From contig NC_019680.1 in NCBI RefSeq assembly GCF_000316685.1, forward strand, positions 1,241,501 to 1,305,500: DNA of 64,000 nucleotides, given 5' to 3'. Below are positions 1 through 64,000 of the stretch, in pieces (within the stretch, counting starts at the first letter, position 1; every line of letters starts with the position of its first letter). Made by a program: the position numbers and the translations under genes. A model generated the notes under the pieces. That model saw nothing but the letters and a program-made list of their open reading frames with translations, ran no database searches and was not told where the DNA came from. This DNA is from Synechococcus sp. PCC 6312 (GTDB taxonomy: Bacteria > Cyanobacteriota > Cyanobacteriia > Thermosynechococcales > Thermosynechococcaceae).

Positions 1-1447
1 CAAGCACTTGTGAGTTAGGATCTTCGTGAAAAAAGTCAATATTTTCCACATACAAAGCCTGATTGTTTTTCCGCAGATGAATCAGCCCTTTATAGTATTC
101 AAACAATTCCCCATTTAGATCATTATCTAACAGTGCCCATTCAACTTTTGCTTGCTCTTGGGTGTTATGTTTATACTCACCAAATTCTTCTCCCATCCAA
201 ATCAAGGGCACACCCACCGCCGTCATCAGGATCGCCGCACCCAACTTCGCTCGCTTAAAGGCTTCATCATTAAAGATATTTCGATTGCCCAATTCTGCCA
301 GGATATGATTGTGGTCGTGATTGGTTAGATAATTAACAACATTAGTTGTCCCCATAAACCCTTTTCGCTTGCAGTCAATCACATCCTTAAGCTGTTCGAT
401 ATCAAACATATCGCCGCAGATGTGGCCGGTAATTACAGAACGAAAACTATCGTGCCAGCACCCATCCATCGGGCCATCGACATTTGTGATACTAGTTGTC
501 TCTGGAATATGTTCGGCAATGTTATAAAATGGCTTAACTCCGGCTGTTTTTTTAGTTTCGGCAACGATCCAATGCATAAAGTCATAATTAGCAATTTGCC
601 GGGCTGCATCGTAGCGAATGCCATCCACATGATATTCTTCAATCCAATAGCGAACAACATCACCAATGAATGTCCAGGCCGGTTTAACATCTAGGTTTTC
701 ATCATAAAAGTCATAATTAAATTCTGGCCCCCAGTTGTTATCAGGATCCCGGGGAGAATGATGGTACCAGTAATCATGGTCAATTTGTGTCAGGGGACTA
801 GACGATTCTGAGTGATTGTAAATCCCATCCATGATGACCCGAATCCCGCGGGCGTGACATTCATCAATCAGATTTTTTAACTCGTCCGTTGAGCCGTAAC
901 TTGATTCTGCAGCAAAAAAGTAACGCGGGTTATACCCCCAGCTATAATCCCCCGGATATTCTTTGAGCGGCATCAGTTCAATGGCATTAATACCCAGGTC
1001 AGCAAGAAAATCTAACTTTTCGACAACGTGTTTATATTTACCGCGCACATAGCGGTCTGGTTCGCCCCCAGAAAAGTCAGCCACGTGCAGTTCATAAATG
1101 ACTAACTCGCGATCGCTGGGCAAGGGTTTATCGTCATGTTTCCAAATGTAGGTATCAACAATTTTTTTGCCATTTTTGATTTGGACAACCCCATTTTGAG
1201 TCGAATTATCAATATCTGTGGCATAGGGGTCAACAACCTCTAACCATTGATCCGGCTCGACAAACCAGCTTTTTGACTGAACCCGGAATTTATAGTGATA
1301 GGTGCCATCCTCCAGCTCAACTTGAGCGCGGAAATAGCCATCTTCTCCTTGTTGCATTGGAATATCTTCCCAGGCCGAGAATGACCCAATCAAGGCGACT
1401 GCTTTGTTGTAGGGGGCAAATAATTGAAATTCAATCGGGTGTGTCAT
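1..1447 (-). CDS. GH13 alpha-amylase-family enzyme with N-terminal CBM48-like domain (3' end outside window)
   Basis: Reading the minus strand from the ATG at 1447 gives 482 codons without a stop before the window edge. Residues about 1-95 resemble a CBM48/E-set domain (GSFSAW, DGYFRAQ, YHYKFRV). A GH13 barrel follows: YELHVADFSGG, LGINAIELMPL, WGYNP, then the nucleophile region DGIRYDAARQI (Asp about 280), the acid/base region NIAEHIPE (Glu about 312) and NHDHNH (Asp about 378), all catalytic residues in place. The family acts on alpha-1,4/1,6 glucans, so a role in glycogen or maltodextrin metabolism is likely. The NHDHNH segment differs from the SHDE of typical GlgB branching enzymes, so I call family only. 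It lies 285 bp from glmM, which is read on the same strand. Confidence 0.85.
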   Translation of the reverse strand, partial: MTHPIEFQLFAPYNKAVALIGSFSAWEDIPMQQGEDGYFRAQVELEDGTYHYKFRVQSKSWFVEPDQWLEVVDPYATDIDNSTQNGVVQIKNGKKIVDTYIWKHDDKPLPSDRELVIYELHVADFSGGEPDRYVRGKYKHVVEKLDFLADLGINAIELMPLKEYPGDYSWGYNPRYFFAAESSYGSTDELKNLIDECHARGIRVIMDGIYNHSESSSPLTQIDHDYWYHHSPRDPDNNWGPEFNYDFYDENLDVKPAWTFIGDVVRYWIEEYHVDGIRYDAARQIANYDFMHWIVAETKKTAGVKPFYNIAEHIPETTSITNVDGPMDGCWHDSFRSVITGHICGDMFDIEQLKDVIDCKRKGFMGTTNVVNYLTNHDHNHILAELGNRNIFNDEAFKRAKLGAAILMTAVGVPLIWMGEEFGEYKHNTQEQAKVEWALLDNDLNGELFEYYKGLIHLRKNNQALYVENIDFFHEDPNSQVL

Positions 1448-1732
1448 AAAGTCCCCTATGGTAAAAAGCATTGATTGGAATCAATATTGACCTGCGATCT
1501 AAAACCTTTTTCAAACTTGGGAAATGTAGGGGAATAAGGCACACTGCATCCGTCAATTCTATCGTCTCTCGATTCGTTGGTGATTGCTGAGAAAATTGTG
1601 GGGGCTTCAACGTTCGTACTATCTTTGCTGATAAAGTTCGCGTTTGATTGACAGCCATCCCAGGCCCTGATGGGTAAACCCTCGTTGAGTCAAAGGCCGC
1701 CAGAGATACCAAATGCATTCTATAAAAAGGGC

Positions 1733-3106
1733 TTAGGCGGCCAAGTGGGTTTCTACGGAGGTCACTAACTGGCTAGTCCAATGCTCAGCCAAGGTAGCCG
1801 AAACCGCCTCCACCATGACCCGAATGACCGGTTCTGTGCCCGAAGCCCGGACGAGAATCCGCCCTTGATCGCCCATGTCAGCGGTGGCTTGTTCAATCAG
1901 GGTTTGGAGCGGTTGACAGTCTTGCCAGGCCAGGCGGCGTTCCCGATCCATCACGGGGACATTGCGGAGAATTTGGGGATAGGACTCAAAACTGGCATCC
2001 TTCAATTGGTGCAATGTGCAACCAGCCTGCTTCACCAAGGCTGCCAAGTGAATCGCCGTCAACAGCCCATCCCCACCAATCCCGTAGTGCCGACAGAGAA
2101 TATGCCCCGACTGCTCACCCCCCAACATCGCCCCGTAGCGCAACATTTCGGCATGAACGTATTGATCGCCCACCGCTGCCCGCACTAAGGTTCCGCCCCG
2201 TTGCTCCCAGGCCCGTTCAAAGCCCAGATTGGACATAACAGTCGCGACGATTAAATCCCCCGGTAGTTGTTGGGCCTGTTGCAGGGTTTGTCCCCAAAAA
2301 TAAAGAATATGATCCCCATCAATCGTCCGCCCCAGGCCATCCACCGCCAGCACCCGATCCGCGTCCCCATCAAAGGCAAAGCCCAAATCGGCCTGGTATG
2401 TCTGCACTGCCTGACGTAAGGGGTCTAAATGGGTCGAGCCACAGTTGACGTTAATTTTTTCTCCGTTGGCCTGGTTATGGAGACAAATCACCGTTGCCCC
2501 CAGTTGCTCAAACACCTGTGGTGCCAAAGAGACCGCCGCCCCATAGGCCAAATCCAAAACCACCTTCATCCCTGCCAGAGGTTGATCTGCCCCCAAAGAG
2601 TTCGTCAAGGCCTGGCCATAGGTGTGGAGTAATTCGGGACGATTCAGGTTATGACCCCAATGACTGGCCACTTCCCAGGCCCCGGCCTGATTCAAATGGG
2701 TTTCAATCGCTTTTTGCAGGTCTTGGGGGAGCTTATTGCCCTGGGCATCAAAAATTTTAATCCCATTATCTTCCGGGGGATTGTGACTAGCGGAAATCAT
2801 CGCCCCGCCCACCGCCTCGGAGTGATGCACCAAATAAGCCACACAGGGAGTTGGACACAGGCCCACTTGCCAAACCTCTAAGCCTGCCGCTGTTAAGCCC
2901 GCTGCCAGGCCCATCGCCAACATATCGCTAGAGGTGCGGGAATCCTGACCTAGGATGAATGGCTGCCCAGAGGATTGAGATGCGGCTAATTCTCGCCCGG
3001 CCCAGTAGCCCAACTCCATCGCCAAATTGGGAGTTAATAATTCACCCGCTCGGCCCCGAATGCCATCGGTACCAAAGCGAATTGGCGTAGATTTAACCGC
3101 AGACAT
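1733..3106 (-). CDS. glmM: Phosphoglucosamine mutase
   Basis: Converts glucosamine-6-phosphate to glucosamine-1-phosphate, the step before UDP-GlcNAc in peptidoglycan and lipid A precursor synthesis; cytosolic. The protein of about 457 residues has FGTDGIRG near the N-terminus, the phosphoserine loop [14 protein letters not shown] (catalytic Ser about 107), the metal loop DGDADR and the C-terminal phosphate-binding [12 protein letters not shown]; length matches bacterial GlmM. I chose the ATG at 3106 because an AGGAG lies 9 bases upstream; a GTG at 3112 in the same frame is too close to that site. It diverges from mrdA across about 200 bp, so both cell-wall genes may share a regulatory region. 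Confidence 0.96.
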
Positions 3107-3314
3107 GATCACTCACTCCTCAAGTCGGTCAAGATGATGGCGGGCAGACAGGGTATCTTTAAGATCAAGGGCCACAAGAGAAATACTTACTCTTCTGCTA
3201 AACTTGCGCCATCATGCAATCATGAGTTGGCCCGTCACCTTAACATAAGTTCACCCACGACCGAATATAGCATTTTCTTTATACTTCTCCGATATTTTTT
3301 GAGTATTTCTGCTT

Positions 3315-5132
3315 ATGCCTCTGGCGCAGTCCAAACCCATAACAAAGGGAATCTACTCCTTTAATTACCAACCCTATCAGCGCACCTTTGGCCAAAATGG
3401 GCGGGGGCTGACGTTGATGATTGTTGTCTCCCTGATCTTGTTTGGCGGGATTGGCACCAGGCTGGCCTATTTACAAGTTCTAGAGGGGCAACATAACCGG
3501 AAATTGGCCGATGAAAACCGGATTCGCCTGATTCCCAAACCACCAGAGCGCGGCAAGATATTAGATCGCAAGGGGCGGATTTTAGCGGGAAATCAATTTT
3601 CCTACTCTGTGTTTGTCTGGCCGATTGCCAAGAAAAAAGCGGAATGGCCGCAAACCTTAGAATTGCTCTCAAAAATCTTAAATGTCCCGGCCGCGGAGAT
3701 TGAAAAAACGATTGAAAAGGCAGGCTATAATTCCCCCTCGCTGTTGCGGATTGCCAAAGGGATTACCCAGGCCCAGATTGTCGCCTTAGAGGAGCATAAA
3801 TCCCAACTGGCGGGGGTGGAGGTGGATCGGGAGGCCCAGCGGTTTTATCCCCTTGGCGAAGTGGCTGCCCATGTGTTGGGGTATATCGGTGAATTAGACG
3901 AAGAAGAGTTGGCTAAAAATAAAGAGCGGGGCTATCGCCTAGGGGATGTGATTGGCAAGATGGGCGTTGAAGCCAGTTATGAGTCGCAATTACGGGGCAC
4001 TTGGGGCGGCCAACAGGTGGAAGTGGATGGGGCAGGCAAAGTTTTGCGCATCCTAGGCCAAAAGAAAGCCCGGCCGGGGAATGACTTAACCCTGACCCTC
4101 GATTTGGATGTCCAAAAAGCGGCAGAAGCAGCCCTTGGGAATCGCCGGGGAGCCATTGTCGCCCTGGATCCGCGGGATGGCAGTATTTTGGCAATGGCGA
4201 GTCGTCCGGCCTTTGATCCCAACTGGTTTGCCAATCGGATGACAGAAGGTCAATGGCAAGAACTTCAGCAGCGGCAAAATCCCTTTGTTAATCGGGCGAT
4301 CCAAGGCTTTCCACCCGCTAGTACCTTCAAAATTGTCACCACTACGGCGGGGTTGGAATCGGGTAAGTTTAGCCCGGATACGGTTCTCATGACCTACTCG
4401 GCTTTAAACAGTGGTAGTTTTGCATTTCATGATTGGAATCGGGCTGGGTTTGGGCCGTTGACCTTTGCTGGGGCGATGGCCTGGAGCAGTAATACCTTTT
4501 TTGGGCAAGTGGGGCGGCGTGTGGGTGAAAAAACCTTAATTGACTGGGCCCATCGCTATGGATTCGGGCAAAAAACGGGTCTGGATTTACCAGGAGAAGC
4601 GGCGGGGTTAGTCCCAGATCTGGCCTGGAAACGGAAAACCTATGGGGATGATTGGTATGACGGCGATACCCTGATTTTTTCTATTGGCCAAGGGGCACTT
4701 CAAACCAGTCCTTTGCAAGTGGCAGTGATGTTTGGGGTTCCGGCCAATGGTGGGTTTAAGGTGCGCCCCCATTTTGTCCAACTTCCCAACAAAAGCCCCC
4801 AGCAGGCGCGAGAGTCTCTAAATCTTAAGCCCAGCACCATTCAAGTTTTGCGCCAGGGATTGCGGCAAGTGATCACCAATGGCACAGGGTCAGGGTTAAA
4901 TAATCCGAGCATCCCTCCCTTAGCTGGTAAAAGCGGCACAGGCGAAGATCCACCCCGCCCCCATCACACTTGGTTCGGCGCCTATGCACCGGCGGATAAA
5001 CCGGAAATTGTGGTTGTAGCCTTCTTAGAAAATTCTGGCGGTGGCGGTGGCTCAACGGCCGGGCCCCTGATGCTACAGACAATGCAGGCCTACTTCAAAG
5101 CAAACCCGCCTCCCAAAAACACCCTTCGTTAA
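3315..5132 (+). CDS. mrdA: Penicillin-binding protein 2 (class B PBP, elongation transpeptidase)
   Basis: Cross-links peptidoglycan during lateral wall growth. The 605-residue protein has a short cytosolic tail, one membrane anchor (about residues 31-50), the PBP dimerisation/non-catalytic domain starting at RLIPKPPERGKILDRKGR, and a transpeptidase domain. All three active-site motifs are present: SxxK as STFK (Ser336, Lys339), SxN as SSN (391-393) and KSG (539-541). IFSIGQGALQTSPLQ is typical of PBP2. It is near the usual length for the family. The divergent neighbour glmM also serves cell-wall synthesis. Confidence 0.93.
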   Translation: MPLAQSKPITKGIYSFNYQPYQRTFGQNGRGLTLMIVVSLILFGGIGTRLAYLQVLEGQHNRKLADENRIRLIPKPPERGKILDRKGRILAGNQFSYSVFVWPIAKKKAEWPQTLELLSKILNVPAAEIEKTIEKAGYNSPSLLRIAKGITQAQIVALEEHKSQLAGVEVDREAQRFYPLGEVAAHVLGYIGELDEEELAKNKERGYRLGDVIGKMGVEASYESQLRGTWGGQQVEVDGAGKVLRILGQKKARPGNDLTLTLDLDVQKAAEAALGNRRGAIVALDPRDGSILAMASRPAFDPNWFANRMTEGQWQELQQRQNPFVNRAIQGFPPASTFKIVTTTAGLESGKFSPDTVLMTYSALNSGSFAFHDWNRAGFGPLTFAGAMAWSSNTFFGQVGRRVGEKTLIDWAHRYGFGQKTGLDLPGEAAGLVPDLAWKRKTYGDDWYDGDTLIFSIGQGALQTSPLQVAVMFGVPANGGFKVRPHFVQLPNKSPQQARESLNLKPSTIQVLRQGLRQVITNGTGSGLNNPSIPPLAGKSGTGEDPPRPHHTWFGAYAPADKPEIVVVAFLENSGGGGGSTAGPLMLQTMQAYFKANPPPKNTLR

Positions 5133-5295
5133 CAGGATAGTCATTTTGAGCATCGGACATGGCCTGGTTGGTTGGGATTAAGAATAATCTCTGATGCCAA
5201 TATCCCAGGTTCAGGCTCAGTTGTGGATAAAGGCGCGACTGAGTGGGAGAAGAAATTAACAACCGAGGGGAGAAAAGATGAGACTCAATTGCTTT

Positions 5296-5985
5296 TTAAC
5301 GAAACAAGTTGTACTTGAGAATGCAGATAATTGCCCATACGCCATCTTTCCAATTAATTTTCTTGCCTTCTTTATAGCTTCTGCCGTAATAGGAAATACC
5401 TACTTCATAGATGCGACAATTGAGTTTTACCACTTTTGCCGTGATTTCTGGCTCAAAGCCAAACCGATTTTCTTCAATCCGAATTTGCTGAATAATCTCT
5501 TTCCGAAATGCCTTATAGCAGGTTTCCATATCCGTTAAGTTAATGTTAGTAAACATATTGGAGAGAGTCGTTAGAAATCCATTGCCAACTCTGTGCCAAT
5601 AGTACACGACCCGATGCGGCGCAGCCCCTTGAAATCGTGAACCATAAACAACATCGGCCCGCCCTTGCAAAATGGGTTCGAGCATCAGTGGATAGTCCTG
5701 GGGAGAATATTCCAAATCAGCATCTTGAATAATGGCAATATCCCCTGTCATTTGCCCCAGGCCTGTGCGAAGTGCGGCCCCTTTGCCGAGGTTACGGGGG
5801 TGATAAATCACTTGGGAGACTAATGGTTCAATGTCCTGCTTGAGAATCTCTTGAGTGCCATCACTAGAGCAGTCATCAACGACAATAATTTCTTGATTGG
5901 TAATGGGGGAATTGTGAATAGCATCAATGACTTGGCGAATGGTAGCAGCTTCGTTATAACAGGGGACAATCACTGATAATTTCAA
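5296..5985 (-). CDS. GT2 glycosyltransferase, dolichyl/polyprenyl-phosphate sugar synthase-like, without membrane domain
   Basis: A 229-residue GT-A glycosyltransferase: MKLSVIVPCYNE at the start, VDDCSSDGT (nucleotide-sugar binding), NLGKGAALRTG and the metal-binding QDADLEYSP, followed by YGSRFQG. This is the DPM1/GtrB-like pattern, but the C-terminal transmembrane region of GtrB-type enzymes is absent, as in eukaryotic DPM1. The upstream gene, 23 bp away and read in the same direction, encodes a polytopic membrane protein, which may provide the membrane-side step; that pairing is inference. Likely role: making a lipid-linked sugar donor for surface glycans. Confidence 0.85.
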   Translation of the reverse strand: MKLSVIVPCYNEAATIRQVIDAIHNSPITNQEIIVVDDCSSDGTQEILKQDIEPLVSQVIYHPRNLGKGAALRTGLGQMTGDIAIIQDADLEYSPQDYPLMLEPILQGRADVVYGSRFQGAAPHRVVYYWHRVGNGFLTTLSNMFTNINLTDMETCYKAFRKEIIQQIRIEENRFGFEPEITAKVVKLNCRIYEVGISYYGRSYKEGKKINWKDGVWAIICILKYNLFR

Positions 5986-6008
5986 ATTACTCGCTCCTGC
6001 ATTGTTGA

Positions 6009-7163
6009 CTAAACTGGTTCTGTGGCAAACCCAAGCAAATAAGCAACACTAACCAGGCCCAGGAGACTAAAAACAGCAATTTTATATCGGCCTGGATGGT
6101 AAGGCCACAGAAGGAGTAAAAACAAGTATAAATCTAAAAAGACCCGACTATAGTCTGTAAATAGATTGAGAATTTGTAACTTTGCCAAGATAAACATCAG
6201 GCTATACAGCCCACCCGCTAAAACAATTTCTGGTTGCTTACCCCAGGCCGGCCTGGCTGCTAAACCAATGCCAATAACAACTGCAATTTGCAGTAGAAAC
6301 ACAATCATGTCTAAACCCTGGGTCAAACTGATTGGGGTAGTGATTAACACCTGTACCTTGGCCAGAATTCCAGTCAAGGGCCAACTAAAATGTGTCCCTA
6401 AGCTTTGACTATCCCAGGCTGTCCCTAACCGCTGGCGTAAATAGAGATTCCATAATCCCCAAGGCAGTAGGGCCAAAGGTGCAAGAACCAAGTCCGGTTT
6501 ACGGCGTTTTAGGCCACTGGTCATGACAAGGGCGAACCAGATTAAAAGGGTTGTTTCTCTGGTTAAGATGGCCAAGGCCTGCCAAACCCAGGTTAGCCAA
6601 GAGTTGTTCTGCCGATAATGCCGCAGGGTTAGAATGACCAAGGTTGTACTCAATAGGTCGGCCGTGGCAATACTGAAGCTAATCCACAGGCCAGGAATGG
6701 TTAAAAATAGCAGCGGTAAGGAGGAGGGTTGCTTCGGTAATAATTCTCCCAGGCCCCAAACGCTGACCCCAAAACAGAGAATGTTAACCAGCACTAAGGT
6801 ATAGGGAATCCAGCCCGGTTGGCCCAAACCCAAAAACCAGCCCAAAAATGGATAAAAAATCCGCCGATAGCGATAGGCCGGCACATCCAAGGACTTCAGG
6901 GTTTGCGGATTCCCCAGGCCTGGGTCTAAAGCAATGGTGAGGAACTGTTGACCGTCATGGCCTGTTTTGCCTTGGTGAATAAAGACTGATTCTGCGGACA
7001 AATAGGGGGAAACGGGTATGACATCACCAATCCGAAAAAAACCGGTAACCTGACCCTGAAATTTCCCAACCCCTAAGATCAGGGCAATCACCAAACTCAA
7101 GCCCATGGCCAGCAGTGGATAGAGAACTTGACGGCGAATGGGGGCAGAAAGATTGTTGATCAT
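6009..7163 (-). CDS. Polytopic membrane protein, probable glycan-assembly or glycosyltransferase-C-like protein
   Basis: 384 residues with about nine hydrophobic segments; the first runs from about residue 12 to 32 and is followed by a large extracytoplasmic loop containing GHDGQQFLTIALDPG and AYRYRRIFYPFLGW. A D-x-Q-type first loop in a multi-spanning protein recalls GT-C enzymes and the AZOBR_p60025 family linked to cell-surface glycopolymer formation, but I cannot align it here. It is read 23 bp upstream of the DPM1-like glycosyltransferase and probably co-transcribed with it, which supports a lipid-linked sugar function. Confidence 0.6.
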   Translation of the reverse strand: MINNLSAPIRRQVLYPLLAMGLSLVIALILGVGKFQGQVTGFFRIGDVIPVSPYLSAESVFIHQGKTGHDGQQFLTIALDPGLGNPQTLKSLDVPAYRYRRIFYPFLGWFLGLGQPGWIPYTLVLVNILCFGVSVWGLGELLPKQPSSLPLLFLTIPGLWISFSIATADLLSTTLVILTLRHYRQNNSWLTWVWQALAILTRETTLLIWFALVMTSGLKRRKPDLVLAPLALLPWGLWNLYLRQRLGTAWDSQSLGTHFSWPLTGILAKVQVLITTPISLTQGLDMIVFLLQIAVVIGIGLAARPAWGKQPEIVLAGGLYSLMFILAKLQILNLFTDYSRVFLDLYLFLLLLWPYHPGRYKIAVFSLLGLVSVAYLLGFATEPV

Positions 7164-7265
7164 TAGCTTCTAAGTCTCTACAACGCGCCAAAATAACTGA
7201 GGAACTGCCCTAATTTTGTCTGTCGTAGCCCAACATACCCCGACTCTGACCGTTTTGAACCAGAC

Positions 7266-7275
7266 CCAGGCCTGG
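7266..7275. repeat. CCAGGCCTGG highly iterated palindrome (example copy)
   Basis: One of at least 17 perfect copies that I located in the window: 7266, 11363, 13993, 15215, 20770, 23125, 31673, 35910, 37149, 37250, 38597, 40102, 42893, 45939, 50201, 51568 and 51691. They lie in both genes and intergenic DNA. The half-site CCAGGCC/GGCCTGG is far more frequent still. Confidence 0.9.
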
Positions 7276-7354
7276 GACTCTGACCAAATCACCGAAACCG
7301 TCTAAAGTGGAAAAAATACCCCCATCATCTGCACATTTCCGAAGCGTCTTCACT

Positions 7355-8281
7355 ATGGTCAGCAGCGACACCCCCTTTCTTCCCATTGCCTACCTCCAGG
7401 GTGAATTTATTCCTTTTACAGATGCGAAACTTTCTGTTGCGACCCATGCCCTCCATTACGGAACAGCCGCCCTCGGTGGTTTACGGGGAATCCCCAATCC
7501 AAATAACTCCCAGGAAGTATTTTTATTTCGCTTAGAGGATCATGCCCGCCGCCTCAGCAATTCCGCCCGCTATCTGGCCTATGATCTACCGGCTAGTCAG
7601 ATTAAACATCTCTTGATTGAATGGGTGCAACGCAACAAACCCCAGGCCCCGTTTTATATTCGGCCATTGGTGTATACGTCTGGGTTAGGGATTGCCCCGC
7701 GGTTGCATCAGGTGGAAAAAGATTTTCTCATCTATGGCCTGGAGTTGGGGGATTACTTGTCGCCGGATGGGGTGAGCTGTCGGATTAGTTCCTGGGAGCG
7801 ACAGAGTGATCGGAGTTTTCCCTTGCGTGGCAAGTTAACAGCTTCCTATATTGTCTCGGCCTTGGCGAAAACAGAAGCGGTGGAGTCGGGGTTTGATGAG
7901 GCAATCCTGCTCAACGATCAAGGCAAAATCTGTGAAGCCTCGGGGATGAATTTGTTTATTGTCCGGAATGGGGTGCTGATTACGCCGGGGGTAGATCAAG
8001 ACATTTTGGAAGGCATTACCCGCAACAGTGTGATCCAGGTAGCTCGGGATTTGGGGATTAGCGTGATGGAGCGGCCGGTAGATCGGACGGAGGTCTTAAT
8101 TGCCGATGAAGTTTTTTTGACCGGAACCGCGGCGCGAGTTGTCCCTGTTTCAAAAATTGAAAGTTATATGCTCCCGACCGAACGCCCGATCACTCAACAA
8201 CTCCAGGCCCTGCTGAAGGCCATTACCCACGGGCAAGAACCGAACTATCGGCAATGGGTGGATGTCATTCCCTTAAGCTAG
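7355..8281 (+). CDS. ilvE: Branched-chain amino acid aminotransferase (PLP fold type IV)
   Basis: Transaminates leucine, isoleucine and valine with 2-oxoglutarate; cytosolic. Family signatures include THALHYGTAALGGLRG near the N-terminus, FRLEDHARRLSNSARYL, the PLP-lysine segment RGKLTASYIVSALAKTEAV, the GFDEAILL and EASGMNLF signature, and ILEGITRNSV. I take the ATG at 7355, which places FLPIAYLQGEF near the N-terminus as in related proteins; a GTG at 7307 would add 16 residues with no family resemblance. The final 15 or so residues are variable. The D-amino-acid transaminase/ADC lyase subgroups share this fold, but the length and motifs favour IlvE. Confidence 0.87.
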   Translation: MVSSDTPFLPIAYLQGEFIPFTDAKLSVATHALHYGTAALGGLRGIPNPNNSQEVFLFRLEDHARRLSNSARYLAYDLPASQIKHLLIEWVQRNKPQAPFYIRPLVYTSGLGIAPRLHQVEKDFLIYGLELGDYLSPDGVSCRISSWERQSDRSFPLRGKLTASYIVSALAKTEAVESGFDEAILLNDQGKICEASGMNLFIVRNGVLITPGVDQDILEGITRNSVIQVARDLGISVMERPVDRTEVLIADEVFLTGTAARVVPVSKIESYMLPTERPITQQLQALLKAITHGQEPNYRQWVDVIPLS

Positions 8282-8323
8282 AATCACGGGGAATCTATCT
8301 GCTTAACTAAAGCATTCCTCACT

Positions 8324-8518
8324 ATGAAACAAGTACAAAATACAGCCCGCCTAGCCCTAGGTATCTTTTTCGGTCTGATTGGAATGATTGGTATTATTCT
8401 CCCTCTAATTCCCGGCACTCCCTTTCTCCTGTTGGCTGCGGCCTGTTTTAGTGGCCTGGAGGAAGAGACAACCGCCGATCCTGTCCACAAAACGGAACAT
8501 CAAACCGTAGTAGATTAG
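8324..8518 (+). CDS. Short DUF454/YbaN-like membrane protein
   Basis: 64 residues starting MKQVQNTARLALG, with a hydrophobic segment and the motif LGIFFGLIGMIGIILPLIPG followed by TPFLLLAAACFS, which is the N-terminal signature of DUF454 (YbaN) inner-membrane proteins. Those are usually around twice as long, with a second half (a helix and another membrane span). Here the sequence ends in an acidic tail (EEETTADPVHKTEH). It may be a truncated family member or a naturally short version. It lies 42 bp after ilvE, so co-transcription is possible. Function unknown. Confidence 0.6.
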   Translation: MKQVQNTARLALGIFFGLIGMIGIILPLIPGTPFLLLAAACFSGLEEETTADPVHKTEHQTVVD

Positions 8519-8668
8519 GGACAACCCCGGCTCCACGGGTTGCGTTACCCATTTCAAAGACTTATTACGGGCTAAGACACAAAGGCTGACACCCCGATAA
8601 ACAAATTTATAGTTAAATTAACCGATGCAATGCCGATCTGTTTTGTGAGGCGCGGTTTCTAAAGGTCA

Positions 8669-11600
8669 ATGTATCCCCCCAACCTGGATAGTCAAAACTC
8701 AGTCTTTGAGACGGGTGTTTCCTTAGCGCCCTCGTTGCAAGGGTTATTTGCCCTGTCTTGGGAGGGCCTGGTTTTCACCGATCGGCTGGGGATTTGTCAC
8801 CACATTAACAATAGTGCTGCCACCATGCTTGGCCTGGACTCAGCAGCTTCCCCACAATCCTATAATCTTCATCAGTTTTTAGGCGTAACCCAAGACCCGG
8901 CCTGGCATACGTGGCAACACAGTCATGATACCTCTGTTGTAGATGGTAACAGCCCTGCCTATTTTCGTGGCACAACTACCCTGACCCGTACCAATGGCCA
9001 AACCGCTGATCTGACCTATGGTGTTACTGCCCAGGCCAATGGTTTTCTATGGATTCTGCCCCCATCCCAACTGATTCAATGGCAAGAAGCAACCGGGCAG
9101 TCTGATTCTCCCGATAAATTAACCCCGGCTTCCTACCAGGCCATTCTGGAAACCCAAACGGAGATGGTTGTCCGGTTTTTACCCGATAGCACCTTTACCT
9201 ATGTCAATCCGGCCTATTGTCAAATGATTGGCAAACCAGCGGCAGAACTCTTGGGTCGGCATTTTCTCGAAGTTATTCCCCCCGATGCCCAGGCCATGAT
9301 GCGAGAAGAACTCTGGGCCATGAATACCCTCACCCCCAAACATCCCTTTCGAGTTGTGATTAACCCCAGCATTGGTCACGATGGCAGTCAGATCTGGCAT
9401 GAATGGACAAATATCGCCCTTTTTGACAACAACGACACCATTATTGAGTTCCAGGCTACGGGGCGCGACATCACGGCTGACTATAACTTCACCCGCACCC
9501 TCAAAGCTGCCAAAGATCGCCTACAACTGGCCTTGGAAATTGCCGAAATAGGTTACTGTGACTGGGACTTACGCAGCAATCGTCTCATTTGGTCAGACGG
9601 CTATGAACAACTCATGGGCCTGGCTCCAGGAACCTTTGACCAGCGGATTGAAACCTTTATGGGCCTCGTACATCCTGAAGATCGGGCCCGAGTTCAAACC
9701 GTCATTGACGACATTATCCAATCTCACCAACAGCGAACCGTTGAATTTCGGATTGTCAGACCCAGTGGGGAAATTCGCTGGTTTTTGGCCCGTGGGACAG
9801 CGATTTACGATGATCACGGCCACCCAGTCCGCTTTACGGGCGTGGACATGGATATTACGGCGCAAAAACTCCGGGAACAGGAATTGCAATATCAACGGGA
9901 TTTACGGGAACTGTTGTTTAACGAATCTACAGATGCGATGTTTTTGGTGGATCCCCACACTGTCCAAATTGTGGATTGTAATCCCCGTGCTGTTGAATTA
10001 TTTGAAGCTGATAAAAAGTCAAATCTGATTGGTTTAGCCGGCCATACCCTCCATGTCCGCCCCTTCACTGCTGCAGAAGTCGAGGCCAACGTTACCCAAA
10101 TGCACAGTCAGGGGTTTTGGACAATGGAAATCGAATATCAAACCCTGAAAGGCAATCGGTTTTGGGGAAATATTGCTGCTAAACCGGTCACCATTGCTGG
10201 CCGCCCCCACAGCTTTGTCCGCGTTAGCGATATTTCCCGGTGGAAACAAGTCACCCTCGCCTCAGAGTTAAGTGAACTGCGGTTTCGGACCATTTTTGAC
10301 CAGGCCGAGTTGGGCATTGCCATCTGTAGCGCTCCAGACTTTCGGATTGATCAGAGTAATCCTTGTTTACAAAATCTCCTGGGTTACACGGCAGAGAAAC
10401 TTAAATGCTTGGGGTTTGAACACATTACCCATCCCGATGACCTTGGCCTGGAGCAACCCTTTATTGATGAGTGTTTAGCTGGAACCCGTGATCATTACCA
10501 ACTCGAAAAGCGGTGTCTCACTAAAACGGGAGAAATTCGCTGGGTTAGTTTTTATCACACGACTGTCCGGGATGCCACTGGGCAGATTCAATTCGCTTTT
10601 GCTTTTTTTAAGGACATTAGCAACCGCAAACAGGCAGAACTTGCACTCCAGGCCAGTGAAGGACGCTTCCGAGCTTTGTTTGAGCAGGCTGTCTTTGGGA
10701 TTGTCTATGGTGAACTTTCCGGTGAGTTTGTATCGGTAAATCAAGCCTTTACGGCCATTACGGGCTACACCGAAGTTGAATTGCAAAACCACAGCTTTCG
10801 TACCATTACTTACCCTCCCGATTTAGACCGAGAACAACCACTAGTTCAAGCCCTGATGGCTGGCGAAATCCATTCCTATACACTCGAAAAACGCTATATC
10901 CGCAAAGATGGTTCCTTAGTTTGGGTTTTGGTAACCATTAACAAAATCTTTGATGATTCCGGTTGTGTCGTTGGTGGTATGGGAATTGTCCAAGATATTT
11001 CTGAACAGAAAGCTTTAGAAGCTCAACTGGAAACCAACCGCCGTAAATACCAAACTCTTTTTGAAGTCATACCTGTGGGAATTCTCGTCACCGATAAGCA
11101 GGGCCAGATCCTCGAAGTCAACCCAGCTTCTGAGCAAATTTTGCAATTGCCCTCAGCGGAACATAAGCGGCGGGGCCTAGGTAGTGCAAGTCAGAACCCA
11201 TGGGTTTGTTATCGCAGTGATGGAAGCTTGTTGCCTCCTGATGAGTATCCATCTGTAATTGCCCTCAATCAAAATTGCGCCCTACAGGGACTTGAGGTTG
11301 GCTATGAGCGACCCGATGGCGAATTGATTTGGTTAGATGTCACCGCCGCGCCAATTCCAATCCCAGGCCTGGGTGTAGTTTTAACCTATATAGACGTAAC
11401 TGAACGCAAACGCACCAGCCAAGCTCTTCGAGATAAAGAAACCAGTTTACGCCTGGCCCTAGAAGCTTCTAATCAAGGGTTTTATGATCTGGATATTGTG
11501 ACTGGCGAGGCCCAAACCGACTTTGGCTATGATGAAATGCTCGGCTATGCCCCCGGTGAATTAGTTCATAGCCTTGACTCTTGGCAAGCCAGTCTTCACC

Positions 11601-12934
11601 CGGAGGATCGAGACCCAACCCTAAAAACTCTGCAAGATTATCTCAGCGGGCAATTGGATCGCTATCGGGTGGAATTCCGGATTCAAACCAAAGCTGGGGA
11701 TTGGAAATGGGTCTTATCTACAGGCAAAATCGTGGCCTGGGACGCTGAAGGACAACCCACTCGGATGCTCGGAACCCATATTGACATTGATCAACGCAAA
11801 GATGCCGAACTTGCCTTAGCCAAGCAGGCCGCACAAGAACGCGTTTTTGTCGAAATTACCAATGACATTCGCCGCTCTCTTGATCTGCATCTAATTCTTG
11901 ACTCAGCTGTAGAAAACATCCGCGATCTTCTCCGCGCAGATCGGGTTCTGGTGTTAAGAGTTCTCCCAAACTACCATGCTGAAACCCTGGCCGAATCCCT
12001 AGAAGCAGGATTAACGTCTCTCCACAATCGCTGCTGGCTAAACTTTGAACTACCCGGTATTTGCTGGTCGGATTATTTGATGGGAGATTATCGCCTTGTT
12101 GATCGCGGGCATCAATCCCGCTGTGATACCTGTTGGATTCCCAACCTCACAGATGATGATATTCACGCCAAAATTATTGCGCCGATCAATCAAGCTAGGG
12201 GGGAAAATTCTTATCTTTGGGGACTTTTGATTGTTCAAAGCCAAGCCCCTATTTCCAGTTGGACTGATGATGATGGCCGCCTCATCGCCAGAATTTGCCA
12301 ACAACTAGCAATTGCCATTCAACAGGCCGAACTCTATGAATCTCTCCAGGCCGCCAACAGCGAGTTGCAAGCTGCTAATCAGGAACTTGAATATCTGGCT
12401 CGCTACGATGGGTTAACTCAGGTAGCCAATCGCCGTCACTTTGACGAATATCTCAACCAAGAATGGGGACGGATGAACCGGGAACAACAGCCCCTCGCCG
12501 TGATCATCTGTGATATTGATTTCTTCAAGGCCTATAACGACCACTATGGCCATATTGCTGGGGATAGTTGCTTGCAAAAGGTTGCCCTAGCCTTACAGAA
12601 AACCGTCAATCGGGCTGGAGATTTGGTGGCTCGCTACGGTGGAGAAGAATTTGCCTTGATTTTACCCAATACCAACCTGGCCGGGGCCTTAGCAGTCGCA
12701 GATAGAATCCAATTAGACATTCGTCAGTTGAACCTGCCCCATCACCATTCAGCCATTGCTCAGACCGTGACCCTCAGCCTTGGTATTACCGCCCATATCC
12801 CTGATCCTGACTCCTCTCTCCAGGCCCTCGTTGCCCAAGCTGATCATGCCCTTTACGCCGCCAAACAAACTGGTAGAAATCGTTACTGCTATTGGGATGG
12901 AACATTACCTAGGAGTTGGAATGAGGATCTCTAG
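8669..12934 (+). CDS. Multi-PAS / GAF / GGDEF diguanylate cyclase
   Basis: A 1421-residue signalling protein. I can trace eight successive PAS/PAC segments (each ending in a DIT/DIS/DVTER-type PAC motif, for example VDMDITAQKL, FKDISNRKQ, VQDISEQKA, IDVTERKRT), then a GAF domain (about 1055-1230), a short coiled linker and a GGDEF domain. The active-site motif is GGEEF (about 1324-1328) and an RxxD inhibitory site (RAGD) sits five residues before it, so an active, product-inhibited cyclase is expected. It makes cyclic di-GMP from GTP. No EAL domain, no membrane segment, and no clear bilin-binding Cys-His in the GAF, so it is probably a cytosolic redox, ligand or light sensor of unknown input. 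Confidence 0.92.
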   Translation: MYPPNLDSQNSVFETGVSLAPSLQGLFALSWEGLVFTDRLGICHHINNSAATMLGLDSAASPQSYNLHQFLGVTQDPAWHTWQHSHDTSVVDGNSPAYFRGTTTLTRTNGQTADLTYGVTAQANGFLWILPPSQLIQWQEATGQSDSPDKLTPASYQAILETQTEMVVRFLPDSTFTYVNPAYCQMIGKPAAELLGRHFLEVIPPDAQAMMREELWAMNTLTPKHPFRVVINPSIGHDGSQIWHEWTNIALFDNNDTIIEFQATGRDITADYNFTRTLKAAKDRLQLALEIAEIGYCDWDLRSNRLIWSDGYEQLMGLAPGTFDQRIETFMGLVHPEDRARVQTVIDDIIQSHQQRTVEFRIVRPSGEIRWFLARGTAIYDDHGHPVRFTGVDMDITAQKLREQELQYQRDLRELLFNESTDAMFLVDPHTVQIVDCNPRAVELFEADKKSNLIGLAGHTLHVRPFTAAEVEANVTQMHSQGFWTMEIEYQTLKGNRFWGNIAAKPVTIAGRPHSFVRVSDISRWKQVTLASELSELRFRTIFDQAELGIAICSAPDFRIDQSNPCLQNLLGYTAEKLKCLGFEHITHPDDLGLEQPFIDECLAGTRDHYQLEKRCLTKTGEIRWVSFYHTTVRDATGQIQFAFAFFKDISNRKQAELALQASEGRFRALFEQAVFGIVYGELSGEFVSVNQAFTAITGYTEVELQNHSFRTITYPPDLDREQPLVQALMAGEIHSYTLEKRYIRKDGSLVWVLVTINKIFDDSGCVVGGMGIVQDISEQKALEAQLETNRRKYQTLFEVIPVGILVTDKQGQILEVNPASEQILQLPSAEHKRRGLGSASQNPWVCYRSDGSLLPPDEYPSVIALNQNCALQGLEVGYERPDGELIWLDVTAAPIPIPGLGVVLTYIDVTERKRTSQALRDKETSLRLALEASNQGFYDLDIVTGEAQTDFGYDEMLGYAPGELVHSLDSWQASLHPEDRDPTLKTLQDYLSGQLDRYRVEFRIQTKAGDWKWVLSTGKIVAWDAEGQPTRMLGTHIDIDQRKDAELALAKQAAQERVFVEITNDIRRSLDLHLILDSAVENIRDLLRADRVLVLRVLPNYHAETLAESLEAGLTSLHNRCWLNFELPGICWSDYLMGDYRLVDRGHQSRCDTCWIPNLTDDDIHAKIIAPINQARGENSYLWGLLIVQSQAPISSWTDDDGRLIARICQQLAIAIQQAELYESLQAANSELQAANQELEYLARYDGLTQVANRRHFDEYLNQEWGRMNREQQPLAVIICDIDFFKAYNDHYGHIAGDSCLQKVALALQKTVNRAGDLVARYGGEEFALILPNTNLAGALAVADRIQLDIRQLNLPHHHSAIAQTVTLSLGITAHIPDPDSSLQALVAQADHALYAAKQTGRNRYCYWDGTLPRSWNEDL

Positions 12935-13003
12935 CCAATCTTTGTCATGGATCCTGAAAGCCAGGTCAAGAGTTAGGGCCTGGGAAATCAGAGCTAGGTC
13001 GGC

Positions 13004-13378
13004 TCAGGCCTCATCCTGATACTCTTCTAAAAAAGTTAGAAAATCGCTCAGGGCTGCTTGGGTTTGTTGGCTGGCGTCGAGTTGATGCCGTATTTGGAGA
13101 ATAGCAAATCGGTTTTGTAAATAAGCTCTTTGAGCCGCTCGTTCTCTTTCCTCAATCGCCTCGTCTCGGCTTCGATTTCCACTGTTCCACTCAAGGCCGA
13201 GATTAACCAGGAGAGCCGTTGTCCCAGCGATGAATGCCAAAAGGCTCCAGTCGAGGAGGGTGAGGGAGAACCAGGGGATGGGGATGTCTCTGGAGTTGCC
13301 ATAAAACCTCAGTAATGCCGCAATTGCATAGAGAAATGTTGTTAAAGCTCGAGGCAGAAGCGCAAGAAAACTCAGCAT
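13004..13378 (-). CDS. Small membrane protein with C-terminal helical tail, unknown function
   Basis: 124 residues: two hydrophobic stretches (about 5-25 and 38-62, the latter around LLDWSLLAFIAGTTALLVNL), then a charged, probably helical tail (RDEAIEERERAAQRAYLQNRF and LDASQQTQAALSDFL). I recognise no family. Another reading frame on the same strand (13302 to 13048, 84 codons) is also open and encodes a plausible Pro/Ser-rich then coiled-coil peptide; I prefer this frame because it is longer, spans the other completely and has clear membrane segments. Convergent to the diguanylate cyclase gene. Confidence 0.55.
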   Translation of the reverse strand: MLSFLALLPRALTTFLYAIAALLRFYGNSRDIPIPWFSLTLLDWSLLAFIAGTTALLVNLGLEWNSGNRSRDEAIEERERAAQRAYLQNRFAILQIRHQLDASQQTQAALSDFLTFLEEYQDEA

Positions 13379-13595
13379 AGCTTAACTTTAACTTTAGCCC
13401 AATTCAATCTGGACGGGGGGTTCCGCCAATCATCTGCCTAAAATAGTCTAGGAGAAAATTTATCCGTTATTGCCAGTTAGAATGCATCAGCCTGGAATCT
13501 TAAGAAACTCGAATAATTCTTGAAACCCACCCCATTTACTCTTAGGTTTATAGGTGTCTTCTTTGCCTTAAATCTTCTTGGTTGGGAGTGAGCCG

Positions 13596-13853
13596 ATGAA
13601 TAGCACCGATGTCTCCGGTAAAAAAATTGCTGCTGGAATTTGTGGCATCCTCTTGGGTGCGTTGGGCATCCATAAATTTGTTCTGGGCTATACCACTGAG
13701 GGGTTAGTGATGCTATTGGTCACCGTTCTAACCTGTGGAGTTGGGGGTTTTGTCATGGGCATTATTGGCCTGATTGAAGGGATCATTTATCTTGCCAAGC
13801 CAGATCAGGAGTTTTATAACACCTACATTCTTGCCAAAAAGGGCTGGTTCTAA
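13596..13853 (+). CDS. TM2 domain-containing membrane protein
   Basis: 85 residues from the ATG at 13596, which has a GGGAG site 7 bases upstream (a TTG at 13578 is in frame but has no such site). The body is a TM2 domain: KKIAAGICGILLGALGIHKFVLGY, then a second span with TCGVGGFVMGIIGLIEGI and the closing YLAKPDQEF. Two transmembrane helices joined by a short turn are expected. The function of bacterial TM2 proteins is not established. Its stop overlaps that of the following minus-strand permease gene by 4 bases. Confidence 0.85.
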   Translation: MNSTDVSGKKIAAGICGILLGALGIHKFVLGYTTEGLVMLLVTVLTCGVGGFVMGIIGLIEGIIYLAKPDQEFYNTYILAKKGWF

Positions 13854-14875
13854 TAACGGATACGCGGATCAATCCAGGCATTACAAATATCAATCGCTAA
13901 GCTAACCACAACCACAACTACCGCAAAAAAGACCATAATTCCTTGGACTGTGGCATAGTCTCGCAGCGAAATTGCTTCATAAAGACGGTTGCCCAGGCCT
14001 GGCCAAGAAAAGGTCACCTCTGTTAACACCGCCCCGCCCAACAAACTGGCAAAGGTTAGCCCCAAGACCGTAATCACAGGAATCAAGGCATTTTTCAGCG
14101 CGTGGTTGAATAAAATTTTTATTTCTGGGATGCCCCTCGCTCTGGCTGCTTCAACATAATCGGACTGGAGGGTTTGCTGCAAATTGACTCGGACAATCCG
14201 CTCGAAAATCCCGCTCAGAACAATGGCTAAACTCAATGTGGGCAAAATGAGGTAGTAGATGGAAATTCCTAATTCCTGCCACTGTCCACTGAGAAGACTA
14301 TCAATCGTATATAGCCCTGTCCATCCTTGAGGTGGTGGTAATGTGACCGGATATCGAGTCCCCAAGGGTAGCCATCTCAGTTCCACAGCGAAAACTAACT
14401 GTAAAAGCATCCCCAACCAAAACAGAGGCAATGCATAGGTGACAATCCCAAATAAGCGACCGCCCACATCCCAAACACTATTGCGTTTCACCGCTGCCAC
14501 GGTTCCGACCCCAATCCCAATCAGAAATGCTAGCCCCAAACTGTAAAGCGCTAGTTCTGCTGTAGCCGGAAAATGGGCCTGGATAATGTTAGCGACAGGT
14601 TCCCCTTGGCTGGTTAACGATGTGCCTAAATTGAGATGGAGTAACTGCCCCAAATACTTAAAATATTGTTCCCAGAGGGGAGCCGCCAGGCCGAGTTGTT
14701 CCCGAAGTGCTTCTTTGACAGCCGCAGGCGCGCGTGGCCCCAAAATGGCATCCACCGGATCTCCAGGGGTGGCCCGCAAGAGCAAAAACACAATGGTGAC
14801 AATTGTTAACAGCATCAGTGGGGCCAATAACAACCGCACCAAAATATAAGCTTGTAACGCCCGCAATCGCGACAT
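13850..14875 (-). CDS. ABC transporter permease, DppB/OppB family
   Basis: 341 residues with six or so membrane spans. Family marks: FLLLRATPGDP after the first span, REQLGLAAPLWEQYFKYL, and the EAA loop YVEAARARGIPEIKILFNHALKNALIPVITVLG, then LTEVTFSWPGLG. It should form one half of the membrane channel of a peptide/nickel-type importer. No DppC, ATPase or binding-protein gene is in the window, so the rest of the transporter must be encoded elsewhere, as is common in cyanobacteria. Substrate cannot be told from sequence. Confidence 0.9.
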   Translation of the reverse strand: MSRLRALQAYILVRLLLAPLMLLTIVTIVFLLLRATPGDPVDAILGPRAPAAVKEALREQLGLAAPLWEQYFKYLGQLLHLNLGTSLTSQGEPVANIIQAHFPATAELALYSLGLAFLIGIGVGTVAAVKRNSVWDVGGRLFGIVTYALPLFWLGMLLQLVFAVELRWLPLGTRYPVTLPPPQGWTGLYTIDSLLSGQWQELGISIYYLILPTLSLAIVLSGIFERIVRVNLQQTLQSDYVEAARARGIPEIKILFNHALKNALIPVITVLGLTFASLLGGAVLTEVTFSWPGLGNRLYEAISLRDYATVQGIMVFFAVVVVVVSLAIDICNAWIDPRIRY

Positions 14876-15422
14876 ACAGGACTAGACAGACGGTTCTCAA
14901 TCAGTATAACGAGGTCGTGGAGTGCCTTCAGAGATGAGATGATACTGATGGTTTGATTAATGTCTCATCCGAGTCTGAATCTCAATTCACCCCAAACAAA
15001 TAATTTCCTCTGCCAGTTTGATGCTCCCTAAGGCTCTCCACCCCATCCCAATGTTGACTGACTAGATTGCCTCTGTCTAATGAACTTTCTGAAATTCTAG
15101 GCTTGAGTGAAATGGAAGCTCCTGCCCGATCTGATTGTTCTGTGTTGGCCCTTTGGCAGGGGGTGCGGTAGGCCCAACCCGATCATCTCGAAATTGTAAA
15201 TCATCGCCCTCATCCCAGGCCTGGGGCCTTCTCCCACCCCAAAATGTAGCCCATAATGCCGACTTCAGCGATGATCATCTGTTAAAAGTTAAATTAAATT
15301 GAGGTAAGTCCTTAAGTTTTTCTAAATAATCTGGCATCATTCTCTGTATCACACCACATCGAGCGCGGCCCCCTGCTGAGGAACCCGGCTGGATTTTGGT
15401 CGCTCCTTCCCTTCACCTGCCT
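14876..15422. other. Intergenic region of about 550 bp, no gene recognised
   Basis: Lies between the divergent permease gene and cphB. It contains one CCAGGCCTGG palindrome (15215-15224) in a GC-rich patch (about 15150-15260) and an AT-rich stretch (about 15285-15335) that could hold the cphB promoter. I found no convincing tRNA, small RNA or terminator, and no exact GTA-N8-TAC NtcA site. Confidence 0.4.
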
Positions 15423-16289
15423 ATGCTACAACTTGAATCCCTATTTGCTCGGAACCCGGTTTCCCCTGCCATGAAATGTGCTGTGATGGCCATCGGCGGG
15501 GCGGAAGATAAAGTTCGGGGGCGACAAATTTTAACTGCATTTGTCCAACGCTCCGGGGGAAGTAATGCTGTAATTGGGGTCATTCCCTCGGCCTCTCGTG
15601 AACCCGATGCGATGGGGCGGCTCTATCACGACATCTTTATGGAAATTGGGGCCAAGGATGTCGAAATTCTTTTGGTTGCGGATCGCAGTGATGCCGAATC
15701 GGAAGAAATCCTGACCAAAATGGCCCGCTGTAGTGGCTTGTTCATGTCTGGGGGAGATCAACTGCGACTTTCAGCCCTGCTGGATGAAACCCCACTCCTG
15801 GAGCAATTACGGACTCAGGTTTGGCAAGGTCAATCGGTGTTAGCAGGAACGAGTGCGGGGGCAGCGGTGATGGGCCATGTGATGATTGCCAGTGGTGGTA
15901 GTAATGAACCCCCCAATCGCTCCTTGGTGGATATGGCTACAGGCCTGGGGATTATTCCCGATGTGATTGTGGATCAGCATTTTCACAACCGGAATCGTTT
16001 AGCCCGCTTGATCAGTGCCATTTCCGCCCACCCTGACAAGCTAGGGATTGGGATTGATGAAGATACCTGTGCCCTGTTTGAGCCGGATGGAACGGTGCGC
16101 GTCATGGGTAAAGGAGCCGTGACCATTGTGGATCCGCGGGATGTGAACTATACCAATTTCAGCCAAGTGGAAGTCACTTCGCCGTTAAGTATTTACAATT
16201 TACGACTGCATATCCTCAGCCACGAAGATTGCTACAACCTGAATACCCATCAAGTTCAGCATCAAAGCTCTAGCTTGCCTTCTCTCTAG
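15423..16289 (+). CDS. cphB: Cyanophycinase
   Basis: A serine-type exopeptidase that cleaves cyanophycin to beta-Asp-Arg dipeptides. The 288-residue protein has AVMAIGGAEDKVRGR near the start, GVIPSASREP, the GLFMSGGDQLRL segment, the nucleophile motif GTSAGAAVMG (Ser about 144) and VDQHFHNRNRLARL, all characteristic of peptidase family S51 cyanophycinases. I take the ATG at 15423; a TTG at 15396 would add nine residues. It is followed 102 bp downstream by cphA in the same direction, the usual cyanobacterial pair for making and mobilising nitrogen reserve. Confidence 0.96.
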   Translation: MLQLESLFARNPVSPAMKCAVMAIGGAEDKVRGRQILTAFVQRSGGSNAVIGVIPSASREPDAMGRLYHDIFMEIGAKDVEILLVADRSDAESEEILTKMARCSGLFMSGGDQLRLSALLDETPLLEQLRTQVWQGQSVLAGTSAGAAVMGHVMIASGGSNEPPNRSLVDMATGLGIIPDVIVDQHFHNRNRLARLISAISAHPDKLGIGIDEDTCALFEPDGTVRVMGKGAVTIVDPRDVNYTNFSQVEVTSPLSIYNLRLHILSHEDCYNLNTHQVQHQSSSLPSL

Positions 16290-16391
16290 GATTTAGTTGC
16301 AACCGAACTGTTCACCACAAACAGTTTACCGCCCTCCTAACTCTAAGACTAGAATGGTGGCAGATTTTACCCTCCTTGCGCCTGGTTTCCT

Positions 16392-19091
16392 ATGAAAATT
16401 CTCAAGATTCAAACGCTGCGTGGCCCCAACTATTGGAGTATCCGCCGGGGTAAGTTGATCATTTTGCGCCTGGATTTAGAAGAGTTGGCCGAAACCACGA
16501 CCAATCTAATTCCTGGCTTTGTGGATGGTCTAATTCGAGTCTTGCCGAGTCTTTACGAACATCATTGCTCCCCAGGCCATGAAGGGGGTTTTTTAATGCG
16601 GCTGCGGGAAGGTACACTTTTAGGCCATGTGATCGAGCACGTTGCCTTAGAGCTCCAAGAACTGGCTGGGATGCCCACGGGCTTTGGTCGCACCCGAATG
16701 ACTGGCACAGAAGGGATTTATCAAGTTGTCTTTGAGTACCAAAACGAACAGGCAGGGCGGTATGCAGGACGAGCTGCGGTCAGACTGTGCCAAAGCATTA
16801 TTGATACCGGGACTTATCCCCAACGAGAACTGGAACAGGATTTAGCGGATTTACGGGATTTCAAAGCCAAAGCCTCCTTGGGGCCAAGTACCGATACCCT
16901 AGTTAAAGAAGCTGAAGCCCGGAATATCCCCTGGCAAGAACTCAGCAGCCGCTCAATTATTCAGTTTGGCTATGGCATTCATAGTCATCGGATGCAGGCC
17001 ACCCTCAGCGATTTGACCGGAATTCTAGGGGTTGAGTTAGCGGGCGACAAAGAAGGGGCAAAAAAATTACTGGCCGATGTGGGGATCCCGGTTCCCAAAG
17101 GTGTGGTGATCCAATACATAGATGAACTGGAAGATGCAATCCATGATATTGGTGGCTTCCCAGTGGTGATTAAACCCCTCGATGGCAACCATGGGCGGGG
17201 TATTTCCATTGACATTGAAACCATTGAGCGGGCCGAAGAAGCCTTTGAAATTGCCAGTGGTGTTTCCAAATCGGTGATTGTCGAGCGGTATCACCCCGGC
17301 CGAGATTTCCGGGTGCTGGTGATCAATGGCAAAGTGGTGGCGGTTTCTGAGCGAGTGCCAGCCCATGTGGTCGGGGATGGTCGCTCCACAATTCAAGAAC
17401 TGATTGATATTACGAATCAAGACCCCCAACGAGGCGAAGGGCATGATAACGTCCTCACCAAAATTGAGATGAACCATGACAGTTGGGAACTTCTCGACCG
17501 CCAGAATTTTACCCTCGATACTGTGCTCCCAGAAGGCCAAATTTGCTATCTCCGCTTTACTGCCAACCTCAGTACGGGGGGGATTGCCGTTGATCACACC
17601 GATGCCATTCATCCCCATAATGTGTGGATTTGTCAGCGGGCGGCCCGAACGATTGGCTTAGATATTGCTGGTATTGATGTGGTTTCCCCGGACATTTCTA
17701 AGCCCATGCCGGACGTGGGGGGGGTGATTGTGGAAGTCAATGCGGCACCTGGGTTTCGGATGCACACCTGTCCGAGTCGGGGGATTGCCCGCAATGTGGC
17801 CGAGCCAGTTTTGAATATGCTCTTTCCTCCCGGTCAACCTGCTCGGATTCCGATTTTTTCGATTACCGGCACCAACGGCAAAACCACGACGACCCGCTTA
17901 ATTGCCCACATCTGTAAACAAACGGGCAAAAATGTCGGCTACACCACCACCGATGGGATTTATATTGGCGATTACCTGGTTGAAAAGGGGGATACCACTG
18001 GCCCCCAAAGTGCGCAACTGATTCTTCGGGATCCCACCGTGGAAATTGCCGTTTTAGAAACGGCTCGGGGTGGAATTTTACGCTCTGGCCTGGGGTTTGA
18101 TCACTGTGATGTCGGGGTGGTGCTTAATGTCCAGGCCGATCACTTGGGTATTGGCGACATTGATACTGTAGAGCAGCTCGCGGATCTCAAAGCCGTAGTG
18201 GTTGAGTCGGCCTGGCCCGCGGGCTATGCAGTCTTGAATGCCGATGATCCCCTCGTGGCTGATATGGCCGAACAGGTAAAAGCCCAAGTTGCCTTTTTCT
18301 CCATGGATCCGCAAAATCGCCTGGTTAAGGAGCACATTGAATCTGGGGGCCTGGCGGCGGTCTATGAAAATGGCTATCTTTCAATTTTGAAGGGGGATTG
18401 GACGCTCCGAATTGAGCAGGCTGTCAATGTGCCGATGACAATGGGAGCGCGGGCTAACTTTATGATTGCCAATGCTCTTGCCGCCTGTCTAGCTGCCTAT
18501 GCTCAAGGCATTTCGATTACCGATATTCGCACTGCCCTCACCAGCTTCAAGATGTCCGTGGAGCAAACCCCCGGCCGGATGAATTTGATTGATTTAGGTG
18601 AGTTTAGTGCCTTGGTTGACTATGCCCATAATCCCGCTGGGTATGAAGCCGTTGGGGAATTTGTCCAGAAATGGCCTGGTGAACGGATTGGGGTGATTGG
18701 CGGGCCTGGGGATCGGCGCGACGAAGACTTAGCCCAGTTAGGTGAGCTTTCTGCCAAAATTTTCAACCGGATTCTAATTAAAGAAGATGACGATACCCGC
18801 GGCCGGCCCCGTGGAGATGCAGCTCAGTTGATTGAAATGGGAGTGATCCGGGTTCCTCATCATTGTCAATACGAAATTATTCACGATGAAGTCACTGCTA
18901 TTAACCAGGCCTTGGGGACAGCTAGTCCTGGCGCATTGGTCGTGGTTTTACCCTGTGAAGTCGGACGAACGATTCGCTTGATTGAAGCCTACGGAGAAAA
19001 CCATAAACTAGCCAGTAAACCCTATTTTGAAAATGGCAATGGCCACAAAATTGAAGAGGTGGAACTTGGTACAGAGGTGAATATTGGCTAG
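16392..19091 (+). CDS. cphA: Cyanophycin synthetase
   Basis: Polymerises Asp and Arg into multi-L-arginyl-poly-L-aspartate with ATP. The 899-residue protein shows an N-terminal domain (about 1-160), an ATP-grasp domain that adds Asp (VVIKPLDGNHGRGIS near 256-270; IVEVNAAPGFRMH near 445-457) and a C-terminal Mur-ligase-like domain that adds Arg (P-loop GTNGKTTTT at about 491-499; ETARGGILRSGLGFDHCDV). Length matches CphA1. It is likely co-regulated with cphB upstream. The start ATG at 16392 gives the expected MKILKIQTLRGPNYWSI beginning. Confidence 0.97.
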   Translation: MKILKIQTLRGPNYWSIRRGKLIILRLDLEELAETTTNLIPGFVDGLIRVLPSLYEHHCSPGHEGGFLMRLREGTLLGHVIEHVALELQELAGMPTGFGRTRMTGTEGIYQVVFEYQNEQAGRYAGRAAVRLCQSIIDTGTYPQRELEQDLADLRDFKAKASLGPSTDTLVKEAEARNIPWQELSSRSIIQFGYGIHSHRMQATLSDLTGILGVELAGDKEGAKKLLADVGIPVPKGVVIQYIDELEDAIHDIGGFPVVIKPLDGNHGRGISIDIETIERAEEAFEIASGVSKSVIVERYHPGRDFRVLVINGKVVAVSERVPAHVVGDGRSTIQELIDITNQDPQRGEGHDNVLTKIEMNHDSWELLDRQNFTLDTVLPEGQICYLRFTANLSTGGIAVDHTDAIHPHNVWICQRAARTIGLDIAGIDVVSPDISKPMPDVGGVIVEVNAAPGFRMHTCPSRGIARNVAEPVLNMLFPPGQPARIPIFSITGTNGKTTTTRLIAHICKQTGKNVGYTTTDGIYIGDYLVEKGDTTGPQSAQLILRDPTVEIAVLETARGGILRSGLGFDHCDVGVVLNVQADHLGIGDIDTVEQLADLKAVVVESAWPAGYAVLNADDPLVADMAEQVKAQVAFFSMDPQNRLVKEHIESGGLAAVYENGYLSILKGDWTLRIEQAVNVPMTMGARANFMIANALAACLAAYAQGISITDIRTALTSFKMSVEQTPGRMNLIDLGEFSALVDYAHNPAGYEAVGEFVQKWPGERIGVIGGPGDRRDEDLAQLGELSAKIFNRILIKEDDDTRGRPRGDAAQLIEMGVIRVPHHCQYEIIHDEVTAINQALGTASPGALVVVLPCEVGRTIRLIEAYGENHKLASKPYFENGNGHKIEEVELGTEVNIG

Positions 19092-19157
19092 GGGGAAACT
19101 GCTGCCAGCGCCTAACCTAAGGAATGGGTTAATTTATAGGCTGCATGCGGATTCTGA

Positions 19158-19499
19158 CTAGCGGATAGTCAACCTTAAATGAACCAGGGCGGTTTCAATC
19201 ACATTCACTCGCTCGATCAAGGTCTGCCAGTTATTGGCTCTGATGTCATAAAGTTGGCGAAAATGCCGCCGGGCGGTGGGAAAATTCTTAAACTGCCGCC
19301 GCATCAGGCTAATTGTCCAGGCCGATTGGGGAATGCTGGGTAAATGACTGAGGGTTTGTAAGTCTTGGGTTAATTCCTGTTCCCTTGCCTGAACTAAGTT
19401 TGCGGTTAACGTTAACAGTTCTGCCTGGTTTCGTTGCGACTGATGCAGGAGTTTTTTAACTTCGCTAACTTTCCGGACGGCGGCCTGGTCGTGTTCCAT
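19158..19499 (-). CDS. Small helical protein of unknown function, companion of the HicA-like gene
   Basis: 113 residues, strongly helical and charged: EVKKLLHQSQRNQAELLTL and LVQAREQELTQDLQTL look like a coiled coil, followed by a basic segment (MRRQFKNFPTARRHFRQLYD). No family recognised. It starts 51 bp after the end of the HicA-like coiled-coil gene and is read in the same direction, so the two probably form an operon. Whether it acts with that protein is not known. Confidence 0.55.
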   Translation of the reverse strand: MEHDQAAVRKVSEVKKLLHQSQRNQAELLTLTANLVQAREQELTQDLQTLSHLPSIPQSAWTISLMRRQFKNFPTARRHFRQLYDIRANNWQTLIERVNVIETALVHLRLTIR

Positions 19500-19550
19500 C
19501 TGGTTCTCCTCAATGTCTGGTATGGCTGAATGGATCCTTTGGGGTGAATT

Positions 19551-20255
19551 TTAGGCAACGGGTTTGATGGGGTGCAAAATTTGCAAGAGTTGTCGCTGAT
19601 AGGTCTCAGGCAAAGCCTCGGCAAACAAAGCAACCCGATCGAAGATCATTTCTAACTGTTCAAAGTCGGCAATAAATAGGGCAAACTTTGCTTCAATTTG
19701 CTGCCGTTCTTGGATGATAGCCATCAATTTTTGCTTTGTTACGTCTAGCTCCAGCCGCTCATGCAGGAGTTTTGTCATTTGGCGGTTGAGCATCCCATTG
19801 CGAGCTTCGACTTCTGCAGCTAAGGCCAATCCAGTTTCTGCTTCGGCCTGGAAATGCATCAGTTCAGCTTCTAGGGTGGCAATTCGGGCCTCTTGGTGCG
19901 TCAGTTTTTGCTGGGTGATCTGCTCAAGGATAGTTTGGGCGGCTCGATTTAGTTCTGCCCGGATTGGTTCTGCCAGAGCTTGTAAAATCCCCAAGGCCGT
20001 TCCCCGTTTCAAGGTTTGACTCCGGCCATGGCCGCAAATTACCACGGGTGAATATCCAGGCCGGATGGCTTTAATGGGATGTCTGCCTCCTGTTTTGACC
20101 ACTTGCCAGCCCCAATCTTTGGCTTGGTTAATGAGTTTGCCCTGATTGGTGTTAACGTGTTGTGCTTGAATTAAACAACTAATAGATCGCTCGGCCTGGC
20201 GAATTTCCTCAAGACGCTGCTCATCAGATTCTATGGGAGCTAGGGACATATTCAT
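19551..20255 (-). CDS. HicA-like domain fused to a long coiled coil, unknown function
   Basis: 234 residues. Residues about 45-95 carry WGWQVVKTGGRHP, VVICGHGRSQ and LKRGTALGILQALAEP, which recall the HicA/YcfA small double-stranded-RNA-binding-like fold (GSHH-type loop, then GT-x-x-x-I-L). The expected GSHH is GRHP here, with one histidine at 59. The remainder (about 97-225) is coiled coil rich in Glu, Gln and Leu. The start ATG at 20255 has AGAGG about nine bases upstream. It heads a probable two-gene unit with the 113-residue gene. It may bind RNA; an active toxin is doubtful because no HicB antitoxin is adjacent. Confidence 0.5.
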   Translation of the reverse strand: MNMSLAPIESDEQRLEEIRQAERSISCLIQAQHVNTNQGKLINQAKDWGWQVVKTGGRHPIKAIRPGYSPVVICGHGRSQTLKRGTALGILQALAEPIRAELNRAAQTILEQITQQKLTHQEARIATLEAELMHFQAEAETGLALAAEVEARNGMLNRQMTKLLHERLELDVTKQKLMAIIQERQQIEAKFALFIADFEQLEMIFDRVALFAEALPETYQRQLLQILHPIKPVA

Positions 20256-20379
20256 TGGGTAATTCCTCTGGCGGATGAACCACTAGAGTTACCTTAGAAC
20301 AAAGGAGTCTTGGACTTCTAAGATTTCATGCGACTAACGAGTTGCTTTTCCTGATTGCTTCATCCCTGGGGGATTTGTT

Positions 20380-20685
20380 TTACAAGGCAATTGGATTGTG
20401 AACCGTGACTAACTTTGTCCCATCGGGAAAGGTGGCTTCAACTTGAACTTCAACAATCATGTCTGGGACACCTTCCATCACATCTTCGCGGGTTAAGAGG
20501 GTTGCCCCATAGCTCATTAAGTCTGCGACAGTGCGGCCGTCTCTGGCTCCTTCTAAAATTGCGGCACTGATGTAGGCAACGGCTTCGGGATAATTTAACT
20601 TCAGGCCGCGGGCCCGACGACGTTCGGCCACCAGGGCAGCGGTGAAGATCAGTAACTTGTCTTTTTCCTGTGGTGTCAGTTGCAT
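20380..20685 (-). CDS. ureA: Urease gamma subunit
   Basis: 101 residues beginning [23 protein letters not shown], with [21 protein letters not shown], the [10 protein letters not shown] signature and [28 protein letters not shown], an almost textbook UreA. It forms part of the (alpha-beta-gamma)3 nickel enzyme that hydrolyses urea to ammonia and CO2. It begins six bases after the ureD stop, so the two are one operon. ureB and ureC do not follow; the next gene downstream is the HicA-like one. Confidence 0.97.
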
Positions 20686-20691
20686 TAATTT

Positions 20692-21561
20692 CTAGACTCC
20701 CCAAACTCTGGGTACACAAACAACACGCCCTAAAAATAATACTCGCAATAGCCCCCAAACGGCGATAAACCAGGCCTGGGCTGCCCCCCGATCATGGCCC
20801 CGATAGCGACAAATCAGCCCCGCAGCTAACCGACTCACCCCAATATCCGTCAGCGGGCCTGGCCATAATGCTCTGGCGTCCTGAATGATGGTACTGCTAA
20901 CCTCTTGACCAATGAACACTAAATTTCCCACAACGGGACAGCCATTTAAGCCATGCAGGCCATGAAAATTCTCAGGGGTACCGGGTAGCCATTGCCGATC
21001 AATCCAAAGAGGAGTCCCATCCTGCCACACTTCTGTATGGGATCGCCAATTTCCTGCTGTGAAAAATTCTTCCCGAGCCGTGCGTCCAAACCGAGTCATA
21101 TCCCAGGCCAGCCATAAGCCTCCAGTCGCTAAATTCACCCGCATAAATTGCTGATAGTGAGCCTGGTTAAACATGATTGTGTCTTGGGGTAACCATTCTA
21201 AACAGGCCTGGGGGGCAATATTCAGTTCAATGGTTTGGGTGACAGGGTGATTTGGGTTGCGATAGACCTTACTGGCGGCTGCGGTGGTTAACAGAACTTG
21301 GGACTGGGCCTGGAGATCGAGTTGGATATTCAGGTGATCCCCGCCCACCATGCCCCCGGCGGTATGCAGCATCACACTATGACAAACTTGAGGCGATTCA
21401 GGATAAAAGGGGCGTTGAATTCTCAGGGGTGCTTTGGCATAGGCCTGGGTAATTTCTGTCCGGTCATTGTGCCAGCGATAATTGAGCCATAAGTCACCCT
21501 GCCAGGTAGAAAAGTCAGGCTTGCCGATAAGTTGATTATTTTGCAGAATTGGCTGAACCAC
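20692..21561 (-). CDS. ureD: Urease accessory protein UreD
   Basis: About 289 residues. UreD with UreF and UreG loads nickel into apo-urease. Recognised from LRIQRPFYPE, VMLHTAGGMVGGDHLNI, LLTTAAASKVYR, the LEWLPQDTIMF motif and MTRFGRTAREEFFTAG. There is no ATG near the beginning; I take the GTG at 21561 with an AGGA about eight bases upstream, a TTG at 21582 being the alternative. Either start overlaps the end of the upstream cytochrome gene. ureA follows at once. Confidence 0.92.
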   Translation of the reverse strand: MVQPILQNNQLIGKPDFSTWQGDLWLNYRWHNDRTEITQAYAKAPLRIQRPFYPESPQVCHSVMLHTAGGMVGGDHLNIQLDLQAQSQVLLTTAAASKVYRNPNHPVTQTIELNIAPQACLEWLPQDTIMFNQAHYQQFMRVNLATGGLWLAWDMTRFGRTAREEFFTAGNWRSHTEVWQDGTPLWIDRQWLPGTPENFHGLHGLNGCPVVGNLVFIGQEVSSTIIQDARALWPGPLTDIGVSRLAAGLICRYRGHDRGAAQAWFIAVWGLLRVLFLGRVVCVPRVWGV

Positions 21562-23581
21562 TGGGCCGTTCCTGGTTGTCAATAAAGGTGGCTAAATCCC
21601 AGGCCTCTTGGGGAGTCAGATTCCCATCAAATTGATAGGGCATATTGCCGTGGATAAACTCAGCCATAGTATTCAGGCGATGCAGGCCAGCCAATTTATT
21701 AAAAGACTGTTCCCCCCACAGAGCCGGCCGATAATAGGTATCCGTTTGATAACGTCCTTGCCCATCGGTATTGTGACAAAAACTGCATTTCTGTTGAAAA
21801 ATGGCCTGCCCCCGTTGGGAATTGCCCGTCAGTTGCGGAATCGGCGGAAAAGGTGTTTTGGGTCGGGGAATGTCTAACACCTGGGCCTGTTCATCCAGCC
21901 ATTGCATATAGGTAATCAAAGCCCTAAATTCCGGTTGATTGGCAGTAATCGGGAAGGGTTTACCATTCAGGCTATGTTCAAAACACTGGTTGATCCGTTT
22001 TTGTAAGTTGGTTGTTTGGGGATATTCATATTTTTCCATCATCCCTAACCAGGCCGAGGCTTTCGGATTTCCCCCTCCATTTAAGTGACAGCTTTGGCAG
22101 TGGAGTTTGGCCACGGGGACATTTTCCGGCAAGAGTTCATAGGTTTGGGTCGTTAACTGATAGCCCCGGAGAATACTATTCCACTGTTCTGTATCCCAGG
22201 CCGAGACGGGTTTAGCAGGCGGGGGAATGATTTGAGTCTGAGCAGGTTGGGGTTGGGCATAGGCCAGGGTAAAAGTAAAGTCTGAGGCGGTATATTGATT
22301 CGGATTAACACCCCGGGCAATGGCATGACACCCCATACAGGAAGAGGTTTTCTGGATATAGGTTTCCATGGTCGTATTGGCTAATATGGGTGGCTTGACC
22401 TGGAAAACAGTTTTGGGAGTCGGGTCGATTTTGGCTTTTGGTAAGGGCCATTGGGTATTGACCAATTCGTAATATTGCCAGACGGAATTTTTCAGGCCGG
22501 CTTGGATGGTTTTGTTGAGTTCCGCGACATTATCTATGGCCTGGTTGGGTTGGTTGCAATCCGGGTTTTGGTTGGGAATCGGGGTTAAGCGGGTGACTTG
22601 ATTGGGAACATGGGCCTGAGTTTGATGATTCGCCAGACAATCGGGACAGTGGGGATTAAAAAAGGAGGGCTGCTCACCCCGGACATTATCCACTTGTTCA
22701 TAGGTTGACCAAATCCATTGAGGCGCGCTGGCGGTTTTGTGCATGATGTGAAAACCCACCAGGCCCATGCGTATTTCTTGATAGGTGGCTTTGGTCAGAT
22801 CAGCACGATCAGAAACGTAGGCCGAAACTGTATGAAATCTGGCTTCTTCGGTCGGCTCTACTTCTCTCCAGGCCGCTTTGATTAAAATTGCCCCATTGGG
22901 AAAGTTAAATTGTTCCAGTTTGGCCTGGTGGTTGGCATCGTAAAGTTTGTTTTGCACCACATAATCAAAAGCCACTTGGTTCATCCGAATTTCGTAGCGG
23001 ACAATCCGACCCTGTTGATCCGTTAAGGTTCCGGGTAAGGCCAGATCCGCTTTTGTGGGTTGAAATTCATCGGACAAGACTTCATCCACTTTGCTTTGGC
23101 GATAGAGGATTTTTAGGGGTTTTCCCAGGCCTGGGGGTAAGGGGGCCGCAGCATTCCAGGGTAAAGGTTCACGGCCATCGGGCAAATAGACTTCACTGGT
23201 TTCTTTCCAGGTTTCCCAAACACGCGGGGCCACGGCATTGATGTTTACGGTTTGATCCGGAACACCTCGGACTCCAGATTTAGCTGGCCAATTCAAGGCG
23301 ATAAATTCCTGCCAAGCAAAGAGATCCGCCGCCCGTTGCACCACATTCAAATTTTTCTGTTGTAAATTACCCTCGAGATCCTGGGGAAGCTGCCAAGAAA
23401 TTTCCGGGGATTTCAGCGGGGCCTGGCAAACGGTGGGCAACGAAATTGAACGGGGGGCCATAGCGCGACTGGGAATCAGAGAACTCCCCAAGACAATTAC
23501 CGCACTGACCATAATGACCGTAAACACCAGGCTGGGGAGGGTGAGCCATGCCTTCACTCGCTGCAACGTGATTCCCTTCAT
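21536..23581 (-). CDS. Triheme c-type cytochrome with TsdA-like (thiosulfate dehydrogenase) C-terminal domain
   Basis: 681 residues with an N-terminal membrane anchor or signal (about 15-41). Three CxxCH haem sites are seen: CMGCH 415-419, CQSCH 495-499 and CSFCH 599-603; CPDCL near 312 is not a haem motif. Residues about 490-675 match the TsdA pattern: CQSCHLNGGG, KRINQCFEHSLNGKP (Cys533 fits the unusual haem ligand cysteine of TsdA), QEFRALITYMQWLD-like helix, a second haem with DGQGR, LWGEQSFNKLAGLHR, the NMP methionine and FIDNQERP. TsdA joins two thiosulfates to tetrathionate. The first 410 residues are a separate domain also known from uncharacterised cytochromes. The C-terminal function is inferred; it overlaps ureD by 26 bases. 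Confidence 0.75.
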   Translation of the reverse strand: MKGITLQRVKAWLTLPSLVFTVIMVSAVIVLGSSLIPSRAMAPRSISLPTVCQAPLKSPEISWQLPQDLEGNLQQKNLNVVQRAADLFAWQEFIALNWPAKSGVRGVPDQTVNINAVAPRVWETWKETSEVYLPDGREPLPWNAAAPLPPGLGKPLKILYRQSKVDEVLSDEFQPTKADLALPGTLTDQQGRIVRYEIRMNQVAFDYVVQNKLYDANHQAKLEQFNFPNGAILIKAAWREVEPTEEARFHTVSAYVSDRADLTKATYQEIRMGLVGFHIMHKTASAPQWIWSTYEQVDNVRGEQPSFFNPHCPDCLANHQTQAHVPNQVTRLTPIPNQNPDCNQPNQAIDNVAELNKTIQAGLKNSVWQYYELVNTQWPLPKAKIDPTPKTVFQVKPPILANTTMETYIQKTSSCMGCHAIARGVNPNQYTASDFTFTLAYAQPQPAQTQIIPPPAKPVSAWDTEQWNSILRGYQLTTQTYELLPENVPVAKLHCQSCHLNGGGNPKASAWLGMMEKYEYPQTTNLQKRINQCFEHSLNGKPFPITANQPEFRALITYMQWLDEQAQVLDIPRPKTPFPPIPQLTGNSQRGQAIFQQKCSFCHNTDGQGRYQTDTYYRPALWGEQSFNKLAGLHRLNTMAEFIHGNMPYQFDGNLTPQEAWDLATFIDNQERPSGSANSAK

Positions 23582-23835
23582 TTATCTAAGATTGTCCTAA
23601 CCCAGTCAGATGTGTTGATTTGCCAGTGACATGAGTCAGGAGCGTTGATGAAAACCGATAACCTATTTTAGGCGATTTTTCTATTTCAGACTCGTTTGAT
23701 TACGGAATTGATACCTGATCTGCCCGAAAACTGTGATTTTGAGTCCAGTGTGCCTGTGGTTCAGGAATTCGGAATATCGGAAATTCTTGCCCCGGCTGCA
23801 TCACTACACTAGAACAGTGGGTTTGGGGAGAGACT

Positions 23836-25281
23836 ATGGGGTTAAAAATGGTTAATCGCACCTATGAACGGTTGATGGCCATCTTGGCTAGTGGGAATTT
23901 ACTATTGGTCTTATTCAATCTCAGCTATGTTCCCTGGCGAGATTTTTGGTTACAGGGGCGTGTTTCCATTCCCTTAGTGAATCGGGTGCTATACATTCCC
24001 ATGCCCTTAGACATCACCAAACTCTACGACCCGATTAAAGGCATTGAACCCCACCGCGACACCCAGGCCTATCTGGAACTAGTGAATCAATTAGAAGCCA
24101 GCATTGAGGGGCTTGGTTATGGTAGCTCAGAAACCCAGAACATCTTAGCCGACCTCCGCGCTCGCAGTGTTGAAATGGTAGAGACCAATCCCTTTGCCAT
24201 TGCCAATAAGTCCGGGAGTTTGGAGCGGATTAAAAACCAAATGCGGCTTCGGGTCTTCAGCACCAAACGCAATGTTTCCTCCAAAGAAGCCTTTGAACAG
24301 TTTTGGAGTGACCGCTACATCAACCCCGTCACCGGAGCCACTAACCTGGCCTGGTTTAATAGCACCATTCGCCCCTTGATTGCTGCCAATTATTACCGAG
24401 GCATAGGAGAAGACGGGGAATATATTGATAACTTTGGGGCCTTAGATATTCCCTTTGCGCTGATCTTTTTCCTCGAGTTTTTGGCCCGCACCTTTTGGAT
24501 GAGTCGTCACCAGGCCGGGTTGCGCTGGTTCGATGCCATGATTATCCGCTGGTATGATGGGCTGCTCTTTTTTCCCTTTTGGTGGATTGCCCCAAGTTGG
24601 GCCTGGTTACGGATTATTCCGGTGGAAATTCGCCTCGATCAAGCTCAAATTATCAGCCTACAACGGATTCGGAAACAAGCCTCTCAAGGGATCGTTGCCA
24701 CCATTGCAGATGATGTGACGGAAGTTGTGGTGATCCAAGTCCTCTCCCAAATGCAGGCAGCCATTCGCCGGGGCCAGTTCATGCGCTTTTTACCCAGTCA
24801 GGGGGCACAATCCGGCCAGCAACACCCCCACTCTGGCAACGAGATTGATGAGCTTGGCGAAATGGCCGCCCTAGTCTTGCAAGTTACCCTCAAAACAGTC
24901 CTCCCCCAACTGCGCCCAGAATTAGAGGCCCTGATTCGCTACAACGTGGATCAAGCCCTCCGCCAGGCCCCGCCCTATCGCCAATTGGCCACTTTTCCAG
25001 GGTTAGAAGCCATTCCCCAACAGTGGTCAGCCCAACTGGCTACCGAAATTACCAATCGGGTTTATCAAGTCCTCACCCGGCTGGAATCCGCAGACAAGAC
25101 CGCTGCCCTCCTCACCAGTCAACTTGTCCAGAAATTTGGCACGACCCTCAGCTATGAATTGCAACAACAACAGGTCGGCCAGGCCCTGCGTGAACTTTTA
25201 ATCGATTGGTTAGAGGATGTGAAAGCCAGTTTTATGGCCCAAAAACGTCAAGCTCGCCTGCCGGAATCCAACGCCCCCTAA
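23836..25281 (+). CDS. Conserved cyanobacterial membrane protein of unknown function
   Basis: 481 residues from an ATG with GGGGAG just upstream. There is a first hydrophobic segment (about 13-33), then a soluble stretch with PLDITKLYDPIKGIEPHRDT, a second and third hydrophobic region (about 205-265, FFPFWWIAPSWAWLRIIP), and a long helical C-terminus with several ILPQLRPELEALIRYNVDQ-like amphipathic helices. I recall similar proteins only from cyanobacteria, and no function is known to me. Its stop overlaps the minus-strand ATPase gene by four bases. Confidence 0.75.
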   Translation: MGLKMVNRTYERLMAILASGNLLLVLFNLSYVPWRDFWLQGRVSIPLVNRVLYIPMPLDITKLYDPIKGIEPHRDTQAYLELVNQLEASIEGLGYGSSETQNILADLRARSVEMVETNPFAIANKSGSLERIKNQMRLRVFSTKRNVSSKEAFEQFWSDRYINPVTGATNLAWFNSTIRPLIAANYYRGIGEDGEYIDNFGALDIPFALIFFLEFLARTFWMSRHQAGLRWFDAMIIRWYDGLLFFPFWWIAPSWAWLRIIPVEIRLDQAQIISLQRIRKQASQGIVATIADDVTEVVVIQVLSQMQAAIRRGQFMRFLPSQGAQSGQQHPHSGNEIDELGEMAALVLQVTLKTVLPQLRPELEALIRYNVDQALRQAPPYRQLATFPGLEAIPQQWSAQLATEITNRVYQVLTRLESADKTAALLTSQLVQKFGTTLSYELQQQQVGQALRELLIDWLEDVKASFMAQKRQARLPESNAP

Positions 25282-25955
25282 CAACAGGCCTGGCTGAGTT
25301 TGTAATCTCGTAAATGCTTGAGTTGACTTGGCGGCCCTTGCTCAATGACTTGGCCTCGCTCCATCACAACTGCCCCATCAGCGGCCACTAATTCTTCTAA
25401 ACGGTGGGTAACCCAAAGAGCCGTCATCCCCCGTTGCTTCACCAATTCCCGGACATTGGCTAATAATTCTTGCTGACTGTCGGGATCCAATAGGGCTGTG
25501 GGTTCATCCAATAGTAAAACCTCGCAATGTCTCGCAATCGCCCCCGCAATCGCCACCCGTTGTTTTTGGCCCCCACTGAGGGCATAGATGGGTCGGCGGG
25601 CCAGGCCAGAGAGGTTCACCGTTGCCAATGCATCTTGAACTCGTAAGCGGACTTCTGCTGAGGTTAAGCCCTGATTGGTCAGACTAAAGGCAATATCCGC
25701 CCCCACAGTCGGCATCACCAATTGCTGATCTGGATTTTGAAACACAAACCCAACTGGCTGATGAATGTGAACATATCCCGTTTGGGGTAACAATAGCCCC
25801 GCCAAGAGCTTCATCAAGGTTGACTTCCCACTGCCATTGCGCCCCAAGAGCATCCAAAACTCTCCCGCCGGAATTTGTAGATAACAGTGATTCAACAGCA
25901 GGGCCTGGGATGACCAACCAAAACTTACATCCTGGACATCAATGGCATTGGGCAT
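25278..25955 (-). CDS. CbiO/EcfA-type ABC transporter ATPase
   Basis: 225 residues from the ATG at 25955 (an upstream extension to 26099 exists but reads as low-quality protein). Walker A LGRNGSGKSTLMKLLAG, signature LSGGQKQRVAIAGAIA, Walker B VLLLDEPTALLD and the H-loop WVTHRLEEL are all intact. VGFVFQNPDQQLVMPTVGADIAFSL is the Q-loop region typical of CbiO/EcfA ATPases of energy-coupling-factor vitamin or cobalt/nickel importers. No T or S component is nearby, so the substrate is unknown. Confidence 0.9.
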   Translation of the reverse strand: MPNAIDVQDVSFGWSSQALLLNHCYLQIPAGEFWMLLGRNGSGKSTLMKLLAGLLLPQTGYVHIHQPVGFVFQNPDQQLVMPTVGADIAFSLTNQGLTSAEVRLRVQDALATVNLSGLARRPIYALSGGQKQRVAIAGAIARHCEVLLLDEPTALLDPDSQQELLANVRELVKQRGMTALWVTHRLEELVAADGAVVMERGQVIEQGPPSQLKHLRDYKLSQACC

Positions 25956-26010
25956 GGCAGCAGTGTATCGCAAGGAGCGGAAACTGGGGCATTGGGTTGG
26001 GCGGGGATTC

Positions 26011-26286
26011 CTAAGACTGCTCCAAAAGTTGGGCAAAAAATCCGGGGCCCCGCCCTGAGGATCCGGCTGCACCTTTTTGAGACAGTTGAATCCCGACAAT
26101 TTCTGAACTCAGCACCGCGACTTTCTTTTCCGTTTGTTTTTCGCAGGTGAGTTCAATCATGTGGGCGGGAGTCTGGGCCACCGCAGCTAAGAGTTCACGA
26201 TAGAGGGCCTGGGCGGCTGATTCTTCTTTACGCTCCACGGACAAGGGGATGGGGGTTGTTTTCAAAACAAGATCAATCGTGAACAT
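26011..26286 (-). CDS. UPF0367 family protein
   Basis: 91 residues: MFTIDLVLKTTPIPLSVERKE at the start, then ALYRELLAAVAQ, ELTCEKQTEKKVAVLSSEIVGIQLSQK. This is the compact cyanobacterial UPF0367 pattern, as far as I recall restricted to cyanobacteria and plastid relatives; function unknown. It is read 55 bp upstream of the ATPase gene in the same direction. Confidence 0.85.
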   Translation of the reverse strand: MFTIDLVLKTTPIPLSVERKEESAAQALYRELLAAVAQTPAHMIELTCEKQTEKKVAVLSSEIVGIQLSQKGAAGSSGRGPGFFAQLLEQS

Positions 26287-26429
26287 GGGTACTCAGATAA
26301 GGAACGATGAAGTTGTGCTATCTCCACTGTAGAGTTTTCGGCTTCATTAGGGGAGAGGATTGAGCGATAGACTGAAATTAAAACTATTTTTTGACACCCC
26401 TCCAGTATTGTTGTTGTTGAGTCAGACCC

Positions 26430-27683
26430 ATGGCCACTACCTTACCGCTTTCTCTGTCACAATCTCAGCCAAGCCAAGCCAGGGAGACAAGCCTGCACCA
26501 ACCTCTACGCCCCACTATTAAAGCCTTGCAGCCAGAATTGGTAGTCTGGAGACGCTACCTGCATCAACGTCCTGAACTGGCGTTTAAGGAACAACTGACA
26601 GCCAGCTTTGTAGCCGAGAAACTGCGGGAATGGGGGATTCCACATCAAACCGGAATTGCCGAAACTGGAATTGTTGCGATCCTAGAAGGTTCCCGGCCTG
26701 GCCCAGTCTTAGGGATTCGGGCGGATATGGATGCTCTACCAATTCAGGAAGAAAATCAAGTTCCCTATCGCTCTAGCCATGATGGGGTGATGCACGCCTG
26801 CGGTCATGATGGCCACACAACCATTGCCCTCGGCACTGCCCGTTACTTATCCCAACATCCCGATTTTGCCGGAACTGTGAAGATTATTTTCCAACCCGCT
26901 GAAGAGGGGCCTGGCGGGGCGAAACCGATGATCCAGGCCGGGGTTCTCGAAAATCCTCATGTTGATGCGATTATTGGCCTCCATGTCTGGAATGTTTTGC
27001 CTGTGGGCACTGTCGGGGTACGGAGTGGGCCTTTCATGGCGGCGGCTGAGTTTTTCCATTGTCAAATATTCGGCAAAGGCGGGCATGGCGCGATTCCCCA
27101 ACAAACCATTGACGCGGTGCTGGTGGCCTCCCAAATTGTTACTACCCTGCAAACCATTGTGGCGCGCAATATCAACCCCCTGGATACCGCTGTGATTTCT
27201 GTCGGATCCTTTCATGCGGGGACGGCCAAAAATATTATTGCCGATACGGCTTCCCTAAGTGGGACAGTGCGCTATTTCAATCCTGAATTGGCGGATAAAT
27301 TACCCCAACGGATTGAGGAAATTATTGCCGGGGTTTGCGCTTGTCACGGGGCGAAATACGAATTGAATTATCAACGGATGTATCCAGCAACAATTAACGA
27401 TCCAACGATGGCCGAATTAGTCCGCTCTGTGGCTACAACAGTGATTGAAACCGAATTGGGAGTTGTGCCTGAATGTCAAACCATGGCTGCTGAGGATATG
27501 TCATTTTTCTTACAGCAAGTGCCTGGTTGCTATTTCTTTTTAGGTTCAGCGAATTCGGAATTAGGGTTAGATTTTCCCCATCATCACCCCCGCTTTGATT
27601 TTGATGAAACGGTTCTGGGCCTGGGAGTAGAAATTTTTGTCCGTTGTGTGGAAAGGTTTTTTGCCCAGGCCAAGGGCCCCTAA
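26430..27683 (+). CDS. M20 family amidohydrolase (N-acyl amino acid / IAA-amino acid hydrolase type)
   Basis: 417 residues. Metal-site signatures are complete: GIRADMDALPIQEEN, HACGHDGHTT (with the Mn-binding Cys of the aminoacylase/ILR1 group), IIFQPAEEGPGGA, GLHVWN and the C-terminal FPHHHPRFDFDE. A dimerisation domain insert (GGHGAIPQQTIDAVLVASQIV) sits in the middle. The enzyme should hydrolyse an N-acyl amino acid amide bond; the natural substrate in cyanobacteria is not known. The first 40 residues are low-complexity, so an internal start is possible, but no better one is evident. Confidence 0.9.
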   Translation: MATTLPLSLSQSQPSQARETSLHQPLRPTIKALQPELVVWRRYLHQRPELAFKEQLTASFVAEKLREWGIPHQTGIAETGIVAILEGSRPGPVLGIRADMDALPIQEENQVPYRSSHDGVMHACGHDGHTTIALGTARYLSQHPDFAGTVKIIFQPAEEGPGGAKPMIQAGVLENPHVDAIIGLHVWNVLPVGTVGVRSGPFMAAAEFFHCQIFGKGGHGAIPQQTIDAVLVASQIVTTLQTIVARNINPLDTAVISVGSFHAGTAKNIIADTASLSGTVRYFNPELADKLPQRIEEIIAGVCACHGAKYELNYQRMYPATINDPTMAELVRSVATTVIETELGVVPECQTMAAEDMSFFLQQVPGCYFFLGSANSELGLDFPHHHPRFDFDETVLGLGVEIFVRCVERFFAQAKGP

Positions 27684-28238
27684 CCCCTTCACTCTAGTTT
27701 GCTGCTTAATTCAAGGGGGCAAAAACTGATGGCTAAACAGGCCTTGTCCCTTGAAAAAGTTGAGCCTGCATCTTCAGGTTCTCATGAGTTCACCCCGCGT
27801 TGCAGTTACAAACAACATCCCATTTTTCAGCCGCTGGTGTGGAATTATTAGGATGATTGCCGCAAGGGGTGTTGAGTTGGCACTTTGATGATGATGGAGT
27901 TGATCAACGCTATATTCCTTGCTGTTGAGTGGGTATTGCCAAGATGGGGGCTTCCACCTGATTGTGACTGTCCTGAATTGGGAAATCTTGGTGGATGCGA
28001 TGGATGATTCTGCGCTTTACCCGTAGTTAACGCTTTGGGGCTCTGGCTATGTCGTGAATTTCATCAAACTGACCCAGGGACAGCTACCTGGATGTTATTC
28101 AATCGCACTTTCCACACATCCTATTAAGGAGTCATTAAGCAGGTGTAAGCCCAACAACATCCCAGTCCCCGGTTATCCCCAGAGTTTTCCACAGGTTTTT
28201 ATGGTTTGTGAGATGGATTTAATGAATAGAATCTGGAA
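27684..28238 (+). other. Decayed region with no intact gene
   Basis: Only short open frames occur, the longest meaningful one being 39 codons from about 27729 (MAKQALSLEKVEPASS). Several frames show gene-like stretches broken by stops, giving the impression of old coding sequence, but I cannot name the source. It leads directly into the IS630 remnant. Confidence 0.35.
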
Positions 28239-28569
28239 GAGTTACTCACTCATCTAGATCTGAATTATGGTGTCGTTTATCGGTCTAAACAACGCTATTA
28301 TGACCTATTTTCTGATGCTGGAATTAGTTGGAAGAAATCCCAGAAGCGAAGTCCAAAAACCAATCTTGAACTCGTTAAAGAAAACACTAGAAATTCAAGA
28401 GTTTATTGGAGTGCATGAGCCTGAAATTAAGTCCGATCAATTGATTGTTCTGTTTCTAGATGTTGGTGTAGCCTTCCAGAAGAACAGTATGATTTCTACC
28501 GGAGAGCTAGAGCAATCCTGCTGGAATTTAGAACATGGGGTATTGATTTTGCTAGAGTTACAGCCTTGA
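28239..28569 (+). pseudogene. IS630-family transposase remnant (middle part), frameshifted
   Basis: From 28239 one frame reads ELLTHLDLNYGVVYRSKQ then RYYDLFSDAGISWKKSQKRSPK, typical of the second helix-turn-helix of IS630/Tc1-type transposases. At about 28378 the match moves to another frame, giving KTLEIQEFIGVHEPEIKSDQ and LIVLFLDVGVAF, where the catalytic D-E-C/H region of the family (FLDEC) is altered to FLDVG. After about 28470 the family pattern is lost. There is no N-terminal third and no catalytic DDE, so it is dead. No inverted repeats identified. Confidence 0.7.
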
Positions 28570-28827
28570 ATCGTTCTTGACTCAGGTAGGATTGCTATGT
28601 TGCCTTGAGGGAGATTGGGACGAATCCTAGGCTAGCAATCCGATACTTGCAATGTTGGTTGGTTAAAATAATTTCGCCTTGCCTCCAGGCCGGGTCAGTT
28701 TAGTGCGCCCTGATGAAAGGGGCTAAGGCTTCAGGGCATATTTCAGGACTAGGGGGGGAATTTGGGAATCCTAATGTTAAAATACGCCTACACACTGCGA
28801 CAACAAACTGAGGATAATAAAACGACT

Positions 28828-28965
28828 ATGGAAGCGATGATGCTCTTGGCTAAACTCCCAGAAGCCTACTCCATCTTTGATCCCCTTGTAGATGTTTTAC
28901 CCGTTATTCCCGTCTTATTCTTAGCTTTGGCCTTTGTGTGGCAAGCGGCTGTGGGTTTTCGTTAA
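28828..28965 (+). CDS. psbK: Photosystem II subunit PsbK
   Basis: Starting at the ATG at 28828 gives a 45-residue protein: [20 protein letters not shown] followed by [26 protein letters not shown] short, cleavable N-terminal part precedes KLPEAY, and one transmembrane helix ends in WQAAVGF, the hallmark of PsbK, a low-mass subunit at the edge of the PSII core. Longer in-frame starts upstream (28762) would add residues not found in PsbK. It stands alone between the IS remnant and the cyd operon. Confidence 0.97.
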
Positions 28966-29195
28966 CGATAGTCTGATCAAATTCTCAACAGTGGTTTAAC
29001 TGAGTCGGCTGTGACGGGTGATCAGATTTACGCTATGCAGTAAGTCTCAGGCCTGGTGAGGGTCGGCTTAGTTGGTTTTGACCTGAAGGCTTCCTGAACC
29101 TGTCCTAGTCTGAACCACAAGAGTCCCGGTTGATCTCAGCCCAAAGCGAACATCCGATGACTTTGATCCAATTTACTCAACCCCGGTCTGGCAAC

Positions 29196-30209
29196 TTATT
29201 CAACCTCGCCTGAGAGTGTGACCTTCCCCCGAAAAACCACGTAATTGTAGATATTGTAGAACAACATGATTGGGATTAAGAACCCGATAAAAATAATCAT
29301 AAAGACTAGGGAACTGGGAGCTGCCGCGGCCTGGTAGATGGTGACACTGGGGGGAATGATGTAGGGGAAAATGACCAGGCCCAGGCCAACAAAGGACAAC
29401 ATAAAAATCAAGATAGTCAAAATAAACGGCATTCGTTCTTCCTGCTTGCCCAAGCTTTGCAACAATAGCCCAATCAAGAAAATTCCCAGCAATGGTATTC
29501 CCAAAAAGATAAAGACTAAGGGAGGCTCAAACAGGGTGGGGCGAATGTGATCAGACAAGATCGGCGTACTGACTGTAATAAAACCCGCTCCAATCAAGGT
29601 CGTCCAGGCCGCAAGTTTAGCCGTCTTAAAGTGAACCAGTTGGAGGCTACCCGTGGTTTTCATAATCAAATAGGTCGAGCCAATCAAGACATAGCCCTGA
29701 ATCAGCGTCAACGCGACTAAAATTGACCGCCAACTCAACCAGTCCCACATTCCCCCAATAAAATGCCCCGCTGCATCTACGGCAATCCCTTCAAAAATAC
29801 TTCCCAAGGCAAAACCCTGGCCCAAGGCCGCCAGAAAGCTCCCCACGCCAAAGGCCCAATTCCAAAACAACTTGCGATTGGCATTTTCCCGAAATTCAAA
29901 GGCCACCGCCCGTAAAATCAACCCAACAATCATCACCACCGCTGGCAGATAGAGGGCATTGAGAACCGTGCCATAGGCCAAGGGAAAGGCTCCAAACAGT
30001 GCACCCCCCATCAACACTAGCCAGGTTTCATTGGCATCCCAAACATTGCCTAAGCTGGTCATCAAAATACTGCGGCGTTCTTCACTGGAGCTCGTTAGGG
30101 AGAGAATCCCAATCCCCAGATCAAACCCATCGAGGAGAACATACAAGAATAAAAAAAGACCGAGAATAAAAAACCAGACTTGGGGGAGAAATTGGGCTAA
30201 GGGTTCCAT
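29196..30209 (-). CDS. cydB: Cytochrome bd-type quinol oxidase subunit II
   Basis: 337 residues from the ATG at 30209, which is preceded by GAGG six bases upstream. Eight or so membrane spans; the N-terminal FILGLFLFLYVLLDGFDLGIG and SLGNVWDANETWLVLMGGALFGAFPLAYG are diagnostic of CydB/CioB. With CydA it forms the bd/CIO oxidase that takes electrons from plastoquinol to oxygen in cyanobacterial thylakoid or cytoplasmic membranes. It begins 21 bp after the cydA stop. Confidence 0.96.
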   Translation of the reverse strand: MEPLAQFLPQVWFFILGLFLFLYVLLDGFDLGIGILSLTSSSEERRSILMTSLGNVWDANETWLVLMGGALFGAFPLAYGTVLNALYLPAVVMIVGLILRAVAFEFRENANRKLFWNWAFGVGSFLAALGQGFALGSIFEGIAVDAAGHFIGGMWDWLSWRSILVALTLIQGYVLIGSTYLIMKTTGSLQLVHFKTAKLAAWTTLIGAGFITVSTPILSDHIRPTLFEPPLVFIFLGIPLLGIFLIGLLLQSLGKQEERMPFILTILIFMLSFVGLGLVIFPYIIPPSVTIYQAAAAPSSLVFMIIFIGFLIPIMLFYNIYNYVVFRGKVTLSGEVE

Positions 30210-30230
30210 TGTCATCCTCACGTCATAGGG

Positions 30231-31670
30231 TTATTGCTGGGCTTCAATGGGACGCTGATCCGGTTGGTGCTGGGCCGGAATTTCCAGACTGGGTAAAACT
30301 TCCACCCCCGGAATTGGCAAGGACAGGTTGGGGCCTTTACGAATAATCCGACTGCCAAAATACAGGGCAGCGACAAATAGGGCTGAGTAGAGGACGGTAA
30401 ACCCAATTAAGGAAAAGAGAACTTCCCCGGCCGGCAAATGGGAGGCCGCATCCACGGTGCGAATTTCCCCATAGACTGTCCAAGGTTGGCGGCCCACACA
30501 GCGAACAATCCAGCCCGTTTCGACGGCTAAGTACCCCAAGGGAGCCGCAAAGATCCAGGCCCGTAATGTCCAAGTTTGCTGGGCAATCACTCCCGGTTTT
30601 AACCGTCCCAGGCCCCACTGAAGCACTGTCACCAGCATTAACCCCACCAGGAAAAAGCCAATCCCACTCATGATCCGAAAGGAATAGAAGATTAAGCCAA
30701 TCATGCGGGGGCGATTTTCGGGGGGGAAGTCTTTAAGCCCTTTAACGGGTGCGCTCAGGTTGGGTTTGAGTTCGAGGATGTAACCGAGGGCCTGGGGAAT
30801 TTTAAGCTCCCAATCATTGGTTGCGGTTTTCTCATTAGGTAAGGCAACGAGTGTCCAATCCGCAGGTTGTCCCGCCGGAAGCGTTTTCCATTGGCTTTCA
30901 ATGGCGGCAAGTTTGGTGGGTTGGTAGTGATAGACCTGCTCAGCACTGAGGTGACCAATGAAAATTTGCAGCGGGGCAACGGCAATGGCAGCAGCCAGAA
31001 CAATTTTGAAGGAACGGCTAAAGAACTCGACATGGCGGCTTTGAAGAATGTACCAAGCACTGATCCCGCCAATGACAAACAAAGAGGTTTCCAGTGTGGC
31101 AAAAAACATATGGAGCACACTGTTGAGCATGAAGGGATTAAAAATGGCCTGGAAATAATCAGCCACCAAGAATTTACCCGCCACAAATGTTCCGCCCGCC
31201 GGAGTTTGTAACCAGGAATTAGCGACTAAAATCCAAAATGTGGAGAGGTTGGCCCCAAAGGCAACCATGATTGTCGCCAGGTAGTGAATTGCGGGTGGAA
31301 CGCGCCCCCAGCCAAAGAGCATGATCCCTAAAAAGCCCGCCTCTAACATAAAAGCCATGGAGGCTTCAAACCCTAAAATGCTGCCAAAAAAGTCACCCAC
31401 GGCTTCGGAAAAAGGGGCCCAGTTTGTCCCAAATTGAAATTCCATTGGTAAACCAGAGGCGACACCAATCCCAAAGTTCAACACATACAACTTCGACCAA
31501 AACCGCGCATGGTGGTAATAATCTGAGTTGCGGGTTTTCAGCCACAGGCCTTCGACAATGACTAAATAAATAGCCATCCCCGTGGTTAAAATTGGCCAAA
31601 GCATATGAAAAATCGCCGTCAATGCAAACTGCATCCGGGAAAGGGCAACTGAATTCGCAAGAATATCCAT
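30231..31670 (-). CDS. cydA: Cytochrome bd-type quinol oxidase subunit I
   Basis: 479 residues. RMQFALTAIFHMLWPILTTG carries the haem-ligand His region; SGLPMEFQFGTNWAPFSEAVGDFFG, MAFMLEAGFLGIMLFGW and VGRQPWTVYGEIRT are family signatures. The quinol-binding Q-loop between spans 6 and 7 is short, as in cyanide-insensitive (CioA) oxidases. In the GWxVxExGRQPW motif the sequence is GWIVRCVGRQPW, so the Glu position that ligates haem b595 in E. coli (Glu445) appears to be Cys. Operon with cydB. Confidence 0.95.
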   Translation of the reverse strand: MDILANSVALSRMQFALTAIFHMLWPILTTGMAIYLVIVEGLWLKTRNSDYYHHARFWSKLYVLNFGIGVASGLPMEFQFGTNWAPFSEAVGDFFGSILGFEASMAFMLEAGFLGIMLFGWGRVPPAIHYLATIMVAFGANLSTFWILVANSWLQTPAGGTFVAGKFLVADYFQAIFNPFMLNSVLHMFFATLETSLFVIGGISAWYILQSRHVEFFSRSFKIVLAAAIAVAPLQIFIGHLSAEQVYHYQPTKLAAIESQWKTLPAGQPADWTLVALPNEKTATNDWELKIPQALGYILELKPNLSAPVKGLKDFPPENRPRMIGLIFYSFRIMSGIGFFLVGLMLVTVLQWGLGRLKPGVIAQQTWTLRAWIFAAPLGYLAVETGWIVRCVGRQPWTVYGEIRTVDAASHLPAGEVLFSLIGFTVLYSALFVAALYFGSRIIRKGPNLSLPIPGVEVLPSLEIPAQHQPDQRPIEAQQ

Positions 31671-31831
31671 AACCAGGCCTGGGTAATAACACCCCGTAAA
31701 TCAACAGAATGTAACAAAATGTTCCTAACCGTAACAGCTAGTCATTCCGGTTTAACAGATTGTCATGTTGCTGGCTAGTCATAGTTGATACACCTAAGCC
31801 AAGCTATAGATTTTGTTTAGAATTAGGAGGG

Positions 31832-32893
31832 TTATTGGTCATTAAAAAGAGGTGCTTCTAGGGGGGTGCCATCCGCAGCTTCTAAGACAAATCCCGCATC
31901 ACTAATCATTTGCCAGTCGGCGTGGGCAGCCTGTCCGGGGGTGGTGAGGTAGTCCCCGACAAAAATTGAATTAGCTGGATACAGTCCCAAGGGTTGGAGG
32001 GAGCGTAAATGCACTTCTCGGCCGCCCGCAATCCGAATTTCTTGACTGGGAAGCAGAAACCGAAAAAGGCAAAGGACGCGCAGGCAGTAGCGGGGATTGA
32101 GGTGTTTTGCAAGGGACAGGGGAGTGCCATCAATGGGAATTAAGAAGTTAACGGGGACACTGGTCACATTCAAGGCCCGTAGGGACATGGCCAAATCCAC
32201 CACGTCTTGATCTGACTCGCCCAGGCCAATGATGCCCCCAGAACAGGTGGTAATGCCGGCCTTTTGAACCTGATTAATGGTTGTGGCTCGGTCGTTAAAG
32301 GTATGAGTGGTGCAAATGTTGCTGTGATGAGCTTCAGAGGTATTTAAGTTGTGATTGACCCGATCCACCCCCGCAGCCGCTAATGCTTGGGCTTGGGCTT
32401 CATCCAAGAGTCCTAAACAGGCACAGACTTTAAGATCATGGTTGGCTTTAATGGTACGAATGGTACTCAGAACTCGTTCAAAGTTTTTCGGACTCGGACT
32501 CCGACCGGAAAGCACCAAGCAAAATGTTCCAGCTTTTAATCGCTCGGCCTGGGCCGCGGCGGCTAATATCTTTTCCTCTGCCAAGAGGGGATAGGTCTCA
32601 ATTTCGGCGGTGGAGATTTTTGATTGGGAGCAGTAATGACAGTCCTCTGGGCAGAGTCCACTTTGGGCATTGAGCAGATAATGAAGCCGTACCCGATTTT
32701 GCCAATAGTGATACCGAACCTGATAGGCCGCTGCTAATTGATTGAGGATTTCAGTATCCGGGGCCTGGAGGACAGCCAGGGCTTGTGCGTTGGTTAAAGG
32801 GATACCAGATAGGGCCTGGTCGGCAAAATGCTGCCAATTGGGAAGCAGCGAGTTGAGCGCAGTTGGGGCGGCAGGGGTTTGAAGTTGTCTCAA
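31832..32893 (-). CDS. bioB: Biotin synthase (radical SAM)
   Basis: 353 residues. Inserts sulfur into dethiobiotin to make biotin. The radical-SAM cluster motif CPEDCHYC lies at 81-88 (Cys81, 85, 88), and [31 protein letters not shown] and [10 protein letters not shown] are the BioB signatures; the conserved Arg and Cys ligands of the second cluster are within the C-terminal region ([16 protein letters not shown]). Stands alone on the minus strand. Confidence 0.95.
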
Positions 32894-32988
32894 GAAATTA
32901 TCCTTTTGCCCGATGTCATCATCCAGGCCCTTTCCTGTTGTACCACCATATAGAACCTGAGGGATGTTGAATTGGGGTGGGAGTCGGA

Positions 32989-33392
32989 TTAATCCCCATC
33001 CCCAGGCCGGGAACCCAATTGAATTAATTCAACCTTATAGCCATCGGGATCTTCCACAAAGGCAATCACCGTTGAGCCATGTTTCATGGGGCCAGGGGCG
33101 CGGGTTATTTTTCCACCCTTGGCCTGGATTGTGGCACAGGTTTCTAAATATCATCTACACCCAGAGCAACGTGGCCATAGCCATTTCCAAGGTCGTAGGC
33201 TTGGGTTCCCCAGTTATGGGTCAGTTCCAGAACGGTGTGATTGGCCTCGTCACCATAACCAACAAAGGCGAGGGTAAACTCTCCCTCCGGATAGTCCTTT
33301 TGCCGCAGGAGTTTCATCCCCAAGACATCACAGTAAAACTCAAGGGATTTTTCTAGGTTGCCCACTCGGAGCATGGTATGGAGCAGACGCAT
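32989..33392 (-). pseudogene. gloA: Glyoxalase I gene with a single-base frameshift
   Basis: From ATG at 33392 the frame reads [20 protein letters not shown] through [12 protein letters not shown] and then meets TAG near 33147. Adding one base there restores the gene: [40 protein letters not shown], stop at 32989, in total about 134 residues, the normal length for lactoylglutathione lyase. The metal ligands are all present across the two parts (His5, Glu in LELTHN, His in GYGHVAL, Glu in KVELI). The enzyme would detoxify methylglyoxal with glutathione. The break may be a true mutation or a sequencing error. Confidence 0.85.
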
Positions 33393-33573
33393 TGGGATTT
33401 TTAACCAAGCTATTTTTACCCTTTGGCATTGTAGTGTATCTGGCCTGGCTTAGAAGCGGAGACCTTCATGGATATGTCCTGGCTCTGGGCCTCGGCTGTC
33501 TCAAACATTCCCCTGTACCTTGTACCCTAGAACCTAGACCCTTCTGATATCTGTACTATAAGGATTAACGCGC

Positions 33574-36144
33574 GTGGACACTCGGTATCAGCCCCAAGAG
33601 ATTGAAACCAAATGGCAACAGGCCTGGGCCGACCAAGGGTTAGATGTCACGGGAACAGAGCCAGAAAAGCCCAAGTTTTATGCCCTCTCGATGTTTCCCT
33701 ATCCCTCTGGGAATCTTCATATGGGCCATGTGCGGAATTACACGATTCCCGATGTGATCGCGCGGGTCAAACGAATGCAGGGCTATCGGGTACTTCATCC
33801 AATGGGGTGGGATGCGTTTGGGTTGCCGGCCGAAAATGCCGCAATTGAACGGGGAATTCCGCCGGCCGAGTGGACAGAAGCCAACATTGCCCAAATGAAA
33901 ACCCAACTACAACCCCTCGGACTTTCCTATGATTGGTCGCGAGAATTAGCCACCTGTCGCCCGGATTATTATCGTTGGACGCAATGGTTGTTTTTGCAGT
34001 TTTTCCAGGCCGGGTTAGCCTACCAAAAAGAAGCGGCGGTGAACTGGGATCCCATTGATCAAACCGTCTTAGCCAATGAACAGGTGGATAATGAAGGGCG
34101 GTCGTGGCGGTCGGGGGCAATTGTCGAGCGGAAATTATTGCGGCAATGGTTTTTGAAAATCACCGACTATGCCGAAGCCTTGTTGCAGGATTTGGACACC
34201 CTCACAGACTGGCCAGAACGGGTGAAATTGATGCAGGCCAACTGGATTGGCAAATCTACCGGGGCCTATTTGGAGTTTCCGATTGTCGGTTCCGAGCAAA
34301 AAATTGCGGTCTTTACGACCCGGCCGGATACGGTGTACGGCGTGACCTATGTGGTGTTGGCTCCGGAACATCCTCTAACCCAGGCCGTAACCACGAACGA
34401 AAACCAGGCCCAGGTGGCAGAGTTTATCAAATCTATTAGCCATGAATCGGAACTAGAACGTACTGCCGAAGATAAACCCAAACGGGGCCTGGCCACGGGG
34501 GGGAAAGCATTAAATCCCTTCACAGGCGAATCAATTCCCATCTGGATTGCCGATTATGTCTTGGTGGAGTATGGCACCGGGGCTGTGATGGGGGTTCCGG
34601 CCCACGACCAACGGGATTATCAATTTGCTCAACAGAATCAGCTCCCGATTAAAACGGTGATTATTCCCGCCAATCCTGAGATGGTGAAATTGGATCAGGC
34701 CTACACGGAACCAGGGATTTTGATTAATTCGGGGGACTTTGATGGGTTAGAATCACAAACTGCCAAAACCAAGATTATTGAATTTGCCGAGTCTCAAGGG
34801 TGGGGAAAAGCCAGGATTCAGTATCGCCTTCGAGATTGGTTGATTTCTCGCCAACGCTATTGGGGTGTGCCGATTCCAATTATTCATTGCCCAGATTGTG
34901 GTGCGGTTCCTGTTCCCGATGCAGATTTACCTGTACTGCTGCCGGAAAACGTGGAATTCACCGGCCGGGGGGCTTCTCCCTTGGCGCAACTTGAGGATTG
35001 GGTCAATGTCCCCTGTCCCACCTGTGGCAAACCGGCCCAACGGGAAACCGACACCATGGATACGTTTATTGATTCCTCCTGGTATTTTCTCCGTTTTGCC
35101 GATGCCCAAAATGACCAGGCCCCGTTTGATCCCAAAGTTGTGAATGATTGGTTGCCCGTGGATCAGTATGTGGGCGGCATTGAACACGCGATTTTGCACC
35201 TGTTATATTCCCGCTTTTTTACCAAAGTCCTCAAGGATCGGGGTTTGATTAACTTCAGTGAACCCTTTCAACGGCTGTTAACTCAAGGGATGGTGCAGGG
35301 GAAAACTTATAAAAATCCGCAGACCGGAAAGTATGTGATTCCCAGCCAAGTCAAAGACCCGAATAATCCCGTAGATCCCGACTCCGGCATTGCCTTGGAT
35401 GTGGTCTATGAAAAAATGTCGAAATCCAAACATAACGGTGTCGCTCCGGGGGATGTGATTGAAAAATATGGTGCAGATACCGCCCGGATGTTTATTTTAT
35501 TTAAAGCCCCACCCGAAAAAGATTTGGAATGGGATGATGCCGATGTCGAGGGGCAATTTCGATTTTTGAATCGCGTCTGGCGGCTGGTGACGGGCTATGT
35601 TGAAAAAAATCCTGAAGTCAAGTCAACCCATGCCGAACTGAGTCCCGATGAGAAAAAACTGCGGCGGGCAATTCATACCGCGATTAAGGAAGTCAGTGAG
35701 GATTTTGAGGATTATCAATTTAATACCGCTATTTCGGAGTTGATGAAATTAAGTAATGCCCTTGGAGATGCGGCGGATTTAATCACCAGCTCAACCTATC
35801 AAGAAGGGATCAAAACTTTATTATTACTGCTTTCACCCTTTGCGCCTCATATTACGGAAGAACTTTGGGAACAGTTGCCAAAGCGTGAACATTCAACTTC
35901 TATTCACCTCCAGGCCTGGCCTAAGGTTGATCCAACGGCTTTAGTTGCTGATGAAATCTCGTTGGTCATTCAAATCATGGGCAAAACTAGAGGGGTGATT
36001 CAAGTCCCGGCCCAGGCCGAAGCCAATGACTTGGAAACCTATGCTCGCAACTCCGAGGTGGGAGAACGGTATTTAGCTGGCCAAACAGTGAAAAAAGTCA
36101 TTGTTGTCCCCGGTAAATTAATCAACTTTGTCTTGCAAGGGTAG
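33574..36144 (+). CDS. leuS: Leucyl-tRNA synthetase
   Basis: 856 residues from a GTG start. Class I signature HMGH in [15 protein letters not shown] (about 49-52), KMSKS at 614-618, the editing domain around [14 protein letters not shown] and [19 protein letters not shown], and the zinc-like CPDCGAVP and CPTCGKPA clusters. A bacterial-type enzyme of normal length. It charges tRNA-Leu. The next gene starts 10 bp after its stop, so the downstream genes may be co-transcribed. Confidence 0.98.
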
Positions 36145-36154
36145 GTCGCTGATT

Positions 36155-36583
36155 ATGTTTGATCCCCTGCGGAGTTTGAAGTTTTTGCCCTGGCGTTCTC
36201 TTTTGTCTGCGGCGATTACCACCCTAACCCTGGCGAAGATTTTTGATATGGGTTTAATTGTTGCTGCGGGGCAGTCTCCAGAGATGCGGGACTTTCTCCA
36301 AACGGTTTTAACACCCCCCTGGGGCCTCCTGATTGTCATTCTCTTGAGTGTGGGCTTGGGGGCATTAGCCGTTCTGTTTTTGGAAACCTGGTTTTCACCG
36401 GGGCGAATTGTCGGGGCAACCCTTTGGGGCCTGGTGCTGTGCCTGTTATTAACATTGATTGTGATTGCGATTATTTCTGGATTAACGAGAGTCCCCGCTG
36501 GTCTTTTGGATGTGAATGAAAATGTCCTGATTGGCCTGGTGGTGGGGGTCTTTTGGCGGGGGCGGCGGTATTGGCGATGGTAG
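36155..36583 (+). CDS. Small integral membrane protein, unknown function
   Basis: 142 residues from the ATG at 36155. Hydrophobic segments at about 18-40, 55-80 and 88-112 (LETWFSPGRIVGATLWGLVLCL), ending in a basic WRGRRYWRW tail. Not recognised. Its final codons (TGG TAG) overlap the ATG of the HAD gene at 36577, a layout that suggests translational coupling. Its start lies 10 bp after leuS. Confidence 0.65.
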   Translation: MFDPLRSLKFLPWRSLLSAAITTLTLAKIFDMGLIVAAGQSPEMRDFLQTVLTPPWGLLIVILLSVGLGALAVLFLETWFSPGRIVGATLWGLVLCLLLTLIVIAIISGLTRVPAGLLDVNENVLIGLVVGVFWRGRRYWRW

Positions 36584-37314
36584 GGATTGGGAAAAATCAG
36601 CGGCCCCAGGCCATATTCTTAGATGCTGTGGGGACTTTATTTGGGATTCGGGGGAGTGTTGGGGAAATTTATGCGAACTTTGCCGCCCAGGCCGGGGTGA
36701 TCGTTGATCCGACTCAATTAGACCAGGCCTTTATGACCAGTTTTGCTCAAGCTCCTAAACTCAATAGTTCTTTAGCGATGGGAGAGGCATTAGTGGCTTT
36801 AGAGCAGGCCTGGTGGGAAGCGGTGGCCGCCAAGAGTTTTGCAGCGGTAGGAGTATTAGGGAAATTTCCCGACTTTTCGCGGTTTTTTCAAGACTTGTTT
36901 GATCATTTTGCCCTCGCGGATCCCTGGTACGTTTATGAAGATGTCCGGCAAGTTTTAAGTTCATGGCAAGAAATGGGAATCCGGTTAGGGATTTTATCGA
37001 ATTTTGATAGTCGCCTCTATCCAGTATTAGAAGCCCTTGATCTGGCCCCCTTTTTTGATTCGGTGACTATTTCCACCCATGTTGGTGCAGCTAAACCTGA
37101 CTCGAATATTTTTAATATTGCCCTCGAACACTACAACCTTGAACCCGTCCAGGCCTGGCACATTGGCGATAGTTGGTCGGAGGATGTGGTCGGGGCATAT
37201 CAAGCTGGATTAGGGGCCATTTGGCTGAATCGGACTGGAAAACCACTCCCCAGGCCTGGAATTGCCTTGCAGGTGGTGACTAGCTTGACTGAACTATCCC
37301 TCTTAGGACTGTAG
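36577..37314 (+). CDS. HAD-family hydrolase, REG-2/HDHD3-like
   Basis: 245 residues from the ATG overlapping the previous stop. HAD motif I is FLDAVGTLFG (the second Asp replaced by Val, as in this subgroup), motif II LGILSNFDSRL, motif III lysine in GAAKPDSNIF, motif IV HIGDSWSEDVVGA. It should be a phosphatase or phosphatase-like protein; the substrate is unknown. Followed six bases later by the SPINDLY-type gene, so a leuS-to-glycosyltransferase transcription unit is possible. Confidence 0.85.
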   Translation: MVGIGKNQRPQAIFLDAVGTLFGIRGSVGEIYANFAAQAGVIVDPTQLDQAFMTSFAQAPKLNSSLAMGEALVALEQAWWEAVAAKSFAAVGVLGKFPDFSRFFQDLFDHFALADPWYVYEDVRQVLSSWQEMGIRLGILSNFDSRLYPVLEALDLAPFFDSVTISTHVGAAKPDSNIFNIALEHYNLEPVQAWHIGDSWSEDVVGAYQAGLGAIWLNRTGKPLPRPGIALQVVTSLTELSLLGL

Positions 37315-37319
37315 CGGCG

Positions 37320-39536
37320 ATGATCGGACTAGACGTTGCGGATCAATGGCTAGACAGTGGACATTGTTCTCAGGCCGCCGCTGTTTATGAATGTCTCATT
37401 GCTGAGAATCCCGATCAACTGACCTGCTATCAAAATTTAGGCCTAGCTTACCTACTTCAGGGCGAAGACGTTGCTGCACAGGTGGCCTGGTTCACCCCTT
37501 TAGATTTTTTGCCTGACGGGGAAGCTGAGAGTTATCAAGAGAGTTTACTCAACCGTTTATTTGAGATGGCTCTGCACCTGGAATCCCAACAACAGGATTT
37601 AGCGGCTTGGCTGGTTCGTCAATATTATCGGCAGTTTCAACCGGAAAATTTGATAAATTTAATTGCCCTGATTCAACTAGACATTAAACTCAATAAATTA
37701 ACAGCGGAATCCCTCTTGGCCTGGGATCTCATCCCGCTACTCCAGGAATTTGGCGGAACTCTAAAACCAGAGACATTGGAGCAGTTTCTCTTAGCTCTGT
37801 TTCCCTGCTATCCTGTTGGGCAATCTGGAGATAAAGATATTAGCCAGGACATGATTACCCAATGCATCCAAGTTGGCTTAAGGTTTGTCCCCGATCTTCC
37901 GGCCCTGATCCTGAAATTCTCCCATCTCGCCTACAACCATACTTATCTGCCCAACTATGAGGCGGCAATTCAACTCACCCAACGCTGCCTGGTCTTTAGT
38001 CCGGAAAATCTCACTCTTTGGCGGCAACTCGCAGATTTTCAGACGGATATAGGTCAGTTTGCCCCCGGCCTGGTCGCAGCCCAAAACTATAACCAGTATT
38101 GTCAAACTTTGGCAGAAAAAGTCTTTGGCCAACGGGTTTTAATGCGGGCCCTAATGCGACAAGGAGATCATGGCCCCGAAGTCCAGGCCTGTTTTGCCGA
38201 GCAAGCTCAACTCATTCAACAGTTATTAACGGATTCCCCGGCAACCCTCACCCGGAGCCAGGCCCGGTCTTTAATGGTGGCTTTGTTCCATTGGCCCTAT
38301 GTCCAAGATCAGCCTGAACAATACTGGGCCTGGCAGAAACCCTTGGCGGCCTTGGCTCAAAAAAATCTTCTTGGCACCGAAACCGGCCAAAACCTAGCTC
38401 CCTATTCCTACCATCAGCAACCCATCACCACTGCCCTCAAAACCCGTCACGGGGATTGCTTGCATATTGGCTATTTGGCCCATACCCTGCGGCAACATTC
38501 AGTCGGCTGGCTCTGTCGGTGGTTATTTCGCTATCATAATCGGCAAAAATTTAAGATTCATCTCTATTTTCTCGCCCAAGGGGTGACTCCCTTTACCCAG
38601 GCCTGGTTTTTACCCCATGCAGATTCTTGGTGGGCGGGCAATTTACCCGAAGATTCAGTGGTGCAGATTTTTAAGGATGAAATTGATCTGCTCATTGACC
38701 TAGATGGTGGCACCTATGAAGACAGTGCTGAAGTTTTAGCCTACAAGCCTGCGCCAATTCAGGCCACTTGGTTAGGGTGGGATGCCACGGGTCTGCCTGC
38801 TGTTGATTACTTTATTGCCGATCCCCAGGTTTTACCCCCAGAGGCAGAACAGTACTACGCCGAAAAAATTTGGCGATTACCCGAAGTCTATTTAGCTGTG
38901 GATGGGTTTGAAATTGGGGTTCCGACCCTGCGGCGGGCAGATCTGGATATTCCCATTGATGCTGTCATCTATTTCACGGCTCAAAATGGCCTGAAACAAC
39001 ATCCCGAAACCCTGAAGCAGCAATGTCAGATTCTAGCCCAAGTGCCCAACAGTTACTTTTTAATTAAACTCCGGGGGGAAAAAGGAATTTTAAGGGAACT
39101 ATTTGAATCTATTGCCCAAGAAGAAGGGGTTAGTTTATCGCGGCTAAGATTCGTAGATTTTGATAGTGATGAACTGACCCATCGCGCCAACCTCCAACTG
39201 GCAGATATTGTTCTCGATTCCTACCCCTATAACGGTGCCACCACAACTCTAGAAACTCTTTGGCTAGAAATTCCCCTCGTGACTCAGGTTGGCCAACAGT
39301 TTGCCGCTCGCAATAGTTATACCTTTATGGTCAATGCCGGAATTACAGAAGGGATTGCTTGGTCTGCTCCAGAATATGTGGCCTGGGGAATTAAATTGGG
39401 TCAAGATGATAAATTACGCCAACAGGTGCGCCAAAAACTCCACCAGGCCAAGCAAACCTCTCCCCTCTGGGATACCCGCACCTTTACCCGTCATCTAGAG
39501 GAGGCTTATCAAAGGATGTGGACACAACTGAGCTAG
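37320..39536 (+). CDS. TPR protein with SPINDLY/OGT-type (GT41) glycosyltransferase domain
   Basis: 738 residues. The N-terminal half contains helical TPR-like repeats (AAAVYECLIAENPDQLTCYQ and NYEAAIQLTQRCLVFSPENL). The C-terminal half (about 370-735) matches O-linked GlcNAc-transferase-like proteins: HIGYLAHTLRQHSVGWL, LIDLDGGTYEDSAEVLAYKP, PIQATWLGWDATGLPAVDYF, IADPQVLPPEAEQYYAEKIW, and YPYNGATTTLETLWLEIPLV near the end. It may glycosylate proteins or glycans in the cytosol; no acceptor is known. It stands at the edge of the glycosyltransferase cluster that follows on the other strand. Confidence 0.88.
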   Translation: MIGLDVADQWLDSGHCSQAAAVYECLIAENPDQLTCYQNLGLAYLLQGEDVAAQVAWFTPLDFLPDGEAESYQESLLNRLFEMALHLESQQQDLAAWLVRQYYRQFQPENLINLIALIQLDIKLNKLTAESLLAWDLIPLLQEFGGTLKPETLEQFLLALFPCYPVGQSGDKDISQDMITQCIQVGLRFVPDLPALILKFSHLAYNHTYLPNYEAAIQLTQRCLVFSPENLTLWRQLADFQTDIGQFAPGLVAAQNYNQYCQTLAEKVFGQRVLMRALMRQGDHGPEVQACFAEQAQLIQQLLTDSPATLTRSQARSLMVALFHWPYVQDQPEQYWAWQKPLAALAQKNLLGTETGQNLAPYSYHQQPITTALKTRHGDCLHIGYLAHTLRQHSVGWLCRWLFRYHNRQKFKIHLYFLAQGVTPFTQAWFLPHADSWWAGNLPEDSVVQIFKDEIDLLIDLDGGTYEDSAEVLAYKPAPIQATWLGWDATGLPAVDYFIADPQVLPPEAEQYYAEKIWRLPEVYLAVDGFEIGVPTLRRADLDIPIDAVIYFTAQNGLKQHPETLKQQCQILAQVPNSYFLIKLRGEKGILRELFESIAQEEGVSLSRLRFVDFDSDELTHRANLQLADIVLDSYPYNGATTTLETLWLEIPLVTQVGQQFAARNSYTFMVNAGITEGIAWSAPEYVAWGIKLGQDDKLRQQVRQKLHQAKQTSPLWDTRTFTRHLEEAYQRMWTQLS

Positions 39537-39551
39537 TCATAGGAGGTGAAA

Positions 39552-39644
39552 ATGAGTCAACACCCCAGAAAAATGACGTTTACGGGTCTAAGCCTCTCAG
39601 GTATTAAATTTTTGATTTCAACCGGATTAATATCCATACCTTAA
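39552..39644 (+). CDS. Candidate 30-residue small protein
   Basis: ATG at 39552 is preceded by a perfect AGGAGG five bases upstream (39541-39546), stronger than almost any other ribosome site in this window. The frame reads MSQHPRKMTFTGLSLSGIKF and ends with TAA at 39642. It starts 15 bp after the glycosyltransferase stop and its last 14 codons overlap, in antisense, the 3' end of the GT2 gene at 39604. It could be a real small gene or a truncated remnant of a longer one. Confidence 0.3.
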   Translation: MSQHPRKMTFTGLSLSGIKFLISTGLISIP

Positions 39645-40509
39645 ACAAAGATGGAACCTGATGCCAATCCCAATATTGTTGCAATATGAAAAAAACTAAG
39701 ATACACCAAAACCTCAAATCAAATCTTGGTACAGGCCGGTTGTGAAGCAGTTGGTTGCCACCGGATAGTTGTAAGTTTAGCTGAGACTCTGTTTTAACTC
39801 GAGCATAGTTAATGATATGGCGATCAGGTACAAATCCCAGTTGGTGCTTCAACATTTGATTCACTTCAGCATGGGCTTTGACTCGACTACCGATGGTTTT
39901 ATTGAGGGAGTATTGACGAGAACCGGCTAGCACCTTTGGTAAGTAGTAAAAATTAGTCTGTTTTCCCCAGCGCAACCAGAGTTCATAATCTAAACAAAAA
40001 TGTAAGTCAGTATTTAAGTTGCCCCATTGTCCAACACAGGTACGCCGAAAAAAAACAGCAGGTTGACAAAGATAACAGATATCCTTAAGGGCTTCATAAT
40101 TCCAGGCCTGGGTGGGGTAGGGTTCTAAAACTTGATCCTCAGCATCAATATAATTAGCCTGACCATAAATCACTAAAATATTTGGATTTGTTATGAAGAT
40201 TTCGGCAACTGCGGCAAAAGCCCCCGGATAATAAATATCATCGGAATTGATCCAGGCAATAATGTCCCCGGTGGTTGCAGCAATGGCTTGATTTACCGCA
40301 TCGGCCTGGCCTAAGTCTGGTCTGGATTGCCAGTTAAAATTAGGGTGTTTTTCAGCATAGGCCTGGAGAATATTAAGGGTTTGATCAGAACTACCGCCAT
40401 CACCTACATAATAGTTAAAATCAACAGTTTCTTGGCAATAAACACTGGTAATAGTGCGCTCAATAAAGCGGGCCTGGTTATAGGAAGGCGTGACAACAGT
40501 AAACCGCAT
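39604..40509 (-). CDS. GT2 family glycosyltransferase
   Basis: 301 residues with a GT-A fold: TVVTPSYNQARFIERTI, VGDGGSSDQT, the acceptor or metal region IIAWINSDDIYYPGAF, and DYELWLRWGK further on. Typical of glycosyltransferases that extend extracellular polysaccharide or O-antigen. A hydrophobic C-terminal stretch (WCILVFFILQQYW) may attach it to the membrane. Last gene of the probable four-gene minus-strand glycosyltransferase operon. Confidence 0.88.
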   Translation of the reverse strand: MRFTVVTPSYNQARFIERTITSVYCQETVDFNYYVGDGGSSDQTLNILQAYAEKHPNFNWQSRPDLGQADAVNQAIAATTGDIIAWINSDDIYYPGAFAAVAEIFITNPNILVIYGQANYIDAEDQVLEPYPTQAWNYEALKDICYLCQPAVFFRRTCVGQWGNLNTDLHFCLDYELWLRWGKQTNFYYLPKVLAGSRQYSLNKTIGSRVKAHAEVNQMLKHQLGFVPDRHIINYARVKTESQLNLQLSGGNQLLHNRPVPRFDLRFWCILVFFILQQYWDWHQVPSLFKVWILIRLKSKI

Positions 40510-40602
40510 ACATCATAGATCCTGATACTTAAAATATTAATTAACTATTTCTTAAGGGTTTCTATGTTATAAGATTATGCTATTTTCATTGTCAGGTTGA
40601 TA

Positions 40603-41886
40603 CTATAATCCAGGATTATTTGAATTAGACTCATCCAAGCAGTTAATCATTATCGCTAAATAACGTTGAGCGGTATCATCAGTAGAAAATTTTCTGAGGC
40701 GTTGCTTCCCCTTCTTAACTAGTTCGTTCCCCAATTGAGGCTCTATTGTTATCTTCTTCAGCTTGGCGGCAAGATCGGTAACATCGTCAGGATTAAAGTA
40801 TAAAACAGCATCTCCACCGACTTCTGGTAAACTAGCAGCTTGACTAGAGAGTATCGGTTTTTCATAAAACATTGCTTCTAATATTGGCATCCCAAATCCT
40901 TCATAGCGAGAGGGAAACACTAAACAATAGCATCCTCGCCAAAGGGCTTCCAAGCTTAAAGGATCCACATAACCACAAAAATGGACATAGGGTTCTAGAT
41001 CATGGGCCTGGCAAAAATCTTGTAGTTCCAGCTTATTACCAATAATGGCTCCACTAAGAACTAAATCTAAAGGTGCAACACATTGATTGCGATACTGGAG
41101 ATAAGCCCTCAAAAGAGTTTTATGATTTTTATGGGGCCAAGTATTTGCCGGATAGAATAAATAATTTTCAAATTGCAATCCAAAGCAATCCACAACCTGA
41201 TGGACTTCGGCGATGTTAAGACTGAGTTCTTGCCGATAATTCCCATGATGAATCACAGTTAATCGCTGAGCCGATTGGGGGAAAGCTTGGAGCATTGCTT
41301 GGCGAGTAAATTCGGAAATACAGATAATCTGGCTGGCTCCATAGCTAAGTCTTTGAAAAAACATCTGACGATAGAGTCGCTCTCGCCAACCAAAGGCCTG
41401 GGGAATAGCCAGATGCTGAAGATCATGGACAACAGTGATGGTTGGAATTCCTGACTCTTGATAGGCGGTATTGGTGTAGGGACAAAGAAGTAAATCTACA
41501 TTAAGCTGATGAAGTACTCGGTTCCATCCCATGACTTGCCGAAGAATATGCCAGAGTTTCACACTATAGGTCAAGATTTTATTGAAGTGATTAATATTAG
41601 GCTTAATACAATATGTTTTGGCTTGTTTTTGATAAATTTGGGTTACATGGTGATGATTAGTACTTGATGTCAGAAGAATGATTTTCCAGTCGGGTGCTAA
41701 TCTCAGTAAAGATTTAATTAGAAAATCAATGAACAGATTAATTCCACCATTTTCACCTGTTTCAAGCAAAGGTGTTAAATCAATGGCAATCCGATAACTT
41801 TGTTGTAAATATTCATGGATGATCATCATGATTGAGTTTAATTTTCTATCTGCTTCTGGCTCATAACAATGGGCTATCAGGATCAT
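40603..41886 (-). CDS. GT4 family glycosyltransferase
   Basis: 427 residues, GT-B fold. Signatures: RIAIDLTPLLETGENGGI near the N-terminus, TVVHDLQHL, YLFYPANTWPHKNHKTLLRA, and the C-terminal SRYEGFGMPILEAMFYEKP with the conserved E-x7-E. The frame begins 26 bases inside the upstream 820-residue gene; an alternative ATG at 41829 would remove 19 residues that do not resemble family members. Coupled to its upstream neighbour. Probably transfers a hexose to a growing surface glycan. Confidence 0.88.
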   Translation of the reverse strand: MILIAHCYEPEADRKLNSIMMIIHEYLQQSYRIAIDLTPLLETGENGGINLFIDFLIKSLLRLAPDWKIILLTSSTNHHHVTQIYQKQAKTYCIKPNINHFNKILTYSVKLWHILRQVMGWNRVLHQLNVDLLLCPYTNTAYQESGIPTITVVHDLQHLAIPQAFGWRERLYRQMFFQRLSYGASQIICISEFTRQAMLQAFPQSAQRLTVIHHGNYRQELSLNIAEVHQVVDCFGLQFENYLFYPANTWPHKNHKTLLRAYLQYRNQCVAPLDLVLSGAIIGNKLELQDFCQAHDLEPYVHFCGYVDPLSLEALWRGCYCLVFPSRYEGFGMPILEAMFYEKPILSSQAASLPEVGGDAVLYFNPDDVTDLAAKLKKITIEPQLGNELVKKGKQRLRKFSTDDTAQRYLAIMINCLDESNSNNPGL

Positions 41887-44323
41887 CGCCAGGAATTCCT
41901 AGATTTTGACGAAGCTTAAGCCAGCGTTTCCGTAATTGCCAAAACTTGCTTGTTTTAATCCAGTTAATTCGTTGCTTCGCTTGGAGAAGTTGTAACTCTG
42001 GGGGTTTGGCTGGATCAATGATCACCTCATCCACCAGGCCAGATTGACCGATCAATTTTTGCAGATTGTGGGTTACTCGCCGCAGTTGCCAGAATTTACT
42101 ACTTTCCATCTCTTGAATTAAAAAGAGAAGATGTTCTAAGCCAAAGGAATCTTGGCCTGGTGCTTGAGTTTTAGCTAATTCCGCTTGTAGTTGACGAAAT
42201 TTCTGCCAAATTAACTTTTGCTTGAATGACGCTGGTGTTTCCCCTTGTTCTGCCCGTTGTTGACGAACTCTGGTTAGGACATTCGCAACGTCATGGGCCA
42301 TAGTTGTCCAAGAAAACTGACGACTTTGCTCCAGGCCAGCTTGCACTAAACCATCTCGAACTTCAGGGATCTGGACTTTTCTTAAGGCTTGAATCATGTC
42401 ACTAGGATCATCTTCACTGACATAAAGGGCCGCCGTTCCCGCAACTTCAGGAATCGCCGAATTATGACAGGTAATCACGGGGCAACCACAGGCCATGGCC
42501 TCTAAAACGGGTAAACCAAACCCTTCATAGCGAGACGGATAAACTAAGGCAATGGCATCACTATAGGCAATAGCTAATTCAGCATCAGTTAAGCGGGCCA
42601 TTTTTATAGACTCGTGGGAAATGATTTGGGCTAATTCCGGCTCTAATTTTGATTGACCACCCACACAGAAAATCTGAAACTCTGTCTTGTTAGGTATTTG
42701 ATTAAAAGCTGTAAAAAATAACCGAATATTTTTGTAGCCATCAAAGCCAACCCTGTCCCCGACGACTAAGAAATAGGGTTTCTCCAGGCTTATACTCGTC
42801 CTAAACTGTTTAATTTGTTCCTGGTTGGCCGGTTGAAATATCCCATCAATGCCGTTGTAAGTGATATGAATTTGCGCTTGATCCAGGCCTGGAAAAAATC
42901 GGATTAAATCTTTAGCTGTATGTTTAGATACTGTTAGATAGGCAGATGCGTAAAGAATCGCCAATTGTTTTTCTCGCCACCCGGAAACCGTCAAATCAAA
43001 GCCCATGACTTCGGGAATCATATCGTGGACAAGCAAAACCGTTGGGGTGTGGATGGGAGTGGTGTAGTAGGTGGAAATAAATAACTCAATCCCGGCCTGG
43101 TCGCAAATGGATTGCAGTTTGAGACTATCCTCTCCAGCCGCCTCTTGGTTATAGGGATGAATCAGGCGATAGCGCAGGCCGGGTAAGCGGGGGGCTGTTT
43201 GGGCCCGGTCTAAAATTAAAACGTTTTCTGCAAATCCTGACTTTACCCACGCTTGAAAAATTGACCGCCAAACCCGACCAATGCCACTGTGAAGCAGTTG
43301 AAAAAAGACCGCATCAACCGCAATCTTGGGTGTCGCTTTTGAGCTTGCTTGGGCAATCTCTGCCAATTCTGATTCAGTTCTAAAGTCCCATACCGGGTAA
43401 AATTCCTCAGTCATATCAACTACTGCAACAGGGATAACACCACAATTAGCGGCGAGATCCACAACCGTATCATCTGTAACCCAAGCAAAATAGTCCCTTA
43501 AAAATACTGGGAAAGCTGACTCAGATTGCAAACGGTGCCATTGGCTCAGGGCATTATGATAGCCGTAATACTTTTCCTTGAATGTAAGCTGCTCAGGCAG
43601 AACATAGGCGAAATGTTGGAAAACCAGGCCCATTGCTTCTGTGTCATCGTGATGAATTGGATTGATCCGGCTGACATCTTCACCTTGCCTATTCACTAAT
43701 TGAGGTGGCTCATGTTTGGCCCAAGACATCCCTGGCTGATATCTCCAAGTTCGTAACCACTCTTGCTCAGGGTTTTGGGAATAGCAATAGCGAGAAGCAA
43801 CCACAAGATCCGGGCCAACAAAATAATGACACCAGTAAAAAGCAGCCGTGATCTCTGGGTTATTCAGAAAAAAAGAGTGGGCTGTGGTGATTTGGCCTGT
43901 TGTCCAAAGCTCATCCGCATCTATCTGCCATAACAAACAGTCTGCTTGGATATAGCTTAAAGGAGCATTAACCATCTCCCGCTTGCCATCCCAAAACTGG
44001 CCGGGTGGGGGACGGTAGAGAGTAATTTGCTCAGGAAAACGAGCCGCGATGACATCCAAATACGCGGTCGTGCCATCAGTACTTAATCCATTGCGATGAA
44101 GACTCGGATCAATCCGTCCCCCTTGGGCTACACTCCAGGCCGTGTCATGCTTGAGTTCCGCAACTCCTTCTATAATGTGCCAATGCCAGGGTAGCTCAAG
44201 TTCCTGGAAGGCTTGCAGGTGGTACTCAATAAAGGGTTGGCCATTCAGAACAATGGTAAAAAAGTGGATCGGTAGCTCAGTTGGGACTCCCATTTTGCCT
44301 AAGCCCTGCCCCATGCTGGTCAT
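41861..44323 (-). CDS. Bifunctional glycosyltransferase: GT-A-like N-terminal domain, GT4 C-terminal domain and SKFW tail
   Basis: 820 residues. Residues about 18-300 form a GT-A-like domain (HFFTIVLNGQPFIEYHL, LWQIDADELW with a DAD-type metal motif). Residues about 335-680 are a GT4 domain (KIAVDAVFFQLLHSGIGRVW, TVLLVHDMIPEVMG, YASAYLTVSKHTAKDL, PSRYEGFGLPVLEAMACGCP). The C-terminus has two copies of a short motif, MESSKFWQLRR and KTSKFWQLRKRW, the second followed by LGIPGDDPDS. Its ATG overlaps the upstream GT2 stop (ATGA), so coupling is likely. It should add two sugars in succession or act as a processive enzyme; substrates unknown. Confidence 0.83.
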   Translation of the reverse strand: MTSMGQGLGKMGVPTELPIHFFTIVLNGQPFIEYHLQAFQELELPWHWHIIEGVAELKHDTAWSVAQGGRIDPSLHRNGLSTDGTTAYLDVIAARFPEQITLYRPPPGQFWDGKREMVNAPLSYIQADCLLWQIDADELWTTGQITTAHSFFLNNPEITAAFYWCHYFVGPDLVVASRYCYSQNPEQEWLRTWRYQPGMSWAKHEPPQLVNRQGEDVSRINPIHHDDTEAMGLVFQHFAYVLPEQLTFKEKYYGYHNALSQWHRLQSESAFPVFLRDYFAWVTDDTVVDLAANCGVIPVAVVDMTEEFYPVWDFRTESELAEIAQASSKATPKIAVDAVFFQLLHSGIGRVWRSIFQAWVKSGFAENVLILDRAQTAPRLPGLRYRLIHPYNQEAAGEDSLKLQSICDQAGIELFISTYYTTPIHTPTVLLVHDMIPEVMGFDLTVSGWREKQLAILYASAYLTVSKHTAKDLIRFFPGLDQAQIHITYNGIDGIFQPANQEQIKQFRTSISLEKPYFLVVGDRVGFDGYKNIRLFFTAFNQIPNKTEFQIFCVGGQSKLEPELAQIISHESIKMARLTDAELAIAYSDAIALVYPSRYEGFGLPVLEAMACGCPVITCHNSAIPEVAGTAALYVSEDDPSDMIQALRKVQIPEVRDGLVQAGLEQSRQFSWTTMAHDVANVLTRVRQQRAEQGETPASFKQKLIWQKFRQLQAELAKTQAPGQDSFGLEHLLFLIQEMESSKFWQLRRVTHNLQKLIGQSGLVDEVIIDPAKPPELQLLQAKQRINWIKTSKFWQLRKRWLKLRQNLGIPGDDPDSPLL

Positions 44324-45261
44324 GACTCAATATCTCCAGGCAATCCCAAAAACTTTTTGGCTTGAAACCACTTCTGCCGCAGGGCCCAAAATTTACTGGT
44401 TTTCATCGCTTCAATCGTAGCCTGTGCCGCTTGTAGTTTCGCGATTAATGTCTGGATCTCAACCTCTTCAGAGCCTCCCACTGTCAGTTGGGCCAAAGTT
44501 TCTGACCACTGGGACTCCTGTTGCCGCAGTTCAGTGATTTGCTTTTGGTAGGCCAGAATCCGGCGTTGCTGCCATTCGGGGGTTTGATAGGGAGAAAATT
44601 GATTTTGAATTCGATACACCTCTGGCAGAACTTTAGTCATCTGGGCGGATTGACCATCGATAGCATAGGACGCAACTGTAATTGGCATATAACCAATTTT
44701 GACATTGGGCTGTTGGGTTAAGCGTAAAAACCAATCATAATCAGCAGCAATTCTATACTGTTCTTCAAACCCTCCCATTGCCTCTAAAACGGATCGTCGA
44801 GCAAAGGTGGCCTGGTGCGGCAAAGCTCCGCAAATTAATTCATCTAAAATCTGCTCTGGGGGCGGCGGTCGGTGTAAGGATGGCTCACGATGGGGATAAC
44901 GGACTTGTAAATTACCATAAACAACGTCAATATCAGGATGCTTGATTAAGAAATTTGTGACAGACTGAATCACCAATTCATTAACAAGATAATCATCGGC
45001 ATTTAAAAAATAGACATAATCACCGGATGCCTTAGCAATTCCCTTGTTCATCGCATGGTAAAGCCCCCGATCCGGCTCACTCACAACAATGCCAATGCCT
45101 GACTGATAAGACTGAATGATGTCTAGGGTTTTATCTTGAGATGCACCATCAATAATTAAATATTCAATCTTGGCATCTTTTTGGTTTATAACACTTTGAA
45201 TTGTTCTTTCAATAGTTTTCTCGGCATTATAGCAAACTGTGACAATCGAAATTTTAAGCAT
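44320..45261 (-). CDS. GT2 family glycosyltransferase with coiled coil and SKFW tail
   Basis: 313 residues. GT-A signatures: SIVTVCYNAEKTIERTIQSV, LIIDGASQDKT, RGLYHAMNKGIAKASGDY, VYFLNADDYL, and IAADYDWFLRL. The region after about 230 is a coiled coil (YQKQITELRQQESQW, QTLIAKLQAAQATIEAM) that ends in KTSKFWALRQKWFQAKKFLG, the same tail found at the end of the downstream protein. First gene of the minus-strand glycosyltransferase operon. Confidence 0.88.
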   Translation of the reverse strand: MLKISIVTVCYNAEKTIERTIQSVINQKDAKIEYLIIDGASQDKTLDIIQSYQSGIGIVVSEPDRGLYHAMNKGIAKASGDYVYFLNADDYLVNELVIQSVTNFLIKHPDIDVVYGNLQVRYPHREPSLHRPPPPEQILDELICGALPHQATFARRSVLEAMGGFEEQYRIAADYDWFLRLTQQPNVKIGYMPITVASYAIDGQSAQMTKVLPEVYRIQNQFSPYQTPEWQQRRILAYQKQITELRQQESQWSETLAQLTVGGSEEVEIQTLIAKLQAAQATIEAMKTSKFWALRQKWFQAKKFLGLPGDIES

Positions 45262-45623
45262 TGCATGGTCTTTTCAGAAACAATCCATTTAAGGGGAAAA
45301 CGAACATCAAGAGAACTCTAGTTCATGAGGCAGCACTTGATATCTATCATCAGAGTTTTAACGCTCACGTTAATCATCATGCCAGAAGCGGCGGGGTGAC
45401 TCACCATCCTTGACTAGTAATATATTATGTGGTTTTGATCATTTTGATATCCTGAGAAACATGACTTCCCGCTTGTCAATAATAAGGCCATCATTAGGAG
45501 TTAAGAGAGTTCTATGGCAGTCCGTTTTCATTTGATATGGGGGCGCAAAGCCTTTCACCTTTGGGAGATGCTTGATTGTTTCCCTAGGGCCGATTTATTT
45601 ATTTGTGGGGAAAGTATTTTGTC
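45262..45623. other. Intergenic region of about 360 bp, promoter side of the glycosyltransferase operon
   Basis: AT-rich and without a recognised gene. It contains a 37-codon open frame on the plus strand from 45514 (MAVRFHLIWGRKAFHLWEML, stop about 45627) with an AGGAG 13 bases upstream, which is too distant to be convincing. No RNA gene or terminator identified. Confidence 0.35.
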
Positions 45624-46490
45624 TTAGGGGTGCGGTTGCGGGACTTTCAGGAAATTATTGACCACAGCCAAATAGGTTGCAGCATCTTCCAACATCGGAA
45701 AGTGGCCGGTTTTGGGGATGACGATTTGCTCGACGCGGGGGTTTAACTGGGCGGCGGCTTGGCCGAGGGGGGCGGGAATAATTTGATCAAATTCTCCTGA
45801 AATGAGCAATGTGGGGGTTTGGATTCCGGCAAAGGCTTGGGGAATTTGGATCGCAGCCCATTCGCTCACGGCAGAGTACATTAACCCAAGGGCGGCCGTT
45901 CCATTGGCCTGGAGGAAGTCTTCTAGAAACTCCTGTTGCCAGGCCTGGGGAATAGGGCGATCTAAAAACCGACTCATAAATAAACGGGCCACACCGGGAA
46001 TTTGACTGAGCCAGCGGGGCCGAAACTGGACAACATAACCGCCAATCAGGTGAAAGAGGGCGAAGGGTAAGGGTTCATAGGTAAAAATACCGCTACAGGT
46101 GAGGATGGCCTGGTAAACCCGGTCGGGATATTGACTGAGGAAGAGGGCAGCAATGGAGGCTCCGGTGGAATGGGCATTCAAATAAACTTTTTCCAGGCCC
46201 AGGCCATCTAAAAATTCCTTGAGGTCTATAACATAACTAGGCAAATTGTAGGCTTGGGGGTTGTCCTGATCCTTTGGGGCTGACTGGCTTTGTCCAAATC
46301 CCCGCAGATCGTAGAGGAGGCAGTCAAAATCTGGGGCTAAGGCCGTTGCAGTTGTTTGCCAATAGGCACTAGAGCCACCCCACCCATGCAAAAACACCAT
46401 GACAGGTTTGGGGTATTCAGAACTGGCAGAGGCATCTTGACAAATCCACTGGTAATAATGGGAGACCCCGCGCACTACCACATCGGACAT
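45624..46490 (-). CDS. Alpha/beta hydrolase
   Basis: 288 residues with a complete catalytic triad: nucleophile AHSTGAS (Ser108), acid in SGEFDQIIPAP (Asp235) and base in KTGHFPML (His263), plus the oxyanion HGWGG near 35. DLRGFGQSQSAP is typical of the proline iminopeptidase/haloperoxidase/2-hydroxymuconic hydrolase group. No lid that defines a substrate can be recognised. No signal peptide, so it is cytosolic. Confidence 0.85.
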   Translation of the reverse strand: MSDVVVRGVSHYYQWICQDASASSEYPKPVMVFLHGWGGSSAYWQTTATALAPDFDCLLYDLRGFGQSQSAPKDQDNPQAYNLPSYVIDLKEFLDGLGLEKVYLNAHSTGASIAALFLSQYPDRVYQAILTCSGIFTYEPLPFALFHLIGGYVVQFRPRWLSQIPGVARLFMSRFLDRPIPQAWQQEFLEDFLQANGTAALGLMYSAVSEWAAIQIPQAFAGIQTPTLLISGEFDQIIPAPLGQAAAQLNPRVEQIVIPKTGHFPMLEDAATYLAVVNNFLKVPQPHP

Positions 46491-46567
46491 AGGACAGGCT
46501 CACGGACAAAAAGAGACAACGAAGGGGGAGGACATTTACGGCAGAATCATGAATAAATTAGCCAGAG

Positions 46568-46831
46568 CTAAGAGGAGAAGCGATCGACACTAGAGCTAAA
46601 GACGGGTTCGACACGAATGGCGAGGATTTTGGCCGGGCGAATGACCATATATTCCCCTTGGATGGTTTTGATCGGCACGGAGATAAACTCACTGGAGTCG
46701 GAACGGGGGATGACTTCGTTGCTGTACCACTTTTGAAAGTCTTGAATAGAGGGAAATCTGACTTCTTCTTTGTGGCCGCCTTCAATAAATAAGTGAACGG
46801 AAAATTCTGAGGGTGTTCTGGGCATGACCAT
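46568..46831 (-). CDS. Conserved small cyanobacterial protein of unknown function
   Basis: 87 residues: MPRTPSEFSVHLFIEGGHKE, VRFPSIQDFQKWYSNEVI, FISVPIKTIQGEYMVIRPAK, ILAIRVEPVFSSSVDRF. I recall near-identical proteins in many cyanobacteria, none characterised. The second Met (MPRTP) may be the true start. Another open frame in the same place on this strand is less protein-like and was rejected. Confidence 0.75.
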   Translation of the reverse strand: MVMPRTPSEFSVHLFIEGGHKEEVRFPSIQDFQKWYSNEVIPRSDSSEFISVPIKTIQGEYMVIRPAKILAIRVEPVFSSSVDRFSS

Positions 46832-46908
46832 TATCTCTCACTGCACTCCTATTATCAGCGTAGTCGGCCGTGAGTTGGGGCCCCATGGGACATCTGGAAT
46901 CGTCAGAA

Positions 46909-48168
46909 TCAAGCCAACGCCATCAATAACGGCTGTCCTAAATAACTGTTTTTAGTTGGAACACCCGGTAACGTAAAAAAGTAGCCCCCCCCAGTGGGTT
47001 TGATATATTCCTCCAGGGGTTCACCATTGAGGCGATTTTGCACCGTTTCAAACCCCCGCTCTAAATCCTGCTGAAAGGACATAAACAATAGCCCCATGTC
47101 CAACTGGCCGGCTTTATCAACGCCACGGGAATAATGAAAGCCTTTCCGCAGAATCCGATTTGCCTCTGTTGCCGGTGTTCGGGGATTAGCCAGGCGAATA
47201 TGGGCATCCAGTAAGATAGTCTTGCCTTTGGGGTCTTGGTTGTAATCGGGAATATCCTCTTCGTGTTTGTAGCCTAAGGGTGCGCCAGAATCCCGCGACC
47301 GGCCAAAAATTTCTTCCTGCTCTTCCAAGGCGGTGCGATCCCAAAACTCGACAAACATCCGAATCACCCGCACCACTTGATAGGTTCCCCCCACAGCCCA
47401 GGCCGGTTCGCTACTATTGCGTTGCACCCAAACCAGGCGGTTCATCAGGTTTTGATCGTGGGGGTCTGGATTTGCGGTTCCATCCTTAAAGCCCATTAAA
47501 TTCCGGACGGTCGTTCGATGCGGGTGTGGGTCGGTGTCCGGTTGTTGAAATCCAGAGATTTGCCAACGGAGAACCACCAGGCCTGCCAACTGCTTCAAAA
47601 TATCCCGCAAGGCATGAATATTGGTTTCATTATGGTTAGAGCAAAGTTGCAGGAGTAAATCCCCATGGCAAAGCTGAGGATCCAGGCGATCATTGGGGAA
47701 ATTCGGCATTGGCTTGAGATGAATCGGTTTCTCAGCCGCCAGGCCATAGCGATCATCAAACAGGGAGGCTCCCACCCCAACTGTAACCGTGAGATAATCT
47801 GGCGAAAATTCAGGCCCCAAAATTCCAGATCCAGTCGGCGGATATTTCGGCTCTAGGGGTGGCCAGGTTCCACCGGAGGTTAAAAATTCAATCCGCTGGG
47901 TGAGAATTTGAAATAATTTTTGCAATTCCTGGGTTGAGCGGGCGGTGACATCCAAGGCTACTACTAAAGCTGTGGCCACATTTGGCGTAACAATCCCAGC
48001 TTGATGGGGGCCTAAAAATGGAATTACGTCACTGGGGACGGTCTTGGCCTGGGCCGAGTTGAGAGAAAAAGCCCCCATTGCGCCCACCCCAGCCAAAGTC
48101 ACCATGCCCCCAAGAAACTGCCGCCGCCCTAAGGGCAATGGCCCAGAGGTAAACCCTTTAGACACCAA
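46909..48168 (-). CDS. efeB: Dye-decolourising peroxidase EfeB, Tat-secreted
   Basis: 419 residues with a twin-arginine signal (GRRQFLGGMVTLAGVGAMG, cleavage near SAQA). Dyp-peroxidase motifs: the distal GFKDGTANPD (GxxDG with catalytic Asp) and the proximal haem-His region AHIRLANPRTP. EfeB works with EfeO in ferrous iron or haem-iron acquisition. There is no ATG; a TTG at 48168 or GTG at 48165, both overlapping the end of efeO, are the likely starts, implying translational coupling. EfeU is not found in this window. Confidence 0.93.
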   Translation of the reverse strand: MVSKGFTSGPLPLGRRQFLGGMVTLAGVGAMGAFSLNSAQAKTVPSDVIPFLGPHQAGIVTPNVATALVVALDVTARSTQELQKLFQILTQRIEFLTSGGTWPPLEPKYPPTGSGILGPEFSPDYLTVTVGVGASLFDDRYGLAAEKPIHLKPMPNFPNDRLDPQLCHGDLLLQLCSNHNETNIHALRDILKQLAGLVVLRWQISGFQQPDTDPHPHRTTVRNLMGFKDGTANPDPHDQNLMNRLVWVQRNSSEPAWAVGGTYQVVRVIRMFVEFWDRTALEEQEEIFGRSRDSGAPLGYKHEEDIPDYNQDPKGKTILLDAHIRLANPRTPATEANRILRKGFHYSRGVDKAGQLDMGLLFMSFQQDLERGFETVQNRLNGEPLEEYIKPTGGGYFFTLPGVPTKNSYLGQPLLMALA

Positions 48169-49135
48169 TAACCCCCCGTAATTTTGCTAAGTTTTCTGCC
48201 AGCCGCGCTAGATCCGCTTGCAGCCGTTGTTTATCTTGGAGAGTTAACTGGTCATAACTCTTAAAGCCACCGCCGGGCAGAGCATATTTGGCTAAAACCT
48301 GATTGACCGCGGCAAAGTCTTGATCAATTTCCCCCAGAATTGTTGGGTTAACCCGTTGAATCAGCGGCCGGAGAATCTCGACAATTTTTTGTGAGCCTTC
48401 CACATTGGCCTGGAATGCCCAAAAATCGGTGCGGCTATAGCGTTCTTCTTCGCCGGTAACTTTGCCTTGGGCAACTTCTTCAATTAGCTCTGATGTCCCC
48501 CGCACCATATCTCTGGGGTCAATCTCAAGGGCAACAATACAGGTTTTTAACCCTTCTAAGTCGGTCATGAGTTTCTGCGCGAAACCGGCATAGCCTTTGG
48601 TGGTGTTGTACTTGAACAGGCCCATCTCAATCCGGTGAAAGCCAGTAAACTCCGGATCATCTTCACCCTTAAAATCATCTACCCGCGCATCAATGGAGCG
48701 ATCAAACTCAGCAAAGGACTCAGCAATCGGCTCAATCCGTTCCCACCCCAAACGAGAAGGTGCATACATGGCCTGGGCTCCGGCTAAGTCTCCAGCTATA
48801 ACCCGCTCCGTAAAGACCTTGCTATCCGTGAGGAGGCGATTGGTTTCTGCCAAAACATAGGCTTTATATTGATCCACCGCTTGCTGCAATTCTTGGGGCT
48901 GAATCGCGGGATTGAGGGTAGCTGACTGACTGCCAGATTCTCCCCCTTCTCCCCCTTCACTAACCCCTCGGCCGCCTTCCCCGCCCAGGCCCTTGCGACA
49001 GGGATCAACCGTGACTGGGGCTGATTGGGCCATGACGGGAGAGAGGGCAGCATCTAGGGGCAGTTGCAGAACGGGTGTTAGCCCCGTCAGGACATAGGTT
49101 CCAACTCCCAACCATAGCTTTGTTTTGCGAGACAT
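48158..49135 (-). CDS. efeO: Iron-uptake protein EfeO (imelysin/M75 domain)
   Basis: 325 residues from the ATG at 49135 with an N-terminal signal peptide (LWLGVGTYVLTGLTPVLQL). After it comes a Gly/Ser/Glu-rich linker (about 45-70, GGEGGRGVSEGGEGGES), then the M75 domain: QYKAYVLAETNRLL, PSRLGWERIEPIAESF, and the HxxE motif FTGFHRIEMGLF that defines imelysin/EfeO metal sites. The cupredoxin domain of E. coli EfeO is absent. Works in the periplasm, probably delivering iron with EfeB. A Fur-like palindrome lies about 57 bp upstream. Confidence 0.9.
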   Translation of the reverse strand: MSRKTKLWLGVGTYVLTGLTPVLQLPLDAALSPVMAQSAPVTVDPCRKGLGGEGGRGVSEGGEGGESGSQSATLNPAIQPQELQQAVDQYKAYVLAETNRLLTDSKVFTERVIAGDLAGAQAMYAPSRLGWERIEPIAESFAEFDRSIDARVDDFKGEDDPEFTGFHRIEMGLFKYNTTKGYAGFAQKLMTDLEGLKTCIVALEIDPRDMVRGTSELIEEVAQGKVTGEEERYSRTDFWAFQANVEGSQKIVEILRPLIQRVNPTILGEIDQDFAAVNQVLAKYALPGGGFKSYDQLTLQDKQRLQADLARLAENLAKLRGVIGV

Positions 49136-49192
49136 AATATTTTCCAGCACAAATAATAAGAGACAAATAGCCGTGGCATCTCTTAAGTAAGA

Positions 49193-49207
49193 ATTATTTG
49201 CAATAAT
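49193..49207. promoter_or_regulatory. Candidate Fur box
   Basis: ATTATTTGCAATAAT is a perfect 6-3-6 inverted repeat, close to the AT-rich Fur consensus. It lies between the divergent efeO gene (about 57 bp away) and the PiuC gene, both iron-related, in a 360 bp intergenic region. Sequence match and context only. Confidence 0.4.
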
Positions 49208-49495
49208 AACTCAACCTTTAATGTCTGTAAACTGTCATTCCCTTGCGGAGCCTTGTGGGAAGGAATTAATGAAGGCAGACCCAGACTAGGAGTTCATTCG
49301 GTGTTCAATGTCAATCTACATGGTGATAGATGTCTGCAAAATTTAATTCAACATGAGACCTAGATTGTGTTTGCAGGACTCCACTTGAACATTGTGCGGA
49401 ACCCTTTTGCCGAGAGTACCATGGGCAATTTCAGAGGTTTTGACTTACAATTCGCCTGTAAAATATTTATTATCTACTTTTCTAGAACTGTCGCT

Positions 49496-50167
49496 ATGAT
49501 AATTAATCTTGCTAATGTGCTTTTGGAGCATGAGCTAGAGTCAATAAATTTGCAACTTACAGCAGGGGAATTTGTCAGTGGCGCGACTACAGCAGGCTGG
49601 TATGCCCGTTTGGTCAAAAACAATACTCAACTCTCTAGTCAGGCCCCAGCTCAAGAAAATCTCCAGGCCATGGTCAAAACAGCCCTGAATCGCCATGAGC
49701 TTTTTCAAATGGCCGCCCTACCCAAAACCATTAGCCCGGTGCTGTTTAGTCGGTATGGGCCTGGGATGTATTACGGTCTTCATGTGGATAATGCCATCAT
49801 GGGAGATTCTTTGCCCCTGCGATCGGACTTGGCTTTTACCCTGTTCCTGAATTCTCCCACTAGTTATGGAGGCGGTGAATTGGTGATTGAAACCCACCAG
49901 GGGGAAGAGGCCATTAAGTTAGACATCAATCAAATGGTGCTTTATCCCGCCTCGACTCTCCACCGCGTTGAACCCGTTGCCACAGGAGTTAGGTTGGCGG
50001 CCATTGGTTGGGTTCAAAGTTTAGTCCGAGATGCCAGTTACCGGGAAATTTTGTTTGATTTGGATACAGTGCGGCGGACTATGTTTGGGAAAGAGGGCAA
50101 AACTCCAGAATTTGATCTGCTGACCAAAACCCATGCTAATCTCCTCCGCCAGTGGGCAGAACTCTAA
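49496..50167 (+). CDS. piuC: PiuC/YbiX-type Fe(II)/2-oxoglutarate (PKHD) hydroxylase
   Basis: 223 residues from the ATG at 49496; a GTG/ATG further upstream would add residues foreign to the family. The metal site HxD...H is present (His96, Asp98 in YYGLHVDNA; His156 in STLHRVEPV) with the 2-oxoglutarate Arg in GVRLAAIGW. SRYGPGMYYGLHVD and SYGGGELVIET are PKHD signatures. The bacterial family is iron-repressed and linked to TonB-dependent siderophore uptake. Divergent from efeO-efeB across a Fur-like palindrome. Confidence 0.9.
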   Translation: MIINLANVLLEHELESINLQLTAGEFVSGATTAGWYARLVKNNTQLSSQAPAQENLQAMVKTALNRHELFQMAALPKTISPVLFSRYGPGMYYGLHVDNAIMGDSLPLRSDLAFTLFLNSPTSYGGGELVIETHQGEEAIKLDINQMVLYPASTLHRVEPVATGVRLAAIGWVQSLVRDASYREILFDLDTVRRTMFGKEGKTPEFDLLTKTHANLLRQWAEL

Positions 50168-50263
50168 GGTGCAATCCTGGGATCTCGTCATCGCCCATTT
50201 CCAGGCCTGGGAGCTACACTGTAACGATAGATTAACAATTCCTTTCTTCTATTCACGACTCCC

Positions 50264-53203
50264 ATGACACAAGCGGTTCCCCACAGGCAGCGTCATTCTT
50301 TGGCTCTAGAACAGTTAATCAGTTTAAATTCCAGTTCCTTTATCCCCCGCCATATTGGCCCAACCCAGGCAGAAGTTGCAGCTATGCTGGCGACAGTGAG
50401 TCCAAATCGGGCCTTAAGCCTTGATGAATTAATGGCCGAGACAATTCCAGCCGATATTTACCGCCAACAACCCCTTAATCTACCCGCTGCCCTATCTGAG
50501 TCGGATGCTTTACAGAGCCTAAACACCATTGCGGGTCAAAATCAAGTCTGGCGGTCTTTCATGGGCCTGGGGTATTACAACTGCATTACGCCGCCGGTGA
50601 TTCAACGGAATATTCTCGAAAATCCTGGCTGGTACACCCAATACACCCCCTACCAGGCCGAGATTGCCCAGGGACGCTTAGAAGCCTTGTTTAATTTCCA
50701 AACCCTCGTGACCGATTTGACGGGCCTGGATATTGCCAATGCCTCCCTCTTGGATGAAGCCACCGCCGCTGCCGAAGCCATGAGTTTGAGCCTGACGGTG
50801 TCTCCCCATAAAAACTGCCATCGCTTTTTCGTCGCAGCGAATTGCCATCCCCAAACCATTGCCGTGATCCAAACTCGGGCCAAACCCCTCGGACTAGAGG
50901 TGATTGTCGGTGATCCTACAACAGAGGACTTTCAAATTCCTACCTTTGGCCTGGTGCTCCAATATCCAGCCAGTGATGGCCTGGTTTGTGATTATCAGAA
51001 CGTCATCGCTAAAGCTAAGGCGCAAGGGGTCATTGTTACGGTGGCCACAGATTTACTGGCCCTAACGTTATTGACCCCACCCGGTGAATTAGGGGCTGAT
51101 ATTGCCGTGGGGAGTAGCCAACGCCTGGGTGTACCTTTGGGCTATGGGGGCCCCCATGCCGCTTTTTTTGCTACTAAAGATGCTTACAAACGGCAAATTC
51201 CCGGCCGCTTGGTGGGCCTATCCCATGATGTAACGGGAAAACCGGCCTATCGCCTGGCCCTGCAGACCCGTGAGCAACATATTCGTCGAGAAAAAGCGAC
51301 CAGTAACATCTGTACCGCCCAGGTTTTGTTAGCGGTGATGGCCAGTCTGTACGCGGTCTATCACGGCCCTCAAGGCTTAAAAAATATTGCCACCCGGATT
51401 CATGGTTTGACCCAAGTTTTAGCTCAAGGCCTAGAACAAGCTGGCTTTCAATTAGTCCATGACTGCTTTTTTGACACGGTTCAGATTGCGACTACGGCAA
51501 CAGACCTGCACAGGATTAAACAACGGGCTGAGGCGATGGAAATTAATCTCCACTACATGGAAACTTCCCAGGCCTGGATTACCATTAGCCTAGATGAAAC
51601 CACCACCCTGGCCGATATTAGGGATTTACTTTCGATCTTTGCCCCAGAACAGAGTATTTCTTTAGATGCCCTCATCCAAGGTGTCAAGAACCAGGCCTGG
51701 CCAGACTATTTGATGCGGCAAACCCCTTATCTAACCCAGGCCGTTTTTAATCGCTATCAGTCTGAACACGAACTTTTACGCTATATTCATCGCCTCCAGG
51801 CCCAGGATCTATCCCTAACCACCTCCATGATTCCCTTGGGTTCCTGCACGATGAAGCTCAATGCTACGGCTGAAATGTTACCCATCACCTGGCCAGAATT
51901 TGCCCAAATTCATCCCTTTGCCCCTCTTAGTCAAACCCAAGGCTATCAGAAGCTTTTTAAGGAACTGGAGGTGATGCTGGCGGAAATTACTGGCTTTGCC
52001 GGAGTCTCCTTACAACCCAATGCTGGCTCCCAAGGGGAATACGCTGGATTACTAGTCATTCGGGAATACCACCACAGCCGGGGTGCCCAGCATCGCCAAA
52101 TCTGCTTAATTCCCGCCTCAGCCCATGGGACAAATCCAGCTAGCGCGGTCATGGCCGGAATGATCGTTGTACCTGTTAATTGTGATGAGCAGGGGAATAT
52201 TGATGTCCAAGATTTAATGGCTAAAGCTGAAAAACATCAGCAAAACTTAGCCGCCTTGATGATTACCTACCCCTCTACCCACGGGGTTTTTGAAACGGAA
52301 ATCCGCCAGATTTGCCAGATCATTCATCGTTACGGCGGTCAGGTTTATCTAGATGGGGCGAATATGAATGCCCAAGTGGGCCTATGCCGTCCGGGTGATT
52401 TTGGGGCCGATGTCTGTCATCTCAATCTGCATAAAACTTTTTGTATTCCCCACGGGGGCGGTGGGCCGGGGGTGGGGCCAATTGGGGTTGCGGCCCATTT
52501 AATTCCATTTTTACCCAGTCATCCCTTAATTCAAAATCAGGATGGGAGTCATTTAGGGCCGGTGACAGCAGCCCCTTGGGGGAGTGCTAGTATTCTGCCG
52601 ATTTCTTGGATGTACATCAAAATGATGGGAGCGAGGGGACTGACCCAGGCCACCCAAATTGCCATTCTCAACGCCAATTACGTGGCAACCCGTTTGGCTC
52701 CCTATTACCCAATTCTTTACACCGGAACCAATAGCCGAGTCGCCCATGAATGTATTTTGGATTTACGCCCCCTGAAAAAATCCGCAGGGATTGAAGTTGA
52801 AGATATTGCCAAACGCTTGATGGACTACGGTTTTCATGCTCCTACAGTGTCCTGGCCTGTAGCTGGCACCATGATGGTTGAACCCACCGAAAGTGAATCT
52901 CAAGCCGAATTAGATCGTTTCTGTGAGGCCATGATTGCCATTCGGGCCGAAATTGCCGAGATTGAAACGGGAGTAGCCGACCGCCAGGCCAATGTCCTGA
53001 AATTTGCCCCTCACCCCGCCCGTGTTGTGACTAGTGATACCTGGGATCGGCCCTACAGCCGCGAAAAAGCTGCTTACCCAGCCGAGTGGACAAAGACCTA
53101 TAAATTCTGGCCGGCTGTGAGTCGGATTGACAATGCCTACGGGGATCGAAATTTAGTCTGTACTTGTCCATCCCTGAATGAGTATGCTCCAAGCTTAGAG
53201 TAA
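50264..53203 (+). CDS. gcvP: Glycine dehydrogenase (decarboxylating), P-protein of the glycine cleavage system
   Basis: 979 residues, the full-length single-chain form. PLP-binding lysine is Lys724 in [20 protein letters not shown]. Other marks: [17 protein letters not shown] at the N-terminus, [42 protein letters not shown]-like region and the [19 protein letters not shown]-type segment near 770-790. It releases CO2 from glycine and loads H-protein, important for photorespiration. Other gcv genes are not adjacent. Confidence 0.97.
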
Positions 53204-53404
53204 GCATCATTCAGTCTAGGAGTTCGGATCACCAGGTCAAATGACGGCCTATCAACCTAGCTATCAGGCCTACTTTCTTTTATCCAGGCCCCCCCAGCGA
53301 GTTCACAAATCAACCCTAAGCTACCTTAGAAAAGCTCTCCCGGCTCCGAAGCGGCAAAGCTCTGGGGTAAAGTGGAAATAATGTAGCCAAAAACTGGGTA
53401 TTCT

Positions 53405-54001
53405 ATGGCATTTCGGCAATTTTTCCCACAGTCATCCTTACGGCGTAGATGCGGCGAAGTCATGATTACCTTGCTCATCTGTGTGGTGCTTTGGGGAATG
53501 GGGAGCTTAAATCACCCGGCCTGGGCTGGTCTAACGGACGATCATTTCGATGGAAATATATTCGCCCTCTACGGCGGAAATGGCTCCCTTGTGCCGCCCC
53601 GCGTCACCTTAGCCCAATCTCTACAACGTGCTCAACCCACCTTACTGGTTTATTACATCAATGACAGTAGTGATTGTAAAGCCTATACCACTGTCGTTTC
53701 CCAACTACAGTCCTACTACGGGCGCGCCGCTGACTTTATCCCGATTGATGTGGATTCAATCCCCCCCCAAACCAGCTATAACTCCAGCGAACCGGGCTAT
53801 TACTACCAAGGCCTGGTTCCCCAAACAGTCCTGTTAGATGCTACAGGCAAAATAGTGTTCAACCAGGCCGGTAACGTTGACTTTGCCGTGATTGATGACA
53901 AGTTTCGGGACGTCTTTAATTTATTGCCCCGCACCCAATCCTTAGAGCTAAAACCCCGCCCAGTTAATGAAATTAATGTCGAGCTTTCAGGGCGTAACTA
54001 A
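53405..54001 (+). CDS. Thioredoxin-like thylakoid protein, probable photosystem I accumulation factor
   Basis: 198 residues with a basic N-terminus and hydrophobic segment ending in PAWAG (about residues 20-42), a likely signal or anchor directing it to the thylakoid or lumen. The mature part has a thioredoxin-like fold (TLLVYYINDSSDCKAYTTVV, then YYYQGLVPQTVLLDATGKIV) but the CxxC pair is missing: only one Cys remains. Similar cyanobacterial proteins are annotated as thylakoid PSI accumulation factor (Tpa1 type); I rely on memory for that. Confidence 0.6.
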   Translation: MAFRQFFPQSSLRRRCGEVMITLLICVVLWGMGSLNHPAWAGLTDDHFDGNIFALYGGNGSLVPPRVTLAQSLQRAQPTLLVYYINDSSDCKAYTTVVSQLQSYYGRAADFIPIDVDSIPPQTSYNSSEPGYYYQGLVPQTVLLDATGKIVFNQAGNVDFAVIDDKFRDVFNLLPRTQSLELKPRPVNEINVELSGRN

Positions 54002-54305
54002 CCAGTCTGGCCTTTGGCTGAGCCGCTAACAACATCCATAACATTCCAGATCAAGACTGTCTTTTACCAGATTTGGATCCATAGAACTCTAGAACCTATT
54101 CGAGAAGGATCGAACTCTGATGGGCATTTCTGATCGGGTGATCACTGAGTTATTCTGCCCTGAAAACTCTAGCCTTAGGTCAATCACATCCCACCTGAGA
54201 AGTTTATCTGGGACTATAGGCGTTCTGTGCTAGTCGCCATGAGACAATACACATAGTGTGAGGCTTAGGGTTTATCAAGAGTTAATTTTCATCAAGGTTA
54301 TTGTT
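54002..54305. other. Intergenic region upstream of ocp
   Basis: About 300 bp with no recognised gene or RNA. It should contain the ocp promoter, but I see no clear -35/-10 pair or operator; several short GATC-rich stretches (54100-54150) are unexplained. Confidence 0.35.
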
Positions 54306-55265
54306 ATGCCATATACAGTTGATTCAGCCCGAGGCATTTTTTCAAAAACACTTGCTGCTGATATTGTGCCAGCTACGATTGCTCGGTTTAATCAGCTCAG
54401 CATCGAAGATCAACTAGCGTGGATTTGGTTTGCCTATCTGGAAATGGGTAAAACAGTCACCATTGCTGCTCCAGGGGCTGCCAGAATGCAATTTGCCGAG
54501 CCGATCTTGGCCCAAATCCGGCAAATGTCTTTTCAGGAACAAACCCAGGTGATGTTTGATTTAGCAAACCATGCAGACACTCCCATCTGCCGCACCTATG
54601 CCACTTGGTCGGTCAATATCAAGCTAGGCTTCTGGTTCCAACTCGGTCAATGGATGGAGCAAGGAATTGTCGCCCCGATTCCGGCTGGGTATCAACTGTC
54701 TGCCAATGCCGCCGCCGTGTTGCAAACCCTCAGGGAAGCCGATTCTGGGCAGCAGATTACGATTTTGCGCAACTCCGTGGTTGATATGGGTTTTGACATC
54801 AATAAACTTGGAACCTATACCCGGGTTGCTGAGCCACTTGAAGCCCCCAAAGATCTATCCCAGCGCAGCCAAGTCAAAATTGAGGGGGTGAATAATCCTG
54901 TCGTTTTAGCTTACATGAACAACCTCAATGCCAATGACTTTGATGCTTTAATTGACCTGTTTGCTGAAGGCAGTGCTCTGCAACCCCCCTTCCAACGGCC
55001 GATTGTGGGGAAAGATGCCATTCTCCGGTTCTTTAAGGAAGACTGCCAAAATCTAGTCTTACTCCCAGAACGTGGTGTTTCCGAGCCAGCGGATGAAGGC
55101 TATACCCAGATCAAAATCACAGGTAAAGTACAAACTCCCTGGTTTGGGGCTGGAGTTGGGATGAATATTGCCTGGCGATTTCTACTGACTCCCGATAATA
55201 AAATCTTCTTTGTGGCGATTGATCTCCTGGCCTCACCCAAAGAGCTATTAAACCTGTCCCGTTAG
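54306..55265 (+). CDS. ocp: Orange carotenoid protein
   Basis: 319 residues from the ATG at 54306. The blue-light photoreceptor and quencher of phycobilisome energy, binding a ketocarotenoid. N-terminal all-helical domain residues Trp41, Tyr44, Trp101, Trp110 and Arg155 are all present; in the C-terminal NTF2-like domain Tyr203 and Trp290 correspond to the ketone-binding Tyr201 and Trp288. The position matching Glu244, partner of Arg155 in the inter-domain salt bridge, is Asp (246). Sequence resembles OCP1. Its neighbours are crtW and frp. Confidence 0.97.
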   Translation: MPYTVDSARGIFSKTLAADIVPATIARFNQLSIEDQLAWIWFAYLEMGKTVTIAAPGAARMQFAEPILAQIRQMSFQEQTQVMFDLANHADTPICRTYATWSVNIKLGFWFQLGQWMEQGIVAPIPAGYQLSANAAAVLQTLREADSGQQITILRNSVVDMGFDINKLGTYTRVAEPLEAPKDLSQRSQVKIEGVNNPVVLAYMNNLNANDFDALIDLFAEGSALQPPFQRPIVGKDAILRFFKEDCQNLVLLPERGVSEPADEGYTQIKITGKVQTPWFGAGVGMNIAWRFLLTPDNKIFFVAIDLLASPKELLNLSR

Positions 55266-55392
55266 GCCAATCTTCTCGGAAGACCCACAATTGACAGGAA
55301 CACAATCAGCCTAGATAAGTTTTGGGTGAAAACCTATCTGAAGTCATCTATGTAAGGGAATTGACCTGATCAATTGTGGTCAGTCCAGAGAG

Positions 55393-55421
55393 GGCGCTCC
55401 GAATGAAGAGCGTCTTTTTTT
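55393..55421 (+). terminator. Rho-independent terminator after ocp
   Basis: GGCGCTC and GAGCGTC form a 7 bp stem (one G-T pair) with an eight-base loop, followed at once by seven T residues. It lies about 128 bp after the ocp stop and 92 bp before crtW, so it would separate the two transcripts. Confidence 0.8.
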
Positions 55422-55512
55422 ACATCATTTTGCTGCTTTGACCAGTGAGAATTAAGGCTGACTATATCTCGAATATATTAAGCAGTGCCGAGCAGGACAA
55501 AAACAAGACCAT

Positions 55513-56301
55513 ATGCAAGAAAATTTAGGTGGGTTATTTGTCGCAATTGGCCTGATTGGTCTTTGGTTCACTAGCTTCGGCTTAACCCTAATGATGCCCC
55601 TTGATCAGGTCTCACCGATTTGGATTGGTGCGGCTGTTTGGGGGCGGACATTCTTGCATACAGGCCTATTTATTACAGCCCATGATGCAATTCACGCTAG
55701 TTCTTTCCCCCAACAGCATCAGTGGCTTAAGGTCTGGATTGGGCGCATTGCGGTTGGTTTATATGCCTTTTTGCCCTATGACCAATGTTGTGGTAATCAC
55801 TGGCAACATCATGCTGCTCCAGGCCAGGTTGGAGACCCAGATTTTCACAATGGGGTTGATGTTCATGTGGTGCAGTGGTACCGAAAATTTATTGGCGAAT
55901 ACCTATCCGGTAGGCAACTGCTGATTTTCGGGGGGCTGAGTCTTGGGATTGGCTTAATATTACATTTCTGGTTTCAGGTGGCCTGGCTAAACCTGGTAGT
56001 GTTTTGGGGTTTACCCCTGATTCTTAGTTCATGGCAGTTATTTTACTTTGGGACTTATCTCCCCCATCGCCAGAGTCCCCTGCCCAGGCCAGCAACCAAT
56101 AATCTTGCTATCTTCCCTGCCAGGCCAGTTAATAAGTTCCAGCAAACCTCCTGGCTAATTTACTCTTTTCTTTCCTGCTATCACTTTGGCACCTTTCATC
56201 CGCAACACCACCAGGCTCCCCATATCCCTTGGTATCGTCTACCCTTAGTCCGTACTGAGCCAGAAAGAGTTGCCAGGACGACAAACACCGTTAACCAGTA
56301 A
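55513..56301 (+). CDS. crtW: Beta-carotene ketolase, CrtW type
   Basis: 262 residues, membrane-bound diiron enzyme. Histidine motifs are in place: FITAHDAIHASSF, the NHWQHHAAPG segment, and near the C-terminus CYHFGTFHPQHHQAPHIPW. It adds keto groups to beta-carotene rings, giving echinenone/canthaxanthin, the ketocarotenoids that OCP binds, hence its place beside ocp. No ATG ambiguity. Shorter than some CrtW by a few residues at the N-terminus. Confidence 0.95.
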   Translation: MQENLGGLFVAIGLIGLWFTSFGLTLMMPLDQVSPIWIGAAVWGRTFLHTGLFITAHDAIHASSFPQQHQWLKVWIGRIAVGLYAFLPYDQCCGNHWQHHAAPGQVGDPDFHNGVDVHVVQWYRKFIGEYLSGRQLLIFGGLSLGIGLILHFWFQVAWLNLVVFWGLPLILSSWQLFYFGTYLPHRQSPLPRPATNNLAIFPARPVNKFQQTSWLIYSFLSCYHFGTFHPQHHQAPHIPWYRLPLVRTEPERVARTTNTVNQ

Positions 56302-56521
56302 AAGGCTCCTCGACACAGCCGCTCTCAACCTTAAACGTAGTTAGAATTCTCGCTACCTATGGGAGCAACTGACATTCTTATCCTGGCTCATAACGGTTCT
56401 GGCCTTAATGTTGATGAGATGCGCTCTATGAACACCATAGAATTATGAGACAAAACTTATTATAATTTAACAACTCAGGCTATCTGACTGAATATAAAAC
56501 AATTTATGGACGATAAAATTA

Positions 56522-56851
56522 ATGCTTCAAATAAAAGATACTGGTTGGTCCGAGAAGGAGAAAGCAGTTGCCCAAGCCAGCCTCAAGTTAGCCCGTGAGC
56601 GAGAAATTGCATCCCTCATGTTGGAGGTTTCTCACCAGGCCAATGGCGTGACCACCCTAGACGATCTCTGGAAGCTCCATGACTTTTTAAGTGCGAGACG
56701 CTATGACATCGAAGGGAAATATGAGGATGAATACTCTGTTCTCATCTTTGTCCTGGCTCGCCTAGTGAAGGAGGGGTGGCTGCTGGTTGAGGAACTCAAG
56801 GGGTTAGAGGAGGATAAATTAACCAAAGTTACGGTTCTTGCCCGGATGTGA
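56522..56851 (+). CDS. frp: Fluorescence recovery protein
   Basis: 109 residues. FRP dimers bind the OCP C-terminal domain, return it to the orange state and end quenching. The functional residues Trp50, His53, Asp54 and Arg60 fall at exactly the positions known from Synechocystis (DDLWKLHDFLSARRYDIEGK). Helical throughout. The third gene of the photoprotection cluster, 220 bp after crtW. Confidence 0.96.
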   Translation: MLQIKDTGWSEKEKAVAQASLKLAREREIASLMLEVSHQANGVTTLDDLWKLHDFLSARRYDIEGKYEDEYSVLIFVLARLVKEGWLLVEELKGLEEDKLTKVTVLARM

Positions 56852-57238
56852 CCCTAAATCCAGCCCAGACTGTTCTTGGCCAATAGACGTTTAATTGAAT
56901 CTTACCCCCGGCTCTGATCCTGGCTAGATACAGTAACGGTGTTTAGCTGGTCTCTTGGCCAATGTCTCGATTATGGGTAGGGCATAACACAGATTTCTTT
57001 GAGAGCCATAGAACTCTATCAGCATTACTGATGGGGCAAAATCTTGATTTATTCCCTTCTTTAGAGGGCTGGCTCTTAAGGGGCAATCCTACCACCCCGG
57101 TTGTGATCACAATGGCGAGTATTTTCAAGGTATCCGCAATGGGTCTTCAGTCTTTCAGTCTATGCAAATCCACCGATGCCCTTGAATTAAATGCGATAGA
57201 GTAAGAACTATTGTCCTGTTTTCGGTCGCATCCTCGGT
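56852..57238. other. Intergenic region of about 390 bp, no gene recognised
   Basis: Between frp and the LON-domain gene. It contains an 80-codon open frame (56962-57204) and an antisense one of 61 codons, neither with a ribosome site or recognisable motif. Probably non-coding. Confidence 0.4.
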
Positions 57239-57880
57239 ATGGCGTTTTCCTCCATTGCTGTGCGTGAATTGCCCCTATTTCCCCTGCCGGAAGTTGTCCT
57301 ATTTCCCGGCCGCCCCCTACCACTCCACATTTTTGAGTTTCGCTACCGAATTATGATGAACACTATTCTTGAGGAGGATCGCCGCTTTGGGGTTTTAATG
57401 TGGGATCAACAATCCGGTCGCCCGGCCAGTGTGGGTTGCTGTGCTGAGGTTCTCCGTTATGAGCGATTACCCGATGATCGAATGGTGATTGAATGTCTCG
57501 GACAGCAACGGTTTCGAGTTTTAGATTATGTCCGGGAAAAGCCCTATCGGGTTGGCCTGGTGGAGTGGATTGAAGATGAGCCGGTTGTGGATGATTTAGC
57601 TCCCCTGGGCCTGGAGGTGCGGCAGTTACTAGAGGATGTGGTGCGTTTATCTTCCAAACTAACCGAGCAGAGTATTCAACTCCCCCCAGACCTACCCCAA
57701 CTCCCGCGGGAACTATCCTTCTGGATTGCCAGTAATTTTCATGGCGTGGCTGGAGAGCAACAAAAACTCTTAGAAATGCAAGTCACTGCTGAACGATTAC
57801 AGCGAGAAGCAGAGATTTTGACCACAACCCGGAATCATTTGGCGGCCCGCACAGTTCTCAAAGATACCTTTAATGCCTAA
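57239..57880 (+). CDS. LON N-terminal domain (substrate-binding) protein
   Basis: 213 residues: ELPLFPLPEVVLFPGRPLPLHIFEFRYR begins the PUA-like LON substrate-binding domain, followed by RFGVLMWDQQSG, CCAEVLRYERLPDDR, and a helical C-terminus (LLEMQVTAERLQREAEIL). There is no AAA+ or protease domain, so this is a stand-alone LON-domain protein as seen in cyanobacteria and plastids. Function unknown; a role in substrate recognition for proteolysis is only an inference. Confidence 0.88.
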   Translation: MAFSSIAVRELPLFPLPEVVLFPGRPLPLHIFEFRYRIMMNTILEEDRRFGVLMWDQQSGRPASVGCCAEVLRYERLPDDRMVIECLGQQRFRVLDYVREKPYRVGLVEWIEDEPVVDDLAPLGLEVRQLLEDVVRLSSKLTEQSIQLPPDLPQLPRELSFWIASNFHGVAGEQQKLLEMQVTAERLQREAEILTTTRNHLAARTVLKDTFNA

Positions 57881-58706
57881 AGACTTTATTTAGCATCTAT
57901 TTTGGCAGACCCCATTTAGGGGCGGTGGATGAATTTAGTTCTTGACTCAAAGCACATTGCTAAACATTGGGCAAATACACCTCAAATGCTTCGGAAAACT
58001 CGGCAATATGGTAATGCTCACATTTTTTCAGTTGAGAGACAATAGAGTTATGTGAATCCGGAGATTATGGCATGGAGGCAATTTACTGAAGAAGTTGGTG
58101 GCTTTCAACGGTACGGGTTATGGTTTGAAGAGGTCATTGGTTAAAGCGTTGATGTAAGTGGGCAGCGATTAATATTTTATTATGTGAAAATGAAATTTAA
58201 GGAAGGTCGGTATCCTGTTATCCCCAGATTCCGTCCGTCCGAGTGGTTGGCAAATGGTTGAGTTTTGGGCTGACCCTACGGCTAGAGATGTGCCCTATGG
58301 TATTAGTTCTTGATAAGTTAAGGCAGTATAAACTTTATAACCCTAGTTAAGGCTACAAGCTCCTGCTGGCATGGCATGAATATCAGATGATCAGGCAATT
58401 TTGCGGGAAGATGCGTATGAGCCAGTGAGAACCTTAAAGGCAGATATGGCAGCAGCTAATACGGCACCTATAGAGGTTTGAATTATCCCTAAGATGGTTG
58501 TGAAACCCTGTATTGTAGAGTAATTTTTGCAGACTGCCCCTGTCCTCGTCCGAGGTATTGGGTCAGGAGGTGATGCTGAATGAGGGGTAAAGCTGACAAA
58601 CTAACTTGGGAGGCAAAACGCAGCAAAATTACAGGCCAGTTTCAGGACTGGGAATGCCTTTTATGGGGATTGGATGCGGTAGAGATACAGGTAATGGAGG
58701 TGCAAG
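57881..58706. other. Gene-poor region of about 825 bp
   Basis: No intact gene. A 38-codon open frame at about 57929 (MNLVLDSKHIAKHWANTPQM) and later short coding-like stretches interrupted by stops suggest decayed DNA, but I could not match them to a family. The last 150 bp holds the ribosome site of the channel gene. Confidence 0.35.
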
Positions 58707-59606
58707 TTGACGAGGAGCATTGTCGGTCAAACCAATACGCCCTTAACTCCCGATGGCAGAATTCGGATTCCTCGCCGCGGTGCACCCTCTCCCTTGGCAG
58801 ATCCCTATCATCTGTTACTGTCTATTTCCTGGCCGATCTTTTTTGTTTTTGCCGTCAGTTTGTTTTTTCTGGTCAATTGTCTGTTTGCTGAACTGTATCT
58901 TTTGGGGGGAAATTGTATTAGCAACTCCCGGCCGGGACACTTTGGCGATGCCTTTTTCTTTAGTGTGCAAACGATTGGTACTGTTGGCTATGGGGTTATG
59001 GCTCCAGTCACCGACTATGCCCATATTGTGGTTTCGGTGGAGGTATTAACGGGATTATTAGGGTTTGCCGTCATGACAGGCCTGGTTTTTTCCCGCTTTG
59101 CTCGGCCCACTGCTCGGGTACTTTTTAGTCAAGCCGCTTTGATTGCAAATCACAATGGTGTGCCAACTTTAATGTTTCGGATGGCCAATCAACGGGGGAG
59201 TCATATCCTCGAGGCCCAAATAAAATTAGTTGCTCTTCTGAATGAAGTCACCCAAGAAGGAGAAAGTCTGCGCCGCTTTTATAATTTGCCCCTGATTCGC
59301 CATCAATCGCCAGTTTTTGGTCTCACTTGGTTGGCTCTTCACCCGATTACTGCTGATAGCCCCATCGCTGCCATTAGCCCGGAATGGATGGAAAAATATA
59401 GCCTATCTTTGCTAGTGACCTTAACGGGTGTTGATGAAACCCTGGTCAATAATATTCATGCTCGCCACGCCTACTTACCAGAACGGATTCTCTGGGGACA
59501 ACGTTTTGAAGATGTTTTAGTCCGCAATCGCCAAGGGCAGTTGTACTTGGACTTACGCCGCTTCCACCAAACTCGCCCGGATTTAAGCAGTCCTCCATTG
59601 GTCTGA
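58707..59606 (+). CDS. Inward-rectifier-type potassium channel (KirBac-like)
   Basis: 299 residues from a TTG at 58707 with GGAGG six bases upstream, the best start available; no in-frame ATG exists near it. Two membrane helices (about 35-62 and 104-128) flank the pore loop with selectivity filter TIGTVGYG (89-96). The C-terminal cytoplasmic immunoglobulin-like domain (about 130-285) is of the Kir type (RPTARVLFSQAALI, GVPTLMFRMANQRGSHILEA, and GVDETLVNNIHARHAY). Conducts K+ across the cytoplasmic membrane; control unknown. Confidence 0.9.
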   Translation: MTRSIVGQTNTPLTPDGRIRIPRRGAPSPLADPYHLLLSISWPIFFVFAVSLFFLVNCLFAELYLLGGNCISNSRPGHFGDAFFFSVQTIGTVGYGVMAPVTDYAHIVVSVEVLTGLLGFAVMTGLVFSRFARPTARVLFSQAALIANHNGVPTLMFRMANQRGSHILEAQIKLVALLNEVTQEGESLRRFYNLPLIRHQSPVFGLTWLALHPITADSPIAAISPEWMEKYSLSLLVTLTGVDETLVNNIHARHAYLPERILWGQRFEDVLVRNRQGQLYLDLRRFHQTRPDLSSPPLV

Positions 59607-59696
59607 TGCGATCCGGTCAACAACTATGGGAGGATAATCCAGGAATGACTGGGAGAATCCCCAGGCCCGCCCCCTAATCTGTGTGATAGAACTGCC

Positions 59697-60635
59697 GTGT
59701 ATTGTCTGATTGCCCCTGCCAAAATTAATCTGTTTTTGCAAATTGTGGGTTCCTATCTCCCAGACCCCCGCTATCATGAACTCGTCATGGTGATGCAGGC
59801 TGTAACCTTGGCGGATGGCATTAACCTCACCCCCCTGTCTCAAGAAGTGATTGTTCTCACCTGCGATCATCCCCAAGTCCCGACTAACTCGATGAATTTA
59901 GCCTACAAAGCTGCGGCCCTGATGCAATCCCAGTTTCCCGGCCACGGGGGGGTTGAGATTCATATTGATAAACGAATTCCGATTGGGGCTGGCCTGGCGG
60001 GGGGGTCAACGGATGCAGCGGCGGTTTTGGTAGGTCTGGATCTTCTGTGGGATTTAGGCTTAACCCAAGGTGAATTACAAGGCCTGGGTGGGCAGTTGGG
60101 GGCCGATGTCCCATTCTGTATTGGTGGAGGTACAGCCTTGGCCTTGGGTCGGGGGGATGATCTTACACCCTTGCCGGATTTAGACCATGTGGTGCTATTA
60201 CTGGGCAAGTTCACCAACATCAGTGTTTCGACACCCTGGGCCTATCAAACCTATCGCCAGACCTATGGAGCTAGTTATGCCCAGACAGTAGCCCAGCAGG
60301 AACAAAAACGACAACAAGACGGCTCTCGGGAACTCCTCCAGGCCCTGAGTCAGAAAAACATTCCCACCTTGGCCCAGGCTCTCCATAACGATTTTGAAGC
60401 GATTGTTTTGCCTGAATATCCCTTAGTTGCCCAATTACGCCAGGCCTTTATTGACGCTGGGGCCATGGCCGCAATGATGTCCGGTTCGGGGCCGACCGTT
60501 TTTGCCATTGCCGAATCTCAAGTCCAAGCCGAAATGATCAAAACTCAGGTACAAGGGCAATTTGCGGATCAGGGCCTGGATATTTGGCTGGCTCAGACTT
60601 GTCCCCATGGGGTGCGGTTGGTCGCCCAGGCCTAA
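59697..60635 (+). CDS. ispE: 4-diphosphocytidyl-2-C-methyl-D-erythritol kinase
   Basis: 312 residues from a GTG start. GHMP kinase of the MEP isoprenoid pathway: APAKINLFLQIVG at the N-terminus, the ATP loop PIGAGLAGGSTDAAAVL, LGADVPFCIGGGTALALGRGD and the C-terminal MMSGSGPTVFAI. Phosphorylates CDP-methylerythritol, the route to carotenoids and chlorophyll phytol. Full family length; 91 bp after the channel gene. Confidence 0.96.
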   Translation: MYCLIAPAKINLFLQIVGSYLPDPRYHELVMVMQAVTLADGINLTPLSQEVIVLTCDHPQVPTNSMNLAYKAAALMQSQFPGHGGVEIHIDKRIPIGAGLAGGSTDAAAVLVGLDLLWDLGLTQGELQGLGGQLGADVPFCIGGGTALALGRGDDLTPLPDLDHVVLLLGKFTNISVSTPWAYQTYRQTYGASYAQTVAQQEQKRQQDGSRELLQALSQKNIPTLAQALHNDFEAIVLPEYPLVAQLRQAFIDAGAMAAMMSGSGPTVFAIAESQVQAEMIKTQVQGQFADQGLDIWLAQTCPHGVRLVAQA

Positions 60636-60841
60636 GTGAATCAGATTGCTAGCTGGCTTGAGTTTATGGTTTGGATGATGGCCCAAGGCTATCGGTTAAG
60701 TGCATAAGGGCAAGCTCTCGTAAGAGTGTTATTGGACAGGCCAAGCATTGCTTTTGTGATAGGGTCATTCCAGTTAATCGTGAGACAATGGAAATACAAG
60801 AGCGATACCTCAACTATTGTTGCTAGTCTTCTACTATCGTC
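60636..60841. other. Short intergenic stretch before the transposase remnant
   Basis: About 200 bp after ispE without recognisable genes or RNA. Together with the remnant it separates ispE from the convergent WD40 genes. Confidence 0.3.
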
Positions 60842-61000
60842 ATGAGCTACAGCCTGGATTTACGCCAAGGGGTATCTCCTATCTCCAACAGCCAGGTTAC
60901 TCAAGCCGCAAAACTCTTCTTCAAGCCTTGGGGTTAGCCTACTGGAGGTGCAGCAAAGCTCGCCCAAGTCGGTCATGCAACTATCTATCGTTTGTCCCAT
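60842..61000 (+). pseudogene. IS630-family transposase N-terminal remnant
   Basis: ATG at 60842 opens with MSYSLDLRQ, the usual start of IS630/ISSoc-type transposase OrfA. The expected helix-turn-helix continues in other frames: ISYLQQPG in one, SQVTQAAKLF in the first frame again, and TIYRLS near 60985. At least two frameshifts and a stop break it. Only the first 50 or so residues remain, ending at the WD40 gene boundary. No inverted repeats found. Confidence 0.6.
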
Positions 61001-62058
61001 TATTTATTGAAATGACTATGGTTATTGAGTTTGAGCAAAATAATAGTCCCGTGGTAGGCCGCTACGGCTAGATCATGGCCATTGGGATGAAATGCAACAC
61101 TGCCCAAGCGTTCCAAGTTGGGATTGTAGCTGTCGAGTAAGGTGCCTTGAACGTCCCAAAGCCGTAAAACTCCGTCATCTGAAACAGTGGCAATTAAGTT
61201 ATCGCGGCTAAAAGCAGCTCCAGTGACCCAGCCTTTCTCTAGGACTTTGAGTTTGAGAAGTTCTCTACCATCTAAGTTAAATACCCTGGCTGTGCCGTCA
61301 AATCCAGCCGTAACTAAGCGTTGACCATCCGCACTAAAGTTGACACTATTTAAGCGTCCCTGGCCAGTCTGAATGGTCTTGACAACCTCAGCCTTAGGAT
61401 TGAGCAATGTAATGGTGCCAATGTCTTGAGTTACAGCAATTAAGTCACCATTGGGAGACAAATCCATATTGCGACTCACCCCAGGCCGGGTTAGGCTTGA
61501 CCAAGCGGTTCCATCCATTGACCAAAATTTAATGCTGCCATCATCGGAACTGGAAACCACCCCTGGCCCCACAAATCGGACATCTGTGGCCCCGGAAGAA
61601 TGGCCCCGGAGTTCTTTTAAGACCAGGCCTGACAAGCTCCAGATCCGCACCGTCCCGTCATAGCTGGCCGTCACAATTCGACTAGCATCGGAGTTAAATT
61701 GCCCATTAAACAGCATGGCTAGAGGCTGTCCAGGAAATTCCCGCACCAATGTGCCATCCCCAGTCCAAAGCTTGGCCAGGCCATCGGTAGCTGTAGAGAG
61801 TAAATAGCGGCCATCCCGACTGTAATGAATTTGAATAATGGCTTCTCCCGTCAGTTGATGGCCCTGAAACTGTTTTATGACTTCTAATTTGGCCTGGGTA
61901 TTGCGCCGACTCAAAAACAGTGGGGTTGATGTTGCTGGAAATGGGGCCAAAACAGGCAAAACCCCCAGCATACCCAGGCCAAACCCAAACCCTAATGCGA
62001 ATTTTGCTAATAACTTTTTATTCACGGTTTTATTCACAGGTAGTTTTGACCGCATCAT
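61000..62058 (-). CDS. Secreted or membrane-anchored WD40 repeat protein (second of a tandem pair)
   Basis: About 352 residues from the ATG at 62058 (a GTG at 62088 is an in-frame alternative). One N-terminal hydrophobic segment (LLAKFALGFGFGLGMLGVLPV), then a WD40 propeller: repeats ending in GLAKLWTGDG, GTVRIWSLSG, GSIKFWSMDG, GTARVFNLDG, GVLRLWDVQG and GTIILLKLN. Six to seven blades. Closely similar in order and in motifs (TGQGR, GWVTG, SDDGVLRLW) to the upstream neighbour. Probably a periplasmic scaffold; partners unknown. Confidence 0.8.
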   Translation of the reverse strand: MMRSKLPVNKTVNKKLLAKFALGFGFGLGMLGVLPVLAPFPATSTPLFLSRRNTQAKLEVIKQFQGHQLTGEAIIQIHYSRDGRYLLSTATDGLAKLWTGDGTLVREFPGQPLAMLFNGQFNSDASRIVTASYDGTVRIWSLSGLVLKELRGHSSGATDVRFVGPGVVSSSDDGSIKFWSMDGTAWSSLTRPGVSRNMDLSPNGDLIAVTQDIGTITLLNPKAEVVKTIQTGQGRLNSVNFSADGQRLVTAGFDGTARVFNLDGRELLKLKVLEKGWVTGAAFSRDNLIATVSDDGVLRLWDVQGTLLDSYNPNLERLGSVAFHPNGHDLAVAAYHGTIILLKLNNHSHFNK

Positions 62059-62063
62059 TACAA

Positions 62064-63071
62064 TTACAACGAGACATCCAAAATCCACACTTGCCCTTTA
62101 TTACTGGTCACAGCTAAGTGCTTGCCATCGGAGGAGAAATTTAAGCTGGTTAATTTGTTGTTTTCTCCAAGGGGCAAACTTTGGATTAAACGACCATCTA
62201 CAGTCCAAAGCCGTAAAATACCGTCATCACTAGCAGTGGCAACATGGAACCCTCGAAAATGGAAATCAGTGCCATTGACCCAACCCGAGTTGGCCGCCTT
62301 AAATTCCACCACAAAGGAACCATCTAAGCTCCAGAGTTTAGCTGAGCCATCTGTCCCGGATGTAATCACAAAGTTACCGTTTGGACTGAACCGGACATGA
62401 TTCATCCGCCCCTGGCCAGTTTGCACCTCTCGTTGAATTTCGCCATTAGGGTTCAAGAAGTACAGCATTCCACTATCGGAGACACTGGCAATCAGTGGAC
62501 GGGTGGGAGAATAGGCCAAATTGCGGGCTGTTCCCGGTTTAAGGATCCCCGCCAAGCGAGTACCCTTGGGGTTTGATATGAGGGTTTGCCCATCATCCGA
62601 AGCGGTGACAACAACCTTCCCATTTGGACTGAGGAGAGCATCGGCAGTCGCAGCCCGGTGAGGTTCAAATTTTTCCAGCACCTCTCCCTGTAGATTCCAG
62701 AGCCAAACTGTGCCATCATAGCCCGTTGTGAGAATGACCTTACCATCTGGAGAAAATCGAGCATTGAACATGGGGGGTTTTTGTCCCGACAACCTCACCA
62801 AGGCCTCGCCCTGTAAATTCCACACAGATGCAACCCCATCGGCGGAGGCGGTAACTAGGGTTTGTCCATCGGGACTGAAGTAAATGCGGTTTAAGCCTAC
62901 GGAACTGCCCTGGAATTGGATTTTAACGGTTAAGGGACTTTGAGCAACCGCAATCTGCTGGGGCATGGGCGTGATCACCTTAGCTAATCCCGGCCCTGCG
63001 CTGCCAACTCTAGGCAATAATAATGAAAGAATCAAATAGTGTTGCAACTGCCGACTCCAAAATTGACACAA
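62064..63071 (-). CDS. Secreted WD40 repeat protein (first of a tandem pair)
   Basis: 335 residues with a hydrophobic N-terminal segment (HYLILSLLLPRVGSAGPG) and seven WD40 blades, each with FSPDGxxxVTASxDGxxxxW: for example GVASVWNLQG, GTVWLWNLQG, GSAKLWSLDG and GILRLWTVDG. The start is uncertain: the frame opens at a TTG at 63071. It ends six bases before the ATG of the next, paralogous gene, so the two form an operon. Likely a structural, protein-binding propeller outside the cytosol. Confidence 0.8.
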   Translation of the reverse strand: MCQFWSRQLQHYLILSLLLPRVGSAGPGLAKVITPMPQQIAVAQSPLTVKIQFQGSSVGLNRIYFSPDGQTLVTASADGVASVWNLQGEALVRLSGQKPPMFNARFSPDGKVILTTGYDGTVWLWNLQGEVLEKFEPHRAATADALLSPNGKVVVTASDDGQTLISNPKGTRLAGILKPGTARNLAYSPTRPLIASVSDSGMLYFLNPNGEIQREVQTGQGRMNHVRFSPNGNFVITSGTDGSAKLWSLDGSFVVEFKAANSGWVNGTDFHFRGFHVATASDDGILRLWTVDGRLIQSLPLGENNKLTSLNFSSDGKHLAVTSNKGQVWILDVSL

Positions 63072-63256
63072 TCAATAACAACGAATGCCAGATCAAACGT
63101 GTAGAGACAATATGATAATCCTAAGTTATTGTTAGCTTACCCCAGGCCTGAGTCCAAAGTTAGCCATCACAGGTTAAGAAGTGTGACTGAGTCTTGCTGG
63201 AGTTCAGATAATCTTCAATGATCAAAACATCTCGCTGGAGACTTTGAGAATCTTCC

Positions 63257-64000
63257 ATGAATACCAGTAATGCCACAGATGCCACCACCAGGTTTTCTAA
63301 TCGAGTTAGTTATTATGTCAAGTATCGTCCTTCTTATCCCGCAGAAATAGTTGAATTTTTGTCCCAACGGCTAAGCTTATCCCCCACCTCAGTTATTGCC
63401 GATATTGGTTCGGGAACAGGGATATTATCAGAGCTTTTTTTAAACAACGGCAATCAGGTTTATGGGGTCGAACCGAATCTAGAAATGCGCCAAGCGGCTG
63501 AGTTGTTATTAGAAAACCATCCAAATTTTATCAGTATCAATGGCTCTGCTGAAATCACAACCTTAGAGAATCATTCTGTTGACTTTATTGTCGCTGGCCA
63601 GGCTTTCCACTGGTTCGATGGGATTAAATCTCGGCAAGAATTTCAGCGCATCTTAAAACCAGGGGCCTGGGTCGTCTTGATTTGGAATGACCGGCAAACG
63701 GAATCGACTCCCTTTTTAAGAGCCTTTGAAGCTTTTCTGCAAGAATTTAGCACCGATTACCAGCAGATTAATCATAAAAACGTTGATGATCGGATACTGA
63801 GTCACTTTTATGGCAGCAGTCACTATCAACAGTACACCTTTCCCAATCAGCAAATTTTTGACTATGAGGGTTTGCTTGGCCGGGTTTTGTCATCGTCTTA
63901 TATTCCAATGTCTGGCGATCTCAATTACGACTCAATGCTGGCAGCTTTGGAACAGTTATTTGCTCGGTATCAAGAACAGAATCAAGTGAGTTTTATTTAC
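63257..64000 (+). CDS. Class I SAM-dependent methyltransferase (3' end outside window)
   Basis: 248 codons from the ATG at 63257 with no stop before the window end. Rossmann-fold motif I is VIADIGSGTGILSEL, motif II the acidic end GVEPNLEMRQAA, then VDFIVAGQAFHWFD and PGAWVVLIWNDRQ, which place it in the Methyltransf_11 / UbiE-like group; the HWFD segment is typical of trans-aconitate-type and unknown small-molecule methyltransferases. Substrate unknown. Confidence 0.88.
   Translation, partial: MNTSNATDATTRFSNRVSYYVKYRPSYPAEIVEFLSQRLSLSPTSVIADIGSGTGILSELFLNNGNQVYGVEPNLEMRQAAELLLENHPNFISINGSAEITTLENHSVDFIVAGQAFHWFDGIKSRQEFQRILKPGAWVVLIWNDRQTESTPFLRAFEAFLQEFSTDYQQINHKNVDDRILSHFYGSSHYQQYTFPNQQIFDYEGLLGRVLSSSYIPMSGDLNYDSMLAALEQLFARYQEQNQVSFIY

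Follow-up and report, generated by a model that had tools for sequence, protein, structure and literature searches.

In the window, the 64,000-nucleotide stretch of Synechococcus sp. PCC 6312 DNA that was analysed, an open reading frame on the minus strand (21536–23581) begins with ATG and encodes a protein of 681 residues with three CxxCH motifs, CMGCH at residue 415, CQSCH at 495 and CSFCH at 599. Cys533 and the tripeptide NMP (646–648) are also present in the translation, and all of these residues stand at the numbers given in the original prediction; the CPDC pair at 312–315 was ruled out as a haem site, as no His follows. Near-full-length relatives in ten loci, with 44–62% identity over the best segment, show that this triheme fusion is a real gene, although in one of the ten (L002) the reading frame is broken by a stop codon. 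Residues 1–42 (23456–23581, minus strand) constitute a probable Sec signal peptide, judged by eye from a hydrophobic stretch and the AMA preceding Pro43, with a helix at residues 7–32 in one structural model; the three-haem protein is probably exported, to the periplasm or the thylakoid lumen.

The 3' end of the gene is overlapped by 47 nt by UreD (20692–21582, as mechanically called), and urease gamma (20380–20685) adjoins this region. The emphasis placed earlier on the neighbouring urease genes is justified as far as adjacency goes, but the arrangement did not recur: with crude gene picking, no relative of UreD or urease gamma turned up near the other fusions whose surroundings were compared, and a functional link to urease was rejected. 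This comparison covered the loci with fetched flanks, and some genes escaped the picker, among them the fusion itself in L006. The neighbour family common to the distant fusions L003 and L197 is the chaperonin Cpn60, a common gene.

The TsdA-like di-haem domain comprises residues 462–676 (21554–22198, minus strand). The C-terminal 215 residues match TsdA (PDB 4wqc) with an E value of 1.8e-28 in phmmer, and both haem motifs fall into the TsdA register, CQSCH 495–499 (22085–22099, minus strand) at the catalytic haem 1 and CSFCH 599–603 (21773–21787, minus strand) at the electron-transfer haem 2. Structure prediction recovered the TsdA fold as well, albeit with a low-confidence model: the nine best Foldseek rows for this part are all TsdA or TsdBA (E 1.2e-8), and VIA gave Z 8.0–8.7. 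Within the catalytic segment R529–S537 (21971–21997, minus strand), R529, C533 and S537 align with Arg119, Cys123 and Ser127 of the A. vinosum TsdA precursor; Arg119 and Ser127 are invariant TsdA residues (PMC4423706), and Cys533 is the candidate ligand of haem 1. N646-M647-P648 (21638–21646, minus strand) occupies the Met ligand position of haem 2, which is Met-ligated in C. jejuni TsdA (PMC5146829). All 15 fusion proteins have R529, C533, S537, G632, M647 and both haem motifs unchanged; the proposal that a TsdA-type di-haem domain, with a Cys ligand candidate and a distal Met, is joined to a further haem-binding domain is upheld.

The first haem domain is nevertheless divergent. Its score against PF21342 (SoxA/TsdA) is 16.8 bits in the window protein, under the curated cut-off of 27, and two other fusions gave no match to this Pfam profile, whereas three solo TsdAs pass with 42.7–49.7 bits; the domain is therefore named TsdA-like, or divergent TsdA, rather than an ordinary TsdA. 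The substrate loop is also shortened: its 9–13 residues in the 15 fusions are 3–7 fewer than the 16 of A. vinosum TsdA and of nine solo TsdAs. In this shortened segment Arg109 is absent from every fusion (0/15) and present in five of the nine solo TsdAs, while Arg610 and Arg618 have been gained in 15/15 fusions and occur in none of the nine. Through such a remodelling of the loop the TsdA half might have come to act on another sulfur anion or a thiol, and no longer on thiosulfate or tetrathionate. Such a change of substrate is nonetheless held to be unlikely, as the equivalents of Arg119, Cys123, Ser127 and Gly221, each a thiosulfate contact or a catalytic residue, are retained throughout (15/15), and Arg109 is a substrate contact that is less well conserved among TsdAs and not a defining feature, its alanine variant having a raised Km but most of the kcat (PMC4423706). 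With a divergent TsdA half that lacks Arg109, thiosulfate or tetrathionate is regarded as a likely, not an assured, substrate.

The fusion occurs in 15 genomes from six phyla, that of the cyanobacterium and five others. To this count 14 fusion proteins contribute, together with L002, also a fusion but interrupted by an in-frame stop, which is represented by its C-terminal part; the fragment L010, which lacks the TsdA part, was excluded. All 15 form one clade with SH-aLRT 100 in a quick tree without bootstrap. In the free tree L002 falls among the 14 labelled fusions, so that these do not form a clade of their own, and forcing them together without L002 was not rejected (p-AU 0.195). The triheme arrangement put forward as new is confirmed as a fusion, but it is not peculiar to a cyanobacterium; no report of a P460-like domain fused with TsdA was among the papers listed in a literature search. 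Among the genomes sampled, the N-terminal domain, fusions included, was detected in 32 of the 146 from Myxococcota, 18 of the 398 from Pseudomonadota and 9 of the 198 from Bacteroidota, all lower bounds since only some candidates were scored per genome; the sampling left out Planctomycetota and Acidobacteriota.

This N-terminal domain spans approximately residues 60–446 (22244–23404, minus strand). The first 410 residues had correctly been recognized as a different domain, but the haem at CMGCH 415–419 (22325–22339, minus strand), originally set apart from it, belongs to this domain: a CxxCH lies near the C-terminus in 72 of 73 N-domains, the exception being the L002 frame, which is broken inside the motif. 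Nor need the domain still be called uncharacterised as to its placement, since it most likely adopts the fold of the cytochrome P460/c'-beta superfamily with an insertion of about 100 residues (approximately residues 300–395; 22397–22684, minus strand), which carries the Cys312/Cys315 pair and is partly low-confidence in the model. In VIA, the top 17 rows, which are 17 entries of six different proteins, are all P460/c'-beta, with Z 5.6–6.4 and matches over nearly whole chains, and the next row has Z 3.3; because a Z below 8 may reflect merely a common arrangement, the sheet fold is accepted with reserve. The five best Foldseek rows likewise belong to this superfamily (E 0.02–0.07). Confidence in the models is modest (pLDDT 66.9 and pTM 0.78 for the N-domain model, pLDDT 57.9 for the one with the helix at 7–32), and both are of low confidence around the haem motif, so that bis-His ligation of this haem may apply.

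At the sequence level the relationship is distant. The window protein reaches 17.5 bits against PF16694 (cytochrome P460), with a curated cut-off of 27, and the Pfam model matches five of the 15 members, below its cut-off. A PDB profile search with the N-domain alone returned one chance match and no P460 chain, and one with the full length had no P460 chain among the best 60 of 83 rows. The assignment consequently rests on the fold comparison and on a profile–profile alignment with the insertion excised, in which hhalign gave 95.8% and a score of 60.4 against a P460 profile of 43 domains (out of 48 P460 loci); the maximum of 60 column-shuffled controls, built on the excised alignment with the haem end kept, was 42.0. 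The bounds of the insertion were picked after inspection of the model, and five choices yielded 95.6–96.5%. With the insertion retained, the values dropped to 55.8% and 35.8, below the mean of the shuffled controls (38.0).

Two residues of the predicted pocket deserve attention. Lys235 (22877–22879, minus strand) aligns in 6/6 alignments with Lys78, the haem cross-linking lysine of Methylococcus P460 (McP460), and His278 (22748–22750, minus strand) in 6/6 with the position of the distal carboxylate, Asp102. Lys235 is conserved in 14/14 fusion rows and 58/59 other rows, L002 being counted among the latter, and His278 in all 73 rows (75 passed the coverage filter, 73 were left after removal of near-duplicates). 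The distal Glu/Asp of P460 proper, found in the active P460s and required for NH2OH oxidation (PMC11928373), is thus replaced by His throughout, a residue that occurs in none of the 43 P460-family rows at this column. For the P460 capping residue no equivalent could be placed in the N-domain.

In TsdBA, the cytochrome TsdB is the redox partner of TsdA. A similar role of built-in redox partner is favoured for the N-domain by one clade of stand-alone N-domains in which a small-subunit gene and a GMC flavo-dehydrogenase lie next door in 7/7 cases, so that the same type of cytochrome accompanies a second, unrelated dehydrogenase. The computation supports both folds, the residues named above, the grouping of the fusions in a single clade and this association of stand-alone N-domains with a flavo-dehydrogenase, and a three-haem, two-module protein that joins a divergent TsdA with a P460/c'-beta redox partner is given about an even chance of being correct. 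If the haem ligands, the cross-link, the substrate, the direction of electron flow and the localisation are as we infer them, the Cys533/His-ligated catalytic haem would make or break the S–S bond derived from thiosulfate, the Met647-ligated haem would pass electrons on, and the mono-haem N-module would serve the haem pair as partner. The reduction potentials call for caution, since wild-type P460/c'-beta haems range from -205 to -424 mV (PMC11928373, Table 3) and haem 2 of C. jejuni TsdA lies at about +172 mV (PMC6879331); a P460-like haem would then be a poor acceptor of electrons from thiosulfate unless its surroundings, for example His278, shift the potential.

The same potential difference would suit an N-domain with catalytic activity of its own: a P460-type haem, cross-linked to Lys235 and served by His278 as the proton acceptor, would oxidise a small nitrogen compound or another substrate and send electrons downhill to the TsdA haems for tetrathionate reduction. 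The near-invariance of Lys235 and His278 fits this proposal, as they map to the cross-link and the carboxylate, the pocket pair tied to NH2OH oxidation. Yet active P460s have a carboxylate and not His at the distal column, NsP460, which is cross-linked but lacks the carboxylate, is inactive (PMC11928373), and the fusions compared have no neighbour in common, among the genes picked, that hints at nitrogen chemistry; the proposal is considered unlikely. The predicted fold is also that of the NO- and CO-binding cytochromes c'-beta, and the N-domain might act as a gas or ligand sensor, or as a regulatory haem that switches TsdA activity. The three c'-beta proteins in Table 2 of the review have Phe or Met (PMC11928373) in place of the Lys nearly invariant here, and the stand-alone relatives of one clade adjoin a dehydrogenase, which makes a sensor improbable. 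A more far-reaching interpretation, offered as a distinctly speculative one, is that a so far unnamed P460 superfamily branch, in which a cross-linked Lys is combined with a distal His replacing the carboxylate, serves as a general dehydrogenase partner or as a second active site; wired to TsdA in one chain, it would be a nitrogen–sulfur bridge enzyme coupling haem chemistry of its own (e.g. NH2OH/NO or peroxide) to thiosulfate/tetrathionate turnover.

For the haem domain the analysis thus offers a probable fold, a superfamily to place it in and two specific pocket residues, and thiosulfate/tetrathionate metabolism gains, in cyanobacteria among others, a proposed partner module not met with in the papers listed in the literature search. 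Hydroxylamine oxidation, gas binding and a peroxidase-like activity are known from the P460 fold (PMC11928373), and a role alongside GMC and TsdA enzymes would add to these.

Compared with the solved P460/c'-beta proteins (PDB 6hiu, 2je2, 6amg, 7s5o, 6hih, 7ead), the N-domain shares the predicted fold, the C-terminal CxxCH and the Lys at the P460 cross-link position, but it has about 390 residues, including the insertion, instead of 135–160, carries a distal His for Glu/Asp, remains below the PF16694 cut-off and is fused to another enzyme. Like the TsdAs of A. vinosum (PDB 4wq7, 4v2k) and C. jejuni, the fusion has two c-type haems, a Cys at the haem 1 ligand position, the equivalents of Arg119, Ser127 and Gly221, and a Met at haem 2, preceded by Asn as in C. 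jejuni (PMC5146829) and not by Lys as in A. vinosum; unlike them, it has an extra N-terminal haem domain, a shortened Arg109 loop and a divergent first haem domain. Alignments with TsdBA of Marichromatium purpuratum (PDB 5lo9) start at residues 247–286 of 5lo9, so the N-domain was not seen to match the TsdB part, and TsdB was not among its VIA matches, which is not evidence of absence. The N-domain has a single haem and most likely a P460-type fold. The TsdA part of the protein matches that of TsdBA, and both proteins join a TsdA to an N-terminal cytochrome in one chain.

The fusion gene of Synechococcus sp. PCC 6312 (21536–23581, minus strand) encodes a 681-residue protein, and its open reading frame and motifs bear out the original prediction of a haem domain joined to a TsdA-like domain, including the residue numbers given for the haem motifs, Cys533 and Met647. 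The translation holds the haem motifs CMGCH (415), CQSCH (495) and CSFCH (599), further cysteines at 52, 312, 315, 342 and 533, and NMP at 646–648. The N-terminus, with its hydrophobic stretch and a site, AMA-P, that resembles a signal-peptidase cleavage site (seen by eye), fits predicted export, which is needed for c-haem attachment. Inside an insertion of the N-domain, the cysteine pair CPDC 312–315 (22637–22648) is a possible disulfide or metal site; a comparable close pair is found in 10/10 fusion rows of alignment A1 and is absent from three of its five stand-alone rows (N-domains without a TsdA part).

The C-terminal module (463–673) matches TsdA of A. vinosum in phmmer (E 1.8e-28), the top match being the K208N variant, whose asparagine the window protein carries natively, and a profile of 15 relatives reaches TsdBA (5lo9) at 5.5e-41 and TsdA at 7.4e-37. 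With the full-length structure model (pLDDT 57.9, pTM 0.52), Foldseek placed nine TsdA/TsdBA chains on top (E 1.2e-8 to 8.8e-6) and VIA returned eight TsdA/TsdBA entries at Z 8.0–8.7. In the A. vinosum numbering taken from PMC4423706, window R529, C533, S537 and G632 align with Arg119, Cys123, Ser127 and Gly221. These residues, together with N646 and M647, are identical in 15/15 fusion proteins, so that Cys533 and Met647, singled out in the original prediction, are both conserved. The loop bearing Arg109 comprises 9–13 residues in the 15 fusions, in contrast to 16 both in the A. vinosum enzyme and in each of nine solo TsdAs (without the N-domain) from the cyanobacterial phylum sample; Arg occupies the Arg109 column in 0/15 fusions versus 5/9 solo TsdAs, while Arg610 and Arg618 are present in 15/15 versus 0/9. 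The family model PF21342 scores the window domain at 16.8 bits, below its cut-off of 27, and has no match at E 1 in two other fusion domains, whereas three solo TsdAs used for calibration reach 42.7–49.7 bits. Because of the loop and Arg109 differences and the low PF21342 scores, the module is, as judged from sequence, a diverged TsdA branch.

The TsdA relationship thus stands in diverged form, but the label "uncharacterised" for the N-domain does not, since by fold and profile comparison it most probably belongs to the P460/c'-beta superfamily. Pfam gave a sub-threshold Cytochrome_P460 hint for the window (E 0.0055) and likewise sub-threshold values of E ≤0.1 in 5 of 15 members (best 0.00058), with no match at E 1 in five more distant stand-alone relatives. 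A second AlphaFold model, covering residues 60–446 alone (14 sequences, pLDDT 66.9, pTM 0.78), was searched against the PDB. The top five Foldseek rows were all cytochrome P460 or c'-beta, at E of merely 0.02–0.07, and the top 17 VIA rows, 17 entries of six proteins aligned over 126–136 residues and almost their entire chains, all belonged to the P460/c'-beta superfamily at Z 5.6–6.4, a range that may reflect merely a common arrangement. The next row was an unrelated protein at Z 3.3, and it is the consistency of the top rows, together with this gap, that leads to the P460/c'-beta reading. In a profile comparison of 73 N-domains (of 75 passing the coverage filter) with 43 P460-family domains, the complete N-domain matched weakly (55.8%, score 35.8), versus 95.8% and a score of 60.4 without residues 300–395. 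Shuffled controls on the excised alignment (n = 60; every column shuffled except the last 45, which contain the haem motif) had a mean of 38.0 and a maximum of 42.0, which the unexcised score fails to exceed, a weakness of the P460 assignment. Five alternative insertion bounds gave 95.6–96.5%, and TsdA profile comparisons, as a specificity control, 3.5–20.9%.

McP460 numbering was set via the 6hiu alignment (Lys78 = K of PDGAILVKLSW, Asp102 = D of ADFMVK), in agreement with Table 2 of PMC11928373. In 6/6 alignments, the unexcised one included, K235 pairs with Lys78 and H278 with Asp102, and C415 and H419 fall on the P460 haem motif in all five that reach that far. Lysine occupies the K235 column in 14/14 fusion rows and 58/59 others, histidine the H278 column in 73/73, and Trp238, Asn402 and Glu406 are likewise invariant among N-domains. 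The 43 P460-family rows hold Lys 33, Met 4, Leu 3, Arg 2 and Gly 1 at Lys78, and Glu 14, Asp 10, Gln 8, Ala 4 and others, with no His, at Asp102. From this mapping and these counts we infer that the N-domain family has kept the position of the cross-linking lysine, which may be cross-linked here too, and carries histidine, a possible base or iron ligand, in place of the proton-accepting carboxylate.

The fusions comprise 15 distinct proteins. Such a protein does occur in cyanobacteria, as originally proposed, in four cases (the window, Synechocystis salina and genomes G076 and G036), but it is found also in Gemmataceae (1), Saprospiraceae (1), Myxococcota (3), Pseudomonadota (5) and a Thermoanaerobaculia MAG (1). 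Full-length fusions are present in 4/386 genomes of the cyanobacterial phylum and matches of any kind in 17/386; others carry separate modules (in G004 and G018, for example, the two lie on separate contigs). N-domain matches, counted with fusions and partial matches and with part of the candidates per genome scored, occur in at least 32/146 Myxococcota, 18/398 Pseudomonadota and 9/198 Bacteroidota genomes sampled. In a quick tree of the 73 N-domains the fusions form one clade of 15 rows (SH-aLRT 100), including the Gemmataceae MAG locus L002, whose N-domain haem motif is interrupted by an in-frame TGA (CM*CH, 9228–9230), either a pseudogene or an assembly error. A single fusion event followed by wide spread would therefore be the simplest reading.

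Across the loci compared, no neighbour is common to fusions beyond close relatives, except for one chaperonin gene at two fusion loci and a bicupin. The latter lies directly upstream of the fusion, on its strand and with a 22–34 bp gap, in three other cyanobacteria (L001 6788–7969, L197 8386–9567, L198 4471–5634), and is absent next to the window gene. The L198 bicupin, in genome G036, exceeds the cut-off of the oxalate decarboxylase family TIGR03404 (338 bits), and those of L001 and L197 were assigned by similarity. Both subunits (I and II) of a cytochrome bd oxidase are encoded at 29196–31670, about 6 kb from the window gene, with no sign of a link to it. In one stand-alone N-domain clade (7 rows, support 99), the cytochrome gene is followed in 7/7 by genes for a small subunit and for a GMC oxidoreductase, apparently a three-gene dehydrogenase (L015 9209–11568, with L059 being the same place; L011, L060, L070, L071, L087, L088). 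The L015 oxidoreductase matches GMC_oxred_C (82 bits), and the small subunit has no more than a sub-threshold match to FAD-SLDH. In another branch a family of 580–600 residues recurs by stand-alone N-domains (L183 3571–5331, itself with no Pfam match; L188 3162–4901; L196 7194–8993). At L184 a 450-residue protein (6921–8270), with P460-like strand motifs and CLSCH seen by eye and no Pfam match, adjoins a stand-alone N-domain and is possibly a further long P460-like family.

No P460–TsdA fusion is reported in the listed titles and abstract openings of the open PMC literature on TsdA, TsdA with cyanobacteria and tetrathionate, triheme fusions, P460 with thiosulfate, TsdBA, P460 with GMC, and domain architecture; in the P460 review PMC11928373 the words fusion, fused and cyanobacteri- are absent. 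Among plasmid records, 85 match the window protein, none covering 80% of the query, and the best 15 of the 85 read "hypothetical protein" or "cytochrome C", or are without annotation at the matched region. The gene product is most probably a P460-superfamily/TsdA fusion built from known kinds, in which the N-domain may serve as a partner module or as a second active site.

Since the N-domain occurs both in TsdA fusions and in the GMC-linked stand-alone clade, it goes with two unrelated dehydrogenases, and this is the main ground on which a putative redox partner module is favoured. Against it, and leaving room for the N-domain as a second active site, stand the low potentials of the wild-type P460/c'-beta haems known so far (−205 to −424 mV, Table 3 of PMC11928373), haem 2 in the C. 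jejuni TsdA lying at +172 mV (PMC6879331). If these potentials are conserved, electrons would pass from the N-domain haem to TsdA, i.e. towards tetrathionate reduction. Oxidised C. jejuni TsdA has as its haem-2 ligand a methionine that directly follows an asparagine (PMC5146829), just as Met647 follows Asn646 in the window protein.
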